NCBI RefSeq assembly: GCF_018118585.1
Contig: NZ_CP069421.1
Location: 868,001 to 932,000 of the forward strand
Source of the DNA: Aristaeella lactis
GTDB taxonomy: Bacteria; Bacillota; Clostridia; Christensenellales; Aristaeellaceae
Direction: 5' to 3'
DNA: 64,000 bases
Shown here piece after piece: positions 1 to 64,000 of this stretch (the first letter of the stretch is position 1; each line of letters begins with the position of its first letter). The translations under genes and the position numbers were made by a program. Below the pieces are notes generated by a model. That model was given only the letters and a program-made list of their open reading frames with translations, was not told the origin of the DNA and made no database searches.

Positions 1-1487
1 CCGTCATTGACAACGTTATAGTGTGTCAGCATAACGCCTTTCGGAAAACCTGTTGTACCGGATGTATACTGCATGTTGCAGACATCGTCCGGCTTGACGC
101 TCTGGGTCATGGCGTTCAGGGTCTCAACAGGAACCGAATCCGCGCGCTTCATGGCTTCTTCAAACGTCAGGCAGCCCTGCTGAACAAAACCGACTGTGAT
201 CACATTCCGGAGGAAAGGCAGCTTTTTGCAGTGCAGCGGCGTTCCGGCTTTTGTCTGGGCGATCTCCGGACATAATTCATTAATGATGGCTCTGTAATTG
301 CTGTCCAGGGCACTTTCGATCATGACCAGCGTATGGGTATCGCTCTGCCGGAGCAGGTATTCGGCCTCGTGGATTTTGTAGGCGGTGTTCACGGTTACAA
401 GAACGGCGCCGATCCTGGTCGCGGCCCAGAAGGTGATATACCAGGCGGGCACATTGGTTGCCCAGATAGCCACTTTGGAGCCTGCCCTGACGCCCATGGA
501 TATAAGCGCTCGCGCGAAACGGTCCACATCATCACGGAATTCCGAATAGGTCCGGGTATAATCAAGTGTCGTGTATTTGAACGCATACTGGTCAGGGAAT
601 TCTTCCACCAGCTGGTCCAGCACACGGCCGAATGTCAGGTCGATCAGCTCGTCTTTTTTCCAGATATATTTTCCTGTACCGTCTTCATTGAAATACAGGC
701 CTTTTTTCTTGCCACGCGGGTTTTCAAAACGGTTCATATAGTTCAGGAAATGGGGGAAAATAATATCGCGGTCGGGTATATCCTCAATCCATTCCGTTTT
801 CCATTCAAGGGAGATGAAACCGTCATAGTCAATGGAAGAAAGGGCGTTCATCATATCACGGATCGGCAGGGTGCCTTCGCCGATGAGGTTGTAGGAGCCG
901 TCATCGTCGGAATCACGTAAATGAACATGTTTCACATACCCGCCCAGGTTCCGGATTGTGGTATCCGGAATTTCCCTGAAATCCCGGTAGGGATGATGCA
1001 TATCCCACAGGGCGGCGAGTTCGTCGCAGGCGTAGCTGTCCATCAGCGCGCGCAGACGGGATGTATCAGCATAAATGCCGACGGTCTTGATCAGCAGGCA
1101 GACGTTTTCTTCCTGCGCGAGGGGAAGCAGGGCTTCAATATTCTGCCTGATCTGTTCCTCATTGTCCCTCAGGGCACAGAACGCGACATACCGTGTTTTC
1201 AGGGAGGAAGCGGTTTTGATCAGATACTGCGCCTTTTCAGGCGAATCAAAGGGCAGGGAAAGATCAATGGACGAATCCAGGCAGGGAAGGACAAGCCTGT
1301 TTTTCTTCAGTTCACGAACCGTTTCATTCAGGCTGTAGCTGTGGAAAGCTCCTCCGCGGCCTGAAAGGGAAGGAAACTCCTGGATATTATAGGGTTCGAT
1401 TCCCTGGAACCCCATTTCAGAAGCGTCCCGGACCTGTTCATCCCAGGAAAGGGAATTCCATCCCCTGGTGGAAAAGGAAAGATTCAT
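1..1487 (-). CDS. TIM-barrel / AMP-forming acyl-CoA synthetase fusion (partial, C-terminus beyond the left edge)
   Basis: An open frame starts at the ATG at 1487 and runs out of the window with no stop (495 codons visible). Residues 1 to about 255 look like a xylose-isomerase-like/AP-endonuclease-2 TIM barrel: GIEPY (29-33), WDMHH (161-165), KHVHLRD (186-192), GEG (203-205) and SLEW (226-229). From about residue 285 it becomes a class I adenylate-forming enzyme (AMP-binding acyl-CoA synthetase) with the phosphate loop YTSGTTGFPKG at 474-484. The active-site core and C-terminal lid lie outside the window. The start overlaps the upstream gene's stop by four bases (ATGA), so the two are translationally coupled. 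The usual beta-5 metal-binding Glu of the sugar isomerase fold appears to be Lys134. The domains are clear; the substrate is unknown. Confidence 0.85.
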   Translation of the reverse strand, partial: MNLSFSTRGWNSLSWDEQVRDASEMGFQGIEPYNIQEFPSLSGRGGAFHSYSLNETVRELKKNRLVLPCLDSSIDLSLPFDSPEKAQYLIKTASSLKTRYVAFCALRDNEEQIRQNIEALLPLAQEENVCLLIKTVGIYADTSRLRALMDSYACDELAALWDMHHPYRDFREIPDTTIRNLGGYVKHVHLRDSDDDGSYNLIGEGTLPIRDMMNALSSIDYDGFISLEWKTEWIEDIPDRDIIFPHFLNYMNRFENPRGKKKGLYFNEDGTGKYIWKKDELIDLTFGRVLDQLVEEFPDQYAFKYTTLDYTRTYSEFRDDVDRFARALISMGVRAGSKVAIWATNVPAWYITFWAATRIGAVLVTVNTAYKIHEAEYLLRQSDTHTLVMIESALDSNYRAIINELCPEIAQTKAGTPLHCKKLPFLRNVITVGFVQQGCLTFEEAMKRADSVPVETLNAMTQSVKPDDVCNMQYTSGTTGFPKGVMLTHYNVVND

Positions 1488-2911
1488 GCTTCTTCCTCCT
1501 CATAGACGATCTTGTTGACGGCGTTGATGTAAGCCATAATGCCTGCACCGACGATATCAGTTGATATACCTCGGCCGGAATACAGTTTTCCTTCCCAGCG
1601 GAGACGGACAACTGTTTCACCCATGGCTTCCCGTCCTTCTGTAACGGACTGGATCTGGAAGTCATCCAGCTCGAAGTGCCTGCCGGTTGCCTGTTCAACG
1701 GAATTGAACGCTGCGTCAATAACACCGTCTCCGGAAGCGGTTCCTTCAATTTCCTGATTATGGAACATCAGCTTCATATGCGCGACGGCGCCGATCTGGT
1801 TGCCTGTGCTGATCATGTAATGAATATCATGATAGGCGGGAGGAACCTGCATCGCTTCAGCAGCTATGATCGCATCCAGTTCCTTCAGGGTAATATGTTC
1901 CTTTTTTTCTACTGTCTGGCAGAAGCTTTTCCATATCTTCTGCTGATCGTCAGCGTTCAGATCATAACCGAGTTTTTCGGCAGCCCGTATCACGGTTTCC
2001 ATACTGTCGTGGATGCTCAGAAGATAATCCGCGTCAGATTCCTCATCACTGAAGCCGGAACCGATCTCGGATTTCCGTCCGGAGGCCTGGCAGATTGTAT
2101 TCACCTGTCCGGTGATCTTCCGGATTTTTTCGACACCGATGTCTGTGCAGACACCCATGGTGCCGCCCTTGGCGTTCAGGATGCGAACAATATTCGGCAG
2201 CGATATCGCGGTAGCGCTGCAGGCAGTGGCTTTGATCTCCCTTACTCCGCAGCGGATGGCGGACACAGCGTTGGCGTCCGCCATGTTCAGTTCACCGGAG
2301 CAATAAAACCCGAGGGTTGTTTTGCTCAGATCCGGAATCTCTTTTTTCAGTGATTCAAGCCAGGCGGATATTTCCTCCGGCATCATGGCACCGGCAGTGT
2401 CACACAGCGTAACAACAGAAGCGCCGGCACCGATGGCAGCGGTGATCACCTTCACAAGGAAAGAGCAGTCGCTTCTGGTTGCGTCCTGCGCGATAAACTC
2501 CACGTTTTCTGTCAGCTCACGGCAGCACCGGACCATTTCCTCCACTTTCCGGCAGGCAGCATCCGCTTTCATATGGAGGATATATTCCATCTGAACGGAA
2601 CTGACAGGAGCAGCGACCTGCAGCCTGGGATTGACGGCTTCCTTCATGGCTTCCCAGGTGATCTGGACAGATTCCTTATCCATCAGGTCCACAGGAACCG
2701 AAACAGCTGCATTTTTCACGGCTGAACAGATGGATTTCACAAGAAGCCTGTCTATTTTCTTCTGCCTGATCGGGCAGAGATCTATGGAAGAAACACCGAG
2801 CTTATCGATCAGGCGGCATAATTCTATTTTTTCCCTGAAACTGAGTTCACACTGGTTTTCAGACTGGGGCAGCGTACAGTCACTGACATGGACAAGTTCG
2901 TTTTTACTCAT
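1484..2911 (-). CDS. 2-isopropylmalate synthase-like protein lacking the metal-binding residues, with intact LeuA regulatory domain
   Basis: 475 residues. The N-terminal ~330 residues follow the HMGL-like (DRE-TIM metallolyase) barrel. The C-terminal ~110 residues match the LeuA allosteric/dimer domain well (EGREAMGE, GRGISTDIVGAG). The catalytic site does not match. The LRDG(E/N)Q motif reads LPQSENQ (14-20), so Arg-Asp is Pro-Gln. The HxHND ligand motif reads YCSGE. The NGIGERAGN motif reads CSATAISLPN, so its Asn ligand is Cys. All four residues that hold the divalent metal in known 2-isopropylmalate synthases are therefore replaced. The start at 2911 has GGGAGG seven to eight bases upstream; a longer frame to 3040 only reads through the T-box leader. 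It is first gene of an operon with the TIM/AMP-ligase fusion. Possible roles are a leucine-sensing pseudoenzyme or an enzyme with altered chemistry. Confidence 0.85.
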   Translation of the reverse strand: MSKNELVHVSDCTLPQSENQCELSFREKIELCRLIDKLGVSSIDLCPIRQKKIDRLLVKSICSAVKNAAVSVPVDLMDKESVQITWEAMKEAVNPRLQVAAPVSSVQMEYILHMKADAACRKVEEMVRCCRELTENVEFIAQDATRSDCSFLVKVITAAIGAGASVVTLCDTAGAMMPEEISAWLESLKKEIPDLSKTTLGFYCSGELNMADANAVSAIRCGVREIKATACSATAISLPNIVRILNAKGGTMGVCTDIGVEKIRKITGQVNTICQASGRKSEIGSGFSDEESDADYLLSIHDSMETVIRAAEKLGYDLNADDQQKIWKSFCQTVEKKEHITLKELDAIIAAEAMQVPPAYHDIHYMISTGNQIGAVAHMKLMFHNQEIEGTASGDGVIDAAFNSVEQATGRHFELDDFQIQSVTEGREAMGETVVRLRWEGKLYSGRGISTDIVGAGIMAYINAVNKIVYEEEEA

Positions 2912-2941
2912 GGAACAATCCTCCCTTGGACAATTGAAACT

Positions 2942-3213
2942 AAAAAGCCCTGAAGCATATGCTTCAGGGACGAAAAACAATTTCTCCGCGGTACCACCCA
3001 TATTACTCCTGCAACAGGAGTCTCTCTTGAACTCTGACAAGTTCTCAGCCTGTTACGGGGCGCCCGGGTTTCCTTAATAACCTGACGGTGTTCACGAAAC
3101 CAACTCCGGAAGCAGTCTCCCTACGCTCGGCACCGTCTCGCAGCATCCGACGGCTCTCTGCAGCGTCTGCGGTAAGGATTACCATCCATCATCGTCTTTC
3201 ATCAATATGAAAT
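2942..3213 (-). promoter_or_regulatory. T-box leader (tRNA-sensing), probably leucine-specific
   Basis: The T-box sequence TGGGTGGTACCGCGG lies at 2986-3000 (minus strand). It is followed by an 11-bp perfect palindrome (2948-2969) and a run of five T, which is the intrinsic terminator. Upstream is a Stem I with an AGAGAG bulge motif and an apical GGATGCTGCGAG. Placing the specifier by the spacing seen in the Bacillus glyQS leader (six bases before GAG) gives CTG (3113-3115), a leucine codon. Neighbouring readings (ACT Thr, TGC Cys) cannot be excluded. The leader class is certain; the amino acid is inferred. Confidence 0.93.
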
Positions 3214-3220
3214 TACATGG

Positions 3221-3249
3221 ATACTAACATAATTCAAAAAAGGTGTCAA
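3221..3249 (-). promoter_or_regulatory. Promoter of the T-box operon
   Basis: TTGACA (3244-3249) and TAGTAT (3221-3226) are separated by 17 bp, reading leftward. Transcription would start near 3214, just before Stem I of the T-box. Confidence 0.75.
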
Positions 3250-3377
3250 TAAAGAAACCGTCAGCATTTCAGGCACTTTTTTGTCTTTTCTTTGTATATG
3301 ATCAGGGGATACGGAAATGCGGCATCAATCCACGAAAAAACGCGGAATATCCGCATCCCGCAGGAAGGTGATTTTGT

Positions 3378-3405
3378 TTGACAAACAGTATTATTTCATT
3401 ATCAT
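3378..3405 (+). promoter_or_regulatory. Promoter of the phoH operon
   Basis: TTGACA (3378-3383), a 16-bp spacer and TATCAT (3400-3405) lie about 40 bp upstream of phoH. It diverges from the T-box promoter; the ~130 bp between the two promoters hold nothing else I recognise. Confidence 0.65.
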
Positions 3406-3444
3406 TATATTATAGAAAGAATCTGAAGAAGGGGAGTCACAGAT

Positions 3445-4434
3445 TTGCCTGAAGCAACAGAACTCGAACTTACAGCTGAGTCCATGGATGCCTATGTTTC
3501 ACTTTTCGGAATGAATGACCGCAACATCGCGCTGATCGAACAGGAATGCAACGTCAGCATCGCGCTGCGCCGCAATCATCTTGTGATTACCGGTGAGGAA
3601 AAAGACAGGGAGCTTGTGGGACAGGTTATTACGCTTCTCCTTGAAATGATCCACAGGAATGAAAACGTTGACCGGATCAGGATCCGTTATACCATCGCCA
3701 TGGTGCGCGAAGGAAAAGTATCTCAGATCGAGGAAAACCTGAAAAGGGTTATTGCCGTAACACACCGCGGCAAAGAGATCACCTGCAAAACAGTCGGTCA
3801 GAAACTCTATGTGGATACCATCCGGAACCATGTACTCACTTTTGCGGTCGGTCCTGCCGGAACAGGCAAAACCTACCTGGCCATGGCCCTGGCTGTGATG
3901 GCTCTGAAAAACAAGGAAGTTGAAAGAATCATCCTCACAAGGCCGGCTGTTGAGGCTGGGGAAAAACTTGGTTTCCTGCCCGGAGACCTGACCCAGAAGG
4001 TGGATCCTTATCTTCGTCCCCTTTATGATGCCATGTATGATTTCATGGGTTCAGATTCCTATAACAAGCTCATTGAACGCGGTATCGTTGAAGTGGCCCC
4101 GCTGGCTTATATGCGCGGACGCACCTTGTCAGATGCCTTTATTATCCTGGATGAGGCGCAGAATACCACATCAGAGCAGATGAAAATGTTCCTGACACGC
4201 ATGGGATTCCGTTCCAGGGTTGTTGTTACAGGCGATATTACCCAGACAGATCTTCCCGCAGGCAAGAAATCCGGCCTGGCGGAAGCTGTGAACCTTCTGC
4301 GGAATATCCCGGAAATCGGTATTGTGGAGCTGTCCGGCAAGGATATTGTCCGGCACGAACTGGTACAGCAGATCGTTGAAGCATACGAAAAAACACGTGT
4401 TTCGGATCAGGTATCCGGAAAGGACGAACAATGA
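3445..4434 (+). CDS. phoH: PhoH family ATPase
   Basis: 329 residues, close to the family length. A short KH-like N-terminal region (about 10-85) precedes the PhoH P-loop NTPase domain, with Walker A GPAGTGKT at 136-143 and Walker B IILDEAQN near residue 235. PhoH proteins are cytoplasmic ATPases linked to RNA metabolism; their precise reaction is not established. The start is TTG at 3445, with GAAGGGGAG nine bases upstream and no better ATG. The 3' end overlaps the next gene in an ATGA. The order phoH, HD-phosphohydrolase, ybeY, cdd, era is the usual Firmicutes arrangement, which supports a link to ribosome and RNA maturation. Confidence 0.95.
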   Translation: MPEATELELTAESMDAYVSLFGMNDRNIALIEQECNVSIALRRNHLVITGEEKDRELVGQVITLLLEMIHRNENVDRIRIRYTIAMVREGKVSQIEENLKRVIAVTHRGKEITCKTVGQKLYVDTIRNHVLTFAVGPAGTGKTYLAMALAVMALKNKEVERIILTRPAVEAGEKLGFLPGDLTQKVDPYLRPLYDAMYDFMGSDSYNKLIERGIVEVAPLAYMRGRTLSDAFIILDEAQNTTSEQMKMFLTRMGFRSRVVVTGDITQTDLPAGKKSGLAEAVNLLRNIPEIGIVELSGKDIVRHELVQQIVEAYEKTRVSDQVSGKDEQ

Positions 4435-6770
4435 CAGAGAACAAAGCTGAAAAAGGAAGGAATTTCAGGGATTCTTTCCGGAAATGGCTGCACTCTTCAC
4501 AAAGCACATGTCTCCTGATGATCCTGGCCGCTTTTCTGATTATCCTCGGCCTGCTGTTATGTGTGTGTACTCCGCGTAAATACGACCTTCGTGTCAATTC
4601 AATCTCCCATGTCACGATTGACGCCACGAAGGATGTCATCGATAAGGTCACAACAGAGCAGCTGCAGAACGCAGCCGCGGAACAGGTTACGCCGAATTAT
4701 CATTATAAACAGGGAGTTAAGGAAGAAGTACTTACATCCCTTGCCGACGCTTTCCAGGAGCTTCGTTCCATCCAGCAATACGGACTGACGCTGAGAACGG
4801 ACGAAAACGGTCAGCTGATTGCGGACCGTCCGTTTTCCGAAGAGGAGATCGAGTATGCTTTCTCCATGGTGGACATTCTTGAACTGAACCGTGCCCAGAT
4901 GGAAATCATCCTCAGGTCTGATACAAATGAATTTGAAAAAATGGTCAGTACCGTCACGAAAGCTGTGGAAAATTCCCTGAACTCGTCCACAATCCGTGAG
5001 GGACAGGTGAGCCAGGCGATCAACCTCATTCAGCAGAACGTCGGATATTCGCTGGACATTTCGTTCACCCAGATCATCGTACCGACTGTCCTGCGGACCT
5101 GTATCAAGCCGAATATGATCATAGATCCGGCAGAAACAGAAGAGGCCCGCCAGAAAGCCAGGGACGCGGTTGAACCGATCGTTTACCTGCAGGGGCAGAA
5201 CATTATCCGTGAAGGAGACCGTATCACCCTCAGCCAGGTCGAAATGATCAGAAGCCTGGGCATGCTGAATGAAAATGACTATGATTACTCCGTCTATTAC
5301 GGAGCATCCATTATTGTGCTTGTTTCCATGGTGATCCTTCTGATGATGCTCCGGCTGCTGCTGAAGGACGTACTGACGGATATCCGGAAACTGGCGGTTA
5401 TCCTGATCATCCTTGTTCTTTGCGTCGGATCAGCCGTCCTGGCCACGCTGCTTCCCAGCATCTATATTATTCCGATATCCCTTGGTGCGATCCTCGGAAC
5501 GGTTCTCATCGGTTACAGGGCAGGACTTGTCCTGACGGTTCCGCTAACGCTGCTTTTTGCCGCCATTACTTCCTGCAGCAGCACTACATCATTCTACGAT
5601 GTTGTGCTTATCACAGCCAACACGCTGTCCTGCGGTGTGGCGACAGTCTGGTTCCTGAAGGGCAGGCCCCAGCGTATACGCGTATTGCTGTCAGGACTGA
5701 TCGCCGCGGTTTTCAATGTTGTGATGATCGCCGGCATCAAACTGCTCACCTCCGCGGAAACGCTGAATATGGTTCAGACCGGAGTCTGGACCATAGCGGG
5801 CAGTCTGCTGAGCGGCACCATCGCCGTGGCTCTGCAGCCTGCCTTTGAGGCGGTATTCCACCTGGCTACGCCCAGCAGGCTCCTGGAAATTGCCAATCCA
5901 AATCATCCTCTTATGAAACGGCTGATGATCGAGGCGCCCGGAACCTATCACCATTCCATCATCGTCGCGAACCTGGCGGAAGCAGCCGCGGATAAGATCG
6001 GCGCCAACGCTTACCTGGCCCGTGCCGGCGCGTATTATCACGATATCGGAAAACTGAAACGGCCGGGTTATTTCAGCGAAAACCAACACGGGACCAATCC
6101 GCACGAAAAAACAGATCCTTATATTTCCGCCGCTATCCTGACCTCCCATACAAAGGACGGCGCGCTGATGGCCCAGAAGGCACACCTGCCTCCTGAAATC
6201 CAGGATATTATCCTGCAGCATCATGGCGTGACTCCTGTGATGTTCTTCTATCATAAGGCGCTTCAGCTGTCTGACGGCAAACATGTGGATATTAATGATT
6301 TCCGTTATTCTGGTCCCAAACCCAGGACCCGTGAAGCTTCCATTGTGATGATGGCGGACAGTATTGAGGCCGCGGTCCGTTCCATGAAGGATCCTACACC
6401 TAAAGCCATTGACCAGTATATTGAACGCCTCATCCGCGGAAAACTGGAAGACGGACAGCTCAGTGAATGCCCGCTTTCACTGCATGACATTGATGAGATC
6501 TGCAGTGCTTTCTCCGGCATCCTTAAAGGCGTTTATCATGAAAGAATAGAGTATCCCAAAGTGGAGAAATACGCTGTTCAGCCCGGAACAAAAACGAGCC
6601 AGACTGTTTCAGAAGATGAATCCGTAAAGAACACGGAAAAGTCTTCGGATTCTGATCAGGCCAATGAGAACAGAAACGCGGCGGAAAAGAAAGTGAATGC
6701 CGCGGAAAAGCCTGATGAACAGAATAATGCCGTTCAGGAGACCGGCAGGGAGGCAGAAAGTGCTGATTGA
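4431..6770 (+). CDS. pgpH: PgpH/YqfF-type membrane HD phosphohydrolase (cyclic-di-AMP phosphodiesterase family)
   Basis: 779 residues. One N-terminal membrane helix (about 23-44) is followed by an extracytoplasmic 7TMR-HDED region (to about 285), a seven-helix membrane block (about 290-470) and a cytoplasmic HD domain (about 500-710) with TYHHS and the HD pair YYHDIGK. This is the architecture of Listeria PgpH, which hydrolyses c-di-AMP. The last ~70 residues are a hydrophilic Glu/Asn/Ser-rich tail not needed by the family. The DNA for that tail also carries the Shine-Dalgarno site and GTG start of the next gene. The gene begins inside the phoH stop (ATGA), which implies coupled translation. 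Confidence 0.9.
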   Translation: MTENKAEKGRNFRDSFRKWLHSSQSTCLLMILAAFLIILGLLLCVCTPRKYDLRVNSISHVTIDATKDVIDKVTTEQLQNAAAEQVTPNYHYKQGVKEEVLTSLADAFQELRSIQQYGLTLRTDENGQLIADRPFSEEEIEYAFSMVDILELNRAQMEIILRSDTNEFEKMVSTVTKAVENSLNSSTIREGQVSQAINLIQQNVGYSLDISFTQIIVPTVLRTCIKPNMIIDPAETEEARQKARDAVEPIVYLQGQNIIREGDRITLSQVEMIRSLGMLNENDYDYSVYYGASIIVLVSMVILLMMLRLLLKDVLTDIRKLAVILIILVLCVGSAVLATLLPSIYIIPISLGAILGTVLIGYRAGLVLTVPLTLLFAAITSCSSTTSFYDVVLITANTLSCGVATVWFLKGRPQRIRVLLSGLIAAVFNVVMIAGIKLLTSAETLNMVQTGVWTIAGSLLSGTIAVALQPAFEAVFHLATPSRLLEIANPNHPLMKRLMIEAPGTYHHSIIVANLAEAAADKIGANAYLARAGAYYHDIGKLKRPGYFSENQHGTNPHEKTDPYISAAILTSHTKDGALMAQKAHLPPEIQDIILQHHGVTPVMFFYHKALQLSDGKHVDINDFRYSGPKPRTREASIVMMADSIEAAVRSMKDPTPKAIDQYIERLIRGKLEDGQLSECPLSLHDIDEICSAFSGILKGVYHERIEYPKVEKYAVQPGTKTSQTVSEDESVKNTEKSSDSDQANENRNAAEKKVNAAEKPDEQNNAVQETGREAESAD

Positions 6771-7647
6771 TTGGGATATAAGATATCAGACTGATGATGA
6801 TATCCTGGAGAAAATGCAGGCCGCGGCGGATCTTTGCCTGAAATGTGAAAACGTTTCTGCGCATTGTGCTATTTCCGTATGCATGTGCGATGATGAAACC
6901 ATTCAGGAAATCAATAGACAATACAGGGGGATCGACCGCTCCACGGACGTATTATCGTTTCCTTCAGTGCGTTATCCGGAAGGGAAAACAGCAGGCAGCT
7001 GTCCTGCTCTTCTCAGGCAGGAATATGATGATGAATACGGATCGGTTTTCCTGGGGGATTTGTTTATCTCAGTTCCCCATATGGCAGCTCAGGCCAGGGA
7101 ATACGGCCATTCTGAAATGAGGGAGGCGGTATACCTCCTGGTTCACGGGATCTGTCATCTGATGGGATATGATCATATAGAAGACGATGATAAGAAAAGG
7201 ATGAGAGCAATGGAGAAAAAGATTCTTTCAGCCGCTTCCGTAACACGGGACACAGATCCGGAAAAAGACGAACAGCTGCTGGAAACGGCACGGGAAGCCA
7301 TGAAAAAAAGTTATTCGCCTTATTCATCCTATCCAGTTGGCGCGGCACTGCATTCCACTGACGGAAGGATCTTTACAGGATGCAATATTGAAAACGCTTC
7401 CTTCGGATTAACAAACTGCGCGGAACGTACAGCACTGTTCAAGGCGGTCAGCGAAGGCGCGCTTTCCTTTGATACCATCGCTATCGCCGCCACGACAAAA
7501 GCCTGGCCCTGCGGCGCATGCAGGCAGGTACTGAACGAATTCGCGCCGGATATCAGGATCCTTGTCACATGGCCGGGCCATGTTGAGGAGAAAAAACTTA
7601 CAGAGCTGCTGCCTGAAGGTTTCGGGCCGCACAGCATGGATCAGTAA
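6760..7647 (+). CDS. ybeY-cdd: Fused YbeY endoribonuclease - cytidine deaminase
   Basis: One uninterrupted 295-residue frame. Residues 1 to ~145 are YbeY, the metal-dependent rRNA-maturation endonuclease, with HGICHLMGYDH at 129-139. After a charged linker (~145-173), residues ~174-295 are a cytidine deaminase with the zinc motif CAE at 220-222 and PCGAC at 250-254. The start is GTG at 6760, six bases after GGGAGG (6748-6753); it overlaps the upstream stop by 11 bases. The two genes are normally separate, often with dgkA between them. Here dgkA is missing and no stop codon or Shine-Dalgarno site separates the halves, although an internal ATG lies near the start of the deaminase. Both active sites look intact. 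Confidence 0.9.
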   Translation: MLIDWDIRYQTDDDILEKMQAAADLCLKCENVSAHCAISVCMCDDETIQEINRQYRGIDRSTDVLSFPSVRYPEGKTAGSCPALLRQEYDDEYGSVFLGDLFISVPHMAAQAREYGHSEMREAVYLLVHGICHLMGYDHIEDDDKKRMRAMEKKILSAASVTRDTDPEKDEQLLETAREAMKKSYSPYSSYPVGAALHSTDGRIFTGCNIENASFGLTNCAERTALFKAVSEGALSFDTIAIAATTKAWPCGACRQVLNEFAPDIRILVTWPGHVEEKKLTELLPEGFGPHSMDQ

Positions 7648-7660
7648 ACAGGAGATCATT

Positions 7661-8557
7661 ATGAAACAGCAGGAACAGAAGCACTATTCCGGATTTGTTA
7701 CCATTATCGGAAGGCCCAATGTCGGGAAGTCCTCCCTGATGAACCGGATGATCGGTGAAAAGATTGCCATTGTATCCAGCCGACCGCAGACGACGCGCAG
7801 CCGGATCATGGGCGTACTGTCACAGGCGGATTACCAGATCGTTTTCCTGGATACACCCGGTATCCATGATCCGCGTACCCGTCTGGGAGAGTATATGATG
7901 CATTCCGTACGGGATGCCATGGACGGAATGGATGCGGTCCTGGTCATTTTTGATGTCACCCATCTGACCGATAATGACCTGACCATTGCTACGGATATGA
8001 AAGGGAAGAAGGTGCCGGTGATCCTGGCCCTGAACAAGATCGACCTGGCATCCCCGGAAGAAATCCTTGCCGCCACAGCCAAAGCAGCGGATGCCGGATT
8101 TGATGAGATCATTCCTGTCAGCGCAAAAACCGGCAGCGGAGTGGATGAACTGATTCAGTGTATCAGGAAACAGCTTCCAGAAGGACCGCGTTATTTCCCT
8201 GATGATATGATCACAGATCAGCCGGAACGTATCCTCTGTGCTGAAATTATCCGTGAAAAAGCACTTCGCCACCTGAGGGACGAAGTGCCGCATGGGATCG
8301 ATGTTGAAATTATGAAGATCGAGCAGCTCAGTGACCGTCTTACCGAGATCAACGCCACCGTATACTGCGAGAGAAGCGCGCATAAGGGCATCATTATCGG
8401 AAAAAACGGAGCCATGCTCCAGACAATCGGTACCGAAGCCAGAGGCGATATCGAGAAACTGCTCGATACACATGTCAACCTGAAGCTCTGGGTGAAGGTA
8501 CGTCCGGACTGGCGTAACAATGTCTCAGACCTGAAAAATCTCGGCTACGATATCTGA
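7661..8557 (+). CDS. era: GTPase Era
   Basis: 298 residues. The N-terminal GTPase domain has G1 GRPNVGKS (17-24), DTPG and NKID. The C-terminal KH domain has IIIGKNGAML. Era binds the 3' end of 16S rRNA during 30S assembly. The ATG at 7661 has AGGAG seven bases upstream, 13 bases after the ybeY-cdd stop, so it is co-transcribed with them. Longer in-frame readings upstream lie inside the deaminase and have no ribosome-binding site. Confidence 0.97.
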   Translation: MKQQEQKHYSGFVTIIGRPNVGKSSLMNRMIGEKIAIVSSRPQTTRSRIMGVLSQADYQIVFLDTPGIHDPRTRLGEYMMHSVRDAMDGMDAVLVIFDVTHLTDNDLTIATDMKGKKVPVILALNKIDLASPEEILAATAKAADAGFDEIIPVSAKTGSGVDELIQCIRKQLPEGPRYFPDDMITDQPERILCAEIIREKALRHLRDEVPHGIDVEIMKIEQLSDRLTEINATVYCERSAHKGIIIGKNGAMLQTIGTEARGDIEKLLDTHVNLKLWVKVRPDWRNNVSDLKNLGYDI

Positions 8558-8576
8558 GTTTCGCTTTTCTCTTTTC

Positions 8577-9755
8577 TTATCTGAAAACCTGATAGATACC
8601 GCATTTCAGGTATTCTGTTTCCTGGGCATAGGGAAGAATCGGATGATCTTTTCCCTGTGTCCTGAATTCTACCTGCCGCAGGAGCACTTTTGCGTCCCTG
8701 GCCGCATCCAGCACCATATTACGGAACATTTCAGGAAGAACATGCTGGCTGCAGGAACAGGTGATCAGGTAGCCGCCTGTTTCGATCATTTTCATCGCGC
8801 GCAGGTTGATTTCCTTATAGCCTCTCAGAGCGCTGTCCACAGCGCCGCGTGTTTTCGTAAAGGCAGGGGGATCCAGGATAATGACATCATATTTTTCCTT
8901 TTTCCGGCTCTGGTCGGAAAGCAGGTCAAACGCGTTGGCGGTCACAAAATGAACCCTGTCTTCCAGTCCGTTGAGCTTTGCGTTTTCGGTGGCAAATGTG
9001 CAGGCGTACTCGCTGATATCGACACCGGTCACTTCACTGGCGCCGTAATATCCCGCGTGCAGGGCGAAAGAACCCGTATGCGTGAAGCAGTCCAGGACTC
9101 TGCGGCCTTTGACAAACGGAGCGATTGCCGCCCGGTTTTCCTTCTGATCCAGGAAAAAACCGGTCTTCTGGCCTTCTTTTACATCCACCCAGAATTTTAC
9201 GCCGTTTTCAACCATCTGCACACGGTCCGGTACTTCTCCGTACAGAAGACCTGTGCACATATCCAAGCCTTCAAGCCTGCGTACGGGAACGTCGTTGCGT
9301 TCCCATATGCCTCTGGGATGAAGCTCTTCCACCAGGGCATCCACCACATCCTGTTTAAATCTTTCCATGCCAAGCGCAAGGCACTGAAGAACAAGGATAT
9401 CATCAAACGCGTCCACGATCAGCGCGGGCAGCCTGTCGCTTTCAGCAAAAACAACACGACAGCTTTTCAGATCGGCAAAAGAACGCCTGTATTCTACCGC
9501 TTCATGGATCCGGCGGAAGATCAATGCACGGTCCACAGCTTCATCTTCATGATAGGTCAAAATCCGCAGAGCGATCTGACTGTTTGGATTATAGTAACCC
9601 CTGGCAAGGAACCGGCCCTTCGAACTTATTATATCAACCGTATCGCCGGGCAGGCACTGGGCATCAACCTGGTCTATATCACTTTTGAAGATCCAGGGAT
9701 GCAAAGTATAAACACGTTTTTCTTTTCCGGGTTTCAGCGTGATTTTTGCTGCCAT
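8577..9755 (-). CDS. rlmI: 23S rRNA (cytosine) methyltransferase, RlmI-like
   Basis: 392 residues. An N-terminal PUA RNA-binding domain (about 1-75) is followed by a linker domain and a Rossmann methyltransferase with the SAM loop VLDCFTHTGSFALHA and the catalytic-type motif LDPPAF. This is the order in RlmI, which makes 23S rRNA m5C1962. The start lies six bases after the acetyltransferase stop, with GGAGG 11 bases upstream, so the two form an operon. It converges on era with about 20 bp between them and no clear terminator hairpin. The family assignment is firm; the exact target base is inferred. Confidence 0.9.
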   Translation of the reverse strand: MAAKITLKPGKEKRVYTLHPWIFKSDIDQVDAQCLPGDTVDIISSKGRFLARGYYNPNSQIALRILTYHEDEAVDRALIFRRIHEAVEYRRSFADLKSCRVVFAESDRLPALIVDAFDDILVLQCLALGMERFKQDVVDALVEELHPRGIWERNDVPVRRLEGLDMCTGLLYGEVPDRVQMVENGVKFWVDVKEGQKTGFFLDQKENRAAIAPFVKGRRVLDCFTHTGSFALHAGYYGASEVTGVDISEYACTFATENAKLNGLEDRVHFVTANAFDLLSDQSRKKEKYDVIILDPPAFTKTRGAVDSALRGYKEINLRAMKMIETGGYLITCSCSQHVLPEMFRNMVLDAARDAKVLLRQVEFRTQGKDHPILPYAQETEYLKCGIYQVFR

Positions 9756-9761
9756 AGATCA

Positions 9762-10262
9762 TCAGACCTCCTCAAGGTTTTTCTCAAACACCAGCCTGTC
9801 TTCCCGGATACCGCCGGGAAGCTCAAAGGATCCGGGTATGGTTTCAACCAGCGTAAATCCCAGTTTCTCAAACACGTGGATCATGCGCTTGTTTCTGCCC
9901 ATGGTATCGCCGATAACTGTCTTCATTCCGAACTGCTCCCGGGCCGCTTCCAGACCCAGCCTGATCGCTTCGGTTCCTATTCCGCGGTTTTTCACCAGAT
10001 CATTCTGCAGGATGATCCCGAATTCACATTTTTTGCTTACGGGGTCCATTCTTTTCAGCTGGAATGAGCCAACGGGCACTCCGTCCTGGAAAATACCGAA
10101 ATGCGCGTAGTTTTCCCTGTATCCTCCGTGGTTATAGGCATAGGAACGGGATATCTGCTCTTTATTATATACAAAAGGAACCGGATCCATCAACGGATCT
10201 GATATATATCCCTTGAAAAACTGATGATATTCCTTCTCTGTAAAGCATCTCAATTCAACCAT
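9762..10262 (-). CDS. GNAT family N-acetyltransferase
   Basis: 166 residues, a single GNAT domain. The segment KNRGIGTEAIRLGLE corresponds to the acetyl-CoA-binding motif (Q/R-x-x-G-x-G/A), followed by a conserved NxRMIHVFEKLGF motif typical of the RimJ-like branch. The acceptor substrate is unknown. The ATG at 10262 has GGAAGG about 12 bases upstream. Longer upstream frames would run across the divergent promoter and are rejected. It is first gene of an operon with the RlmI-like methyltransferase, which leaves open a role in modifying a translation component. Confidence 0.8.
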   Translation of the reverse strand: MVELRCFTEKEYHQFFKGYISDPLMDPVPFVYNKEQISRSYAYNHGGYRENYAHFGIFQDGVPVGSFQLKRMDPVSKKCEFGIILQNDLVKNRGIGTEAIRLGLEAAREQFGMKTVIGDTMGRNKRMIHVFEKLGFTLVETIPGSFELPGGIREDRLVFEKNLEEV

Positions 10263-10270
10263 GCCTGTGC

Positions 10271-10300
10271 TTGACCTTCCTTTCAGAGTAAATGTATAAT
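10271..10300 (+). promoter_or_regulatory. Strong promoter for the small Cys-rich protein
   Basis: TTGACC (10271-10276), an 18-bp spacer and a perfect TATAAT (10295-10300). The Shine-Dalgarno site AAGGAGGTG begins about 8 bp downstream, so the 5' leader is extremely short. Confidence 0.75.
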
Positions 10301-10326
10301 GGGCAAAAAGGAGGTGTTCCGGAACG

Positions 10327-10518
10327 ATGGCCGTACATAAACAATGTGTACTGTATGACCGGGAGTGTATCGGCTGCGGGGAATGCGACCGCTGCGATCT
10401 CGATCCGGAAAAAATCTGTGACAACTGTATGAAGTGTGTCAACGGAGACGCGGAATACCGCGGAATCGGTATTGACGGTATTGTACTGGAACATGAGGAG
10501 GATACCGAAGAACCCTAA
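10327..10518 (+). CDS. Small cysteine-rich protein (63 aa)
   Basis: 63 residues. Nine Cys lie between residues 7 and 39, including CIGCGECDRC and CDNCMKC: repeated CxxC spacing typical of Fe-S or zinc binding. The spacing resembles a ferredoxin-like cluster motif, but the protein is too short for a standard 2[4Fe-4S] ferredoxin. The C-terminal third is acidic. Expression signals are very good: consensus -10, AAGGAGGTG ten bases before the ATG. It sits just upstream of the beta-CASP hydrolase on the same strand. I do not recognise a named family. Confidence 0.85.
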   Translation: MAVHKQCVLYDRECIGCGECDRCDLDPEKICDNCMKCVNGDAEYRGIGIDGIVLEHEEDTEEP

Positions 10519-10602
10519 ACCTTCTGCCAGTACAAAAAGCTTATCTATTATATCGGCCTCACTGCTGTTTGGCAATCATAAACAATGAAAGGTCCGAACG
10601 GA

Positions 10603-12219
10603 ATGAAGATCACTTTTATCGGCGCGGCACACCAGGTCACCGGAAGCTGTACGCTTGTGGAATGGATGGATGACCGTTATTTCCTGGTTGATTACGGAAT
10701 GGAACAGGGTGAAAACGAGTACGTCCGGTCAGAGCTTCCCGTAGCGCCTTCCAGGATAGAATACGTTTTCCTGACCCATGCCCATATTGATCATTCCGGT
10801 CTGCTGCCGCTCCTCTACAAGCAGGGATTCCGCGGAGCAGTGTATGCCACGCCTGAAACCGCAAACCTCTGCTCGATCATGCTGGCAGACAGTGCCCATA
10901 TCCAGGAAACCGATGCCGCATACGAAACCAAAAAGAACCTGCGCCACAGCGGTGCTGTGGTGGAACCGCTTTATACAGCCGAAGACGCGGCTGGCACGAT
11001 GGAACTGTTCAGGCCCTGCCTGTATGGAGAGGTTTATATGATCGATGAAGGGCTGTCTGTCCGGTTTACAGACGCGGGCCATCTTCTTGGCTCCTCCTTC
11101 ATTGAATTTTTCCTGGAAGACCGGGGCATCAAAAAGAAGCTTGTCTGCAGCGGAGACGTGGGAAACACTGATCAGCCGATCATCAATAATCCGCAGCAAA
11201 TCAAAGAAGCTGATTACCTGCTGATCGAATCCACATACGGAACACGGCTGCATGAATCCGTGCAGGCACCTGTTCCTGCGCTGACCGAGATCCTCAGGCA
11301 GACATTCAGCAGGGGAGGCACTGTCATTATTCCTTCCTTTGCTGTGGGCCGAACGCAGGAGATCCTGTATTTCCTCCGGGAGATCAAACAGAATCATATG
11401 CTGCCGGAATTCCAGTCTTTTCCCGTATATGTGGACAGCCCGCTCGCAAACGAAGCTACGGCTGTCTTCCTGCAGTGCAGCAAGGACTGCCTGGATCCGG
11501 CCACAAAGGAGATCATGGCGGACGGACAGAATCCCATCTGGTTTGACGGACTGAATACCATTGTCTCCTCTGAGGAATCAAAAGCGCTGAATACAGATCA
11601 GACACCCAAGGTCATCATTTCCTCCGGCGGTATGTGCGAAGGCGGCCGGATCAGGCATCACCTGAAACATAACCTCTGGGACAAAAGGAATACGATCCTG
11701 TTTGCCGGATACCAGGCCAACGGCACCCTGGGAAGAATTATCTATGACGGTGCAGCGACTGTGAAGATCCTGGGCGAGGAAATCGACGTCAATGCCCAGG
11801 TGGCGCTGCTGGCCGGAATTTCCGGACACGCTGACAGGGACGGACTGATAAACTGGGTTGCTTCCTTTGAGCAAAAACCTGCTGTTGTATTTGTCAATCA
11901 CGGGGATGATGAGTCCTGTACAGGACTGGCGGAAGCTGTCTGTGAGAAATTCAGCCTGCAGGCCTGCGCTCCGTATTCGGGTTCGGAATTCGACCTGCTG
12001 AAAGGGGAGTGGATCAGGCTTACAGAACCTGTATACAGGCAGAAACAGGCCGGTGAATCTGTCCGTGACGCTGCGCCGCGTTCCCGCCGCGATGATGTTT
12101 TCAGGGATCTGATCAGCGCTGTAAAGAAACTGACCGTCTATGCCGAAAGCCTGAAGGGACATTCCAACAGCGAACTGAAAAAGCTGACGAAGCGTATCCT
12201 TGAACTGACAGAAAAATAA
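10603..12219 (+). CDS. Metallo-beta-lactamase/beta-CASP family ribonuclease-like protein
   Basis: 538 residues. The metallo-beta-lactamase motif HAHIDH (59-64) is followed by SGDVGN, the beta-CASP region (ESTYG, SSGGMCEGG) and the C-terminal motif SGHADRDGL. This is the layout of the CPSF/YSH1-like group of zinc-dependent RNA nucleases. The first ATG (10585) has no ribosome-binding site, while the ATG at 10603 has AAAGG upstream, so I take the latter. The last ~60 residues are a basic, helical extension beyond the core. The 85 bp upstream show no distinct promoter, so it may be transcribed with the Cys-rich gene. Confidence 0.88.
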   Translation: MKITFIGAAHQVTGSCTLVEWMDDRYFLVDYGMEQGENEYVRSELPVAPSRIEYVFLTHAHIDHSGLLPLLYKQGFRGAVYATPETANLCSIMLADSAHIQETDAAYETKKNLRHSGAVVEPLYTAEDAAGTMELFRPCLYGEVYMIDEGLSVRFTDAGHLLGSSFIEFFLEDRGIKKKLVCSGDVGNTDQPIINNPQQIKEADYLLIESTYGTRLHESVQAPVPALTEILRQTFSRGGTVIIPSFAVGRTQEILYFLREIKQNHMLPEFQSFPVYVDSPLANEATAVFLQCSKDCLDPATKEIMADGQNPIWFDGLNTIVSSEESKALNTDQTPKVIISSGGMCEGGRIRHHLKHNLWDKRNTILFAGYQANGTLGRIIYDGAATVKILGEEIDVNAQVALLAGISGHADRDGLINWVASFEQKPAVVFVNHGDDESCTGLAEAVCEKFSLQACAPYSGSEFDLLKGEWIRLTEPVYRQKQAGESVRDAAPRSRRDDVFRDLISAVKKLTVYAESLKGHSNSELKKLTKRILELTEK

Positions 12220-12226
12220 AAGACAT

Positions 12227-12265
12227 AACATGATCCGGTCCCAAAATAGTGGACCGGATCATGTT
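12227..12265. terminator. Bidirectional hairpin between convergent genes
   Basis: Perfect 15-bp inverted repeat (12227-12241 and 12251-12265) with a 9-nt loop, between the MBL gene and the recombinase gene. T-rich stretches flank it on each strand but are short, so termination is probable rather than certain. Confidence 0.7.
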
Positions 12266-13360
12266 TTACTGATGAAAATCAGGATCACCCGGAAGATGGA
12301 CATGTTCCGCAGCCATTCTTCTGCGAGCGTCTGTCATGTCCGCGTAGTGTTTACGGGTGGTATCCACGGAAGTATGGCCGAGTACGTCCGCCACCAGGTA
12401 AATATCTCCTGTTTCATTATACAGATTGGTGGCGTACGTGCTTCTGAGCTTATGCGGGCTGATTTTGGTCTTCAGGGGCGCAGCAACAGCAGCATATTTT
12501 TTGACCAGGTTCTGTACGGCACGCTGTGTGATCCTGCGCCGCTGAAGGCTCAGGAACAGGGCGTCTTCATGACCTTCCACGGCCTCTGTACGGGAACGTT
12601 CCTCCATATATTCGGCCAGCGCATCTGCCACTTCAGGCGGGAAATATAGCACAACCTGGTTTCCGCCTTTGCGTGTGACAATAAAAGCATTGTTTTCAAG
12701 GTCAACATCCGCAATATTGATACCGACGCATTCACTGACGCGGATTCCGGTGCCCAGGAACAGGGAGAGGATCGCGAAATCACGTTTTGCCGTCAGTTTC
12801 TGGTATTTCTGCTGATGATTGGTCAGCTGGTCACCGGTCTGCGCCTGGTCCAGCAAACGAACCATTTCGTCCTTATTCAGGCGGATAATCGGTTTCTCAT
12901 GGATCTTGGGGAGGGGGACAAGCTCGGTCACGTTGGAGGAGATCCGCTGGTTTTTGAACAGATAATCATAAAAGGAGCGAATGGAACAAAGTTTTCTTTT
13001 AATCGCCAGTTCATGATTTACATATACTTTGTTAGGTACCGAAGAATCATCTTCATTCTTCAGGTAGTAGGTCAGGTATTCGGTGTAGGCGATGATATCG
13101 GTTCTGTCGAGTTTTTCCAGGTCCTGGTCCGTCATAAAGCGTAGGGGCTTATCGGAAAAGCTGATGCGTTCATTGTGCAGAAAGGTGAAAAATGTATTCA
13201 GATCGATGGCATATGCGAGCCTCGTCAGCGTGCTAGTGGATATAGCGATGGACCGGATAAAATCACCGCAGGCCTGAGGAAGGTCGTGGGTGATATCACG
13301 AATCTGCAGGATACGTTTCGCATCCATATCTTCTCTGTAACGATTGGTTCTCTCTGCCAT
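12266..13360 (-). CDS. Tyrosine recombinase, XerC/XerD-like
   Basis: 364 residues. An N-terminal SAM-like core-binding domain (about 20-130) precedes the catalytic domain. All catalytic residues are visible: Arg207 (GTGIRVSE), Lys231 (TRKGG), His303/Arg306 (HKLR), His329 (LGHTS) and Tyr339 (KHYADM). The start at 13360 has GGGAGG ten bases upstream. It lies near hslVU and topA, where Firmicutes usually carry xerC/codV, so it may be the chromosomal Xer enzyme. However, it is separated from them and has its own promoter and a palindromic leader. No phage or integron genes are nearby. Confidence 0.93.
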   Translation of the reverse strand: MAERTNRYREDMDAKRILQIRDITHDLPQACGDFIRSIAISTSTLTRLAYAIDLNTFFTFLHNERISFSDKPLRFMTDQDLEKLDRTDIIAYTEYLTYYLKNEDDSSVPNKVYVNHELAIKRKLCSIRSFYDYLFKNQRISSNVTELVPLPKIHEKPIIRLNKDEMVRLLDQAQTGDQLTNHQQKYQKLTAKRDFAILSLFLGTGIRVSECVGINIADVDLENNAFIVTRKGGNQVVLYFPPEVADALAEYMEERSRTEAVEGHEDALFLSLQRRRITQRAVQNLVKKYAAVAAPLKTKISPHKLRSTYATNLYNETGDIYLVADVLGHTSVDTTRKHYADMTDARRRMAAEHVHLPGDPDFHQ

Positions 13361-13412
13361 GGGAACAGACCCTCCCGGAACGTTATAGCCCTGTAAACGC
13401 TTTTTCAGGTCC

Positions 13413-13446
13413 AACTATTCGTAAAACTGTGGTTTAGCGAATAGTT
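13413..13446. repeat. 34-bp imperfect palindrome upstream of the recombinase
   Basis: Arms AACTATTCG (13413-13421) and CGAATAGTT (13438-13446) are exact inverted repeats. Extended to 15 bp the arms match at 13 positions around a 4-bp centre. The size and geometry (13-8-13 possible) resemble tyrosine recombinase core sites such as loxP. It lies in the transcribed leader, about 15 bp after the -10 box, so an operator or RNA hairpin role is equally possible. Confidence 0.7.
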
Positions 13447-13460
13447 ATATATCTGTGCTT

Positions 13461-13489
13461 ATGATATCATGACCGGCCCGGTCTGTCAA
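13461..13489 (-). promoter_or_regulatory. Promoter of the recombinase gene
   Basis: TTGACA (13484-13489), a 17-bp spacer and TATCAT (13461-13466). The palindrome at 13413-13446 lies just downstream of the expected transcription start. Confidence 0.7.
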
Positions 13490-13576
13490 CCAGCATCCTG
13501 TATGACTGTATTTTCTGCTTCCTGCTTCATAGATGTTTTGTGTCAGCTGATCATTTCTGCACGAAAAAAAAGGGAG

Positions 13577-14122
13577 TCATTCCTCCCCTTTCAGTTGTAC
13601 CGTTCTGTAAGTATGGCCCACAGCCGGCAGGAAACGTTCCAGGACATCAGCCGTTTTCATTTTCAGGCTGGATGTGCAGACACAGGGATGGCATCCGATG
13701 TATTCATCCTTCAGTATATCCTCGTCGATCAGCAGCCGGACGCTGTGTTCCCTGTCGTTCATCAGGCCCATAATGCTCACAGCTCCAGGCTCGATATCCA
13801 GGTATTTCAGCATATCTTCCGCTTCCGCAAAGGACAAACGCGCTGAATTGATCTGTGCAGACAGCTGTTTGGTCTTGAATTTCTTGCCGCCGGGCATCAT
13901 CAGCAGGTAAAAAGCCGTCTTCTGCCGGTTGCAAAGGAACAGATTCTTGCAGATCACAACATTGAGTACTGCGTCAATCGCGTTGCAGGCTTCCATTGTA
14001 TCCGCGCGTTCATGATCGGTCCGTTGATAAGAAATTCCCAGTTTATCCAGGAAATCATAGGTGCGTATTTCCCTGGCCAGCCTTCCGGAAACGTCTTCAG
14101 GCCTGCCTTCATAAAGGATCAT
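13577..14122 (-). CDS. prdX: YbaK/PrdX-type aminoacyl-tRNA deacylase
   Basis: 181 residues, one YbaK/ProRS-editing-like domain over residues 15-165. Visible signatures are DHERADTMEA, KNLFLCNRQKTAFYLLMMPGG and GAVSIMGLMND, as in free-standing ProX/PrdX proteins. These hydrolyse alanine (or cysteine) wrongly attached to tRNA-Pro. The second ATG (14122) is preferred because GGAG then sits at the usual distance. It is followed by about 90 bp without a gene, and its start is 27 bp from the rnhA stop. The family is clear; the amino acid cleared is inferred. Confidence 0.88.
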   Translation of the reverse strand: MILYEGRPEDVSGRLAREIRTYDFLDKLGISYQRTDHERADTMEACNAIDAVLNVVICKNLFLCNRQKTAFYLLMMPGGKKFKTKQLSAQINSARLSFAEAEDMLKYLDIEPGAVSIMGLMNDREHSVRLLIDEDILKDEYIGCHPCVCTSSLKMKTADVLERFLPAVGHTYRTVQLKGEE

Positions 14123-14149
14123 AGCCATTCTCCGCCTGTAATACTTTGA

Positions 14150-14632
14150 TTATTTCTGCTCTTCGGCAGGTTCTGTGTTGATTCTCCTGTATTCATCGAT
14201 CGCGGCCCTGGCCAGCTCATCGCACCGGTTGTTCTCCGGATGGTCCGCGTGACCTTTAACCTTGATGAATGTCACGTTGTGTTTCGTTGTCTGTGCGGAC
14301 AGGATAAACCACAGGTCCTGGTTTTCCACTTTGGCCCCGCTGCTTGTTTTCCAGCCGTTTTTCTTCCAGTTTTCGATCCAGTGGTCATTGAAAGCCTGGA
14401 CCAGGTAATTGCTGTCAGAATAGAGCTTCACATTGCAGGGCTCTTTCAGGGCGCCCAGACCGCTGATGGCTGCGAAAAGTTCCATCCGGTTGTTGGTTGT
14501 CCCGGCCATATATCCGCTCAGCTCTTTCCTGTGCGGACCGAATTCCAGGATGGCAGCCCATCCGCCCGGGCCGGGGTTGCCGCTGCAGGCGCCGTCTGTA
14601 TAAATATTGACTGATTTCCTGTTTTCATCCAT
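14150..14632 (-). CDS. rnhA: Ribonuclease HI
   Basis: 160 residues, the normal size. The catalytic carboxylates are Asp13 (YTDGACSGNPGPGG), Glu51 (NNRMEL), Asp73 (YSDSNYL) and Asp138 (CDELA). The basic handle region (WKKNGWKTSSG) of E. coli-type RNase HI is present. It cleaves RNA in RNA-DNA hybrids. A second RNase H (rnhB) lies at 28122-28733. The start is 21 bp after the proC stop on the same strand, so they probably share a transcript. Confidence 0.96.
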   Translation of the reverse strand: MDENRKSVNIYTDGACSGNPGPGGWAAILEFGPHRKELSGYMAGTTNNRMELFAAISGLGALKEPCNVKLYSDSNYLVQAFNDHWIENWKKNGWKTSSGAKVENQDLWFILSAQTTKHNVTFIKVKGHADHPENNRCDELARAAIDEYRRINTEPAEEQK

Positions 14633-14652
14633 CTGGGATTATTACCTCTTCC

Positions 14653-15465
14653 TTATTCCTTGGACAGTTCCCGGCTCTTTCTGGCGCAGGCATCCATCGC
14701 GTCCATAATGGCAGCACGGAATCCTTTGCGTTCCAGTTCTTCCACCGCTTCGATGGTGGTTCCGCCGGGTGAGCAGACCGCGTCTTTCAGGGCTGCCGGA
14801 TGCGTACCGGAGGACAGGACCATCAGCGCGCTGCCCAGGACGCTCTGGGCTGCCATTTCATAGGCATATACACGCGGAATTCCCTCTTTTACGGCAGCGT
14901 CAGCCATCGCTTCGATCATCATGTAAACATAGGCGGGACTGCTTCCGCTGACCGCGACAACGCCGTCAAACAGCCTTTCGGGCAGGACCTTTGTCTTGCC
15001 TACCGAATCGAAGATTCCCTTTGCGTAGTTGAAATCTTCCTTGGAGAAGGTGGTGTTGTCACAGATCGCTGTCATGCCTTCGCCAACAAGGGCAGGCGTG
15101 TTGGGCATCACCCGGAGGTAAGTGGCCGTGGTTCCGTACAGCGCGTTTTCCAGCATGCTGACTGTCCAGCCGGCAGCAATGCTGAGGACTGCCTTTCCGT
15201 CCAGGCCGGAATGGATCTCATCGATGACATCCTTCACATAGATCGGTTTGATCGCCAGGATGATCAGGTCAGCTTTTTCCGCTACCTCAAGGCAGTCACG
15301 GGCGATCATGATACCCGGAAGATCTTCAGAAAGTTCGTTCATCCTGCGGCTGCTTGTATCATACGCGATGATCTGGGAAGCTTTTACATAGTCCGCTTCC
15401 ACAATGCCGCGCAGAATCGCTGATCCCATATTTCCGGTGCCGATCATACCGATTGTATTAATCAT
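14653..15465 (-). CDS. proC: Pyrroline-5-carboxylate reductase
   Basis: 270 residues. The N-terminal Rossmann domain has IGMIGTGNMGSAIL; the C-terminal dimerisation domain has VAVSGSSPAYVYM and SPGGTTIEAVEELE, the ProC signature. It catalyses the NAD(P)H-dependent last step of proline synthesis. ATG 15465 is nine bases after GGGGAGG. It is first gene of proC-rnhA-prdX, so proline synthesis and a Pro-tRNA editing-type enzyme share a transcript. Confidence 0.97.
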   Translation of the reverse strand: MINTIGMIGTGNMGSAILRGIVEADYVKASQIIAYDTSSRRMNELSEDLPGIMIARDCLEVAEKADLIILAIKPIYVKDVIDEIHSGLDGKAVLSIAAGWTVSMLENALYGTTATYLRVMPNTPALVGEGMTAICDNTTFSKEDFNYAKGIFDSVGKTKVLPERLFDGVVAVSGSSPAYVYMMIEAMADAAVKEGIPRVYAYEMAAQSVLGSALMVLSSGTHPAALKDAVCSPGGTTIEAVEELERKGFRAAIMDAMDACARKSRELSKE

Positions 15466-15496
15466 AATGAAGATCCTCCCCGCCTGTTTTGAATGG

Positions 15497-15524
15497 ATTA
15501 TAACATGAAAAAAGCCGCCTGCAA
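15497..15524 (-). promoter_or_regulatory. Promoter of proC nested in the hslU terminator
   Basis: TTGCAG (15519-15524), a 16-bp spacer and TATAAT (15497-15502). The -35 box falls in the loop and 5' arm of the terminator hairpin at 15508-15536. Confidence 0.6.
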
Positions 15525-15536
15525 AGCGTCAGGCGG
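15508..15536 (-). terminator. Intrinsic terminator after hslU
   Basis: 7-bp GC-rich stem (CCGCCTG/CAGGCGG), an 8-nt loop and six T on the minus strand. It closes the ten-gene rbgA-to-hslU run. Confidence 0.85.
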
Positions 15537-15549
15537 TATTGATTATGCA

Positions 15550-16920
15550 TTAAAGAATAAACTTGCGGATGTCCATCGGGCGGTTCTCACCTTTCAGCCG
15601 TTCGTTCACATAGGCTTCATCGATTTTCAGCTCAAAGGGCGGCATGTTTTCATCGCCGGCGTTGAACAGAACGTCTTCAAGCAGCTGCTCGAAAATGGCG
15701 TGCAGCCGCCTGGCTCCGATGTCTTCGGCGTTTTCGTTGGCGTTGCATGCCGCTTCAGCCACCGCGGAGATGGCGCTTTCCTCAAACGTGACCATCACCC
15801 GGTCCACAGCCAGCAAAGCCTGGTACTGCTTGGTGAGTGCGTTTTCAGGCACAGTCATGATTTGCATGAAGTCTTCCTTTGTCAGGCTCTTCAGCTTCAC
15901 ATGCACCGGGAAACGGCCCTGCAGCTCGGGAATCAGGTCTGTGATCTTGCTGACATGGAATGCTCCGGCAGCAATGAACAGCATATAATCCGTCTTTACG
16001 GCTCCGTATTTCGTGCTGACGGTGCAGCCTTCCACAATGGGAAGGATATCGCGCTGTACGCCTTCCCTGCTCACGTCAGGACCGTGGGCACCTGAAGCGC
16101 TGGCGATCTTGTCGATTTCATCGATAAATACGATGCCGTTCTGCTCGGTTCTGTACACCGCCTCTTCCTGGACAGCGTCATTATCGATCAGTTTGGCAGC
16201 TTCCTGGTCAGTCAGGATCTTCCGGGCTTCGCTGACCTTCACATGACGCATCCGGGTGCGTTTGGGCATCATGTTGCCCATCATATCGCCCAGGCTGATG
16301 CTGCTTCCACCGACTTCAAGGGTGGGAGCTTCCTCTTCCACTTCAAGCTCGAGCTCAGTGTCTTCAATTTCGCCGCGCATCAGCTGCTGGCGGATATCTT
16401 CCTTCCGCCGGGCCAGAGCCGCGACTTCTTCTCCGCTGGGCTGCTGTTCCTTCTGTTTTCCAAGCAGGAAATCAAGGGGATTGGAGGCGTTGTTCTTCCG
16501 GGGACCATGTGCCAGGATATCGCTGAGGCGTTCCTCAGCCAGGACCCGCGCCCGGGGCATAACACGTTCCTCATGTTCCCTGCGGACCATTCTGACAGCG
16601 TTTTCGGTCAGGTCACGGATAATGCTTTCCACATCCCGGCCCACATAGCCGACTTCGGTGAATTTGGTGGCCTCCACCTTGATAAAAGGAGCGCTGACAA
16701 GCTTGGCGAGCCTGCGGGCAATTTCCGTTTTACCTACACCGGTGGGACCAATCATCAGGATATTCTTCGGAATAATCTCATCACGGAGATCACCTTCCAC
16801 CCGGCTGCGGCGGTAACGGTTCCGCAGGGCAATGGCGACAGCTTTTTTTGCTTCGTCCTGGCCGATAATAAAACGATCCAGTTCGTGTACAATCTGCCTG
16901 GGTGTCAGTTGCTCGCTCAT
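15550..16920 (-). CDS. hslU: HslU, ATPase subunit of the HslUV protease
   Basis: 456 residues. AAA+ unfoldase with Walker A GPTGVGKTE, the pore-loop GYVGRD, an intermediate domain (about 110-240) rich in charged residues, and Walker B FIDEIDKIA. The C-terminus is the short hydrophobic ending (IRKFIL) that docks into HslV. ATG 16920 is preferred over a GTG nine bases earlier that lies in the Shine-Dalgarno site. It starts 15 bp after hslV. The usual downstream codY is not here; the transcript ends at the terminator. Confidence 0.97.
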   Translation of the reverse strand: MSEQLTPRQIVHELDRFIIGQDEAKKAVAIALRNRYRRSRVEGDLRDEIIPKNILMIGPTGVGKTEIARRLAKLVSAPFIKVEATKFTEVGYVGRDVESIIRDLTENAVRMVRREHEERVMPRARVLAEERLSDILAHGPRKNNASNPLDFLLGKQKEQQPSGEEVAALARRKEDIRQQLMRGEIEDTELELEVEEEAPTLEVGGSSISLGDMMGNMMPKRTRMRHVKVSEARKILTDQEAAKLIDNDAVQEEAVYRTEQNGIVFIDEIDKIASASGAHGPDVSREGVQRDILPIVEGCTVSTKYGAVKTDYMLFIAAGAFHVSKITDLIPELQGRFPVHVKLKSLTKEDFMQIMTVPENALTKQYQALLAVDRVMVTFEESAISAVAEAACNANENAEDIGARRLHAIFEQLLEDVLFNAGDENMPPFELKIDEAYVNERLKGENRPMDIRKFIL

Positions 16921-16935
16921 GGTGTTCACCTGCCT

Positions 16936-17475
16936 TTAAACAGTTTCGACGATAATATGATCATTCGTATAAACGCATATGCTTGCCGCGATATGCAGGG
17001 CCTTCTCGGCGATTTCAGCGGCGCTCAGGTCGGTATTCTGAAGCAGCGCGCGGGCCGCGGCAAGCGCGTAGTTTCCGCCTGAACCGATCGCGGCGATTCC
17101 TTCATCCGGATCGATTACCTCGCCTGTACCGCTGAGGATCAGCAGCCTGTCTTTATTGGCTGCGATCATCATGGATTCCAGCTGGCGCATCATCTGATCA
17201 CCGCGCCAGTTCTGGGCCAGGGCCACAGCGGCCTTCTCCAGGTTTCCGCCGCATTGCTGCAGTTTCTCCTCGAACTTTTCGCACAGCGTGAAAGCATCAG
17301 CGACGCTGCCGGCAAAGCCGACAACAACCTCGCCGTTATAAAGACGGCGAACCTTACGGGCTGTTGTTTTGAAAATGGTATGCTCCCCCATTGTCACCTG
17401 GCCGTCACCGGCAATGGCGATCTGGCCGTTGCGCTTCACGGCGCATATGGTGGTACCTCTGAAAGGACTGGACAT
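16936..17475 (-). CDS. hslV: HslV, peptidase subunit of the HslUV protease
   Basis: 179 residues. Ntn-hydrolase of the proteasome beta-type fold. After a seven-residue propeptide the catalytic Thr8 is exposed (GTTICAV), with DGQVTMG and [10 protein letters not shown] downstream. Thr-first processing is known for HslV proteins from Firmicutes. The ATG at 17475 lies eight bases after AGGAGGG; a TTG two codons earlier is too close. The trmFO stop is two bases upstream. Confidence 0.97.
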
Positions 17476-17477
17476 CG

Positions 17478-18803
17478 TCAATTCCCTCCTGTCTCTGAAC
17501 TCATGGATCGGATATAGGCCAGGGCTCTCTCCGCGACTGCTTCATACCGGTCCTGCTTCTTTTTCAGGCGCTTCTGACCCGGAACAACCGGAAGCGGGTC
17601 AATCAGCCCGAAGGAGCAGTTCATCGGCTGGAAATTCGGATTCGGGGTGGATACATGTTTTCCCATGGCGCCAAGGGCTGTGTATGACGGGAAGACGGGC
17701 GGTTCGGTGCCGTTCAGCTCGGCGGCCAGGGTTAATCCTGCAACCAGTCCGCTTCCGGCGCTTTCAACATAGCCTTCCACACCGGTAATCTGTCCGGCGA
17801 AGAAGCATTGCTTCCGGCTGATCATTTCAAAGGACGCATTCAGGAATCCGGGACTGTTCAGGAAAGTATTCCGGTGCATAACGCCGTAACGGGCGAACTC
17901 GGCATGTTCCAGTCCGGGAATCAGGCCGAAGACGCGTTTCTGTTCACCGAATTTAAGACGAGTCTGGAAGCCCACAAGGTTATACATGGTGTCGGAAGCA
18001 TTGTCCTGACGGAGCTGAACGACAGCGAAAGGCTCTTTGCCTGTCCTGGGATCTGCCAGGCCGACAGGTTTCATGGGCCCGAAAGCAGGAACCATAAAGC
18101 CGCGCTTCGCCATGCTTTCGATCGGCATACAGCCCTCAAACACACGGTTTTCCTCAAATCCGTGCACTTCGGCAGTCTCAGCCCTTACCAGCTCATTGAT
18201 AAAAACAGTGTACTGTTCTTCTGTCATGGGGGCGTTCAGGTAGTCGTTTCCCCTGTTATACCGACTGAGGCGGAAAAGCTTGTTTTCGTCCAGGGACTCC
18301 CTGAGGACGATGGGTGCCGCGGCGTCATAAAAATTCAGCGTTGACAGACCGGGAACGGACATGATCACCTCAGCCAGCCTGTCGCTTGTCAGCGGACCGG
18401 TGGCAATGATCACAGGACCGTCGGGAATGGATACAGCTTCCTCTCGGACGAGCTGAATCAGGGGATGTTCTGAAACAGCTTTTGTCACATGCGCTGAAAA
18501 GGAATCACGATCCACTGCAAGGGCACCGCCGGCCGGTACGCGTGTTTCATCAGCACAGCGCATGATCAGCGAACCCATAATCCGCATTTCTTCCTTCAGC
18601 AGTCCGACGGCATTGGTCAGCCTGTCGCCGCGGAAACTGTTGGAACATACAAGTTCGGCCAGCTGTTCGGAATGATGCGCCGGCGACATCCGGACGGGTT
18701 TCATTTCGATCAGACGAACCTGTATCCCCTTCTGCGCCAGCTGCCATGCGGCTTCACAGCCGGCGAGACCGGCTCCGATGACCGTTGCGGTACGATCACT
18801 CAT
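17478..18803 (-). CDS. trmFO: TrmFO, folate-dependent tRNA (uracil-54) methyltransferase
   Basis: 441 residues. N-terminal FAD-binding motif [15 protein letters not shown] with the GidA-like signature [22 protein letters not shown]. The later block [12 protein letters not shown] carries the conserved Cys region. It uses methylene-THF and FADH2 to make m5U54 in tRNA. The start overlaps the topA stop by eight bases. topA-trmFO-(xerC)-hslVU is conserved Firmicutes synteny; here xerC is absent from its usual place. Confidence 0.96.
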
Positions 18804-20919
18804 TCTCTTCTTCCTCTGCGCCGGCAACGGTTTTTTTGAACCGGCAGTTTTCATTGGTACAGAGATGCAGCGTTTCGCCCTTGTTGTTCCTCTTCTCGAT
18901 CATGTATTGTCCGCACTTGGGGCATTTTTCATTGGCAGGCTTGTCCCAGCTGACAAAATCACATTCGGGATAGCCTTCGCATCCATAGAACTTTCTGTTT
19001 TTCCTGCTGGTTTTTTCCAGAAGCCGCTTGCCGCATAACGGGCAGGAAGCGTCGATATAATTCAGGATCGGCATGGTGTTCCTGCATTCCGGGAAATTCG
19101 GGCACGCGAGGAAGCGGCCGTATTTACCCATTTTGTAGACCATCATGGAGCCGCATTTATCGCAGCGCACATCGCTTACGTCATCCTTGACCTCAACTTT
19201 TTCAATTTCTTTTTCTGCCACGGAAAGGGTGGATACAAAGTCCGGATAGAATTCCCGGAGAATCTGTTTCCAGTCGGTCTTACCTTCCTCCACTTCGTCC
19301 AGCTTTTCTTCCATGATGGCTGTAAACTCAGTGTCAACAATCCTGGAGAAATACTTTTCCATCATCTCGGTCACCATGATACCGAGCTCTGTCGGGAAAA
19401 GACGCTTTTTCTCCCTGGAAACATATCCGCGGGAAATAATGGTGGTGATGGTAGGCGCGTATGTGGAAGGTCTGCCGATCCCGTTTTCTTCCAGCGTACG
19501 AACCAGGCTCGCTTCTGTAAAGCGGCTCGGCGGCTGAGTGAAATGCTGGTCTGTACTGACTTTGCTGACCGTGATCTTCTGGCCTTCCTTCAGGGCCGGA
19601 AGGGTCATTTCCACGTTATCCGTGGCTTCGTCCGTACCTTCCTCATAAAGGGCGGTAAAGCCGGCAAAAGTCTTATGTTCTCCGTAGAAACGAAGGCCGA
19701 TCCGTTTATCGGTGATCTCCGCGGACAGGGTTTCATAGACAGCCGGGGACATCTGGCTGGCCACATAACGGTTATAGATCAGCCGGTACAGCATGAACTG
19801 TTCCCTTGTCAGGGATGCTTTGATGGATTCGGGGGTGCGGGTTACGTCCGTAGGACGGATAGCTTCATGCGCGTCCTGCGCGTTTTTCCGTCCCTTGAAT
19901 TCGTTCTTTACTTTAGGAAGGAATTCCTTGCCGTATTTTTCCGGGATGAACGCGCGCAGGGCGGTCATGGCTTCATCACTGATCCGTACGCTGTCGGTAC
20001 GGATATAGGTTACAAGACCCTGCGCTCCTTCTCCCTGCAGGTCAACACCTTCATAGAGCTGCTGCACCACCTGCATGGTTTTGGCAGTCGTAAAGCTGAG
20101 CTTTCTGCCGGCTTCCTGCTGCAGGCTGGAGGTTGTGAAAGGCGGAGCGGGCTGCCTCTTTTTGTCCTTCCTGCGAATGTCGGTAACGGAAAAACTGCCG
20201 GATTCGATCAGCGCTTTAATCTTTTCAGCTTCTTCCCTGCTGGAAACAGGGCACTTTTTACCGTCCAGGCTGACGAATTTAGCGGTGAAAGCGATAGGCT
20301 TCTTTTCTCCGCCCGCTGCGCATTCAGCGCTGATATCCCAGTATTCCTCGGGAATGAAATTATCGATCTCGCGTTCACGCTCCACCACCATACGGGTGGC
20401 AACACTCTGAACGCGGCCTGCGGACAGGCCCTTTTTCACTTTTACCCAGAGCAGAGGACTGATCTTATAGCCTACAAGACGGTCCAGGGCACGACGGGCC
20501 TGCTGGGCATCAATGCGGCCCATATCCAGCTTACGGGGCTTCTTAATGGCTGCCTGAACAGCCTTTTTGGTAACTTCGTTGAATTCAATCCGGCACGGAG
20601 CAGATTCATCAACGCCAAGTACGTGAAACAGATGCCAGCTGATGGCTTCTCCCTCGCGGTCAGGGTCTGTCGCGAAATAAACCTGGGAGGCGTTCCGCGC
20701 TTCCTTGCGTATACGGCTGAGAATGTCGCCGCGTCCGCGGATTGTGATATATTTCAGATCAAAATCATGGTCAATATCAACGCCCAGCTGACTTTTCGGC
20801 AGGTCGCAGACATGTCCCTGCGAAGCTTCAACCTTATACCCTTTGCCCAGGTATTTCCCGATGGTTTTCGCTTTCGCGGGGGATTCGACAATGATCAGTT
20901 TCTGCTTGGTGGTTGCCAT
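18796..20919 (-). CDS. topA: DNA topoisomerase I
   Basis: 707 residues. The N-terminal TOPRIM domain has IVESPAKAKTIGKYLG and DPDREGEAI. The type IA core has the active-site Tyr in TYIRTDS. Three C-terminal four-Cys zinc ribbons lie in the last ~130 residues (CDKCGS..., CPLCGK..., CPKCGQ...). It relaxes negative supercoils. ATG 20919 has GAAGGAGAG ten bases upstream. It follows dprA by 23 bp in the same run. Confidence 0.98.
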   Translation of the reverse strand: MATTKQKLIIVESPAKAKTIGKYLGKGYKVEASQGHVCDLPKSQLGVDIDHDFDLKYITIRGRGDILSRIRKEARNASQVYFATDPDREGEAISWHLFHVLGVDESAPCRIEFNEVTKKAVQAAIKKPRKLDMGRIDAQQARRALDRLVGYKISPLLWVKVKKGLSAGRVQSVATRMVVEREREIDNFIPEEYWDISAECAAGGEKKPIAFTAKFVSLDGKKCPVSSREEAEKIKALIESGSFSVTDIRRKDKKRQPAPPFTTSSLQQEAGRKLSFTTAKTMQVVQQLYEGVDLQGEGAQGLVTYIRTDSVRISDEAMTALRAFIPEKYGKEFLPKVKNEFKGRKNAQDAHEAIRPTDVTRTPESIKASLTREQFMLYRLIYNRYVASQMSPAVYETLSAEITDKRIGLRFYGEHKTFAGFTALYEEGTDEATDNVEMTLPALKEGQKITVSKVSTDQHFTQPPSRFTEASLVRTLEENGIGRPSTYAPTITTIISRGYVSREKKRLFPTELGIMVTEMMEKYFSRIVDTEFTAIMEEKLDEVEEGKTDWKQILREFYPDFVSTLSVAEKEIEKVEVKDDVSDVRCDKCGSMMVYKMGKYGRFLACPNFPECRNTMPILNYIDASCPLCGKRLLEKTSRKNRKFYGCEGYPECDFVSWDKPANEKCPKCGQYMIEKRNNKGETLHLCTNENCRFKKTVAGAEEEENE

Positions 20920-20942
20920 AAATCTCTCTCCTTCGGAGCAGC

Positions 20943-22058
20943 TTATTGCTTAATCTGGTATTGTTTACCCGGCAGTGCTTCAATCACGCCCCTGATCTGC
21001 AGGATCGTCAGCGTGCTCATCAGCACAGGCGGATTCATTCCGGTGTGGATAAGAAGCTGTTCAAAGCTGAGGGTGCCGGGTTTCAGGGCTTTGATCACAG
21101 ATTCTTCTTCAGGTGTACGGCACAAAGATGTCTGCGCACAATCGCTATTGTGCCTTACAGCAGGAGGATTGTCAAGCCAGTGCATATCCTCCAGGATGTC
21201 ACGGGCGCTCGTAAAATAGATGCCGCCTTCCCGGAGCAGCTGGTGATTTCCCTCGAAATTCTCCGATGAGGGATCCCCGGGATAGACAAAAACATCTTTT
21301 CCCTGCTCCAGCGCGTGGCTGACGGATGTCATACTCCCGCTGCGTATTTTGGCTTCCATCAGGATCAGTGCCCGGCTTAGTCCCACAATGATCCGGTTTC
21401 TGACGGGGAAATGCCAGCCGGCGGCTTTTTCACCCGGAGCATATTCGCTCAGTACAAGCCCGTTATTCTTCAGGATTTCATCCCGCAGCGGAATGTTGTC
21501 AGCCGGATATGGTTTGTCCAGACCGCATCCGAGCACCGCGATCGTTGGGCTTTTCCCGTCCAGGCATCCCCTGTGCGCGGAAGCGTCAATGCCGCAGGCC
21601 ATGCCGCTGACGATCGTGACGCCCTGGGCGCTCAGGTCTTCAGCCAGTTTCCTTGTCGCTTTCTGTCCTGTATAGGAAGCAGCCCTGCTTCCGACCATAC
21701 CCAGCATTCTGCTTTCCGTGCACTCCAGGTTTCCCTGATAAAAAAGAATAGCCGGAGGATCATGTATTTCTTTCAGCGAAGCGGGATAAAGCGGATCCGA
21801 AAAAAGAACCGAACGGATGGAATGCTTCTCCAGCTTCTGCCTGTATTTGCCCAGGGCATTTTCATTACAGGTTTCCGATAGGATCTGAACAAACCGGGGT
21901 GTGACAAGGGAGCTGATGGATTCATCGTGTTTCTGAACAGCCTGCCAGCAGGCTTCCGGAGTACCGTAACGCTCCAGTACTTTATGGACGGTTCCTGACG
22001 GCATACCGGCGGAAGCCAGCCAGCAGTCATACTGGAAATCCGTTATACTTCGTTCCAT
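20943..22058 (-). CDS. dprA: DNA processing protein DprA
   Basis: 371 residues. A short helical N-terminal domain precedes the Rossmann-like DprA core (MVGSRAASYTGQKATRKLAEDL, GMACGIDASAHRG, VLGCGLDKPYP, EAKIRSGS). A C-terminal winged-helix-like domain (about 300-370) follows. DprA loads RecA on incoming single strands in transformation and is widespread even in non-competent bacteria. The ATG at 22058, five bases past the comM stop with GGAG upstream, is the best start. comM lies directly upstream, so two competence-linked genes are adjacent. Confidence 0.95.
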   Translation of the reverse strand: MERSITDFQYDCWLASAGMPSGTVHKVLERYGTPEACWQAVQKHDESISSLVTPRFVQILSETCNENALGKYRQKLEKHSIRSVLFSDPLYPASLKEIHDPPAILFYQGNLECTESRMLGMVGSRAASYTGQKATRKLAEDLSAQGVTIVSGMACGIDASAHRGCLDGKSPTIAVLGCGLDKPYPADNIPLRDEILKNNGLVLSEYAPGEKAAGWHFPVRNRIIVGLSRALILMEAKIRSGSMTSVSHALEQGKDVFVYPGDPSSENFEGNHQLLREGGIYFTSARDILEDMHWLDNPPAVRHNSDCAQTSLCRTPEEESVIKALKPGTLSFEQLLIHTGMNPPVLMSTLTILQIRGVIEALPGKQYQIKQ

Positions 22059-22063
22059 CCGGT

Positions 22064-23614
22064 TCATCTCCAATACTTCTGGTCAAGCTCACGGTACTGC
22101 ACGGCTTCAGCAATATGAACGGAGGATATGGTTTCTTCTCCTGCCAGGTCGGCAATGGTTCTGGATACCTTCAGGATCCGCTGGTATGCGCGCATGCTCA
22201 GGTGCATGGAATCTACGGCCATGTTCAGCAGCCTGAGGCCTTCGGCATCCGGCGTACAGTATCTGCTGACTTCTGTATTTGTCAGCTGCGCGTTGCAGTG
22301 CCTGCCGGTTCCGCGGTATCTTTCCAGCTGTATTTCACGCGCTTTCCGGACACGTTCCGCGACCTGTGCGGAAGATTCGGAAGGGACAGCGTCATTGATT
22401 TCATTTACGGGAACGGAATCTACTTCGATCTGCAGGTCAATCCTGTCCAGAAGAGGCCCGGATACCCGGTCAAGGTAACGGCGTATTTCAGGCGGCGTAC
22501 ACCGGCAGGTGCGCCGGTTGCTTCCGTAGAAACCACAGGGACAGGGATTCATGGCGGCCACAAGCATGAAGGAGGACTGATACTGTGCCTGGCGTTTCAC
22601 ACGGGCCACAGAAACAATGCCGTCCTCCAGCGGCTGTCGCAGGGATTCCAGTGCTCCCCTGCTGAATTCCGGCAGTTCATCCAGGAAGAGTACGCCGTTA
22701 TGTGCCAGTGAAACCTCACCGGGCTTGGCATCCTGGCCGCCACCGATCAGGGAGGCAACGGACGCGTTATGATGCGGCGCGCAGAAAGGACGGGTCACCA
22801 TCAGCCCGCTCCCGGCGGGCAGCCTGCCGCAAATGGAATGGATCCTGGTGGTTTCCAGGGATTCCTCAAAGCTCATAGGCGGAAGAATTCCCGGGATACA
22901 GCGCGCCAGCATGGTTTTTCCGCTGCCGGGTACGCCGATCATCAGCATATTGTGACCGCCCGCGGCAGCCACTTCCACTGCGCGCCTGGCGCCTTTCTGC
23001 CCTTTGATCTGGGCCATATCCATTGCGGGAACAGCTTCGTTTTTCAGGGTTTCAAAGGAAATCTGTTCCTGTTCAGCAATGGTCCCTGTCCCTTCAAACC
23101 AGTGAATCACCTGCTTCAGATGGTTCACCGGGAGGATCCTGATTCCCTGGATGCAGGAAACTTCCCTGGCGTTCTTTTCCGGCAGGATAACGGTGTGTAT
23201 GCCGTTTTCCTTGGCGCTGATGACCATGGGAAGCGCTCCGTTGATCGGCTGCACGCTTCCGTCCAGGCTCAGTTCGCCAAAAAGGGCAGTTTTGTCCATA
23301 TCAATATGAGGATCTGGTTCCATTGCACCGACAACGATCATGATTCCGACCGCGATCGGAAGATCAAAGGAGGGGCCCTCTTTTTTCATGTCAGCGGGAG
23401 CGAGATTGACAGTGATTCTGCGGGCCTTCATTTCCCTGCCGCTGTTAATGATGGCGGCATTGACCCGGTCCTTGCTTTCCCGTACGGAAGTATCGGGCAG
23501 GCCGATGATTTCCATACCTGGCATGCTGTCAATGCCGAATACTTCAACATTGACCTGGAATCCGCTGACACCGCTGACTCCAAAGCTGACCGTCCTGGCC
23601 ATAACCTCTCTCAC
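22064..23614 (-). CDS. comM: ComM/YifB family AAA+ ATPase (Mg-chelatase-like)
   Basis: 516 residues, full length. N-terminal Lon-substrate-binding-like domain (VNVEVFGIDSMPGMEIIGLPD), a Mg-chelatase AAA+ core with GVPGSGKTMLARCIPGILPP and Walker B LFLDELPEFSR, and the zinc-type Cys cluster CPCGFYGSNRRTCRC. In other bacteria ComM is a hexameric branch-migration helicase used in transformation. Start GTG at 23614 has GAGGGGAG nine bases upstream; the ATG four codons later has little room for a site. Confidence 0.94.
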   Translation of the reverse strand: MREVMARTVSFGVSGVSGFQVNVEVFGIDSMPGMEIIGLPDTSVRESKDRVNAAIINSGREMKARRITVNLAPADMKKEGPSFDLPIAVGIMIVVGAMEPDPHIDMDKTALFGELSLDGSVQPINGALPMVISAKENGIHTVILPEKNAREVSCIQGIRILPVNHLKQVIHWFEGTGTIAEQEQISFETLKNEAVPAMDMAQIKGQKGARRAVEVAAAGGHNMLMIGVPGSGKTMLARCIPGILPPMSFEESLETTRIHSICGRLPAGSGLMVTRPFCAPHHNASVASLIGGGQDAKPGEVSLAHNGVLFLDELPEFSRGALESLRQPLEDGIVSVARVKRQAQYQSSFMLVAAMNPCPCGFYGSNRRTCRCTPPEIRRYLDRVSGPLLDRIDLQIEVDSVPVNEINDAVPSESSAQVAERVRKAREIQLERYRGTGRHCNAQLTNTEVSRYCTPDAEGLRLLNMAVDSMHLSMRAYQRILKVSRTIADLAGEETISSVHIAEAVQYRELDQKYWR

Positions 23615-23631
23615 TGAACTTTACTCCCCTC

Positions 23632-26600
23632 TCAGTACCAGATCTGCAGATGTCCGATGGCCAGGTCAAGCCAGCCTGTGGGAACATTGATTCCGCATGC
23701 GTAAGGGAAAAGGATGACAAAGAATACCAGCGCGGCGGCTATGAATACCGCAGCCGCGATCCGTGCGGGGATTACCGCTTTATTTCCGTATCCGTCAAAG
23801 CAAAGGGCGATGGCAAGCATCAGGAAAGGAATACTGGCAAAATAATGGTAGATATAGGTGCCCCGCGGAACAAGAACCCAGGGCAGATACTGCGCGAGGA
23901 TGCCAATGAAGAGGAATACGTAACGGCTGTCCCAGCGGAAGGAACGCAGGTGCCACAGATAATCGGATCCTTCAATGCGGTATCTTCTGGCCTGTGCGCA
24001 GCGGAATATACAGAGGACCAGCGCGGCGAGCCCGCCGAACCAGATAACCGGGTTTCCGAAGCAGAAGATGCTGTGGTGAACCGGAGAATCATAGGGTATA
24101 TACTGCTGGGAAGCATAATACATAGGCTTGCCGATGATGGGCCACTGCCACCAGGGTGAATAGAAGTAATGATCCATACCGAGCCCGGGCTGGCTGTGGT
24201 AATTGAACATCCCCACCTGGGCGTTCCAGACTTCCGCAATATAATCCCATATGGTCTCCATACGTTTGAAGGCATAGGCCATATAGGGAATGTAGCTGGC
24301 CAGGTAGATCAGTACAGGAACGACTATAAAGAACGGGATGCACCAGGCGCAGATCCAGAAGGTTCTGCCCCATGCGGCACTTTTCTCGTCCTGGCCTGAA
24401 GCTGCTTTCGCGCGGATGATCCGGATGCAGTGCCAGAAGAACAGGATCGCCAGGCCGGCACCCGCGTAAATTCCTATCCATTTGCTGGCGATGGAAAGTC
24501 CCATAAAAAGTCCGCTCAGGGCCAGGTTTTTCAGGGATGCCGACAGCTTTTCAGACACATAATCCGTCTGCATAAAACGCAGCATGAAGAAGAATGCGAA
24601 GATGATAAACAGAACCGGGAAACTGTCAATTGTCGCGATCTGCGTCTGCGTCAGATGCATACAGTCAAGCGCCATCAGCAGGCACGCGATCAATCCTGTG
24701 CTTGTTTTCTTGGTAAGCTGCTTGCCGAGCAGATACATACCCGGAAGCATAATGATACCGGCCAGTGCCCCGGCAAAACGCCATCCGAAGGGTGTCATGC
24801 CGAACAGGGAGACAAACAGGCTCATAAGCACTTTTCCGAGCGGCGGATGACTGGTTTCATACGGTACGGTTCCCCGCGTGAATTCATACGCGGTTCGGGC
24901 ATGATAGATTTCGTCAAAATAGGTGCTGTTCCACCAGCTGGGCTGGATTTTTGCCTGTTTTGTTTCACTCGTTTCCGGGAATGCCGGCAGGCCCTCCATG
25001 GTATCCTGTTCATCCAGCATGTTGGACGGATCGGAGAACAGGGAGGATTCCGGTTCAGCGCCGCTTTGTCTGATAACCTTTGCGGGAAGGATTTTCCCGT
25101 CAGCATCGCGGAAAAGGACTTCATTCAGGACTAGGTTGACCTGGCATGCCGACAGCCTGATATACCTGCCGCTGAAACGGACAATACCGCTTTCCGAGTT
25201 GGTGAATTCGCGGTTGTAGGGCTTATCCCGCGTGGGTTTTTCCGTGGAAATGGTGACATACTTCCATTTCCAGCACTGACCCTGATCCATCTGCGCGTAA
25301 ACTTCATCGCTCCAGTTTTCAAGGTCCACACTGGAAGCAAATGTAAAGTTTTTCTGGCTGACCTGTGCGAAATACAGGATTTCCGTTCCGCTTCTGGATT
25401 CTCCCAGGTCAAAAATGATCTGTTCGTCCGGGCTGCTGGATGTCCAGTATGACTGTGGAGCTTTTGTGCTTCCTAGCGTCAGCAGGCTGATCACGGCATA
25501 TACCGCGGTGATCAGGGTGAGCAGGATCGTATCTTTCCGTTTCCAGTGCAGGAACCGGTCGTTAAGCGGTTCGGGCTTTGCATCCGGTGCCTTCTCCCGG
25601 GCAGGTTTCTCCTTGCCGTCCCGGAGGAACAATTCAAGGTTCAGCCACAGCGCGTACAGCGCGCCTAGGATGTTGGCGGCGCTGATGATATCCGCAAGCC
25701 ATACCGTATCCTTGTTCAGGTGACCGGCACTTGATCCCAGGCGGATACTGTTGTCCAGCACAATTCCCTCATTGATGAATACCGTCACCGTAAACAGCAG
25801 CAGGATATAGAGGATCCGACGGTCCCGGAGCAGTGTCCAGGCAAGTGCGAGCAGGAGAAGTGCGGGGAAAACATACCGCTCATGCATTTTGATGCCGAAT
25901 ACATACAAAAGGATATACAGCAGTCCCCCAAGCCATGGCAGGAGCTGTATATTGCGGGAACGGACCGCGGGACTGATCACAACGGCAAAGGGGAACGCCA
26001 TGGCTATGCCGCCGATCCAGGCCCAGGAAGCCTTCATGAAGGCACAAACGATAAACGCGGCCGAGAAAAGGAAACAGATGAAAGTCTCAGTGCTGTGATT
26101 CGGCTTCCCTTCCGCGCGGTAATACCACCAGATCCCGTAACCGGCGCAGAGGATGCAAAGAAGTACCGGCGCCATCACATGGGCTTCATCAGCCACAGGA
26201 GCCCAGTTCCCGCCAAGCAGGTAATACAGGTTTGCTGTATTGACCGTTGCGTGGGGATAGGAAGCCAGCGTACGGCTGTAAAGGTTGATCAGCCAGTCCC
26301 AGTCCTGCTGCAGGCTGAAAGGAATCACACCCAAAGCGAGTACTCCCAGGCTTACAGCAGTACCAATGAGGATTGTTTTCCGTGCTTCAGGATTCCGGAT
26401 AAAGGTCAACAGGATATATACAAGTCCCAGCGGCCCCAGCATAAGGGCCTGGGGCTTAAGAAGCACAGATAACACATACAGCGGCAGGGCGGCAATCCAG
26501 TTCCCCTTCACCGCAAACAAGGCAACCGCAAGCAGCATCAGGCAGAGGGCGCTGTCCATCTGTCCCCACGCGGCGCTGTTAAGGATCGTTGCCGGATTGA

Positions 26601-27735
26601 ACAGCGAAAGCGCCAGGAAGCACAGGCAGGTATCCGGCCTGAACAGCTTTTGCCTGATCATCAGCCGGTAGATCAACCAGCATCCAGCCAGGTCACATAT
26701 GGACGGAACAAAGCGGTAAATAACCCTCGTCAGTTCGGTTCCTGCCTGCAGCAGATCCGTGATACAGGCGTTCAGTCCAAGGATGTAGGTGTAAAGAGGA
26801 GGATAATCGCAGAAACTTGTTCCTGCGTAGAATCCCCAGGGACCATGGGAATACATTGTCTTTCCCCAGCTGAGGAAGCACCCGACATCAACCAGGTATC
26901 CTTCCACAAACCAGCTGATGATCATCCGGAGAACCAGTGCGGCTGCAAGCAGGGCAGCGACTTTCAGGGAAGATACAGTTTCATAATCGGAGATCAGTTC
27001 AGGCCTGTGATGCCGGCGGTGCAGGATGACAAGGCATACAAACGCATAAACCAGGCTGATCAGGATCAGCCAGAATACAGTGGGGATATTGGATTCTTCT
27101 TCCTCTTCCCCGTATTCCTCGTCATCCGCGTAATCATCCGTATCATCGGTTTCCCTGTACCACATATCCGCGATTGTGTCATCGGGAATGCTGTCCACCT
27201 TCTCCAGGGAAAGCCCGGAAAAGGCTGCGCTTCCCGTACACATACCGCTGTAACCGCCGAGGCGGGCAAATACGGTTATATAGTGCTGTTCAGGTCCTGT
27301 TTCGCCGTAATATTCGATATACTGCCATTCCCCGTCTGTATCATATACCTGCTCACTGAAAGCGTAGACACCTTCAACGCTCAGGTTGGCACCGTGCCCT
27401 CCGGATACTTCATCCGCGCTGATATAACCGCTGAGCAGATACAGGGAATCCGGTTCAACCGCAACCGTCTGGGCAAAACGGGCGTCATTTTCATTGATGT
27501 TGCGGACAGTAACGGTATTCCTGCCTTCCTGGCCGTTTTTGCCTGTGCTGAACACGCTGTACCCGATCTGGGGATAATAGGCGTCTGTATACCAGTGCTC
27601 GGGGATCCCGTCTTCATCAATTTCTGTAAAATCAGCATTGACGAGCAGGTTTTCCGCTGCAGCGCAGCCGGCGGAAAACAGCATAACGATCAGCATCGTC
27701 AAAACCATGAACAGGGAAAACCGTTTATATGTCAT
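23632..27735 (-). CDS. Giant membrane protein with two GT-C glycosyltransferase modules (PMT-like C-terminus)
   Basis: 1,367 residues. A signal-like helix (~5-27) leads into a carbohydrate-binding-like beta domain (NLLVNADF, ~30-180) and an Asp/Glu-rich linker (~195-215). GT-C module 1 (~215-700; VDVGCFLSW, DYPPLYTY) resembles DUF2029/GT87-type mannosyltransferases. After a charged linker, one helix (~737-757) is followed by an outside discoidin-like domain (~770-880) and GT-C module 2 (~935-1367). Module 2 is PMT/GT39-like, with the metal-dependent motif YFDEIYHA and ETSHPPLGK. Both modules would use polyprenyl-phosphate sugars outside the membrane. The Cys in FSAGC lacks a full lipobox. It sits between yraN and comM, where Firmicutes normally carry no such gene. 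Substrate and acceptor are unknown. Confidence 0.85.
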   Translation of the reverse strand: MTYKRFSLFMVLTMLIVMLFSAGCAAAENLLVNADFTEIDEDGIPEHWYTDAYYPQIGYSVFSTGKNGQEGRNTVTVRNINENDARFAQTVAVEPDSLYLLSGYISADEVSGGHGANLSVEGVYAFSEQVYDTDGEWQYIEYYGETGPEQHYITVFARLGGYSGMCTGSAAFSGLSLEKVDSIPDDTIADMWYRETDDTDDYADDEEYGEEEEESNIPTVFWLILISLVYAFVCLVILHRRHHRPELISDYETVSSLKVAALLAAALVLRMIISWFVEGYLVDVGCFLSWGKTMYSHGPWGFYAGTSFCDYPPLYTYILGLNACITDLLQAGTELTRVIYRFVPSICDLAGCWLIYRLMIRQKLFRPDTCLCFLALSLFNPATILNSAAWGQMDSALCLMLLAVALFAVKGNWIAALPLYVLSVLLKPQALMLGPLGLVYILLTFIRNPEARKTILIGTAVSLGVLALGVIPFSLQQDWDWLINLYSRTLASYPHATVNTANLYYLLGGNWAPVADEAHVMAPVLLCILCAGYGIWWYYRAEGKPNHSTETFICFLFSAAFIVCAFMKASWAWIGGIAMAFPFAVVISPAVRSRNIQLLPWLGGLLYILLYVFGIKMHERYVFPALLLLALAWTLLRDRRILYILLLFTVTVFINEGIVLDNSIRLGSSAGHLNKDTVWLADIISAANILGALYALWLNLELFLRDGKEKPAREKAPDAKPEPLNDRFLHWKRKDTILLTLITAVYAVISLLTLGSTKAPQSYWTSSSPDEQIIFDLGESRSGTEILYFAQVSQKNFTFASSVDLENWSDEVYAQMDQGQCWKWKYVTISTEKPTRDKPYNREFTNSESGIVRFSGRYIRLSACQVNLVLNEVLFRDADGKILPAKVIRQSGAEPESSLFSDPSNMLDEQDTMEGLPAFPETSETKQAKIQPSWWNSTYFDEIYHARTAYEFTRGTVPYETSHPPLGKVLMSLFVSLFGMTPFGWRFAGALAGIIMLPGMYLLGKQLTKKTSTGLIACLLMALDCMHLTQTQIATIDSFPVLFIIFAFFFMLRFMQTDYVSEKLSASLKNLALSGLFMGLSIASKWIGIYAGAGLAILFFWHCIRIIRAKAASGQDEKSAAWGRTFWICAWCIPFFIVVPVLIYLASYIPYMAYAFKRMETIWDYIAEVWNAQVGMFNYHSQPGLGMDHYFYSPWWQWPIIGKPMYYASQQYIPYDSPVHHSIFCFGNPVIWFGGLAALVLCIFRCAQARRYRIEGSDYLWHLRSFRWDSRYVFLFIGILAQYLPWVLVPRGTYIYHYFASIPFLMLAIALCFDGYGNKAVIPARIAAAVFIAAALVFFVILFPYACGINVPTGWLDLAIGHLQIWY

Positions 27736-27756
27736 CAGTCTGTAACGCACCTTTCT

Positions 27757-28125
27757 TTATCTGTAAAACATGCCGCCCGGCTGGAACGCGTTTGGGATAT
27801 ACAGGAATTCATCATCCCGAACTTCGATCACATCGAAGCGGATGGCGTGGTTCAGCATTTTATGCTGCATCAGGTAAAGCGTGGCAGCCCTGGCGATCCG
27901 CTGCTGTTTTCTGCGGTTCACGGACTCCAGCCCGCATCCGGGTCTGCCTGATATCCTTGTTTTAACCTCGACAAAAACAATGTAATCCTTATCGAGCATA
28001 ATCAGGTCAATTTCTCCGGCTTTGTTCCTGTACCTGCTTTCCTGCAGCCGCATTCCATAATGCTCTTCCAGCCAGACAGCAGCCATATCCTCGCCCAGCA
28101 GTCCGGTTTCATAGGTCATCTTCAT
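27757..28125 (-). CDS. yraN: YraN/UPF0102 endonuclease-like protein
   Basis: 122 residues. Restriction-endonuclease-like fold with the conserved GEDMAAVWLEEHYG, RNKAGEIDLIMLD and VFVEVKTR motifs; the Glu, Asp and ExK correspond to a PD-(D/E)xK-type site. The function is not firmly known. Start overlaps the rnhB stop (ATGA), the usual rnhB-yraN coupling. Confidence 0.95.
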   Translation of the reverse strand: MKMTYETGLLGEDMAAVWLEEHYGMRLQESRYRNKAGEIDLIMLDKDYIVFVEVKTRISGRPGCGLESVNRRKQQRIARAATLYLMQHKMLNHAIRFDVIEVRDDEFLYIPNAFQPGGMFYR

Positions 28126-28733
28126 ACAAAATGGGTGATAAAGCTCCTCCTGTGCTCGGGGCAGGGTCCGATTCGTTTTAAAGCGTCAGTATGTTCCTTT
28201 GTGCCGTATCCCTTATTCCTGGCAAATCCGTATTCAGGATACAGCTTATCCAGCTCCTTCATCTGCCGGTCCCGGATGACTTTGGCGACAATACTGGCCG
28301 CGGCGATGGAATAGGAGGTGGCGTCTCCCTTGATAATAGGGACTTCCCTTCCTTTCAGTCCAAGGCCGGTTACAGCGTCGATCAGGAAAATATCGGCAGG
28401 AACGGCTTCCGCAGCCTTCCGCATCGCTTTGCGGGTGGCTTCAAGAATATTGATCCTGTCGATCTCTTCCGGGCTCACTTCACCGATACCGACGTATAGG
28501 GCGCAGGACATGATCTCGTCAAAAACCTTTTCCCTGCGGCTTTCGCTCAGCTTTTTGCTGTCATCGATCCAGGGAATCAGGGGTTCTTCAGGCATGACAA
28601 CGCAGGCTGTCACCACATTACCGGCAAGCGGACCGCGTCCCACTTCATCCATGCCGGCTACAACCAGCCCGCCTTTGCGGTAATTTCTGTCAAATTCCAT
28701 CAGTTCGGCAGCATGAAGAGCTCTGTCAATCAT
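28122..28733 (-). CDS. rnhB: Ribonuclease HII
   Basis: 203 residues. Signature GMDEVGRGPLAG (Asp-Glu catalytic pair), DSKKLSE and FLIDAVTGL with the later carboxylates. It removes ribonucleotides from DNA. Overlaps the rbgA stop by eight bases. Together with rnhA this gives the genome both RNase H types within 15 kb. Confidence 0.97.
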   Translation of the reverse strand: MIDRALHAAELMEFDRNYRKGGLVVAGMDEVGRGPLAGNVVTACVVMPEEPLIPWIDDSKKLSESRREKVFDEIMSCALYVGIGEVSPEEIDRINILEATRKAMRKAAEAVPADIFLIDAVTGLGLKGREVPIIKGDATSYSIAAASIVAKVIRDRQMKELDKLYPEYGFARNKGYGTKEHTDALKRIGPCPEHRRSFITHFV

Positions 28734-29613
28734 TTATCTTATCCTCTTCCGTTTCGAATTCGGCAGGTTTTTCCAGCGTGATTCTCCCGAGCTTGCCTCC
28801 CCGGAATTCATCCAGTACAACGCTGCAGCAGCGGTCATAGTCCATTCTGCCGCCTTTCAGCAGCCAGCCTCTTCCCGTACATACGGCATCCAGGAGCTCA
28901 ACGCCTTTCAGACCTGTATCCTCAATATGGAATCTTTCCGCTACAGCGTCCGGAATAACGCTGCACAGATCCTCAAGAAGATGGATTGTCAGTTCAGCGG
29001 TATCAACAACGTCATCCTTGATGGATCCGATATAGCACAGCCTGCGCGCGGACAGCTGGTTATCCAGTCTGGGCCAGAGCAGTCCGGGGGTATCCAGCAG
29101 TTCCAGATAAGGGGAAACCTTTACCCACTGATTGCTTTTGGTGACCCCCGGACGATCACCGATCTGGGTAACAGAGCGTCCGTAAAGGCGGTTGATCAGT
29201 GTGCTTTTCCCGACATTGGGGATTCCTGTGATCATGGCCCTGACAGTTTTCCGGACGCCTTTTTCAAGGGCTTTATCCACAATCTCCTTTGTGGCCTTGT
29301 CAATCAGGCCCAGCGTTTCCTTGCCGTTCATTTTCGCGGCGTTAGTCAGGTGGGCTTCTGTTCCCTGCCTGCGGAAATACTGAATCCACAGATTGTTCAT
29401 ATTTGCGTCCGCCAGGTCAGATTTGTTTAGGAACAGGAGATGCCGCTTCCTGGATATCATGGAGGAAAGTTCCGGATTCCGGCTGGAATACGGCAGACGG
29501 GCGTCACATATTTCGATAATCAGGTCAATACGCTTGATGTGGTCCTGGAGAAGCCTTTTCGTTTTGGCCATATGCCCGGGATACCAGTTGATTTTAGCGT
29601 TCTGATCGCTCAT
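28726..29613 (-). CDS. rbgA: Ribosome biogenesis GTPase RbgA (YlqF)
   Basis: 295 residues. Circularly permuted GTPase: the G4 motif NKSDLAD precedes G1 [16 protein letters not shown], followed by DTPGLLWPR. N-terminal INWYPGHMAKTKR is the family hallmark. It acts late in 50S assembly, consistent with rplS being located upstream on the same strand in other Firmicutes (here about 4 kb away). ATG 29613 has GGAAG eight bases upstream; a longer frame to 29649 lacks a site. First gene of the ten-gene run. Confidence 0.95.
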   Translation of the reverse strand: MSDQNAKINWYPGHMAKTKRLLQDHIKRIDLIIEICDARLPYSSRNPELSSMISRKRHLLFLNKSDLADANMNNLWIQYFRRQGTEAHLTNAAKMNGKETLGLIDKATKEIVDKALEKGVRKTVRAMITGIPNVGKSTLINRLYGRSVTQIGDRPGVTKSNQWVKVSPYLELLDTPGLLWPRLDNQLSARRLCYIGSIKDDVVDTAELTIHLLEDLCSVIPDAVAERFHIEDTGLKGVELLDAVCTGRGWLLKGGRMDYDRCCSVVLDEFRGGKLGRITLEKPAEFETEEDKIND

Positions 29614-29753
29614 CGGAATCACTTCCTTTATTGCTTTATCATCTTTCATAAACCATTTATGGATATAATCTGTTTACGGGAACTGTCCGCAGATCCCTTC
29701 GCGCAGGCATAAACGATGCCCGTTTCATTCATGGCAAAAAAAATTACTTCATT

Positions 29754-29782
29754 ATATTATGCAAAAAAGAGATTTCAGTCAA
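29754..29782 (-). promoter_or_regulatory. Promoter of the rbgA-hslU run
   Basis: TTGACT (29777-29782), a 17-bp spacer and TAATAT (29754-29759), about 140 bp before rbgA. The leader between them has only a small hairpin (GGGCAT/ATGCCT) and no recognised riboswitch. Confidence 0.65.
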
Positions 29783-29814
29783 GGCGAACAAAACCGCCGA
29801 TGCGGCAGCTTCTG

Positions 29815-30456
29815 TCACATAAAAACAGCGGCCGAAGCGGCCGCCGCGTCATTCAGTCTGACAAATTCAAATTCATAGTGTCGTTCACCGTAGTTTTCCA
29901 GCCATTGGCAGATCGTTTCCTCGAAAGATTTCCGTATATCTTCCCATGCCCTGTCAGAATGCTCCTTTTCAGTAACATACTGTTCCCGGCATTTCATTTT
30001 CTGTTCGTTCAGAAGCGTTTCCACGCTTTTTTCAATCGCCTTGGAAAACAGGTTGTTTTTGTTGATCTCAAGGGCTTCGATCCCGTCATTCAGGATTTCC
30101 GGATCAGGCAGGGCAAATATGATCCGGTCGCTGTCTGTTGTCATAACGACCTTGCTCAGGTCTATTCCGATGCTCGCTGTATACCGGTACCGTATGGTGG
30201 TGGACCCTACGGTTCCGAAAATGATCACATTGGTTTTCGCTTCCAGGACGCCTTCCTCATCGATTGTGGTCACTTCAAGCCGTTTGCTGGATTCAAGCTT
30301 TTGCTCAAGAATAACGCTTTGCACCCTGATCTCCCCTGTCGCGTCGGGCAGCAGACGCCTGACAAGCGGCCTGACGAACGGCAGCAGAACAATGACCAGG
30401 ATAATAACAAGCGCTTTTGCGATAACAGAAGCAAACCATTTACCTGTTTTTTTCAT
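29815..30456 (-). CDS. DUF4230 family membrane-anchored protein
   Basis: 213 residues. An N-terminal membrane helix (about 10-30) is followed by an outside domain with RYRYTASIGIDLSKV and IIFALPDPEIL, which match my recollection of the DUF4230 family. The function is unknown. The last ~11 codons (DAAAASAAVFM) are encoded by the terminator hairpin itself. It sits 10 bp after the small membrane protein gene on the same strand. Confidence 0.7.
   Translation of the reverse strand: MKKTGKWFASVIAKALVIILVIVLLPFVRPLVRRLLPDATGEIRVQSVILEQKLESSKRLEVTTIDEEGVLEAKTNVIIFGTVGSTTIRYRYTASIGIDLSKVVMTTDSDRIIFALPDPEILNDGIEALEINKNNLFSKAIEKSVETLLNEQKMKCREQYVTEKEHSDRAWEDIRKSFEETICQWLENYGERHYEFEFVRLNDAAAASAAVFM
29821..29844 (-). 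terminator. Intrinsic terminator overlapping the 3' end of the DUF4230 gene
   Basis: A GCGGCCG/CGGCCGC stem with a CTT loop at 29828-29844, followed by TGTTTTT on the minus strand. The stem is translated as part of the protein's C-terminus, before the stop at 29815-29817. Confidence 0.85.
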
Positions 30457-30466
30457 AAGCGATTCC

Positions 30467-30631
30467 TCAGGACACCGTCAGCATGGCCAGCACGGGCATC
30501 ACGGCGTATGTGATCAGGAAATACAGCACCGTGATCATGCCGATAAGCATAAAAACCTTTGCAATAAAGGGAATACGGTGCCTTCTTTCCTCTCTGTGTT
30601 CATCAGGATGCGGTCTGAACGGTTTTCTCAC
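30467..30631 (-). CDS. Small single-span membrane protein
   Basis: 54 residues from GTG at 30631, with GGAAGGAAG about ten bases upstream. A basic N-terminus (about 1-22, many Arg/His) is followed by one hydrophobic helix (about 24-50). An in-frame ATG at 30688 would add 19 residues and overlap the DUF2461 gene. It lies between DUF2461 and DUF4230 genes with gaps of 28 and 10 bp, so the three probably form an operon. No family recognised. Confidence 0.55.
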   Translation of the reverse strand: MRKPFRPHPDEHREERRHRIPFIAKVFMLIGMITVLYFLITYAVMPVLAMLTVS

Positions 30632-30659
30632 GGTCAATTCACTTCCTTCCGGTGGGATA

Positions 30660-31355
30660 TCATTCTGTCCCGTCCTTCTGTATGTCATCCATACAGCCCC
30701 GGAGCAGTCTGTACATCGGTGCCATGGCAAGGAAATCTTTTCTGATTTCTTTGACTATTCTGTCTGAAAAAGCCCATTTCCAGTCCGGTTCATACCGGCT
30801 GATGTAGATTTCCTTTCCGGTATACCATTGCTTCAGCCGCTGCGGTATTTCAGGGGGTATATCCATTCTTTTATAGAATCTGCCGTTGAGCAGCAGGTGC
30901 CGTCCGGCCAGATTCATATCATCGATCAGGGCCAGGGTACCGTCCGGATTCGCTCTCATCCTTTTCCGGAAAAGATCCATCAGTTCCCTGTTTTCACCCC
31001 AGATGCCCATTCCCCAGCCCAGTCTGTCAGGACCGAACTCAAAATAATAGAAAAGGCTTTTATCCCTGGGTTCTGCGGCCCGTCTGAAAAGAAACCAGTG
31101 ATGATCGCGGTACGGGCTTTTATCCCTGGAAAACCGGGTGTCCCGGTGTATCCTGGAAAGGCATTTATAGGGTCTCGTTTCCATCAGCGGATCAATCTTC
31201 CGCATATCATCGGCAAGATCGTTGATCAGTTCGTAAAAAGGGGTCTGGACTGTTTCTACATAGCGGTCATGCTGCTCATGGAAATAGGTGCTGTTGTTAT
31301 GAAATTTCAGGTCCAGCAGAAACTGGATTGTTTCGTCGGTGAAGCCTGTAAACAT
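30660..31355 (-). CDS. DUF2461 (TIGR02453) family protein
   Basis: 231 residues. Matches the family pattern FxxFTxETIxFLxxLxxNN at the start, then RIHRDTRFSRDKSPYRDHHWFLF and later GWGMGIW. Cytoplasmic, no membrane segments. Function unknown. It follows the GH3 gene by about 30 bp on the same strand and may be transcribed with it. Confidence 0.85.
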   Translation of the reverse strand: MFTGFTDETIQFLLDLKFHNNSTYFHEQHDRYVETVQTPFYELINDLADDMRKIDPLMETRPYKCLSRIHRDTRFSRDKSPYRDHHWFLFRRAAEPRDKSLFYYFEFGPDRLGWGMGIWGENRELMDLFRKRMRANPDGTLALIDDMNLAGRHLLLNGRFYKRMDIPPEIPQRLKQWYTGKEIYISRYEPDWKWAFSDRIVKEIRKDFLAMAPMYRLLRGCMDDIQKDGTE

Positions 31356-31384
31356 TAAATCCTCCGAATAATGATGAAAATGGA

Positions 31385-33442
31385 TCAGAAACGGATCTCA
31401 ACCGTATCTCCGGCATTCTCAAAGCCCGGCTGGCCGAGACCGACATACAGGGTGCCGTGTTCCGCGGAAATCCTGTTGCCTTCACTGTTGATCACGGTGC
31501 GGGTGAAAGGATCCAGGGTTACGGAAACGGTTTTCGTTTCCCCGGGGTTCAGGCTGACACGCTGAAAACCGCAGAGCCTGGGATGAACAGGCGCAAAGGG
31601 ACTGTCACAGGCAGCGTATACCTGGATCAGAGCGTCGCCTGCCATGCTGCCCGTATTGCGGATCTCGGCGGATACGGTGAGATCATCCGCATCCGCTTTC
31701 AGAACTTCATAGGTGGTGTAGCTCAGTCCGTGACCGAAGGGATACAGCGGTTTACCTGTAAAGTAGCGGTAGGTTCTGTTTTCCATGCTGTAATCTTCAA
31801 AATCAGGAAGATCGTCAATGCTTTGATAGAATGTCAGCGGAAGATGTCCGCTGAAGTTCTTTTCGCCGAAAAGCAGTTCCGCCAGGGCGGTACCGCCGGC
31901 CTGCCCCGGATACCAGGTAAATACTTTCGCGTTTCCGCCGGGCACGTTCAGGCTGGAGCCAGCGGTAACAACGGTAATAAGTTTCCTGGCGCTCATTTCG
32001 AGAACATCCAGAAGCCTGCGCTGTGATTCAGGAATCAGCAGGTCTTTTTTATCCCCGCTGAAATATTCATTACCGGTATCCCCTTCCTCGCCTTCCAGAC
32101 CCGCGTCCAGCCCGACGCATGCGATCGTAACATCCGCGGCTTCCGCGTACATAGCAGCTTCGGCCAGCCTGTCGTCAGCCTGCGCCAGGCCGGATGTCCT
32201 GTCTTTGAACAGATGACAGCCAAGGCTGTACAGAACACGGATACCATGTTTCCTGCCGTAATCCCGCAGGCCTTCCAGGAAAGTGACATACCGGCTGCTT
32301 GTGCCGTTATAGTTCCCCTCAAGCGCGGGAATGCTGTCAGCGTTCGGACCAATTACCGCAATGGTTTTGATACTTTGCGGATCCAGGGGCAGGATGCCGT
32401 CATTCTCCAGCAGCACCATGCTTTTTTCAGCGGCTTCCAGGGCAAGAGCGGCATGCTCGTCTGTATCGTTATCCGTAACGGGAATGCTGTCATATTCACA
32501 GTCATCCGCAAACAGACCGAGCAGGAATCTTGTAGTAAACAGCCGTTCACAGGCGGTGGTGATGTCTTCTTCGGTAACCAGGCCTTCCTGTAAGGCTTCC
32601 AGGATATGAAGATAAGTGTTGCCGCAGTTCAGGTCGCAGCCATTTTTTATCGCCAGTGCTGCGCTTTCGGGTGCTGTCGCGGTCACCTTGTGGTTAACAT
32701 GGAAATCACGGATGGCCCAGCAGTCACTGACCACGTGTCCACGGAAACCCCATTTGTCTCTCAGTGTCTTTTTCAGCAGGGTTTCACTGCCGCAGGCCGG
32801 TTCACCGTTGACACGGTTGTAGGCGCCCATCACGGACTCGACTTCCGCTTCCCTGACAGTGGCTTCAAACGCGGCCAGGTAGGTTTCATTCATATCTTTG
32901 GCATTCACGCGGGCATCAAACTGGTGCCTGACGGCTTCCGGCCCGGAATGAACAGCGAAATGCTTGCTGCACGCCGCGGTTTTCAGGTATTTTCCGCTGC
33001 CCTGCAGTCCTTTGATGAAGCGGATGCCGAGCCTGGAAGTCAGATAGGGATCCTCTCCGTAGGTTTCATGTCCCCGTCCCCAGCGCGGGTCACGAAAAAT
33101 GTTGATGTTCGGGCTCCAGACGGTCAGGCCTTTATAGATATCCCTGTCTCCGTGGCTGCTTTGTCCGTTGTATTTTGCCCTCGCCTCATCCGAAATAACG
33201 TCAGCGATTTTCTCCTGAAGGTCCTCATCAAACATGGCAGCCAGGCCGATGGCCTGCGGAAAAACCGTGGCGGTACCGGCACGGGCAACACCGTGAAGCA
33301 CTTCATTCCACCAGTTATAGGCGGGAATTCCAAGCCTCGGGATCGCGGGTGCGTCATATTTCAGCTGAGAGGCTTTCTCCTCAAGCGTCATGCGGCTTAC
33401 CAGCTCTTTGGCTTTGGATGCTGCTTCGGTTCTGTCTCTCAT
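31385..33442 (-). CDS. Glycoside hydrolase family 3 (beta-xylosidase/beta-glucosidase-like)
   Basis: 685 residues. N-terminal GH3 barrel with NWWNEVLHGVAR, KHFAVHSGPE and the nucleophile Asp in GHVVSDCWAIRD. The alpha/beta sandwich follows (ENDGILPL, GPNAD), then a C-terminal fibronectin-III-like domain (YPFGHGLSYTTY). The NWWNE..HGVAR form is typical of xylosidase/arabinosidase-type members. There is no signal peptide, so it acts on imported oligosaccharides. ATG 33442 has AAGGAG nine bases upstream; the ATG six codons earlier does not. An operator-like palindrome overlaps its promoter. Confidence 0.92.
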   Translation of the reverse strand: MRDRTEAASKAKELVSRMTLEEKASQLKYDAPAIPRLGIPAYNWWNEVLHGVARAGTATVFPQAIGLAAMFDEDLQEKIADVISDEARAKYNGQSSHGDRDIYKGLTVWSPNINIFRDPRWGRGHETYGEDPYLTSRLGIRFIKGLQGSGKYLKTAACSKHFAVHSGPEAVRHQFDARVNAKDMNETYLAAFEATVREAEVESVMGAYNRVNGEPACGSETLLKKTLRDKWGFRGHVVSDCWAIRDFHVNHKVTATAPESAALAIKNGCDLNCGNTYLHILEALQEGLVTEEDITTACERLFTTRFLLGLFADDCEYDSIPVTDNDTDEHAALALEAAEKSMVLLENDGILPLDPQSIKTIAVIGPNADSIPALEGNYNGTSSRYVTFLEGLRDYGRKHGIRVLYSLGCHLFKDRTSGLAQADDRLAEAAMYAEAADVTIACVGLDAGLEGEEGDTGNEYFSGDKKDLLIPESQRRLLDVLEMSARKLITVVTAGSSLNVPGGNAKVFTWYPGQAGGTALAELLFGEKNFSGHLPLTFYQSIDDLPDFEDYSMENRTYRYFTGKPLYPFGHGLSYTTYEVLKADADDLTVSAEIRNTGSMAGDALIQVYAACDSPFAPVHPRLCGFQRVSLNPGETKTVSVTLDPFTRTVINSEGNRISAEHGTLYVGLGQPGFENAGDTVEIRF

Positions 33443-33478
33443 GGGATTAATCTCCTTCATCTGTCAATAATATATCTT

Positions 33479-33506
33479 ATTATATTTCAACAATCCATCT
33501 GTTGAA
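33479..33506 (-). promoter_or_regulatory. GH3 promoter with overlapping operator-like palindrome
   Basis: TTCAAC (33501-33506), a 16-bp spacer and TATAAT (33479-33484). The exact inverted repeat TTCAACA-N7-TGTTGAA (33486-33506) covers the -35 box and spacer. That position fits a repressor site responding to the sugar substrate. Confidence 0.6.
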
Positions 33507-33537
33507 TCCTTCTCTGTGAGGGAACTGAACCAAAAAC

Positions 33538-33566
33538 AAAAAAACTGCTGCACTGCAGCAGTTTTT
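33538..33566. terminator. Bidirectional terminator between rplS and the GH3 gene
   Basis: CTGCTG/CAGCAG stem with flanking A and T runs on both sides (33541-33565). It ends the rplS transcript. Confidence 0.85.
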
Positions 33567-33576
33567 AGAGCACAAA

Positions 33577-33927
33577 TCAGACGCGCTTGACTTCCTTGAT
33601 CTTGGCCGCTTTGCCCTGACGTTCACGCAGGTAGTACAGCTTAGCACGGCGGACCTTACCGCGGCGGATCAGTTCAACGTGATCCACACGGGGAGAATGG
33701 ATCGGGAAAGTACGTTCCACGCCAATACCGTAGGATACGCGGCGAACAGTGAATGTTTCACGGATTCCGCCGTTGCGCTTGGCGATAACGGTTCCTTCGA
33801 AAGCCTGCAGACGTTCACGGTTGCCTTCAACAACCTTAACCCATACACGCACGGTATCACCGACGTTGATTTCGGGCAGATCGCTGCGAATCTGTTTTGC
33901 TTCGATAGAGCGGATAATTTCGTTCAT
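33577..33927 (-). CDS. rplS: 50S ribosomal protein L19
   Basis: 116 residues, the standard length. Diagnostic segments are [37 protein letters not shown] and a basic C-terminus with [15 protein letters not shown]19 lies at the 30S-50S interface. AAGGAGG eight bases before the ATG. Codon use is strongly biased, as expected of a highly expressed gene. Confidence 0.98.
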
Positions 33928-34057
33928 GGTTTGTGCCTCCTTCCCTCATAGACGTTCGTGACCCGGCGGTTCATCCGAACGGATGAATCATATTACTCCG
34001 GACAGAGGACCGTCCGCATAACATATGAACTATATCACAATAGTCAACCGCGTGCAA
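33928..34057 (-). promoter_or_regulatory. rplS promoter and structured leader (possible L19 leader)
   Basis: TTGCAC (34052-34057), a 17-bp spacer and TATAGT (34029-34034) give a ~95-nt leader. The leader has two hairpins: CGGAC/GTCCG (33999-34016) and an 8-bp TTCATCCG/CGGATGAA (33970-33987). Firmicutes rplS leaders are known to carry an autoregulatory L19-binding structure; the match here is by position and two stems only. Confidence 0.5.
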
Positions 34058-34068
34058 GAGTTTTTTTC

Positions 34069-35079
34069 TTACAGGTCAATAAATTTCTCAAATTCTGGCA
34101 GTATGCCGATTCCGTCCGGATAATGCGCCGCGAACTGCGGGATCGCGTGCGACGGAAAACTGTTCCCTTCAATAAAGGTGGGGCCGTTTTCAGTGATGGC
34201 CACGTCCCATGCGATGAAACGCATCTGTGGTATCTTCTGAGCCGCTTCAAGGCACATCTGTTTCGCTTCGTTCCAGAAGGGAATCTGGAAACCGATGATG
34301 CTGGTATCTGTCATCGGATGCTTGATAAACGTGTTCCCCTGCTTGTCAGCGCCTACCGTGCATAGTTTCCCCGTATCCAGATTGATCCTGGAAGCCATAC
34401 CGCCGCAGTCCACGTTGTCCATCACGCGTCCGTTGCCGATCCGCAGGAAGGCATATACAATCCCCTGCTGCTTGTCGCCCAGCAGTGTGGCGATACGGCA
34501 GGTATTGACGGAAGTCGGGCACAGGGAAGCCATTTTCGGATGCTGAATGACGATCTCTTCCAGGATACCGATGCCGTCTTTCTTCAGCCTGGCCAGGAAT
34601 GCTTCCGGTCCGTCCTTCCAGTCGTCCTCGGAATACTTCTGGATGCCGGCGCCGCTGGATCCTTCCAGGGGCTTGCCGATCAGTTCGTGGAAACTCCTGC
34701 AGAGCGCGTAAACATCTTCTGTGGATGTGTTGTCATCAATCCGGATCCACCTGCGCGGAATCCATTGCTTAAAGAATTCGTTGAATTCCGCTTTGTCATC
34801 AAATGTATGCCAGTATTCCTTCGGATTCATCCTGCGGACAATATCGTTGGAAATACCGCGCGTGATGACCGTTTTGCGCTGTTCATCGTTCAGCTTGTAC
34901 ATCTGCGCGATTTTGTAGTCAATATAACCCGCGTTGTATTTGATGCCGCATTTGAGCATATCGGCCAGAAGCCACAGCCTTCCCTTCCCGCTGCGTTTTT
35001 TCAGCAGGCCGGTTGTTTTCCACATGGCTTTCCAGTCCATTTTTTTCAGGCGGTTCCAGAAATACTGAATACGTGACAT
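34069..35079 (-). CDS. Sugar-transfer-associated ATP-grasp protein
   Basis: 336 residues. The ATP-grasp core (about 95-330) shows KPLEGSSGAGIQ (ATP-binding loop), EEIVIQHP, the arginine-bearing TCRIATL, and IAWDVAITENGPTFIEGN (metal-binding Glu/Asn). This fits the ATP-grasp family often found in polysaccharide clusters. The substrate is unknown, and here no glycan cluster surrounds it. It lies 18 bp after ychF on the same strand and is probably co-transcribed. Confidence 0.8.
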   Translation of the reverse strand: MSRIQYFWNRLKKMDWKAMWKTTGLLKKRSGKGRLWLLADMLKCGIKYNAGYIDYKIAQMYKLNDEQRKTVITRGISNDIVRRMNPKEYWHTFDDKAEFNEFFKQWIPRRWIRIDDNTSTEDVYALCRSFHELIGKPLEGSSGAGIQKYSEDDWKDGPEAFLARLKKDGIGILEEIVIQHPKMASLCPTSVNTCRIATLLGDKQQGIVYAFLRIGNGRVMDNVDCGGMASRINLDTGKLCTVGADKQGNTFIKHPMTDTSIIGFQIPFWNEAKQMCLEAAQKIPQMRFIAWDVAITENGPTFIEGNSFPSHAIPQFAAHYPDGIGILPEFEKFIDL

Positions 35080-35097
35080 GATAACTCGATCCCTTCT

Positions 35098-36195
35098 TTA
35101 TACATTGAACCGGAACAGGGTGATATCTCCGTCTTTCATCACATAATCCTTGCCCTCGCTGCGGACCAGGCCCTTTTCCCTGCAGGCAGCCATGCTGCCC
35201 AGTTCCGCCAGGGTGTCAAAGGGAACGATCTCCGCGCGGATAAATCCTTTTTCAAAATCCGTATGGATTTTTCCGGCGGCCTGCGGTGCTTTGGTTCCTT
35301 TTACAATCGTCCAGGCACGGCATTCATCCTCACCTGCTGTCAGGAAAGAGATCAGTCCCAGGAGCCGGTAGCTGGCGGTAATCAGCCGGTCCAGTCCGCT
35401 TTCGCCGATGCCCAGTTCCTCCAGGAATTCATTCTTTTCATCGGGTCCCATGGAGGCGATATCCTGTTCAATGGCAGCGGAGATCACAATAACCTCAGCG
35501 TTTTCGGCTTCGGCGATCTTCCGTACCTGGTTGACATAATCATTCTCTGTATCGTCTTTGCCAAGATCATCCTCAGATATGTTGGCTGCGTAGATGACAG
35601 GCTTGGTCGTCAGCAGGAACCAGCTCGTCAGGATCTGCTTTTCATCATCATCGCACTCCAGGGTGCGGGCGGGTTTCCCGCTCTCAAGATGCGCGTACAG
35701 GCGGTCGGCCAGTTCTGCTTCGGCACCCGCTTTTTTATCTCCGCCGCGGAAGCTTTTTTCCGCTTTGTCTTTTCTTTTCTGTACGGTTTCCATATCGGCG
35801 AAGATCAGTTCCAGGTTTATGGTTTCAATATCCCTGGCCGGATCCACTGAACCATCCACATGAATGATGTTATCGTCATCAAAACACCGGACCACATGCA
35901 CAATGGCATCCACTTCCCGGATATGGGAAAGGAATTTGTTGCCCAGTCCCTCGCCCCGGCTTGCGCCTTTCACAAGTCCGGCAATATCAACAAATTCGAT
36001 GGTGGTGGGTGTCACCTTTTTCGGATGGTACATATCGGCAAGGACGTTGAGACGGGGATCCGGAACAAGCACAACGCCGGTATTGGGCTCAATGGTGCAG
36101 AACGGATAGTTTTCCGCCTGGGCTCCCGCGTTTGTGATCGCGTTGAATAATGTGCTTTTGCCGACATTGGGAAGACCAACAACACCTAATTTCAT
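35098..36195 (-). CDS. ychF: Ribosome-associated ATPase YchF
   Basis: 365 residues, family length. Obg-like G domain with [11 protein letters not shown]; the G4 motif is the YchF-type variant rather than NKxD, in the segment [12 protein letters not shown], which explains ATP preference. C-terminal TGS-like domain with [35 protein letters not shown] about 13 bases before the ATG, own promoter upstream. Confidence 0.97.
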
Positions 36196-36250
36196 ATGAA
36201 AGGCTACACTCCTTACAAACTAACGATATTTCCTGCATATCCGGCAAAAA

Positions 36251-36279
36251 ATTATATCTGTTTGCTTGTGTTCAGTCAA
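36251..36279 (-). promoter_or_regulatory. Promoter of ychF
   Basis: TTGACT (36274-36279), a 17-bp spacer and TATAAT (36251-36256). Confidence 0.75.
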
Positions 36280-36282
36280 GCT

Positions 36283-36310
36283 TTGCAAAGTTTATCCCTT
36301 ATGGTAGAAT
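36283..36310 (+). promoter_or_regulatory. Promoter of uppP
   Basis: TTGCAA (36283-36288), a 16-bp spacer and TAGAAT (36305-36310). It is nearly back to back with the ychF promoter. Confidence 0.6.
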
Positions 36311-36339
36311 AAAATGATTTTATCTGTGGAGGCTTTTTT

Positions 36340-37191
36340 ATGTCCGTTCTGTTATGTGCTGTACTGGGCCTGCTGCAAGGGCTTGGTGAGTTTCTTCCTA
36401 TCTCTTCCAGCGGTCACCTGCTGCTTTCCCGTCTGTTTTTCGGAATCCAGACAGATACGCCGGCAATGAAAATGTTTGACATTCTTCTGCATGTCGGCAC
36501 GCTGATCCCTGTTTTCATCGTTTTCCGCAGGGAATGGCTGGATATGATCATGCATCCTGTCCGCAACAAAACCCTGGTCCTTCTCGTTGCCGCTTCCCTT
36601 CCCACGCTGGCTGTCTATATTGCCGCCAAAAAGCTGTTTCCGGAAGTGAACGGTTTTGCTGTCTTTGACAGCGGCTGGTTCCTTGGCTTTTCCTTCCTGA
36701 TCACCGCTTTCTTCCTGCTGCTTTGCGACAGGATCGCGGCCAGGCGAAAATCCGGCGGGGATCATAAGGTCAGCCTGCTGCACGCGGTGGTCATGGGCCT
36801 GTTCCAGGGCGTCGGTATGATCCCCGGTGTATCCAGGAGCGGTTCAACAATCCTCGGCGGCGTTTCCACAGGACTCGATAAATCCACAGCCGCAAAATTT
36901 TCCTTTATGATGAGTGCGCCTGCCATTGTCGGTTCTCTTCTGATGGAAGGCAAGGACGCGATTGAGGAAGGATATATCAGCCAGATCGAGCTCATTCCTT
37001 CCCTTGTCGGCATCATTGTTGCCGCTGTTGTCGGTTATCTGGCGATCCGTTTCATGCTTCGTGTCATTGCCAAAGTACCCCTTTCCTGGTTTGCCCTGTA
37101 CCTGGCTGTTATTGGCCTGATTTTCCTCTTCCTGCAGCTGAGCGGCAATACGCTGATTCCGTCCTTTTCCGTTCCTGCTTCCGTGTCATAA
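36340..37191 (+). CDS. uppP: Undecaprenyl-diphosphatase UppP (BacA)
   Basis: 283 residues, about eight membrane helices. Family motifs LLQGLGEFLPISSSGHLLL and, in the second repeat, GLFQGVGMIPGVSRSGSTI carry the catalytic Glu, Ser and Arg. It recycles the lipid carrier for cell-wall synthesis and can give bacitracin resistance. TGGAGG nine bases before the ATG. It is followed 41 bp later by a D,D-carboxypeptidase, another wall enzyme. Confidence 0.97.
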   Translation: MSVLLCAVLGLLQGLGEFLPISSSGHLLLSRLFFGIQTDTPAMKMFDILLHVGTLIPVFIVFRREWLDMIMHPVRNKTLVLLVAASLPTLAVYIAAKKLFPEVNGFAVFDSGWFLGFSFLITAFFLLLCDRIAARRKSGGDHKVSLLHAVVMGLFQGVGMIPGVSRSGSTILGGVSTGLDKSTAAKFSFMMSAPAIVGSLLMEGKDAIEEGYISQIELIPSLVGIIVAAVVGYLAIRFMLRVIAKVPLSWFALYLAVIGLIFLFLQLSGNTLIPSFSVPASVS

Positions 37192-37232
37192 ATAATGCTT
37201 ATTTCTGTATATAATTGTGAGGTGATGCGCAG

Positions 37233-38726
37233 ATGAAAAAAATCACAGCATTTCTGCTTGTGTTCATATTGCTTTTCACTTCCTGGACCTGTGCTTTTGC
37301 CGCCAAGAAAAACAGCGAACCTACTGCCACTCCCGAGAAGATTCCCCAGCCTACGCTTGCGCCGGATGCCCCCGAATATGATAAAGAGCATCCTGAAAAC
37401 CTTGTCCCTGAACAGCTTTATGCCGCTTCAGCCATCCTGATGACACAGGATAAGGGAGAAGTCATCTTCGAAAAAGACGCGGATGCTGTGCGTTATCCGG
37501 CATCCATGACAAAAATCCTGACGGTGCTGCTGGGAATCCTGTATGTGGATGATCCGGAGCAGATGGTGACGGTGTCTGAAACGGCAGTCAACGTGCCTTC
37601 CGATTCGTCTACGATGTATCTGAAGGCCGGAGAGGAAATCAGGTTTATTGATGTTCTTTACGGTACGATGCTGCTGTCTGCCAATGACGGGGCCAACGTA
37701 ATCGCGGAAACTGTTTCCGGGGACATTCCTCATTTTGTGGACCTGATGAATGAATCGGCTGCCAACATCGGCTGTATCAATACCCATTTCGAAAATGCCC
37801 ACGGTTATCACGATGATAATCACTATTCCACCGCGAGGGATATCGCCATCATCGCCCGTGAAGCAATGAGGAATGACCTTTTCCGCCAGATCGCGGGAAC
37901 GGTCTCCTATCAGCTTCCGAAAACAAATAAAAACAGGGCCCGTTCCATCACAACCAAAACAGAATATATGCTGACCGGATCTGAAGACAATCCGAATCAA
38001 TATTACTATGAAAACGCCACCGGCATCAAAACCGGTTCCCACTCTCATTCCGGTTACTGTTTCGCGGGTGCCGCGTCCAGGGACGGGGTTGAACTGGTTT
38101 CTGTTGTTATGTTCACAGGCCGAAAAGCCCGCTGGGCAGATACGATCAAGCTCATGGATTACGGCTTCAGCCAGTATATGAGCGTTACACCTGTGGAAAT
38201 ATTCAACATGAATCCCATTACCATTGTAACCAGCAACTATTCCACATCGGATACGCAGAATGGAAAGCTGCAGCTGGTGTGTACCCCTGTTGATCAGAAT
38301 GTCAGTATCGTGACGACCAAAAGTGAGATCGACCGGATCGCGGAAAGCCTGACGGATGTGTTTGACAGCGTTACAAACACATTCCAGATCCAGTATACCA
38401 GGGATTTCAGGGCGCCGATCAAAGCTGGTGAAGAGATTGGTTATATGTATTACACGCCGCCTTACGGAGAAACTGTCAGGTACCTGCTGACCGCTTCCCG
38501 TACGATTGATCAGCGTGAAAACGCTCCGAAAACGCTGGAGGAAATTGTCGCGGAAACCTATGCGGATCCGAATCCCTTCCCGCCTTTCAATTTTGAATTC
38601 TGCCTCATTCTTTTCGGACCGCCGCTGGTGCTGATTGCCGTCATCATCCTCCTCATCAGGCGGCATAAAAAGAAGCGCACGCATAAAATGCGCGCGCCTG
38701 CTCCTGTGAACCGGTATGTAAAGTGA
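37233..38726 (+). CDS. D-alanyl-D-alanine carboxypeptidase (serine-type, DacF-like)
   Basis: 497 residues. A signal peptide (about 1-23) is followed by a Pro/Thr-rich stretch and the penicillin-binding fold with SxxK Ser91-Lys94 (ASMTK), SAND and KTG (GIKTGSHSHSG). A C-terminal domain and one membrane helix (about 450-475) with a Lys/Arg-rich tail anchor it. It trims the stem peptide of peptidoglycan. GTGAGGTG before the ATG. Its stop is two bases from the opposing kinase gene, with no terminator between. Confidence 0.93.
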   Translation: MKKITAFLLVFILLFTSWTCAFAAKKNSEPTATPEKIPQPTLAPDAPEYDKEHPENLVPEQLYAASAILMTQDKGEVIFEKDADAVRYPASMTKILTVLLGILYVDDPEQMVTVSETAVNVPSDSSTMYLKAGEEIRFIDVLYGTMLLSANDGANVIAETVSGDIPHFVDLMNESAANIGCINTHFENAHGYHDDNHYSTARDIAIIAREAMRNDLFRQIAGTVSYQLPKTNKNRARSITTKTEYMLTGSEDNPNQYYYENATGIKTGSHSHSGYCFAGAASRDGVELVSVVMFTGRKARWADTIKLMDYGFSQYMSVTPVEIFNMNPITIVTSNYSTSDTQNGKLQLVCTPVDQNVSIVTTKSEIDRIAESLTDVFDSVTNTFQIQYTRDFRAPIKAGEEIGYMYYTPPYGETVRYLLTASRTIDQRENAPKTLEEIVAETYADPNPFPPFNFEFCLILFGPPLVLIAVIILLIRRHKKKRTHKMRAPAPVNRYVK

Positions 38727-38728
38727 TC

Positions 38729-40126
38729 TTATTCCACAGGAAGTATAATGGAAAACACCGATCCAAATCCGGGTTTTGATCTGACCCGGATTTTTCCTTT
38801 GTGCGCCACCACAATGATCCTTGCGATGCTGAGTCCCAGACCGTGTCCGCCGGATTCGGACTTGCGCGCTTTATCGCTTCTGTAAAACCTGTCAAAGATT
38901 TTCGGAAGGTCTTCCTGTGATACGCCCTGGCCTTCATCGCGTACTGCCAGGCAGCAGGTCCCGTTCTTTTCGTCCCTGCAGGACAGTGTCACCCTGGATC
39001 CGGGACTGGAATACTTGACGGCGTTGTCGCACAGGATCCTCAGGACCTGTTTCATCATGTTGCGGTCAGCCTTGATTGTCATCGGTTCCATCTGATCCGT
39101 CTCAAATGTATAGTCTGTATGGACCATTGCTTCTTCTTTCTGGACTTCGCGGATCAGTTCGGAGGGGTCAAAGGCGGATATCTCCATCATCAGCGTCTTT
39201 TTATCATGCCTTGCCAGGAAAAGAAGGCTTTCCACCAGGTCCTTCATGCTCTCGGTTTCCTGTGAGATGGCGGATATGCCTTCATCCAGGATTTCCGGAT
39301 CATCTTTTCCCCACCGCTTCAGCATATCTGTATATCCGCGTATGACGGAAATGGGTGTCCTCAGCTCGTGGCTGGCATCGGAAACAAACTGTTTCTGGCT
39401 GTTGTAGCTTCTTTCGATCCGGTCAAGCATCCTGTTGATCACAACTGCCAGGTCCTTCAGTTCGTTCTTTGTTCCCGCAATATTGATCCGGTTGGACAGA
39501 TTGCTTTCAGAAAGCGTTTCCGCCATGTTTGTGATATCCCTGATCGGCGCGAGCACCCTTTTGTTCAGCCGCTGGTCATACCGGAAAAAATAGAACATCC
39601 GGAACACGTCACACAGCAGGATACCGCCTGCGATCATCATCCACAGGACAAAGATATCATGCATGTTCAGGAACACAAGCCAGTTTGCGCTGTTATCCCG
39701 GGCGTAGTAGAAGCAGAGGGTTTCATCGGAAAAAAGGTTGTTGAACAAAATAGAAAACTGCTGTCCGACCCTCGGAAAGAATTCCGTTTCCGGTTCCACA
39801 TCCGTGCGCTCCGCTGTGATCCGCCCGCGGCTCACCGTTTTTCCGGTTTCTTCATCTATGTTTTCCGGGATCAGGGCACGTACCTCCCTTGATACGGGGA
39901 TGCTTACTGCCATACAGAAAACAAAGGAAAGGATGCAGAGTACGGGAATAAAGCTTCTGAAAAGCTGGATGCAGTAATGCAGCGCGATGCGGAATGCCAG
40001 CGACAGCCGTATTTTGCTGACACCGCCGTGAATGCTGTCGCTGGCTTTGTTCGCAAGGACCAGATCACGGTTCCTGTTTTTCTCAGTCCTGATTTTCGTC
40101 TGCTTTTTCTTTTTATTCTTCTTCAT
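38729..40126 (-). CDS. Sensor histidine kinase with HAMP domain
   Basis: 465 residues. Very basic N-terminus, membrane helix (about 58-76), an outside domain of ~85 residues, a second helix (about 158-178), HAMP, then HisKA with SDASHELRTP (phospho-His) and HATPase with N-box CDNAVKYSS, DEGQGV and GGHGLGLSIA. It phosphorylates the response regulator encoded just upstream, overlapping by 14 bases. There is no clear Shine-Dalgarno site, so translation is probably coupled. The signal sensed is unknown. Confidence 0.93.
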   Translation of the reverse strand: MKKNKKKKQTKIRTEKNRNRDLVLANKASDSIHGGVSKIRLSLAFRIALHYCIQLFRSFIPVLCILSFVFCMAVSIPVSREVRALIPENIDEETGKTVSRGRITAERTDVEPETEFFPRVGQQFSILFNNLFSDETLCFYYARDNSANWLVFLNMHDIFVLWMMIAGGILLCDVFRMFYFFRYDQRLNKRVLAPIRDITNMAETLSESNLSNRINIAGTKNELKDLAVVINRMLDRIERSYNSQKQFVSDASHELRTPISVIRGYTDMLKRWGKDDPEILDEGISAISQETESMKDLVESLLFLARHDKKTLMMEISAFDPSELIREVQKEEAMVHTDYTFETDQMEPMTIKADRNMMKQVLRILCDNAVKYSSPGSRVTLSCRDEKNGTCCLAVRDEGQGVSQEDLPKIFDRFYRSDKARKSESGGHGLGLSIARIIVVAHKGKIRVRSKPGFGSVFSIILPVE

Positions 40127-40811
40127 ATTCAAATAAATATCCCACGGAACGGATGGTATGGATTGTTTTGATGCCGTAATGATCATCGATCTTATGGCGC
40201 AGGTAACGGATATAGACATCGACAATGTTGGAATCGCCGATGAAATCGTATCCCCAGACTTCGTTCATGATCTGGTCGCGTGTGACCGCTGTTCCGCGGT
40301 GTTCCATCAGGTATCTCAGTGTATCGAATTCCTTCCGGGTCAGGGAAACGAGTTCGCCCTTCACGCGCACCTGCCAGGATGCGGTATCGATACTCAGGCA
40401 TCCGGCTGTAAGGATATGATCCTCCTGTTCAGGAGCGGCCTGAACCCCGGCCCGCCGTTTTTTCAGGGCCACGCGGATCCGGGCAAGCAGTTCCTCTATG
40501 GCAAAAGGTTTGGTCACATAATCGTCGGCGCCCATATCCAGGCCCATGACTTTGTCCGAAACATCATCTTTCGCGGTAAGCATGATGATGGGCAGGTCAC
40601 TGGTATGCCGCAGTCGTCTGCAGACTTCTATACCGCTCAGTTCAGGAAGCATCAGGTCCAGGATCAGCAGATCCGGATTTGTTTCCAGGGCGGTGTTCAG
40701 TCCGCTCCGTCCGTCAAAAGCCGTATCCACTTCATATCCCTCATGTTTCAGCTCAAGCTCGAGAAAACGGGCGATTTTCTTTTCGTCTTCAACAATGAGT
40801 ATTCTGGCCAT
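40113..40811 (-). CDS. OmpR/PhoB-type response regulator
   Basis: 232 residues. Receiver domain with acidic pair EDE near residue 7, phospho-acceptor Asp in LILDLMLPE, the Thr of MLTAKDD and Lys of VTKPF. The C-terminal winged helix ends in RYLRHKID, RSVGYLF. ATG 40811 has AAAGGA upstream; a longer frame has none. It partners with the adjacent kinase. The nearby uppP and carboxypeptidase genes suggest, but do not prove, a cell-envelope role. Confidence 0.95.
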   Translation of the reverse strand: MARILIVEDEKKIARFLELELKHEGYEVDTAFDGRSGLNTALETNPDLLILDLMLPELSGIEVCRRLRHTSDLPIIMLTAKDDVSDKVMGLDMGADDYVTKPFAIEELLARIRVALKKRRAGVQAAPEQEDHILTAGCLSIDTASWQVRVKGELVSLTRKEFDTLRYLMEHRGTAVTRDQIMNEVWGYDFIGDSNIVDVYIRYLRHKIDDHYGIKTIHTIRSVGYLFEYEEE

Positions 40812-40885
40812 AGGATCATTCCTTTTTCTGTATTTGGGAAACACCGGCAAAACGGTATCCGGTCAGGATACCGTTTTTGTCTCTG

Positions 40886-41710
40886 TTATCCGATCGTTAC
40901 GGAGGAAAATCCGTCCTGATCATCGTCTATGCTGACTTCACCCTCTTTGGTTTCCGTCTGTACGGGAACCTGAATGGTGGGTACGCTGGAGGCAGCGGCG
41001 GAGTAAGCGCTGTGATAGGTTGTGGCTGCCGGATTGCTTTCAAAGAAGGAATCCATTGTTTCCTCCAGTTCTTTCGCCTGGTCGCGCAGTTCCTGGGGTT
41101 CGTTTCCGAATACTGCACTGTCTTTGGTATCGTTCTCTTTTTCGGCCTTTTTCTGATCATCCTTATTGATGTTCAGTTCAAACTGCATATGGCCCTTTTT
41201 CATTTTTTCGTCGTTCGTAATGGTTTTGACCACGTTGGAAACAGAACTCTTGGCGTTCTGCGCGGCGTTTTTCACCATTTTCTCAAGGCTGTCGGACGCG
41301 AATTCGGGATCCATGCCGGAAAAAGAGAATTGATAGCCCAGGATCATGGAAACAATCACACCTGCGATGGTCATATGCGGCGCAAACAGCAGGCAGAGTC
41401 CGCCGAAAAGTACGGATACATTGACGATGCTGGTATCGCCCTTGCGGATTTTGATCCTGCTGCGATATAGCTTCTGTAAAAGATTCAGGGCTTTTTCCTT
41501 GGTTTCATTCTTCCTGCCGTTCTCACTCATGGTACGTGTTCCTTCTTTCTGTATATCTTCCTCATTTTTCAGTCTGCCGCTTTTTTCCAGGTCAATGATC
41601 GCACGGGCAAGACTGCCGTTATGATAATCAAGCAGCGCGACAGCTTCCTGATAACTCAGCCCGCTCTTTTTTCTCAGAAGCTCAATGTCTTCGATCGTAT
41701 ACGGTTCCAT
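40886..41710 (-). CDS. UBA-like / DUF4342 domain protein
   Basis: 274 residues. Residues 1-45 form a UBA-like three-helix domain (IELLRKKSGLSYQEAVALLDYHNG), as at the start of EF-Ts and DUF4342 proteins. A basic linker leads to a DUF4342-like membrane block (about 90-130, SVLFGGLCLLFAPHMTIAGVIV). A long charged, low-complexity tail rich in Glu, Lys and Ser follows. Function unknown. It lies 75 bp upstream of the response regulator gene on the same strand and could be the first gene of that operon. Confidence 0.75.
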   Translation of the reverse strand: MEPYTIEDIELLRKKSGLSYQEAVALLDYHNGSLARAIIDLEKSGRLKNEEDIQKEGTRTMSENGRKNETKEKALNLLQKLYRSRIKIRKGDTSIVNVSVLFGGLCLLFAPHMTIAGVIVSMILGYQFSFSGMDPEFASDSLEKMVKNAAQNAKSSVSNVVKTITNDEKMKKGHMQFELNINKDDQKKAEKENDTKDSAVFGNEPQELRDQAKELEETMDSFFESNPAATTYHSAYSAAASSVPTIQVPVQTETKEGEVSIDDDQDGFSSVTIG

Positions 41711-41864
41711 TTTTTAGCTCCCTTCTGCCGTTTTCAACCGGCACGTGTATCATAACATAAATCCTGCCCCGTTGTTCTGAAAAGAAGGCAAAAAGAAGAT
41801 GAAAATATGATTAAAACTCATGAATAACCGTGCTAAACCGTACAATGTCAGAATAATCTTCATC

Positions 41865-41893
41865 TTTACAGTTAAAAAACGATGTGATACGAT
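41865..41893 (+). promoter_or_regulatory. Promoter of the FGGY kinase-hprK-glcK operon
   Basis: TTTACA (41865-41870), a 17-bp spacer and TACGAT (41888-41893), about 45 bp before the first start codon. The rest of the 230-bp divergent region shows nothing I can name. Confidence 0.5.
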
Positions 41894-41939
41894 TTCTTTC
41901 AGCGGATGAATTTACTTATCACAGGAGGAACAGAATCAT

Positions 41940-43529
41940 ATGGATATCAATCAGATTGTCAACGGTACTGCTGTTCTGGGTATAGAATTCGGTTCAACCC
42001 GTATCAAGGGCGTCCTGATCGGCCGTGATCATAAGGTCATCGCCAGCGGCAGCCATGAATGGGAAAATGATTATGTGGACGGTGTCTGGACCTACAGTGA
42101 AAAAGCCATAATTTCCGGCCTACAGTCCTGTTATGCCGATCTGAAGAAAAACATACAGGATGAATATCATGTCACACTGAATAAAATCGGCGCTCTTGGC
42201 ATCAGTGCCATGATGCATGGCTATCTCCCCTTCGATGCCGGCATGAATCTCCTGGTTCCTTTCCGCACCTGGCGCAACACCATTACCGGCCAGGCGGCCG
42301 ACGCGCTTACGGATCTGTTCTCCTTCAACATGCCGCAGCGCTGGAGCCTCAGCCATCTTTACCAGGCGATCCTGAACAATGAGAGCCACGTAAAGGATAT
42401 TGCCTATCTGACCACCCTTGCCGGCTGGATCCATTATCTCCTGAGCGGTCGTAAAGTGCTGGGTGTTGGTGATGCCAGCGGTATGATGCCCATCGATTCC
42501 GATACCTGTTCCTATGACAGCCGGATGGTCAGCGCTTTTGATTCCCTGATTGCTGACAAGGGATATCCCTGGAAGCTGATCGATATCCTGCCTGAAGTGC
42601 TGTGTGCCGGCCAGAATGCCGGTACCCTGACAAAAGAGGGCGCCCTGCTGCTGGATCCGGCCGGAGACCTGGAAGCCGGATGCCCGCTCTGTCCCCCTGA
42701 AGGTGACGCCGGAACGGGTATGGCCGCCACGAACAGCGTTCGTGAAAGAACGGGCAATGTCAGCGCCGGTACTTCCATCTTCAGCATGATCGTCCTGGAA
42801 AAGCCCATGAGCAAAGTCTATCCCGAAATCGATATTGTCACCACGCCTGCCGGCAAACAGGTCGGTATGGTTCACTGCAACAGCTGTACAAGTGATATCA
42901 ATGCCTGGGTTTCACTTCTCCGGGAGTTCGCGGACCTTCTGGGTGTCAAAACAGAGGCCGGTGATGTCTTCACAAAGCTCTTCAGGAAATCTCTGGAGGG
43001 CGATAAGGACTGCGGCGGACTGGTGAATTTCAATTATCTGGCCGGTGAGCCCGTCACCGGACTGTCTGAAGGCCGTCCCCTCTTTGTACGCCTTCCTGAT
43101 GCCCGTATGAATCTGGCCAATTTCATGCGCGCCCAGATTTATTCCAGCATGGAAACCCTGAAATACGGCATGGAGATCATGAACCGGGAGAATGTGGCGA
43201 TTGACCGTGTCTACGGCCACGGCGGCCTGTTTAAAACCGAAGGAGTCGGTCAGAACTACCTTGCCGCCGCCATTCACGCGCCTGTTACTGTAATGGAAAC
43301 AGCGGGAGAAGGCGGAGCATGGGGTATTGCCCTGCTGGCTGATTTCCTGCTTTACCGCGGTGAAAACGAAACCCTGGAAGATTACCTGCAGGATCATGTG
43401 TTCACCGGTATGAAGCAGATCACCGTATCTCCTGATTCTGCGGATGAAGAAGGTTTTAACCGGTATATGGATCGCTTTGTCAGCTGTATTCCGGCTGAAA
43501 AGGCTGCTGCTGATCATTTCAGGGGATAA
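41940..43529 (+). CDS. FGGY-family carbohydrate kinase
   Basis: 529 residues. Ribonuclease-H-fold sugar kinase with phosphate-1 motif GIEFGSTRIKGVL near the start and the adenosine motif GHGGLFKTEGVGQNYLAAAI plus AGEGGAWGIALL near residues 420-460. The substrate-side segment ISAMMHGYLPFD resembles xylulose/ribulose kinases, but the substrate cannot be fixed. AGGAGG about nine bases before the ATG at 41940. First gene of an operon with HPr kinase and glucokinase. Confidence 0.88.
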   Translation: MDINQIVNGTAVLGIEFGSTRIKGVLIGRDHKVIASGSHEWENDYVDGVWTYSEKAIISGLQSCYADLKKNIQDEYHVTLNKIGALGISAMMHGYLPFDAGMNLLVPFRTWRNTITGQAADALTDLFSFNMPQRWSLSHLYQAILNNESHVKDIAYLTTLAGWIHYLLSGRKVLGVGDASGMMPIDSDTCSYDSRMVSAFDSLIADKGYPWKLIDILPEVLCAGQNAGTLTKEGALLLDPAGDLEAGCPLCPPEGDAGTGMAATNSVRERTGNVSAGTSIFSMIVLEKPMSKVYPEIDIVTTPAGKQVGMVHCNSCTSDINAWVSLLREFADLLGVKTEAGDVFTKLFRKSLEGDKDCGGLVNFNYLAGEPVTGLSEGRPLFVRLPDARMNLANFMRAQIYSSMETLKYGMEIMNRENVAIDRVYGHGGLFKTEGVGQNYLAAAIHAPVTVMETAGEGGAWGIALLADFLLYRGENETLEDYLQDHVFTGMKQITVSPDSADEEGFNRYMDRFVSCIPAEKAAADHFRG

Positions 43530-43589
43530 TGACCAGCTAAGCACCTGTAAAATGTTGTTTTTGTTTGAAAGCCGCAGGGAGGTAATGGT

Positions 43590-44519
43590 TTGATTTCAGC
43601 AAAGGACTTTGAGTCCTCGCTTCATCTGGAGTGTCTTGTTCCCTCCTCCAGGACGGAATGGGATATCCGTACGCCTGACCTGAACCGGCCGGGTATGCAG
43701 TTCTGCGGATTCTACGAGTTTTTTGCCTTTGAACGTCCGCAGCTCATCGGCAAGGTGGAAATGGCTTATCTGGAGAAACAGTCTCCGGAAGAACGTACAA
43801 AACTCCTGGATAAATACTGCAGTTATCCGATTCCCTGTATTATCATCTGCCGGAATCAGACGCCGCCGCCGGAGTTCCTGGCGGCAGCAAAAGCGCATGA
43901 TATTCCGGTCTATTCCAGCCAGATGGTGACCAGCAAGTTCACGGCCCTGGCCATCAATTACCTGAACCGCCGGCTTGCTCCCCATATCACCAGGCACGGG
44001 GTGCTCGTTGATGTATATGGCGTCGGTGTCTTCCTCTCGGGGAAAAGCGGCGTAGGCAAAAGCGAAGCCGCGCTGGAGCTGATCAAGCGCGGTCATCAGC
44101 TGGTTGCGGACGATGTGGTTGATATCTGCCGGATCTCGGACAACCGTCTGATCGGTACCTGTCCTGAAAAGATCCGCCATCTGATGGAGATCCGGGGTAT
44201 CGGCGTGATCGATATCAAAGCGCTGTACGGAATCGGCGCTGTGGCGCAGAGCAAAACCATCGACCTGATTATCGAACTGGAAACCTGGGACGAAAACAAG
44301 GCTTATGACCGGATCGGCATCCAGGATGAAACGATCGAGATCATGGGTGTCCGGGTTCCCCATCAGCTCATGCCGATCAAGCCGGGCCGCAACCTCGCCA
44401 TTATTGTGGAAGTTGCCGCACGTAACCTCAGTCTGAAGCGCACCGGTTATAACGCGGCACGTGAATTGTCCGCGGTTTTGCAGGATGAAACGAATGAACA
44501 AGGAGGATCCTTTGAATGA
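43590..44519 (+). CDS. hprK: HPr kinase/phosphorylase
   Basis: 309 residues. An N-terminal regulatory domain (about 1-130) precedes the kinase domain with P-loop SGKSGVGKSEAALELI and the signature EIRGIGVIDIKALYG. It phosphorylates Ser46 of HPr in response to glycolytic intermediates and so controls CcpA-type catabolite repression. Start is TTG at 43590 with AGGGAGG seven bases upstream. Its end overlaps the glucokinase start (ATGA). Confidence 0.97.
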   Translation: MISAKDFESSLHLECLVPSSRTEWDIRTPDLNRPGMQFCGFYEFFAFERPQLIGKVEMAYLEKQSPEERTKLLDKYCSYPIPCIIICRNQTPPPEFLAAAKAHDIPVYSSQMVTSKFTALAINYLNRRLAPHITRHGVLVDVYGVGVFLSGKSGVGKSEAALELIKRGHQLVADDVVDICRISDNRLIGTCPEKIRHLMEIRGIGVIDIKALYGIGAVAQSKTIDLIIELETWDENKAYDRIGIQDETIEIMGVRVPHQLMPIKPGRNLAIIVEVAARNLSLKRTGYNAARELSAVLQDETNEQGGSFE

Positions 44520-45457
44520 TCAGAATCGGTATTGATGTGGGTGGAACAGGTATCCAGTTTGGTGCTGTGGACAGCAGCAACCGGATTATCCACGAGGAAT
44601 CCATCCCCACACGTACGGATATTCCTTTTGAGGAGCAGGTAAAGCGGATCGCCGAATGTGTTAAGTCCACTGCTGCCGGCGCCGGATTGTCTGTGGATGA
44701 TATTGAATCTGTCGGCATCGGCATTCCCGGTATCGCTTCCGCGTCCACCGGGGAGATCATCAAATGCACAAACATGGGATGGAATCACGTTCCCTTCCGC
44801 ACGGTATTCCGTCAGTTCCTTGACAAGCCGCTGTTTATTGAAAATGACGCCAATGTTGCGGCGCTTGCCGAGAGCGTTGCCGGCGTCAGTGCGGGTTCCT
44901 CCTCCAGCGTTTTCATCACGATTGGAACAGGTATCGGCAGCGGTATCATCCTGAACGGACGGATCTGGAGCGGCGCCCACGGCATCGGCGGAGAACTGGG
45001 CCATGTCATCTTCGATCTGGACGGTGTACCCTGCACCTGCGGAAACAAGGGATGCCTGGAGCGGTATTGCTCTGCCACGGCCCTGATCCGTATGGCTCGT
45101 GAAGCTGTTGTGGAACATCCGGATTCCATGATCCTGGCCCTGGCCGGCGGCGATTCTTCCGGCATTGAGGCAAAAACAGTTTTTGATGCTTCCAAAGCCG
45201 GTGACGCAGTTGCGGTTTCCGTTTATCAGCGGTTCATCAGTTATCTGTCCCAGGCCGTTGCCAGCGTTGTCAACCTGCTGGATCCCGAGATCATTGTCCT
45301 TGGCGGCGGCGTCAGCAAAGCCGGCAGCTATCTTCTGGATCCCATTCTGAAGGAATATCCCCGTTATGTTCTTTTCAATGACCAGCCCCTGCCTCCTGTG
45401 AAAATTGCCGTTCTCGGTTCTGAAGCCGGCATTATCGGCGCGGCGATGCTCTCCTGA
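44516..45457 (+). CDS. glcK: ROK-family glucokinase
   Basis: 313 residues. ATP-binding motif IGIDVGGTGIQFGAV, substrate/catalytic segment ENDANVAALAE with the catalytic Asp, and the ROK zinc site GGELGH...CTCGNKGCLE. It makes glucose-6-phosphate from free glucose. Overlap with hprK links glucose entry and the HPr switch in one transcript. A strong terminator follows. Confidence 0.93.
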   Translation: MIRIGIDVGGTGIQFGAVDSSNRIIHEESIPTRTDIPFEEQVKRIAECVKSTAAGAGLSVDDIESVGIGIPGIASASTGEIIKCTNMGWNHVPFRTVFRQFLDKPLFIENDANVAALAESVAGVSAGSSSSVFITIGTGIGSGIILNGRIWSGAHGIGGELGHVIFDLDGVPCTCGNKGCLERYCSATALIRMAREAVVEHPDSMILALAGGDSSGIEAKTVFDASKAGDAVAVSVYQRFISYLSQAVASVVNLLDPEIIVLGGGVSKAGSYLLDPILKEYPRYVLFNDQPLPPVKIAVLGSEAGIIGAAMLS

Positions 45458-45485
45458 TCACTTAGATAAGCATTTTGAATTCATG

Positions 45486-45517
45486 AAAAAAGGAGCTGCG
45501 TGACGCAGCTCCTTTTT
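45486..45517. terminator. Bidirectional terminator between glcK and the SPFH gene
   Basis: GGAGCTGCG/CGCAGCTCC stem with a TGA loop, five or six A before and five T after (45492-45517). Confidence 0.9.
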
Positions 45518-45530
45518 GATGGGTTATTTG

Positions 45531-46574
45531 TTACTGTTTGGCACCGCATTCCGGACAGAATTTGGTTCCGGCGGGAATAGCGGTTCCGCAGCTTGTGCAG
45601 AAGCTTCCGGCATTCTGCTTGGCGCCGCATTCGGGGCAGAATTTCGCTCCGGCAGGGATCTGCGCTCCGCAGGCAGCGCATACAGCGCCGGCAGCGGCGG
45701 CGGGAGCCTGCGGTGCGGAGGGGTTCATGCTGTTGGCAAACATCTGGCCCATGGCCGCGCCCGCGCCCATGCCAACGCCCATGCCGGCCATGCCGTTCTG
45801 GTTGTTGGCAGCGTCACGGATCGCTTCAGCCGCCTGGTATTTGGCGTACTGATCCATGTTTCCGAGCACGCCCATGGAGGTGCGCTTATCAATACTCTTT
45901 TCCACATCTTCCGGCAGGGAGATGTTTTCGATCACGAAACTGCAGAGCGTCAGGCCCAGTTCAGCCAGCTTGGGATTGATGGCTTTCATGGCATAGTCGG
46001 ACAGCTCTTCATAATTGGCGGCAAGATCCAGCGCAGGGATTTTGCTTTCTGCGATCGCGTCGCTCAGGCCGCTTACGAGGGTCCGTTTGATCTGGCCTTC
46101 AACGCCTTCAACCGTGAACAGCGCCGCAGTGCCGAACACTTCCTTGAGGAATTTGGCGGGATCGGATACTTTGAAGCTGTAGATACCAAAGGCGCGTACG
46201 CGGATCATGCCGAATTCGGCATCGCGCATCATAACGGGGTTGCTTGTGCCCCATTTCATATCCAGGAACTGCTTGGTGTTGACAAAATAGACATCAGATT
46301 TGAAGGGAGAATTAAACCCGTACTTCCAGCTCTTCAGGGCGGTAAGGATGGGCATATTGCTTGTCTGGAGCTCATACCTTCCGGGCTCAAACACATCAGC
46401 CAGTTCGCCTTCGTTCACAAAAATAGCGACCTGGCTTTCACGAACGGTCAGCTGGGCGCCCATCATGATTTCCTTGCCGTTCATGTCATATTTGTGAACC
46501 ATTGTTTTGCTGGAACTGTCGGACCATTCGATCACATCGATCAATTGACCTTTGATAGCGTTCAGAATACCCAT
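45531..46574 (-). CDS. SPFH-domain protein with two C-terminal zinc ribbons (YdjI-like)
   Basis: 347 residues. SPFH/virion-core-protein-like domain over about 20-235 (IMMGAQLTVRESQVAIFVNEGELADVFEPGRYEL is the recognisable start). A Gly/Met/Ala-rich low-complexity linker (about 255-295) follows, then two nearly identical zinc ribbons with CxxC pairs (CAACG...FCPECGAK and CTSCG...FCPECGAK). Such proteins scaffold membranes in envelope-stress responses of Bacillus relatives. Starts 28 bp after the pseudo-receiver gene, sharing its promoter. Confidence 0.88.
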   Translation of the reverse strand: MGILNAIKGQLIDVIEWSDSSSKTMVHKYDMNGKEIMMGAQLTVRESQVAIFVNEGELADVFEPGRYELQTSNMPILTALKSWKYGFNSPFKSDVYFVNTKQFLDMKWGTSNPVMMRDAEFGMIRVRAFGIYSFKVSDPAKFLKEVFGTAALFTVEGVEGQIKRTLVSGLSDAIAESKIPALDLAANYEELSDYAMKAINPKLAELGLTLCSFVIENISLPEDVEKSIDKRTSMGVLGNMDQYAKYQAAEAIRDAANNQNGMAGMGVGMGAGAAMGQMFANSMNPSAPQAPAAAAGAVCAACGAQIPAGAKFCPECGAKQNAGSFCTSCGTAIPAGTKFCPECGAKQ

Positions 46575-46601
46575 CGTGATTCCTCCTTGATATGTAGTTT
46601 T

Positions 46602-47414
46602 TTATGCTTCATCCGTATCCCCGCACAAAGCGGTCAGTGCGGGATATACGCGAATTCCGGTAATATGGAGATCAAGTCCGAAAAACTCTTTCATATGCTG
46701 GATGCTGTCTGCTGTATAGGTAGTCAGCATGGCAGTCATTTTATCCACTGTCATGTCCGTGTCCACGCCATGCAGCGGGCAGGCAAGCACAAGGATCCGT
46801 CCGTCCGAATGAATCGTGGGCAGGATATGGATTCCGTTCAGGTCACCGGCAAAGGAAGTACGCAGCGCAACCTCAAGGCGGTCTTTGCCGTAATGCCATC
46901 TGCCTTCAAGCTTGTCGTACGGGGCGGACTGGTCGATTTCAATCAGAAGGCAGGGTCTGTCCGCGTCCATCCGGCTGCGCAGGAGCTTCATGTTCCGGTG
47001 CAGGTCATCACTGCTCTTTACCTGGCCGTTGATCACTTTTTTAAAGTAATCATGCCTGCAAACCTGCAGCACATCACGGGTATTGGATCTTTCGTTGTAA
47101 AAATCCGCGTGGATCTTGTTCAGCAGGGCCTTGAGCTCATTCAGGTACCGAAGGACTTCCTCTTCGGTTCTTCCTGCCTCAAAAATGGATACCTTCGGGA
47201 AATTCTCCTGCAGGTAGGCAAGCATAAGCTCTTCCTGTTCATGGCTGACAGCCAGGCAGATACCATCCGCGTGATGCTTGGCAAGGCTGTCCAGCATGCC
47301 TTCGTAGTCATGGCGGATATGCGGCGGCTTGAAGCCGATCAGTTCCCAGTTTTGAATCCTGGAAAATGCGTTCAGCACATCCTCCTGATCAGATACCAGC
47401 AAAAGCTTGTACAT
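46602..47414 (-). CDS. Degenerate receiver-domain protein without DNA-binding domain
   Basis: 270 residues. The N-terminus YKLLLVSDQEDVLNAF starts like a CheY receiver. Where the phospho-acceptor Asp should stand (LVISDI-type strand) the sequence is GICLAVSHEQ, so no Asp is present. Residues ~125-265 resemble the middle region of YesN-type AraC response regulators (VINGQVKSSDDLHRNM, LLIEIDQSA), but the protein stops before any AraC helix-turn-helix. Start ATG 47414 has GGAGG seven bases upstream. Co-transcribed with the SPFH/zinc-ribbon gene. Function inferred only as a signalling or adaptor protein. Confidence 0.7.
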   Translation of the reverse strand: MYKLLLVSDQEDVLNAFSRIQNWELIGFKPPHIRHDYEGMLDSLAKHHADGICLAVSHEQEELMLAYLQENFPKVSIFEAGRTEEEVLRYLNELKALLNKIHADFYNERSNTRDVLQVCRHDYFKKVINGQVKSSDDLHRNMKLLRSRMDADRPCLLIEIDQSAPYDKLEGRWHYGKDRLEVALRTSFAGDLNGIHILPTIHSDGRILVLACPLHGVDTDMTVDKMTAMLTTYTADSIQHMKEFFGLDLHITGIRVYPALTALCGDTDEA

Positions 47415-47455
47415 CCAACAACCTCCATGGAGAAATTGGGACAATTCGCCTGTAT

Positions 47456-47484
47456 ATTATAGCCTACTTATAACCATTATGCAA
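47456..47484 (-). promoter_or_regulatory. Promoter of the pseudo-receiver/SPFH operon
   Basis: TTGCAT (47479-47484), a 17-bp spacer and a perfect TATAAT (47456-47461). Confidence 0.75.
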
Positions 47485-47495
47485 ATGAAATCGTT

Positions 47496-48755
47496 TTAAT
47501 GCAGCAGTTCGTCCATCACTTCAATGGCTTTGATCAGCTGGACGTCGTTTTTCCGGTCCGCGAATTCATAGGTTCCGTTGTCCCCTTCCGGCAGCGGAAC
47601 TTCATAGTCCGGAGTGATTCCGACTTTATGAACTGCGGATCCGCCGGGGGTGAAATACTGGGCAATGGTCATCTGATATCCGGCGCCTTTATTGCCTACG
47701 GGGAATACTCCCTGGATAATGCCCTTTCCGTAGCTCTTGACGCCTACTGTTACAGCCCCCGCGCAGTCCCTCAGGGCTCCGGTGAGGATTTCGGAGGAGC
47801 TGGCGCTGTGTTCGTTGATCAGGATCACAAGTTTCACATCCACTTTGCCGTCTTTGGTTTTGTATTCATCCCCGTGCTTCTCTTCATCCCTGTACTTCAG
47901 GTAGCAGAGTTCGCCTTCGTCCATGAACAGATCCGCGATATACCTGGCCTGGTCGACCCATCCGCCGGAATTGTCCCTCAGGTCAATGATGATTCCCTCT
48001 GCTCCCTGGGAGACAAGCGTATTCAGTGCTTTTTCAAATTCTTCGTCACAATGTCCGGCAAATTCATACAGGGCGATATAGCCGGTTCTTCTGTCGAGCA
48101 TCTGGCTTTCAACCTGGTTTACATTCACCTGTCTTCTGGTGATCGTGAAAGTGATTTCCTCATTGTCACGCAGGAAAGTCACGTCAACGTTCGTTTCAGG
48201 TTCTCCCCGCATGATATCGACCGCGTCCTGGAGGTTTGTCGCGTTCACATACAGATCCTCGCCCACCCGGTACAGGATATCGCCGCGTCGGACTCCGGCT
48301 TCCTGGGCCGGTCCGCCTTCAAACACCCGGATAATGGTGCATTCCTGTGTTTCCATATTGGCCTGGATCATTACACCGATACCGACGTATTTTCCTTCAT
48401 CCTCTTCCCATAGTTCTTCATATTCTTTGGGGGAATAGTAGAAGGAATAAGGATCATCCAGCCCTGCCATCAGGCCTCTGGTGGCATATTCGATCATCTG
48501 TTCCTTATTCGTTTCCACATAGAAGCTTTCATTCGCCGCGTCAAAAATATCAAACATTTCCGAGAACTGCTTGTATTTTTCATATTCCTCCCGGCTGATC
48601 ATCACCGTATCACCCTGCATAGATGACAAGGAAGAGGGGGTGTATTCATCTGTGCGGAACATCGCTTCAAGTGTGGAAGCAGGAATAACGGAGCAGGAAC
48701 TTAATGTAAGTGCCAGAATGAGGATTGTCAGGACAAAGAGGCGTTTTTTCTTCAT
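47496..48755 (-). CDS. ctpA: Carboxy-terminal processing protease (S41), lipoprotein
   Basis: 419 residues. Lipoprotein signal peptide with LSSC and lipidated Cys21. A helical N-terminal segment precedes the PDZ domain (about 115-200, GIGVMIQ...GGPAQEAGVRRGDIL) and the S41 core with catalytic Ser in SASSSEIL and Lys in VKSYGKGI. It processes or degrades proteins outside the membrane. Starts 34 bp after the PucR-type gene. Confidence 0.95.
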   Translation of the reverse strand: MKKKRLFVLTILILALTLSSCSVIPASTLEAMFRTDEYTPSSLSSMQGDTVMISREEYEKYKQFSEMFDIFDAANESFYVETNKEQMIEYATRGLMAGLDDPYSFYYSPKEYEELWEEDEGKYVGIGVMIQANMETQECTIIRVFEGGPAQEAGVRRGDILYRVGEDLYVNATNLQDAVDIMRGEPETNVDVTFLRDNEEITFTITRRQVNVNQVESQMLDRRTGYIALYEFAGHCDEEFEKALNTLVSQGAEGIIIDLRDNSGGWVDQARYIADLFMDEGELCYLKYRDEEKHGDEYKTKDGKVDVKLVILINEHSASSSEILTGALRDCAGAVTVGVKSYGKGIIQGVFPVGNKGAGYQMTIAQYFTPGGSAVHKVGITPDYEVPLPEGDNGTYEFADRKNDVQLIKAIEVMDELLH

Positions 48756-48789
48756 GGTGGATCTCCCTTCAGTAAAAAACTGATAGATT

Positions 48790-49743
48790 TCAGGGCTTTT
48801 CAGACAGTTCTGTAATGATTTTGAATACGGCCGCGTCTGTAAAACTGCGCAGGTCCAGGCCGTAATCCTTTTTGATCTTGTCCAGTCGGTAATTCAGCGT
48901 GTTCCGATGGATGAACAGCTGTTTGGAAGCGGCTGTAAGATTCAGGTCGTTCAGGAAGAAAACCCGCACCGTTTCGAGTATTTCCTCCGAAAGGGGCTGC
49001 GCGTTTTCAGGAAAAATCATCCGGACTATTTCCGCCTGTTTTTCCCGGGGAATACATTCAAGGATTCTTTCAAACGTCAGCCTGCCGTAAACAAATACGC
49101 TGTCATTCCGGTGATATTGTATACCGGTTTCCAGTGCGCCGGCTGCCTGGAGAAAACTGTTCCGGAAGCTGAAAAGATCAGCGGCGGCCTGCCCGATACC
49201 GGCCTTGATTCCGGGGATGCCTTCACTTTCCAGGGTTCCGATCAGCGCCTCGGCATAATCCGCGAGTTCTTCTTCCTCTGTATCGGAGATTTCCCTGATC
49301 AGCAGGACATCAGACGGTCCGGTACGGATAAGGATATCCTTCTTCTCCAGCGGGGCAATATCCCGGAATATCTGCAGGAAGTCCTTTTCATCTGGGTGAC
49401 ATGCGCGGAAAAGAACCGCGCAGCGCTGAATATCAGGATTGACCATGCATTTCCGCAGCGTACTGAAATCCGGCCTGTATGCCGGATCATCCAGCATCTT
49501 CCGGAACAGATCTCCGCTGTTCTCCGGAACAGCTTCCGACGCTGTCTGTCCCCCCTTCAACAGGCACAAAAAATCATATCCTTCCTGACTGTCCGGGAGG
49601 ATAACGACTTTCTGTTCATGCATCACATAAACAGATCCGTCTCGGGTGACACGGTGTTCAGGAGAAATCATAAGTGAACGGCGGAGATCGTCGGGAAGCT
49701 CATCGATGCCGATGATTTCCGTCATCAGTTTTTTACCGGACAA
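48790..49743 (-). CDS. PucR/CdaR-type transcription regulator
   Basis: 317 residues. The C-terminal helix-turn-helix LNLTAASKQLFIHRNTLNYRLDKI (about 265-290) is the PucR signature, used by regulators of purine, sugar diacid and amino acid use. The preceding region (about 110-240) resembles the GGDEF-like/CdaR middle domain. The N-terminal ~100 residues match no domain I know. TTG at 49743 lies eight bases after GGGGAGG; the in-frame TTG two codons earlier is too close. ctpA follows on the same strand. Confidence 0.85.
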   Translation of the reverse strand: MSGKKLMTEIIGIDELPDDLRRSLMISPEHRVTRDGSVYVMHEQKVVILPDSQEGYDFLCLLKGGQTASEAVPENSGDLFRKMLDDPAYRPDFSTLRKCMVNPDIQRCAVLFRACHPDEKDFLQIFRDIAPLEKKDILIRTGPSDVLLIREISDTEEEELADYAEALIGTLESEGIPGIKAGIGQAAADLFSFRNSFLQAAGALETGIQYHRNDSVFVYGRLTFERILECIPREKQAEIVRMIFPENAQPLSEEILETVRVFFLNDLNLTAASKQLFIHRNTLNYRLDKIKKDYGLDLRSFTDAAVFKIITELSEKP

Positions 49744-49821
49744 ATACAATTCCTCCCCTTTTCCATTGATATTTTATTATATCACAGATCACTCTTTTGG
49801 AAAACGCAATCTTGTCTGAGG

Positions 49822-49850
49822 TTGAAACTCTCCTTTGTCAACAGTATAAT
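49822..49850 (+). promoter_or_regulatory. Promoter of the secreted Cys/His protein
   Basis: TTGAAA (49822-49827), a 17-bp spacer and a perfect TATAAT (49845-49850). Confidence 0.8.
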
Positions 49851-49884
49851 AGATTCCGGAAATGAATCCTGAAGGAGTGACCGC

Positions 49885-50571
49885 ATGAAACGATTGAAGC
49901 TGGCAGCCCTGCTTACAGCAGCGTTTTATGCCGTCTTTTCCTTTTCCCAGGCTCTGGCTGCCTTCTCTTTTCAGGATACCCGTTTTCAGAATGTTCTGAC
50001 CACGGAAAACCTGGATGCGATTATAGAAGAATACGAATTGTACGATGGCTGGTACTGGACAACCCAGGCGGATATCCCCCAGACCTTTCACGGCCATCCT
50101 GAATGTCCCGGCTGGACCACAACGGTAGACAGGAACAACCGGAAAGCTTATCAGGAAGGATGGTACGGCTGCCGCTGGCCCATCGACCATGTCAGGAAAG
50201 CCGCTCCGGACAGGGGCGGATACGCTGAATGCTTCGCTTTCGCCCAGTTTATCGGTTATCTGCTTTCCGGTGAGGTCAATCCGCAGCACAACTGGGATTT
50301 TTATTATGACACCAAGTCTTCCGGCGGTCTTTGTGTAGGAGATATTGTCCGCGTGGAATACAGGAAGAGCGGCCATGAATACTACCACAGCGCCGTAGTT
50401 TACGAGATCAACGGAGAGGAAATCGTATTTCTTCAGGTTTCCGGCGGATCCTACAACAGGATATCTATCGGAAAAGGATTCTCAGACGGAAATGTGGAGA
50501 ACGTCACTTCCCTGGAGGAGCTGTCCGTTATTCCCGGCCTGAAAATATCCAGATATCATCCCGAACAGTAA
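49885..50571 (+). CDS. Secreted protein with CHAP/NlpC-like Cys-His arrangement
   Basis: 228 residues. Signal peptide (about 1-25, ending QALA). The mature part has GYAECFAFAQFIGYLL (a helix headed by Cys), GDIVRVEY, and a strand with EYYHSAVVYEI then VFLQVSGG. A Cys at a helix start, followed by a GD(I/V) strand and a His strand, is the papain-like order of CHAP and NlpC/P60 hydrolases. The assignment is inference from this order. Single-gene transcript: consensus promoter, GAAGGAG eight bases before the ATG, and a terminator immediately after the stop. Confidence 0.75.
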   Translation: MKRLKLAALLTAAFYAVFSFSQALAAFSFQDTRFQNVLTTENLDAIIEEYELYDGWYWTTQADIPQTFHGHPECPGWTTTVDRNNRKAYQEGWYGCRWPIDHVRKAAPDRGGYAECFAFAQFIGYLLSGEVNPQHNWDFYYDTKSSGGLCVGDIVRVEYRKSGHEYYHSAVVYEINGEEIVFLQVSGGSYNRISIGKGFSDGNVENVTSLEELSVIPGLKISRYHPEQ

Positions 50572-50605
50572 AACTCCCGGACCATCAAGGTCCGGGAGTT
50601 TTTTT
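50571..50605. terminator. Strong terminator
   Basis: 11-bp perfect stem (50573-50583 with 50589-50599), a five-base loop and six T on the plus strand. It also has A-rich flanks to serve the converging ABC gene. Confidence 0.92.
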
Positions 50606-50628
50606 CTGACTTTTTACCGATGTGATCC

Positions 50629-51750
50629 TTACTTGTTGAGGATCGTTTTTTCGGTTTCCTTATCGAAGAAGTGCAGGTGGTTGGTATCCAGAGCGATCTT
50701 GATCTTCTGGCCGGCCTTGCTGGAAGTACGGGGATCAACGCGGGCGATGATGTTGCCTTCCTTGCCGGTGGTGCTCAGGTACAGGTAGGTTTCAGAACCC
50801 ATCAGTTCTGTCACTTCAACGTCAACATCGATGGTAGCGGAAGCGAACTCAGCCAGCTTCTGCTCATCATCATGGATGTTTTCGGGACGGATGCCCATGA
50901 TAACTTCCTTGCCGATGTAGCTTTCATCAATGAACTTGGCCACTTTCTGTTCCGGAACAACGATCTTGTTGTCACCGAAGGTGGCGACGACATCCTGGCC
51001 TTCACGATCCAGTTTCACATTAAAGAAGTTCATCTGGGGGCTGCCGATGAAGCCGGCGACGAACTCGTTGGCCGGATAGTCATACAGGTTCTGGGGGGTA
51101 TCCACCTGCTGCACAACGCCGTCCTTCATAACAACGATACGGCTGGCCATGGTCATAGCTTCGGTCTGGTCATGGGTAACGTAGATGAAGGTGGTCTGCA
51201 GTCTCTGATGCAGCTTGGTGATTTCGGTACGCATCGCAACACGCAGCTTGGCGTCCAGGTTGGACAGAGGTTCGTCAAACAGGAAGACCTTGGGCTCACG
51301 GACGATAGCACGGCCCAGGGCAACACGCTGACGCTGACCGCCGGACAGAGCCTTCGGCTTACGGGTCAGCAGGTGGGCGATGTCCAGGATCTTGGCGGCT
51401 TCTTCCACGCGGCGCTTGATTTCATCCTTGGGGGTCTTGCGCAGTTTCAGACCGAAAGCCATGTTGTCAAACACGGTCATATGCGGATACAGAGCGTAGT
51501 TCTGGAAAACCATGGCGATGTCGCGGTCCTTGGGAGCCACGTCGTTCACCAGTTTGTCGCCGATATACAGTTCACCGTCGGAAATTTCTTCCAGGCCGGC
51601 GACCATACGCAGGGTGGTGGATTTACCGCAGCCGGAAGGTCCGACAAGAACGATAAACTCTTTGTCTTCGATGTCCAGGCAGAAGTCGCTGACGGCGGTC
51701 ACATTTCCGGTGTAGACCTTGTAGATGTGCTGAAGGGATACACTTGCCAT
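50629..51750 (-). CDS. msmX: Sugar ABC transporter ATP-binding protein (MsmX/UgpC type)
   Basis: 373 residues. Nucleotide-binding domain with Walker A GPSGCGKST, signature LSGGQRQRVALGRA, Walker B VFLFDEPLSNLD and H-loop YVTHDQTEAM. The ~130-residue C-terminal OB-like regulatory domain is of the MalK/UgpC class (GIRPENI). No permease or binding protein lies nearby, so it probably powers several sugar importers encoded elsewhere, as MsmX does in Bacillus. Codon use is strongly biased (CTG, GAA, CAG, AAC), unlike its neighbours, which suggests high expression. AAGGAGG eight bases before the ATG. Confidence 0.93.
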   Translation of the reverse strand: MASVSLQHIYKVYTGNVTAVSDFCLDIEDKEFIVLVGPSGCGKSTTLRMVAGLEEISDGELYIGDKLVNDVAPKDRDIAMVFQNYALYPHMTVFDNMAFGLKLRKTPKDEIKRRVEEAAKILDIAHLLTRKPKALSGGQRQRVALGRAIVREPKVFLFDEPLSNLDAKLRVAMRTEITKLHQRLQTTFIYVTHDQTEAMTMASRIVVMKDGVVQQVDTPQNLYDYPANEFVAGFIGSPQMNFFNVKLDREGQDVVATFGDNKIVVPEQKVAKFIDESYIGKEVIMGIRPENIHDDEQKLAEFASATIDVDVEVTELMGSETYLYLSTTGKEGNIIARVDPRTSSKAGQKIKIALDTNHLHFFDKETEKTILNK

Positions 51751-51794
51751 ATCTGTAATCCTCCTTGATTTGTGGGTTTTACCCTTTTACCTGT

Positions 51795-51853
51795 ATTATA
51801 GCCGCAGGCAGAAAAAAAAGGAATTGCCTGTTTGCACAAGAATTCCTTTTTTG
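51795..51853 (-). promoter_or_regulatory. Promoter of the MsmX-like gene abutting a bidirectional terminator
   Basis: A perfect TATAAT (51795-51800, minus strand) follows a stem of AAAAGGAATT/AATTCCTTTT (51816-51850) with a 15-nt loop and T/A runs on both sides. The hairpin terminates the coaD run; the expected -35 (TTCCTT) would lie in its distal arm and is weak. Confidence 0.6.
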
Positions 51854-51875
51854 TTTTGTACATATTTCACAATGA

Positions 51876-52514
51876 TTATCTGTGATTCCTGATCTCATTC
51901 CGTTCCAGGCGGATGCTGTTGATCAGTTCACTGAGCTTGCGATCTGTTTCTGCCAGCAGTGAATCCATGTAATCGAGGGTGTTTTTGTGCAGTTCCGCGG
52001 CTTCCTGCCGGGCACTTTCCCTCAGTTCATCGCATTCAACCCGCGCGCGCCTGACAATGCTTTCTTCCTCAACAAGCTTCCTGGCTTTGTTTTCAGCGTC
52101 GTCCAGCATGCGTGCCGCCTCGGCGGAAGCCTGTTCCACCCTGGCCTGCGCTTCCTGGTTGGCCTGATCCATCATTGTTCCGGCATCCCGGTGTGCCTGG
52201 TCCACCATCTGCTGGGCATTCTTGGCCGCCTCATTGACCATGCTTTGAGCCTGGTTTGACGCGTTTTCAAGGATCTCTTTTCTCTTCTGCTCCGTTTCAT
52301 TGCGGATCGTTTCCTCTTCCTCAACGATCGCTGCCGCTTTTTTAACGGTATCAGGCAGGTTCTGTTCCAGCAGGTCCAGCTGGGTCTGCATCAGGTTTCT
52401 GTTGACAATGCAGCCTTCGCTGTTGATCAGGCTTCTTTTCGCGTTTCTCAGCTCATCGGCAAGGATCCCGATCGCTTTCAGGCATTCACCGGCGCTGCGG
52501 ATATCTGACGGCAT
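51876..52514 (-). CDS. Coiled-coil protein encoded with coaD
   Basis: 212 residues, almost all helical with heptad-like Ala/Glu/Gln repeats from about 60 to 175 (NEAAKNAQQMVDQAHRDA and similar). It resembles the coiled-coil parts of DivIVA or ATP synthase b/E stalks, with no membrane segment. Function unknown. It follows coaD by 23 bp and ends the ten-gene run; the association with coaD hints at a conserved Clostridia neighbour. Confidence 0.8.
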   Translation of the reverse strand: MPSDIRSAGECLKAIGILADELRNAKRSLINSEGCIVNRNLMQTQLDLLEQNLPDTVKKAAAIVEEEETIRNETEQKRKEILENASNQAQSMVNEAAKNAQQMVDQAHRDAGTMMDQANQEAQARVEQASAEAARMLDDAENKARKLVEEESIVRRARVECDELRESARQEAAELHKNTLDYMDSLLAETDRKLSELINSIRLERNEIRNHR

Positions 52515-52537
52515 ATCTCTTTTTCTCCTTTATATTC

Positions 52538-53029
52538 TTATTTTATTGTCTTTTTCGACAGCAGAGTCTCTATATCCTTTATCAGTGTTTGGGGAACAAA
52601 CGCGCTGATATCCCCGCCGAATGAGGCGATTTCACGTACAGCGGAAGATGAAACGCCTGCCAGTGCGGGATCTGTGGGAATCAGTATGGTTTCAACTGAG
52701 CTGTTCAGCATTTTGTTTGCACAGGCAGCAGTTATTTCCTGTTCATATTCAGGTGTGTTCCGAACACCCCTGATAACGATCTTTTCTTTTTTCTCAGCCA
52801 TATAGTCTGCAAGGAGTCCGTCCCAGCTGTCCACATCCACATTGGGGTATTTCCTGCAGGCTTTTTTCAGGAGCTGAATCCGTTCTTCCAGCGGTATGGC
52901 ACTCTTTTTGGCAATGTTGACCATGACTGTGACGGTAACATGGTCAAACAGCTCTGAAGCTCTCCCGATCACGTCCATATGCCCTTTGGTCACAGGATCA
53001 AAGGAGCCGGGAAAAACGCATGATACCAT
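52538..53029 (-). CDS. coaD: Phosphopantetheine adenylyltransferase
   Basis: 163 residues. Nucleotidyltransferase fold with FPGSFDPVTKGHMD (the TxGH type motif) and the C-terminal VSSSAVREIASFGGD. It makes dephospho-CoA. The second ATG (53029) has GGAGG six bases upstream, while the first (53035) directly abuts it. It starts 12 bp after the rsmD stop, the common rsmD-coaD pair. Confidence 0.97.
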   Translation of the reverse strand: MVSCVFPGSFDPVTKGHMDVIGRASELFDHVTVTVMVNIAKKSAIPLEERIQLLKKACRKYPNVDVDSWDGLLADYMAEKKEKIVIRGVRNTPEYEQEITAACANKMLNSSVETILIPTDPALAGVSSSAVREIASFGGDISAFVPQTLIKDIETLLSKKTIK

Positions 53030-53041
53030 TTTCATCCTCCT

Positions 53042-53587
53042 TCAGGTCTTAAGCCTGTAAAAAGAAACTGCACAGAATCCCCATTCCTTCTGCCGGACTA
53101 CCTCATACTGATCCGCTGCGGTGATGCTTTTACCGGATTCATGTTCCAGCACAATAAGTGTATCAGCATCTGTAATGGGGATCAGTGAGGCAAACACATC
53201 GCGCAGGTCTGTCATGCAGTACGGCGGATCGAGGAAAACAAGGTCAAATATCTGTCCTTCCTCCTGCAGGATCCTGACGGCCCTTTTCCAGTCATACAAA
53301 AGGACTCGCGTCTTTTCGGTGTACCGCAGGGTTTCGATATTCCGTTTCTGGACCATATGGGCTTTACGGTCGGAATCCACCATGACAGCGGACTCAGCGC
53401 CGCGGCTGATGGCCTCCAGGCTCAGCGCGCCGCTTCCGGCAAAAAGATCCAGCACCCTGCTTCCGGGAACCTCAGCCTGGAGCATATTGAAAATATTCTC
53501 CCGGACCCGGTCCAGGGTGGGCCTGGTGTTACGGCCTTCCGGCGCGATGATCTGCCTGCCGCGTGCCTCACCTGCAATGATTCGCAT
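53042..53587 (-). CDS. rsmD: 16S rRNA (guanine-966-N2) methyltransferase RsmD
   Basis: 181 residues. N-terminal MRIIAGEARGRQI, then RPTLDRVRENIFNML, the SAM motif VLDLFAGSGALSLEAISRGA and the catalytic LDPPY. Acts on assembled 30S subunits. It follows the membrane protein gene by 19 bp. Confidence 0.97.
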   Translation of the reverse strand: MRIIAGEARGRQIIAPEGRNTRPTLDRVRENIFNMLQAEVPGSRVLDLFAGSGALSLEAISRGAESAVMVDSDRKAHMVQKRNIETLRYTEKTRVLLYDWKRAVRILQEEGQIFDLVFLDPPYCMTDLRDVFASLIPITDADTLIVLEHESGKSITAADQYEVVRQKEWGFCAVSFYRLKT

Positions 53588-53606
53588 ATCTTCAGGTTCT
53601 CCGAAA

Positions 53607-54428
53607 TCAGTTCAGCTGTTCAGGTTCGCGCCTGCGGACCTGGTTGTTCTGTTTCCTGATCCTTTTCTTTTCCTTCCGGATCCGGCTTTTGTCATTTTCA
53701 GAGATAACGGTATGGATCCTGGTCCGGATCTTCTTACCGCTCATATAGCCGAAACCGAAGAAAACGGAAGGCAGCATCACAATCAGGGGGCTGATTCTTT
53801 CCAGCAGGAACATGCCGTTACTGTTGTCATGTCCGATCACATTCACAAAGGGCATGATACATATCCGGATCAATGCCCTTATATAATCTACAGCGTTCAT
53901 TGCTTCCGGCTGCGTATAATTGATCAGCGCGTCGCCGATTTCGCTGCGGCCGGCGTAGGCCTGCATCCAGGAAGGCAGGGTCCCCGCTTCCGTTGTCAGC
54001 ACTGTTGTCCGGAAAGCAAGGATCAGCGCCGGAATCAGGATCGGAAGCGTACCGATGGCGGCGTTGATGAATCCCTTGGCCGGATGGTAACAGACTTTTC
54101 TTTCTGATTCGCTGTATTCCTGGTTCCGTTCTTTTCTTGTATACAGGATCTCCCCCCGGGATACCGCGTCTGTTCCGTAGTTGGTGCCGAAATTGAAATA
54201 AAGCATCATCTGTACGGCAATAACCGCCAGGTTCAGGCCCAGGCGCAGCACAGTGCTTCCAAATGCCGTAGCGGAACAGGCAATGAATGAAACAAGGATG
54301 ATCACAACGAGGGTCCCGAAAAACTTCAGGCTTCCCTTTGCTGTGTTTTCATCCAGGGCATCCCCCCTGACAAAAGGTTTAACGATTTCCTTTACCTGGG
54401 GAGCTTTCTTTTTGCTTTCCGTGTTCAT
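53607..54428 (-). CDS. Multi-span membrane protein of unknown function
   Basis: 273 residues. A hydrophilic N-terminus (about 1-40) leads to four or five membrane helices (about 38-60, 66-84, 135-155, 205-225 and 232-250) and a very basic C-terminal tail (about 255-273, RIRKEKKRIRKQNNQVRRR). No family recognised. The basic tail may bind nucleic acid or acidic lipid. It starts 17 bp after alr and is co-transcribed with wall and ribosome genes. Confidence 0.7.
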   Translation of the reverse strand: MNTESKKKAPQVKEIVKPFVRGDALDENTAKGSLKFFGTLVVIILVSFIACSATAFGSTVLRLGLNLAVIAVQMMLYFNFGTNYGTDAVSRGEILYTRKERNQEYSESERKVCYHPAKGFINAAIGTLPILIPALILAFRTTVLTTEAGTLPSWMQAYAGRSEIGDALINYTQPEAMNAVDYIRALIRICIMPFVNVIGHDNSNGMFLLERISPLIVMLPSVFFGFGYMSGKKIRTRIHTVISENDKSRIRKEKKRIRKQNNQVRRREPEQLN

Positions 54429-54445
54429 CTGTATACCATCCTGTT

Positions 54446-55561
54446 TCAATGATGATTGAAATATTGTCTGTCTACGCGGCCGGCGGAACTGCACAGGATC
54501 TCGTAGCTGATCGTTCCCGTCCAGGACGCGATCTCCTCGGCGTCAATGGATTCGTTACCGCTTTGACCCATCAGGACAACCTCGTCGCCGGCAGCGACTC
54601 CGTCAATGTCGGTAACGTCAGCCATCATCTGGTCCATACATATTCTGCCGATTATTTTAGCACGTTTACCCCGGATAAGTACATATCCCTCTTTACCGCA
54701 GGATCTGAAATATCCGTCCGCATAACCGCAGGTTACGGTTGCGGCGCGTACGGGCTTGTCATTTTGGTATGTTCTGCCATAGCTGACAAAGGATCCGGCT
54801 GGCAGTTCCTTGACATAGCTGACGGTCGCGGTCCATGTCATACAGGGTTTCAGTTCTGTTTCCGTCGGTACCGGCGGATAGCCGTAAAGGCTGATTCCGG
54901 CCCGTACCATATCAAGGGCCATTTCCGGAAACCTGTGAATGGCTGCCGAGTTGCAGCAGTGCCGCAGGACCGTTTCCGGAAGGGATTCTGTAAGCTTCAG
55001 AAATTTCTTATACTGCTCTTTTGTAAAGGCGATTCCGTCTTCATTGCCGTCAGCGTCTGAAAAATGTGTAAAAACACCGGTGATCTTTACGTGGGGACAG
55101 TCCCCTGCCGCTTTCAGGACAAGATCACGTTCCTCCTCATTCCTGACACCGATGCGTCCCATTCCCGTATCGATTTTCATATGGACTTCGGTCTGTTTTC
55201 CCAGGGCATCTCCCGTTTCTTCACACAGGTATACCATTTCGGGAGAACAGACGGTCTGGATCAGGCTGTATTCTGTTCCGGCCTGTACATCAAAAGGCGA
55301 TACGGCACCGAGGACAAGGATCGGGATCTCTATTCCCGCTTTCCGCAGCTGTATCCCTTCGCTGACCGCGGCAACAGCAAGCATTTCCGCTCCGCCTCTG
55401 ATGGCTGCGCGGGCAGTTTCCACGGCACCGTGTCCGTATCCGTCCGCCTTCACTACCGCCAGCACTTTGGCCTGGGGCGGAACAGAGGCGCGGATGGCTC
55501 TCATGTTGTTTTCAATGGCCGAAAGATCAATTGTCCTTGTGTTTCTCTGGATCACAGACAT
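54446..55561 (-). CDS. alr: Alanine racemase
   Basis: 371 residues. PLP-binding Lys38 in AVVKADGYGHG and catalytic Tyr in SYGRTYQ, with the C-terminal beta domain (RICMDQMMADVTD). It supplies D-alanine for peptidoglycan. The start lies inside the 3' end of murC, a 35-bp overlap, so the two wall enzymes are tightly coupled. Confidence 0.97.
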   Translation of the reverse strand: MSVIQRNTRTIDLSAIENNMRAIRASVPPQAKVLAVVKADGYGHGAVETARAAIRGGAEMLAVAAVSEGIQLRKAGIEIPILVLGAVSPFDVQAGTEYSLIQTVCSPEMVYLCEETGDALGKQTEVHMKIDTGMGRIGVRNEEERDLVLKAAGDCPHVKITGVFTHFSDADGNEDGIAFTKEQYKKFLKLTESLPETVLRHCCNSAAIHRFPEMALDMVRAGISLYGYPPVPTETELKPCMTWTATVSYVKELPAGSFVSYGRTYQNDKPVRAATVTCGYADGYFRSCGKEGYVLIRGKRAKIIGRICMDQMMADVTDIDGVAAGDEVVLMGQSGNESIDAEEIASWTGTISYEILCSSAGRVDRQYFNHH

Positions 55562-56966
55562 TTTTCTTCGCCTTCTCTTCTGTATAATGCCGGTGGATCT
55601 GGTCGTTCAGCAGGTTGATATCACCGCATCCCATCGTAATGACAAGATCACCCGGCTGCCAGTGGGATTTCAGATAGGCTTCCGTATCATCAAAGGAAGG
55701 CGTCCATACGGCGTTGATTCCGTTCTTCTTCATTCCTTCCGTGATCATACCGCTGTTCAGGTCGCCCGGATCGGCTTCCCTGGCCGCGCAGATATCCGTC
55801 ACAAGGGTGAAATCCGCTTCTTCCGTGCAGGTCAGGTACTGGTCAAACAATGTCCTGACGCGGCTGAAGGTATGGGGCTGCATCACAGCCCACAGCCTGC
55901 CTCTGCAGTTTTTGCGGGCGATGGAAACCGCGTTCCTCATTTCAGCGGGATTATGTCCGTAATCGTGGTAAATATCCACGCCGTCTATTCTGTCTGTCAG
56001 TTCGAAGCGCCGGTGTGCACCGACAAACCTGGAAAGTGTTTCCGCGGCTTTTTCGGGATCCAGTCCTGTCCGGTAAGCCGCCGCGATGGCTGCCATACCG
56101 TTCATCACATTGAATGTTCCGGGAACGCCCATTTTCACGGACGCGGCTTTCTGTCCGCGGAAATACAGGTCATAGGAAGCGTATCCCCGTTCATCTTCCT
56201 GAAGGTTTTCAGGATACCAGTCATTTTCCTTTCCGAAGCCGAATGTGATAGTTTCACATTCCAGCTTTGAGAACAGACGCCGGATACGTTCGTCATCACC
56301 GTTGCCGATGGCAGCTCCGCTCTGGGGAACAAGGGAAAGATACTGCCCGAACGTAGCCTCGATCTCATCGATATCTTTGTAACAATCCAAATGATCCGCG
56401 TCTATGTTCAGCACCACCGCGATCGTTGGGTACAGATGCAGGAAGCTTCTGTTGTACTCACATGCTTCCGCGACAAATATATCGCTGTGTCCGACCCTTG
56501 TGCTGCCTCCCACGGCGTCAAGCCTGCCGCCGATGGCGATGCTGGGATCCATGTTGTTTTCCAGCAGCATCTGGCTGAGCATGGACGTCACGGTGGTTTT
56601 CCCGTGGGCACCGCAGATGCCCACTGCCTTACCGTAACCTTCCATCAGCTGGCCGAGGAGCACAGCCCTTTCGATACAGGGAATCCCCAGCCGTTCAGCC
56701 TCCTGCCTTTCAGGGTTGTCAGCCCTGATGGCCGCTGAATATACAACCAGGTCGGCTCCGTGTACGTTTTCAGCTTTATGACCGATATGAACCACCGCGT
56801 TCTTTTCCCGGACAAAGTGGACCAGATACGTTTCATCCCGGTCACTGCCTGTGACAGTATATCCCTGGTCGATCAGCATTTCAGCCAGGCCGCTCATGCT
56901 GCTGCCGCCAATGCCGATCATATGGATCCGTCCGCCGGGAATATTCCTGATATGGCCGGTTTTCAT
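55527..56966 (-). CDS. murC: UDP-N-acetylmuramate-L-alanine ligase
   Basis: 479 residues. N-terminal Rossmann motif HMIGIGGSSMSGLAEML, ATP loop GAHGKTTVTSML, and central YNRSFLHLYPTIAVVLNIDADHLD. It adds L-Ala to UDP-MurNAc. The ATG at 56966 with GGAAG upstream is preferred; a GTG four codons earlier is too close to that site. The last ~20 residues are a charged tail encoded by the alr overlap. Confidence 0.97.
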   Translation of the reverse strand: MKTGHIRNIPGGRIHMIGIGGSSMSGLAEMLIDQGYTVTGSDRDETYLVHFVREKNAVVHIGHKAENVHGADLVVYSAAIRADNPERQEAERLGIPCIERAVLLGQLMEGYGKAVGICGAHGKTTVTSMLSQMLLENNMDPSIAIGGRLDAVGGSTRVGHSDIFVAEACEYNRSFLHLYPTIAVVLNIDADHLDCYKDIDEIEATFGQYLSLVPQSGAAIGNGDDERIRRLFSKLECETITFGFGKENDWYPENLQEDERGYASYDLYFRGQKAASVKMGVPGTFNVMNGMAAIAAAYRTGLDPEKAAETLSRFVGAHRRFELTDRIDGVDIYHDYGHNPAEMRNAVSIARKNCRGRLWAVMQPHTFSRVRTLFDQYLTCTEEADFTLVTDICAAREADPGDLNSGMITEGMKKNGINAVWTPSFDDTEAYLKSHWQPGDLVITMGCGDINLLNDQIHRHYTEEKAKKNVCDPEKHKDN

Positions 56967-56987
56967 CCCTGCTGTCACTTCCTGTTT

Positions 56988-57275
56988 TTATTCAATCGTA
57001 ATACGCGGATTTTCGCGGCTCGGACGATACAGAACAAAGCGGCGTCCGATAAACTGGATCGGTTCGGCGCCGGTTTTTTCACACAGGATCGTCAGGGCAC
57101 TTCTGGCGTCCATGGGGGCTCCCTGCTGAACGCAGCCTTTGATCAGTTCCCTGGCTTCCAGCGCGTCATATACCTCTTTCACAACGCTGTCGGTAATTCC
57201 CTCTTTACCTATATAAATGATCGTCTCGAGGGGATTCGCCATTTTCCTGAGGGCGGCTCTTTGCTTGCCTGTCAT
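56988..57275 (-). CDS. yhbY: YhbY (CRM domain) RNA-binding protein
   Basis: 95 residues, a single CRM domain with the GxxG loop IGKEGI and the pattern LTGKQRAALRK...RRFVLYRP. Associates with pre-50S particles. Lies between obgE and murC, as commonly found after obgE. Confidence 0.95.
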   Translation of the reverse strand: MTGKQRAALRKMANPLETIIYIGKEGITDSVVKEVYDALEARELIKGCVQQGAPMDARSALTILCEKTGAEPIQFIGRRFVLYRPSRENPRITIE

Positions 57276-57303
57276 TTTTTCTCCTCCGTATTTTCAGTGG
57301 TCG

Positions 57304-58572
57304 TCATTCGATAAAGTCAAATTCCATATCGGCAATCTGTACCGTGGAACCTTCTCCGGCTCCGGCTTCCTTCAGGGCGTCTATGACGCCTGTTCTGCGA
57401 AGGGTGCGGTGGAACCAGTTCAGGCTTTCCTGATCGTCAAAATTGACGCTGCTGATCAGGTGATCCATGCCGGGACCTGATACAACATACACGCCGTCTT
57501 CAACCGTCACTTCAAAGGCATCCCTGTCGACGGTCTCCTCGGGGATCTCCTCTTCATGATAATGCAGGATAGGCGGAAGTTCCTCCAGCTGTCTTGCGGT
57601 TTCATCCAGCAGTTCGTCAAAGCCCTGGTGGGTCGCGGCGCTGACCGCGAATACCGGAACGCCCATTCCTTCAGCAATAATACGCATCCTGGTCAGGTTT
57701 TCCTCAGCCCCCGGAAGATCTGTTTTGTTGCACACGATAATCTGGGGTTTTTCGCTGAGGTTTCCGTACCGGTCCAGTTCAGAATTGATCTGGTCCAGAT
57801 CATCGATCGGATCCCTGCCTTCACTGCCGGAAATATCGACCACATGCAGCAGGAGCCTTGTTCTTTCCACATGGCGGAGGAAATCATGTCCCAGGCCCGC
57901 TCCGTCAGAAGCGCCTTCGATCAGTCCGGGAATATCCGCCAGCACGATGTCTTTCCCGAAGCGACGAACAATGCCCAGATTAGGGGTCAGGGTTGTAAAG
58001 TGATAATTGCCCACCTTCGGTCGGGCGCTGGTCACAACGCTCAGAATGGAGCTTTTCCCTACATTGGGATAACCGATCAGTCCGACGTCGGCGATGGTCT
58101 TCAGTTCAAGCCGCAGTGTCCTGATATCTGTTTTGATCCCGGGCTTGGCGAAATTGGGGGCCTGCCTTGTGGGTGTGGCAAAGTGCTGGTTGCCCCATCC
58201 GCCCTTGCCGCCCTTCAGCAGCAGCCGGGTTTCGCCGGGTATATCCATATCCGCCATCACGCGGTCTGTCTGGTCATCATAGATGACCGTCCCGACGGGA
58301 ACCTTGATCAGCAGGTCATCTCCCCGTTTTCCAGTGCAGCGGTTAGCCTTTCCGTCCTCCCCGTTTTCGGCGGTATATTTGCTTTTGAAACGGAAATCCA
58401 GCAGCGTATGCATATTCACGTCCGCGTAGATCAGGATATCTCCGCCGTTACCGCCGTCACCGCCGTCAGGGCCTCCGTTGATCACAAACTTTTCCCTGTG
58501 GAAGGAAGTGGATCCGTTTCCGCCGTTTCCGGCCTTTACCGTGATTCTTACACGGTCAACAAAGTTACCCAT
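57304..58572 (-). CDS. obgE: GTPase ObgE
   Basis: 422 residues. N-terminal glycine-rich Obg fold (about 1-157: AGNGGNGSTSFHREKF, GGPDGGDGGNGGDI), G domain with GYPNVGKSSIL and NKTDLPG, and the C-terminal OCT domain (about 345-422). Needed for late 50S maturation and stress control. Follows the UPF0210 gene by 19 bp. Confidence 0.98.
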   Translation of the reverse strand: MGNFVDRVRITVKAGNGGNGSTSFHREKFVINGGPDGGDGGNGGDILIYADVNMHTLLDFRFKSKYTAENGEDGKANRCTGKRGDDLLIKVPVGTVIYDDQTDRVMADMDIPGETRLLLKGGKGGWGNQHFATPTRQAPNFAKPGIKTDIRTLRLELKTIADVGLIGYPNVGKSSILSVVTSARPKVGNYHFTTLTPNLGIVRRFGKDIVLADIPGLIEGASDGAGLGHDFLRHVERTRLLLHVVDISGSEGRDPIDDLDQINSELDRYGNLSEKPQIIVCNKTDLPGAEENLTRMRIIAEGMGVPVFAVSAATHQGFDELLDETARQLEELPPILHYHEEEIPEETVDRDAFEVTVEDGVYVVSGPGMDHLISSVNFDDQESLNWFHRTLRRTGVIDALKEAGAGEGSTVQIADMEFDFIE

Positions 58573-58591
58573 AGTCAGCCCCTTACTCTCA

Positions 58592-59938
58592 TCAGTTTCT
58601 CATGGAGTGGATCGGCGCGGGGATTCTCCCGCCCCTGGCAATAAAGTCCTTATTGCTGAATTCATTGACAGGCATCACAGGCGCGTGTCCAAGCAGCCCG
58701 CCGAATTCCACGGTGTCCCCCGCCTTTTTTCCCGCGGCGGGAATCACGCGTACCGCGGTCGTTTTATTATTGATCATGCCGATAGCCGCTTCATCCGCGA
58801 TAATACCGCTGATGGTTTCCGCGGACGTATCTCCCGGCACCGCGATCATGTCCAGTCCGACAGAGCATACGCAGGTCATGGCCTCCAGCTTTTCGAGCGT
58901 CAGTGCTCCGGCAGCCGCGGCTTCGATCATGCCGATATCCTCGCTGACGGGAATAAAGGCTCCGCTGAGTCCTCCCACATGGTTGCTGGCCATAATGCCG
59001 CCTTTTTTCACGGCATCGTTCAGCAGGGCAAGCGCCGCGGTTGTGCCCGGGGCTCCGGCATATTCCAGTCCCATTTCGGTCAGGATATGGGCTACGGAAT
59101 CGCCTCTTGCGGGAGTCGGTGCCAGGCTGAGGTCCACAATGCCGAAGGGGATACTCATCCTCTTGCTGGCTTCCTTGGCAACAAGCTGTCCCACACGGGT
59201 AATCTTGAACGCAGTGCGTTTGATGGTTTCGGCGACAACGTCAAAGGGCTCTCCCTTTACGCTTTCCAGCGCAACTTTCACAACACCGGGGCCGGAAACG
59301 CCCACGTTGATGGCGCATTCGGGTTCTCCGGCACCGCAGAACGCGCCGGCCATGAAAGGATTGTCTTCCACCGCGTTGGCGAATACAACCAGCTTGGCGC
59401 ATCCGAGTCCGTCAGAATCGGCAGTCAGCTCGGCTGTTTTCTTGATAATCTGTCCCATTTCCCTGACGGCGTTCATATTGATTCCGGCACGGGTGGACGC
59501 GACGTTGACGCTGGAGCACAGGAAACTGGTTTCACTGAGGACTTCCGGAATGGACGCGAGCAGGCGTTCATCCGCGTTGGTGGCGCCTTTATGCATCAGT
59601 GCGGAATATCCGCCCAGGAAATTGACGCCGACTTCTTTGGCGGCACGGTCAAGCGCTTTCGCGATCGGCACGGGATCTCCCTGTGCGATCATACTGACAG
59701 GCGTCACGCTGATGCGTTTGTTGACAATCGGAATCCCGAATTCGAGTTCGATCTCCTGTCCTGTATGGACAAGGTTGGAAGCTACCCTGCAGATCTTGTC
59801 ATATACACGGTCCGCGCAGCGCTTCGGATCGGGATCGGAGCAGTCCAGAAGGTTGATACCCAGTGTGATCGTCCTGATATCAAAGTTTTCCTCCTGGATC
59901 ATCCGCATCGTCTGGAGGATCTCTCCGGTTTCTATCAT
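58592..59938 (-). CDS. UPF0210 / PFL-family protein
   Basis: 448 residues, full family length. Conserved segments [35 protein letters not shown] and [16 protein letters not shown] glycyl-radical-like fold has been described for the family, but the reaction is not known. Gene pairing with the ACT protein directly upstream (17 bp) is conserved in many Firmicutes, suggesting the ACT subunit regulates it. Confidence 0.94.
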
Positions 59939-59955
59939 ATTATATTCAGTCCTCC

Positions 59956-60228
59956 TCAGATGCGGTGCATGGCATCAAAAATATCCATACGCTGGATATG
60001 GATGGTCATTTTCAGTTCGTCCCGTACAGGCTGCAGCTCACGGTCTATCTCATCAAAGCGAAGATGGGCACCGTCCAGGTCCACAACCATCATCATGGTA
60101 AAATAACCGCCCAGGATGGTCTGTGTAATATCAAGGATATTGATATTCATCTCACTGAGCTTTGTGGCCACCCGGGCTATAATGCCGGTGGAATCAAGGC
60201 CTGTCACGGAAATCAGCGCTTTTGTCAT
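59956..60228 (-). CDS. ACT domain protein (UPF0237)
   Basis: 90 residues, one ACT fold plus a short C-terminal helix: [28 protein letters not shown]. Usually a small-molecule (amino acid) sensor. First gene of the ten-gene run; GGAGGAG about seven bases before the ATG. Confidence 0.95.
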
Positions 60229-60260
60229 AAAACTTCTCCTCCGGGAAATATAATCATATT

Positions 60261-60290
60261 ATTATAAGGATCACTGCTGTTGTTTGTCAA
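60261..60290 (-). promoter_or_regulatory. Promoter of the ACT-to-coaD run
   Basis: TTGACA (60285-60290), an 18-bp spacer and TATAAT (60261-60266). It is the only clear promoter I see for the ten minus-strand genes down to 51876. Confidence 0.75.
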
Positions 60291-60362
60291 TTTTACTTTT
60301 TTTCTGAATGTTCTTATGATATAATTGCTAAGTTTTAGATTAGCCTGGAAAGGATGGTCTGT

Positions 60363-60962
60363 TTGTCTGGTCTGGTTCTCGCGTCCTGTTCCCCGCGCCG
60401 TAGTGAACTCCTTCACAGGCTCGGGTTATCCTTTCGGACAGACGCTCCTGATGTTGATGAGGAATGTTCCCTCCCGGCGCCGGAAGCTGTCAGTCTCCTG
60501 TCCCGCCGCAAAGCCTCTGCCTGCGCGGTGCGGAATCCCGGCTGCACGATTCTGGCGGCTGATACACTGGTGGCTTTGGAGGATAAAATTCTCGGCAAAC
60601 CGGCGGACGCTGATGACGCTGTCCGGATGCTGCACCTTCTTTCGGGCCGCAGCCATCAGGTTTACACCGGTGTCACCGTCATTTCCCCGGACGGACAGAT
60701 CCTGACCGGATACGACCGCACCGATGTCACATTTGACACCATATCGGATGAGGAGATCCTCTCCTATGTACGTTCCGGTGATCCCCTTGACAAAGCCGGA
60801 GCTTACGGCCTCCAGGGCCGCGCCGGTATGTGGATCACGCATATAAGCGGTTCGGAATCTTCTGTGATCGGCCTTCCCCTTTATCTGGTACGTTCCCTTC
60901 TCACCCGGTCCGGTTTTCCGCTCGTGCGGGAGATTGACCTGAATCAAACGATCAAAGGATGA
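60363..60962 (+). CDS. maf: Maf-like nucleoside triphosphate pyrophosphatase
   Basis: 199 residues. LASCSPRRSELLHRLG and AADTLVALEDKILGKP, the Maf substrate-pocket motifs. Cleans non-canonical dTTP/UTP-type nucleotides; historically linked to septum formation. GGAAAGG (60347-60353) directly abuts an ATG at 60354 but is nine bases from the TTG at 60363, which also gives the family-typical N-terminus. A TATAAT at 60320-60325 is a likely -10 with a poor -35. Start of the maf-mreBCD cluster. Confidence 0.92.
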   Translation: MSGLVLASCSPRRSELLHRLGLSFRTDAPDVDEECSLPAPEAVSLLSRRKASACAVRNPGCTILAADTLVALEDKILGKPADADDAVRMLHLLSGRSHQVYTGVTVISPDGQILTGYDRTDVTFDTISDEEILSYVRSGDPLDKAGAYGLQGRAGMWITHISGSESSVIGLPLYLVRSLLTRSGFPLVREIDLNQTIKG

Positions 60963-60968
60963 TTATGT

Positions 60969-62000
60969 ATGCCTTTTCTGGCTCCCGATATAGGAATTGA
61001 CCTTGGCACTGAGAACATCAATGTTTATGTCCGCGGACGGGGTATCGTCATTTCCGAACCCACCCTTGTTGTGCTTTCAAAGGAAAACCGGAATACCATC
61101 CGTGCCGTGGGTGACGAAGCCCGGTTCCTCTACGGACGTTCTCCGGATACGCTGATTGCGGTCTCTCCGATCCGCAACGGCCAGGTGGCTGATTTTGACA
61201 TTGCTGAGCTTATGTTCCGTTATTTTATCCGGAAAGCTGTCGGTGTTTCATACCTCGGAAAGCCCCGCATCATCATCTCCGTTCCCTGCGGAATGGATGA
61301 CGTTAACCGGAAAGCGCTCACGGAGGCGATCCGGATGGCGGGAGCGCGGCATGTATTCCTGATCGAAAAGCCTTTTGCCTCTGCCATCGGTACAGGTCTG
61401 CCAGTCTACGATCCCATCGGAAGCCTTGTGGTGGATATCGGCGCCGGAACAACGGATATCGCTGTGATCTCCCTCGGCGGCCTGGTTGTCTCCCAGAGCG
61501 TCCAGGTGGGCGGCAATAAATTCAATGAAGCCATCGCCGATTATCTCCGCCGTGAATGCAACATCCTGATTGGCAGCCAGACAGCGGATAATATCAAGAA
61601 AGACCTGGCATCTGCACTTCCGCTGAATGAAACCCGCACCATCATGGTCCGCGGAGTCAATCAGCTGAACACATCCGCCGGAACGGTTTCCTTCACTTCA
61701 GACCAGGCCTATGACGCTGTAAAAAACCCCTGCGGTGCCATTGTCAAAGCCATCCGCTGGGTTCTGGAAAGAACGCCGCCTGAGCTGGCCGCTGATATTA
61801 TGAAGAGCGGCATCCATCTGACCGGCGACGGAGCGAAGCTCTTTGCGCTGGACCGTTATATTTCCGAAAGCCTCGGTATGCCTGTGCTTCTGGCCCGTGA
61901 TCCCGGAGACTGCTGCATTCTCGGTATCGGTTACCTGACCGAGAATATCCAGCTTGTCACACCGCAGGATAAACGCTCCAGGCCGTCAATCAAACAATGA
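60969..62000 (+). CDS. mreB: Rod-shape protein MreB
   Basis: 343 residues. Actin-like ATPase with phosphate loops DIGIDLGTENINVYVRG and VVDIGAGTTDIAVISLGG and the adenosine loop HLTGDGAKL. It forms membrane filaments that guide sidewall synthesis. Begins six bases after maf; AAAGGA upstream. Confidence 0.97.
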   Translation: MPFLAPDIGIDLGTENINVYVRGRGIVISEPTLVVLSKENRNTIRAVGDEARFLYGRSPDTLIAVSPIRNGQVADFDIAELMFRYFIRKAVGVSYLGKPRIIISVPCGMDDVNRKALTEAIRMAGARHVFLIEKPFASAIGTGLPVYDPIGSLVVDIGAGTTDIAVISLGGLVVSQSVQVGGNKFNEAIADYLRRECNILIGSQTADNIKKDLASALPLNETRTIMVRGVNQLNTSAGTVSFTSDQAYDAVKNPCGAIVKAIRWVLERTPPELAADIMKSGIHLTGDGAKLFALDRYISESLGMPVLLARDPGDCCILGIGYLTENIQLVTPQDKRSRPSIKQ

Positions 62001-62031
62001 TTTTCTCGATCCGAAAGGGGGTGTTCCGCAG

Positions 62032-63561
62032 ATGTCCGCAAAAAGGCGTCTGGAACGCGCGTCTGAAGACCGCCGTCCGGTTGTGACGGATGACTTTATT
62101 TACGATGATCCCATTCAGCCTCAGTCCGGCAGTGAAACGGACAGTGCATATTCCGATACGCCGGAGGAAGCAATCCGGAAACTGAAAGGCAGCTCTTCCC
62201 GGGATACCCGTTCAGACAATAATGATTTATCCGGTCTTGCGGAGGACCGTCCGCAGGAATCTGATGAAGGTTCCGGAAAACAGAACAAAAAACACAGTTT
62301 TTTCCGCCGGAAGAAATCCGGCGAACGCCGTTCTCATCCGGTCATCCGCGGCTTTATCCTGGTGCTGATCACCCTGTCGCTGATCCTGGCTGCCGCAGCG
62401 TATATCTTTAATCATTCCATGGAAAACTCCCCGCAGATCCTTTCTGTGCCTGAAAACACGATCAGCTCCGCGGTCACTCCTGTACAGGGCTTCTTCTCAG
62501 GCCTGACCGAAACCATTTTCGGATATTTTCGGACCCTGAAGCTGCGTTCCAATATAGAGACCGCCTACAATGAACTGGTTGCGGAAAATGAGGAACTTGC
62601 CTATAAAGCCATGCGTGTGGACCAGCTGGAACAGGAGCTGTCCATGTACAGGGACATACAGGATGAGATGCTTGCCAACCAGGATCTGCAGCCCCTCTTC
62701 TGCAATATCATCGGAAAATCCGATTCCAATTATTTCAGCACCTTCACGATCAATAAGGGCTGGAAAGACGGTGTGCAGAAATACTGTGCCGTTGTTTCCG
62801 GCGGCGGGCTGGTCGGTTATACCGAAAGTGTTGAATACAGCACTTCCACTGTCCGTACGATTATCGACTCAACAGCTTCCATCGCCGCGGTTATCGACAG
62901 CACGCGGGACCAGGGAAATGTAAAGGGAACGCTCGGTATTGATGAAACGCCGATCTGCCGCATGTACTACATGTCCACCAAAAAGCTGCCCCGTCCCGGT
63001 GACCTGGTCGTCACGTCCGGGGTTGCTATGGATTTTATCCGTGAAATACCGATCGGCACCGTTACTGCCAGCACCCGCGGTATGCAGGAAAAAAACCAGT
63101 ATATTGAAATCACTCCCATCGTTGATTTCTCTCACCTGGAAGCGGTTATTGTTTTCCGCTATAAGCCGGATTACGCGGAACCCATTGAGCGCCGTGAAAA
63201 CGCGGACGCCAATATAGAACTTGTTCCGCTGGAAACCGCAAGACCTTCGCCCCGGGTTCCGGAAGTCGCTTCCGTCTACAAATCCCAGGACGATGATGAA
63301 CTGGATTATGACACCGGTGAAGGAGATGAAGACGAGGAACCGGAAGAGGAAACTCCTTCCCCCACGCCTGACCAGACGCCTACTCCGACACCTGTACCCA
63401 CGCCTTCTCCGTCTCCCACTCCCGATCACACTTCCTTTGTTTATCATTCCGTGAATACATTTAGCGAGCCGACCCCGACGCCGACGCCGAGCCCTGTCCC
63501 CACTGCCACCCCGTATATCACGCCTGATCCTGACGATATGACCTTCGATGAGGAGGATTGA
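62032..63561 (+). CDS. mreC: Rod-shape protein MreC with extended termini
   Basis: 509 residues against roughly 280-300 in typical MreC. A ~100-residue charged cytoplasmic N-terminus precedes the membrane helix (about 105-126). A coiled coil (about 172-208) and the MreC beta-barrel core (about 215-380, FTINKGWKDGVQKYCAVVSGGGLVG and the RPGDLVVTSG turn) follow. Residues ~383-509 are an outside tail: an acidic block (419-441) and Thr-Pro/Ser-Pro repeats (TPTPTPVPTPSPSPTP and a second set near 480-498). The start at 62032 has AAAGGGGGTG upstream; a longer frame inside mreB has none. Confidence 0.95.
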   Translation: MSAKRRLERASEDRRPVVTDDFIYDDPIQPQSGSETDSAYSDTPEEAIRKLKGSSSRDTRSDNNDLSGLAEDRPQESDEGSGKQNKKHSFFRRKKSGERRSHPVIRGFILVLITLSLILAAAAYIFNHSMENSPQILSVPENTISSAVTPVQGFFSGLTETIFGYFRTLKLRSNIETAYNELVAENEELAYKAMRVDQLEQELSMYRDIQDEMLANQDLQPLFCNIIGKSDSNYFSTFTINKGWKDGVQKYCAVVSGGGLVGYTESVEYSTSTVRTIIDSTASIAAVIDSTRDQGNVKGTLGIDETPICRMYYMSTKKLPRPGDLVVTSGVAMDFIREIPIGTVTASTRGMQEKNQYIEITPIVDFSHLEAVIVFRYKPDYAEPIERRENADANIELVPLETARPSPRVPEVASVYKSQDDDELDYDTGEGDEDEEPEEETPSPTPDQTPTPTPVPTPSPSPTPDHTSFVYHSVNTFSEPTPTPTPSPVPTATPYITPDPDDMTFDEED

Positions 63562-63564
63562 TCC

Positions 63565-64000
63565 ATGCAGAAGATCGTATCCGCAAGATATCAGGCCAGC
63601 TTTCTGCGCAGGTATCTGATGCTGGCTTTCCTGGTTGTCATGGGGTATCTGTGCCAGGTCTGCGTTATTCCGTACTGCAGTATAGCGAGCGTTGCCCCCA
63701 ACCTGCTGTATGTAGTGATCGGTATCGTAACGGTCGCTTACGGCAAACTTCGTGCTTTCTGGGTTGCGATGATCTTCGGTCTGCTGATGGAGATCATGCT
63801 TCCGTCTGTTCCTTTTGTAAACCTGGCAGTCTATCCCCTTTCAACGCTTTTCTGTTCCTTTGCCTTTGCGGACAAGCCCCTGAAAACGCTGGAATATGAA
63901 AGAGCCACCAACCAGCATAAAAAAGAACTGCCAGCCTGGCTCAGGACGCTTCTGTGCACCGCGCTGAACATCCTGGTCTATGAAGTTGTCAATGTCACCT
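63565..64000 (+). CDS. mreD: Rod-shape protein MreD (partial, cut by the right edge)
   Basis: 145 codons visible from ATG 63565, three bases after the mreC stop, with GAGGAGG about eight bases upstream. Four hydrophobic helices are visible (about 17-37, 45-64, 66-82, 83-100) and a fifth begins near the edge. The position after mreC and the helix pattern identify it; sequence conservation in MreD is low. No stop within the window. Confidence 0.88.
   Translation, partial: MQKIVSARYQASFLRRYLMLAFLVVMGYLCQVCVIPYCSIASVAPNLLYVVIGIVTVAYGKLRAFWVAMIFGLLMEIMLPSVPFVNLAVYPLSTLFCSFAFADKPLKTLEYERATNQHKKELPAWLRTLLCTALNILVYEVVNVT

Follow-up and report, generated by a model that had tools for sequence, protein, structure and literature searches.

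The locus analysed here raises the question of what a homologue of 2-isopropylmalate synthase (IPMS) does once the residues that hold its metal have been replaced. The window (the whole stretch of DNA analysed, 64,000 nucleotides) encodes such a protein, which we label LeuA*, and its features are collected in Table 1. The reading frame is genuine, with no internal stops and with both the Pfam HMGL-like and LeuA_dimer profiles above cut-off (for LeuA_dimer, PF08502, 96.1 bits against 24.9). The protein scored below the cut-offs of the leuA_bact model (TIGR00973; 243.8 bits against 598.7) and of PRK00915 (265.8 bits against 532), and in a tree LeuA* split from 20 canonical LeuA sequences with a support of 1.0. 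The family was assembled as 81 sequences, comprising the window protein and those of 80 fetched loci taken from 114 confirmed relatives; the fetched loci belong by record title to Clostridia, Eggerthellaceae and Lentisphaeria, and the open frame is unbroken in all 81 sequences.

Table 1. Features of the LeuA* locus in window coordinates
Feature	Position	Strand	Description
LeuA* gene	1484..2911	(-)	IPMS homologue of 475 aa that lacks the metal ligands
Degenerate HMGL/DRE-TIM barrel	2147..2893	(-)	approximately residues 7-255; has neither the metal ligands nor the GER loop
LeuA_dimer (regulatory) domain	1508..1894	(-)	Pfam, residues 340-468
Partner gene, cut by window edge	3..1487	(-)	isomerase-like TIM barrel (AP_endonuc_2) and AMP-binding acyl-CoA ligase, fused
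T-box leader RF00230 upstream of LeuA*	2963..3201	(-)	97.7 bits against a gathering score of 93
Putative T-box specifier codon CUG (leucine)	3113..3115	(-)	alignment to Rfam consensus

Ligand columns were scored by aligning the 81 LeuA* sequences with 20 canonical LeuA, using canonical residue numbers. The canonical ligand was kept in 1/81 sequences at Asp17, 1/81 at His205 and none at His207 or Asn241, and 79 of the 81, including the window protein, retained none of the four; the two that keep a single ligand are L014 (Asp) and L023 (one His). The first-pass annotation had proposed that all four ligands are replaced in the window protein, and the alignment agrees and extends the loss to the family. 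Its reading of LPQSENQ in place of LRDG(E)Q and of YCSGE in place of HxHND was likewise confirmed. Its reading of the NGIGERAGN motif, an Asn to Cys change, was correct for the first Asn, which falls at Cys/Ser, but not for the last Asn, which we take to bind the metal from the parallel with HMG-CoA lyase and which corresponds to Ala235; the GER of this loop is deleted in the window protein. In addition, His303 and Gln304 of the canonical GIHQHG segment fall in gaps in all 81 sequences. The residues now occupying the former ligand places differ from member to member, the originals being almost never kept among these sequences. With respect to ligands having moved elsewhere, alignments with PDB structures were gapless over HxHND, the 3RMJ fold superposed (Foldseek, 1.6-1.7 A over 277 columns) and no barrel His reached 73 of the 81 sequences, so that no relocated ligands were found. 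A His four residues past the second lost His was present in 23/81. Sequencing error or a pseudogene was rejected since ligand loss is common to 81 open frames with low omega. Because the ligands are lost and the GIHQHG segment is deleted across the family, the barrel cannot be that of a normal IPMS, as had been suggested for the window protein, and loss of IPMS catalysis from LeuA* is close to certain on this sequence evidence.

Constraint on the two domains is inverted, the dimer domain being the better conserved part of LeuA*, opposite to canonical LeuA. Mean identity among LeuA* sequences was 41.9% for the barrel and 65.5% for the dimer domain (3240 pairs), whereas the values for canonical LeuA were 60.1% and 44.0%, respectively (n=20, 190 pairs). 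Omega for the barrel lay between 0.026 and 0.297 in all 46 close LeuA* pairs, and that for the dimer domain was lower still in 41 of these. Among 18 signature columns that are invariant or nearly so in canonical LeuA (Gly427 onward), ten were kept in 81/81 LeuA* and five in 43 to 80, but three were altered in nearly every sequence (Tyr452 to Phe, Asp462 to Glu and Glu489 to Gly); the earlier description of the C-terminal domain as canonical was thus broadly right, with these three columns as the exceptions. Within the barrel, E27, S104, M108, E109, Y110, D143, R146 and K227 were invariant in an alignment of 27 of the 81 sequences.

A leucine T-box turns genes on at leucine scarcity. T-box control of the LeuA* gene, as first annotated, was upheld by an RF00230 match above the gathering score and by a leucine codon at the specifier. 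A T-box motif was found in 37/81 members, six of whose specifiers were unreadable by pattern; the 31 readable ones were CUG (17) or CUC (14), and hence leucine in every case. The motif was absent within 700 bases in the other 44, every Lentisphaeria-titled locus included. When 24 leaders from loci picked for showing the motif were scored against Rfam, 22 reached the gathering score and two (L022 and L034) fell below it. VorBAC and BCAT join LeuA* and ligase on one strand in some of the clusters. In one such locus, L080, all of these form a single same-strand cluster with the T-box between BCAT and LeuA*, and VorBAC and BCAT therefore lie outside T-box control there. No T-box at gathering score was found in the stretches around the VOR, BCAT and IOR genes of the host genome.

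The ATG of the partner gene overlaps the LeuA* stop (ATGA, 1484-1487), and the full-length partner is a protein of 836 aa (L092:6981-9488). The start of the fusion gene adjoins LeuA* in 80/80 loci and both halves were seen in 79/80; the one remaining locus, L083, is at a contig end. Ligase starts were assigned as the start codon closest to the N-terminal motif, which placed both ends in 58/80 loci, and among these the two genes overlapped by 4 bases in 21 and lay within 5 bases in 54. Ligase motifs were invariant in 22/22 aligned ligases. The ligase was closest to PRK12583, with a score under the cut-off of that model, and its relatives of solved structure include aryl, long-chain, malonate and oxalate ligases. 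Its specificity is not readable from sequence, and the T-box codon and gene context point to isovalerate as the putative substrate. In the fused isomerase-like barrel, Glu at 134 was replaced by K, R or S in 9/22 and Glu at 228 was lost in three (L025, L080 and L086); as these residues, presumably with metal roles, are not kept everywhere, this barrel may also be non-catalytic. The predicted structure of the partner had a mean pLDDT of 73.4 and was poor over residues 469-557, and therefore the general ligase fold alone was used from the model. Together, the gene arrangements suggest that the partner of LeuA* is probably this isomerase-like/acyl-CoA ligase fusion.

The first-pass annotation had called LeuA* a paralog and had proposed a check for a separate canonical leuA. 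In searches of the host genome, canonical leuA, leuB and KARI, the last being on the usual route to 2-ketoisovalerate, were not found, nor was a second LeuA_dimer protein, and the label does not hold. Inspected by eye, the three other PF00682 matches resemble Re-citrate synthase, HMGL-aldolase and OadA, the sole Iso_dh match reads by eye as isocitrate dehydrogenase, and the LeuC superfamily is represented by aconitase only. The host genome does encode an acyl-CoA ligase, a 2-oxoacid:ferredoxin oxidoreductase and BCAT; its VorBAC and BCAT genes lie away from the LeuA* locus, with VorB and BCAT above cut-off and the beta and gamma Vor subunits below their model cut-offs. Neighbours in the 80 LeuA* loci included VorB (16), BCAT (19), PFOR (19) and Amidohydro_2 (17), and VorB was a neighbour at 12 kb or less in 16/39 cases for LeuA* compared with 2/51 for canonical LeuA.

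In a survey of 297 genomes, LeuA* was found in 45, LeuB in 106 and both in one, where 16 were expected (p 1.3e-8, survey p values overstating the significance because the genomes are related). VorB was present in 42/45 genomes with LeuA* versus 119/252 without, its counting as over cut-off in three of the LeuA* genomes (G192, G243 and G264) being based on E-values. G280 is the exception, carrying LeuA* plus canonical LeuA and LeuB, and G056, with a partial LeuA*-like match, was excluded from the 45. LeuB matches below cut-off occurred in four LeuA* genomes (G082, G287, G012 and G179), a canonical-like LeuA in two frames was seen in G142, and full-length LeuA/CimA-like matches of 221-241 bits were seen in G026, G067, G079 and G082. 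Judged by gene content, gut anaerobes with LeuA* seem no longer to have the ordinary pathway to leucine.

We propose, with a probability of roughly 0.55, that LeuA* is an IPMS-derived pseudoenzyme that senses leucine and, as a regulatory subunit, controls the downstream ligase in a route from isovalerate to leucine. The pathway itself, reductive carboxylation of isovalerate to leucine, is well supported. The ligase would convert isovalerate (3-methylbutyrate) to isovaleryl-CoA, VorBAC (possibly PFOR in Lentisphaeria) would carboxylate this reductively to 4-methyl-2-oxopentanoate, and a branched-chain aminotransferase would yield leucine. The leucine T-box would switch LeuA* and ligase on at low charged tRNA-Leu, and leucine on the LeuA_dimer domain would shut the ligase. 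Within this scheme we infer leucine binding, the ligase substrate, contact between LeuA* and ligase, and the direction of flux. More tentatively, and with the odds slightly against it, the pseudo-IPMS family of Clostridia, Eggerthellaceae and Lentisphaeria as a whole may be devoted to sensing leucine as a subunit of an isovalerate-CoA ligase, an old feedback sensor re-attached to a new first enzyme when the isopropylmalate pathway gave way in gut anaerobes to the reductive carboxylation of isovalerate.

Alternatively, LeuA* could still be catalytic through a new chemistry that needs no metal, such as a lyase or condensing step linked in sequence to those of the isomerase-like barrel and ligase. 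Eight barrel positions invariant in 27 sequences, purifying selection on the barrel and the fused second TIM barrel, suggestive of further chemistry, speak for such an enzyme, but the old ligand places are variable, GIHQHG is deleted and the barrel is the faster-evolving part, and we regard it as unlikely. We hold equally doubtful a scaffold or intermediate sensor, in which the emptied barrel would bind isovalerate or 4-methyl-2-oxopentanoate and the dimer domain would dimerise or bind leucine: the lower conservation of the barrel relative to the dimer domain counts against it, although an IPMS structure (PDB 3HPS, by title) holds ketoisocaproate and the barrel lineage is therefore able to accept that keto acid.

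The reactions of VOR, BCAT and acyl-CoA ligases are in principle reversible, and the genes might therefore serve breakdown of leucine to isovalerate, with LeuA* sensing leucine excess. A leucine T-box is on when leucine is scarce, however, and LeuA* accompanies the absence of LeuB, as expected of a replacement pathway, which makes breakdown less probable again. That LeuA* is a decaying relic maintained by gene order would fit the lost active site, but an intact frame in 81/81, a dimer domain of 66% mean identity, low omega and close coupling to the ligase gene make this very improbable.

Compared with canonical LeuA (TIGR00973), LeuA* shares the fold, domain order and most dimer-domain signature columns, and is without the metal ligands, the GER loop and the GIHQHG segment. 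HisZ, a HisRS paralogue, is the regulatory subunit of HisG, and LeuA* would by analogy be a dead enzyme relative reused as a regulator of amino acid synthesis; fold and pathway differ, and the LeuA* complex is putative. Plant methylthioalkylmalate synthase (MAM) is still catalytic but no longer has the regulatory domain, and LeuA*, with regulatory domain kept and IPMS catalysis lost, would be its mirror image. This repurposed IPMS relative was also the top Foldseek match to LeuA* (PDB 6E1J). Leucine formation by isovalerate carboxylation in rumen bacteria has been on record since the 1960s (Allison and colleagues, as cited in PMC7356843); the predicted reaction sequence is the same, and the titles of many fetched LeuA* records name rumen or gut MAGs. 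The direction from branched acid to amino acid is described as 'not proven yet' in PMC7709123. An MbcS-type acyl-CoA synthetase supports use of short branched acids (PMC10026030); both this and the LeuA*-linked ligase are acyl-CoA synthetases, but the latter is distinct from MbcS and carries a fused isomerase-like barrel. In L055 an HTH-cupin-ligase neighbour matches the MbcS model below cut-off. In the literature searched, which lacks most subscription papers, no description of LeuA* or of the LeuA*-ligase pair was found, and neither a sensor of leucine nor a gene pair under a T-box was seen assigned to the rumen isovalerate route. Nor did the papers searched yield, for that route, a set of genes that includes its own feedback by leucine.

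A name of '2-isopropylmalate synthase' given by similarity risks crediting genomes with a leucine pathway that they appear to lack. If the proposal is true, LeuA* and ligase would provide marker genes for the route from isovalerate to leucine and would predict uncultured gut lineages that rely on isovalerate from others. It would also indicate that an allosteric sensor can outlast the enzyme on which it evolved.

The LeuA* gene, its leader and its junction with the partner gene are placed in the table together with one further ORF of the window. LeuA* scored 106 bits with HMGL-like and 96.1 bits with LeuA_dimer, and the NCBIfam 2-isopropylmalate synthase (IPMS) models scored it far under cut-off (243.8 vs 598.7). 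The partner gene, which is interrupted by the window edge and encodes 836 aa at the full length taken from the genome, joins an AP_endonuc_2 TIM barrel to an AMP-binding ligase in one fused protein. A 295-aa ORF whose start resembles that of the window YbeY-cytidine deaminase ORF was also seen in a fetched locus (L007:1266-2150).

Features of the window around LeuA*
Feature	Position	Strand	Description
LeuA* ORF	1484-2911	-	475 aa; Pfam HMGL-like and LeuA_dimer both above cut-off
T-box leader	2963-3201	-	directly upstream of LeuA*; 97.7 bits (gathering 93)
ATGA overlap of LeuA* stop and partner-gene ATG	1484-1487	-	read from sequence
316-aa ORF	6697-7647	+	endoribonuclease YbeY and cytidine deaminase domains in one frame

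A public genome collection was scanned for the LeuA* family and 80 of 114 confirmed relatives were kept, all of which, as with the window gene, have an open frame. For comparison, 20 canonical LeuA belonging to the same taxonomic order were added to the alignment of these 81 sequences. The metal ligands Asp, His, His and Asn were retained in 1, 1, 0 and 0 of the 81 LeuA*, with no ligand at all in 79; the exceptions were the proteins of locus L014, which kept the Asp, and locus L023, which kept one His. The GER of the GIGERAGN loop was deleted, and canonical His303 and Gln304 were gaps in all 81, the His of GIHQHG being presumably the catalytic base. The Arg beside the first ligand, which we take to be R80 of the M. 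tuberculosis enzyme, was retained in 40/81, the window protein having Pro instead. In a review table, flattened in the text consulted, R80A and R80K stand in a row naming destroyed activity (PMC10464499). LeuA* is not an IPMS, as the defining residues were checked and are absent.

The dimer (regulatory) domain is the better conserved part of LeuA*. Among 18 dimer-domain columns which are invariant or nearly so in canonical LeuA, 10 were retained in 81/81 LeuA* and five in 43-80, and three were altered in nearly every sequence (Tyr452→Phe, Asp462→Glu, Glu489→Gly). Mean pairwise identity within LeuA* was 41.9% for the barrel and 65.5% for the dimer domain; within canonical LeuA it was 60.1% and 44.0%, respectively, and the two formed separate groups with support of 1.0. 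In 46 close LeuA* pairs barrel omega was 0.026-0.297, which argues that the barrel is constrained rather than decaying, and dimer-domain omega was lower still in 41 of them. The best Foldseek matches of the AlphaFold2 model (mean pLDDT 86.5, pTM 0.58) were IPMS-family structures, and the fit of the predicted barrel to Neisseria IPMS 3RMJ covered 277 columns at 1.6-1.7 A.

Upstream of LeuA*, a T-box anti-terminator motif was found in 37 of 81 cases (window plus 80 loci). The specifier was readable by a simple pattern in 31 of these, unreadable in six, and was a leucine codon in 31/31 (CUG in 17, CUC in 14), an exchange which leaves the amino acid unchanged. Rfam alignments for the window and 19 loci agreed with the leucine reading. 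No T-box motif was seen near LeuA* in Lentisphaeria-titled loci.

The start of the fusion gene adjoins LeuA* in 80/80 loci and both halves were visible in 79, the contig of the other (L083) ending 928 bases past LeuA*. Where both gene ends were placed (58 loci), the spacing was a four-base overlap in 21 and at most 5 bases in 54. The ligase core motifs TSGTTGFPKG, GGEN and the Lys of NAAGK were invariant in 22/22 aligned fusion proteins; in some of these, single presumed metal ligands of the isomerase-like barrel were missing. LeuA* and the fusion gene also occur in Eggerthellaceae-titled records and, beside a 2-oxoacid:ferredoxin oxidoreductase (PFOR), in Lentisphaerae- or Victivallales-titled ones (L028, L031, L042 and others), which suggests transfer between phyla.

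In locus L080 a same-strand cluster runs VorB (543.8 bits, cut-off 399), the TPP-binding and gamma subunits of a 2-oxoacid:ferredoxin oxidoreductase (VOR; Pfam domains above cut-off, named models below), branched-chain aminotransferase (BCAT; 479 bits, cut-off 307), T-box, LeuA*, fusion gene and Amidohydro_2. Since the T-box stands after BCAT and before LeuA*, it governs LeuA* and the ligase and not Vor or BCAT. Across the 80 loci, many of them shortened by contig ends, neighbours were VorB in 16, VorA in 16, VorC in 15, BCAT in 19 and PFOR in 19. An Amidohydro_2 protein (L080:9846-10691) often lay beside the pair (17/80). Near LeuA* in 10/80 was an HTH-cupin-AMP-ligase (e.g., L055:6338-8605; scored best by the MbcS model, under its cut-off) that may be a second ligase for branched acids, equipped with a regulator domain of its own.

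The genome of the window, with a tool-estimated completeness of 98.8%, encodes VorB (569.1 bits), followed by beta- and gamma-like genes below cut-off and preceded by a ferredoxin-like ORF named by eye, and BCAT (490.5 bits). It held no second LeuA_dimer protein, a PF01450 search found no KARI (IlvC), its sole Iso_dh protein reads as isocitrate dehydrogenase, leaving no LeuB candidate, and its one aconitase-family protein scored as aconitase. Ordinary isopropylmalate chemistry would there be without its usual substrate route and follow-up enzymes. With BCAT and VOR found but no KARI, this genome may likewise rely on branched acids or uptake for its valine and isoleucine. A subunit resembling indolepyruvate oxidoreductase (judged by eye and a POR_N match) adjoins another AMP-binding ligase elsewhere in the genome (L094:3407-5035 and 1509-3263, minus strand), as would be expected if aryl acids were also converted to aromatic amino acids by reductive carboxylation.

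The order was surveyed in 297 genomes, where LeuA* was called at ≥454 bits with a profile of 27 LeuA* sequences (A1; canonical LeuA ≤402) and was present in 45; LeuB, LeuA and VorB were above cut-off in 106, 71 and 161. LeuA* occurred together with LeuB (16 expected; p 1.3e-8) and with LeuA (10.8 expected; p 4e-5) in a single genome, G280, these p values being only descriptive because the genomes are related. Counting against exclusion are sub-cut-off LeuB-like matches in four LeuA* genomes (G082, 348 bits against a cut-off of 353; G287, G012 and G179, 250-268), with which LeuA* and LeuB would share five genomes, a canonical-like LeuA broken across two frames in G142, and full-length LeuA- or CimA-like matches of 221-241 bits in G026, G067, G079 and G082. 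VorB was present in 42/45 LeuA* genomes vs 119/252 of the remainder, the three without it (G171, G225, G236) being 77-81% complete. It lay within 12 kb of LeuA* in 16/39 genomes with a listed VorB, and of canonical LeuA in 2/51.

Gene content, gene order, the T-box and the missing catalytic residues are observed. As the most likely route we propose that the ligase converts isovalerate, CoA and ATP to isovaleryl-CoA, that reductive carboxylation yields 4-methyl-2-oxopentanoate and that BCAT forms leucine. That leucine arises from isovalerate in the rumen was reported long ago by Allison and colleagues, as cited in PMC7356843, and PMC7709123 terms the branched acid to amino acid direction 'not proven yet'. 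No description of LeuA* was found in the literature searched, in which coverage of subscription papers was thin. Reuse of a dead enzyme as a regulatory subunit has a known precedent in HisZ-HisG, and LeuA* is proposed to act likewise, presumably binding leucine and contacting the ligase. LeuA* would let the end product inhibit the first committed step, the part that LeuA plays in the isopropylmalate pathway.
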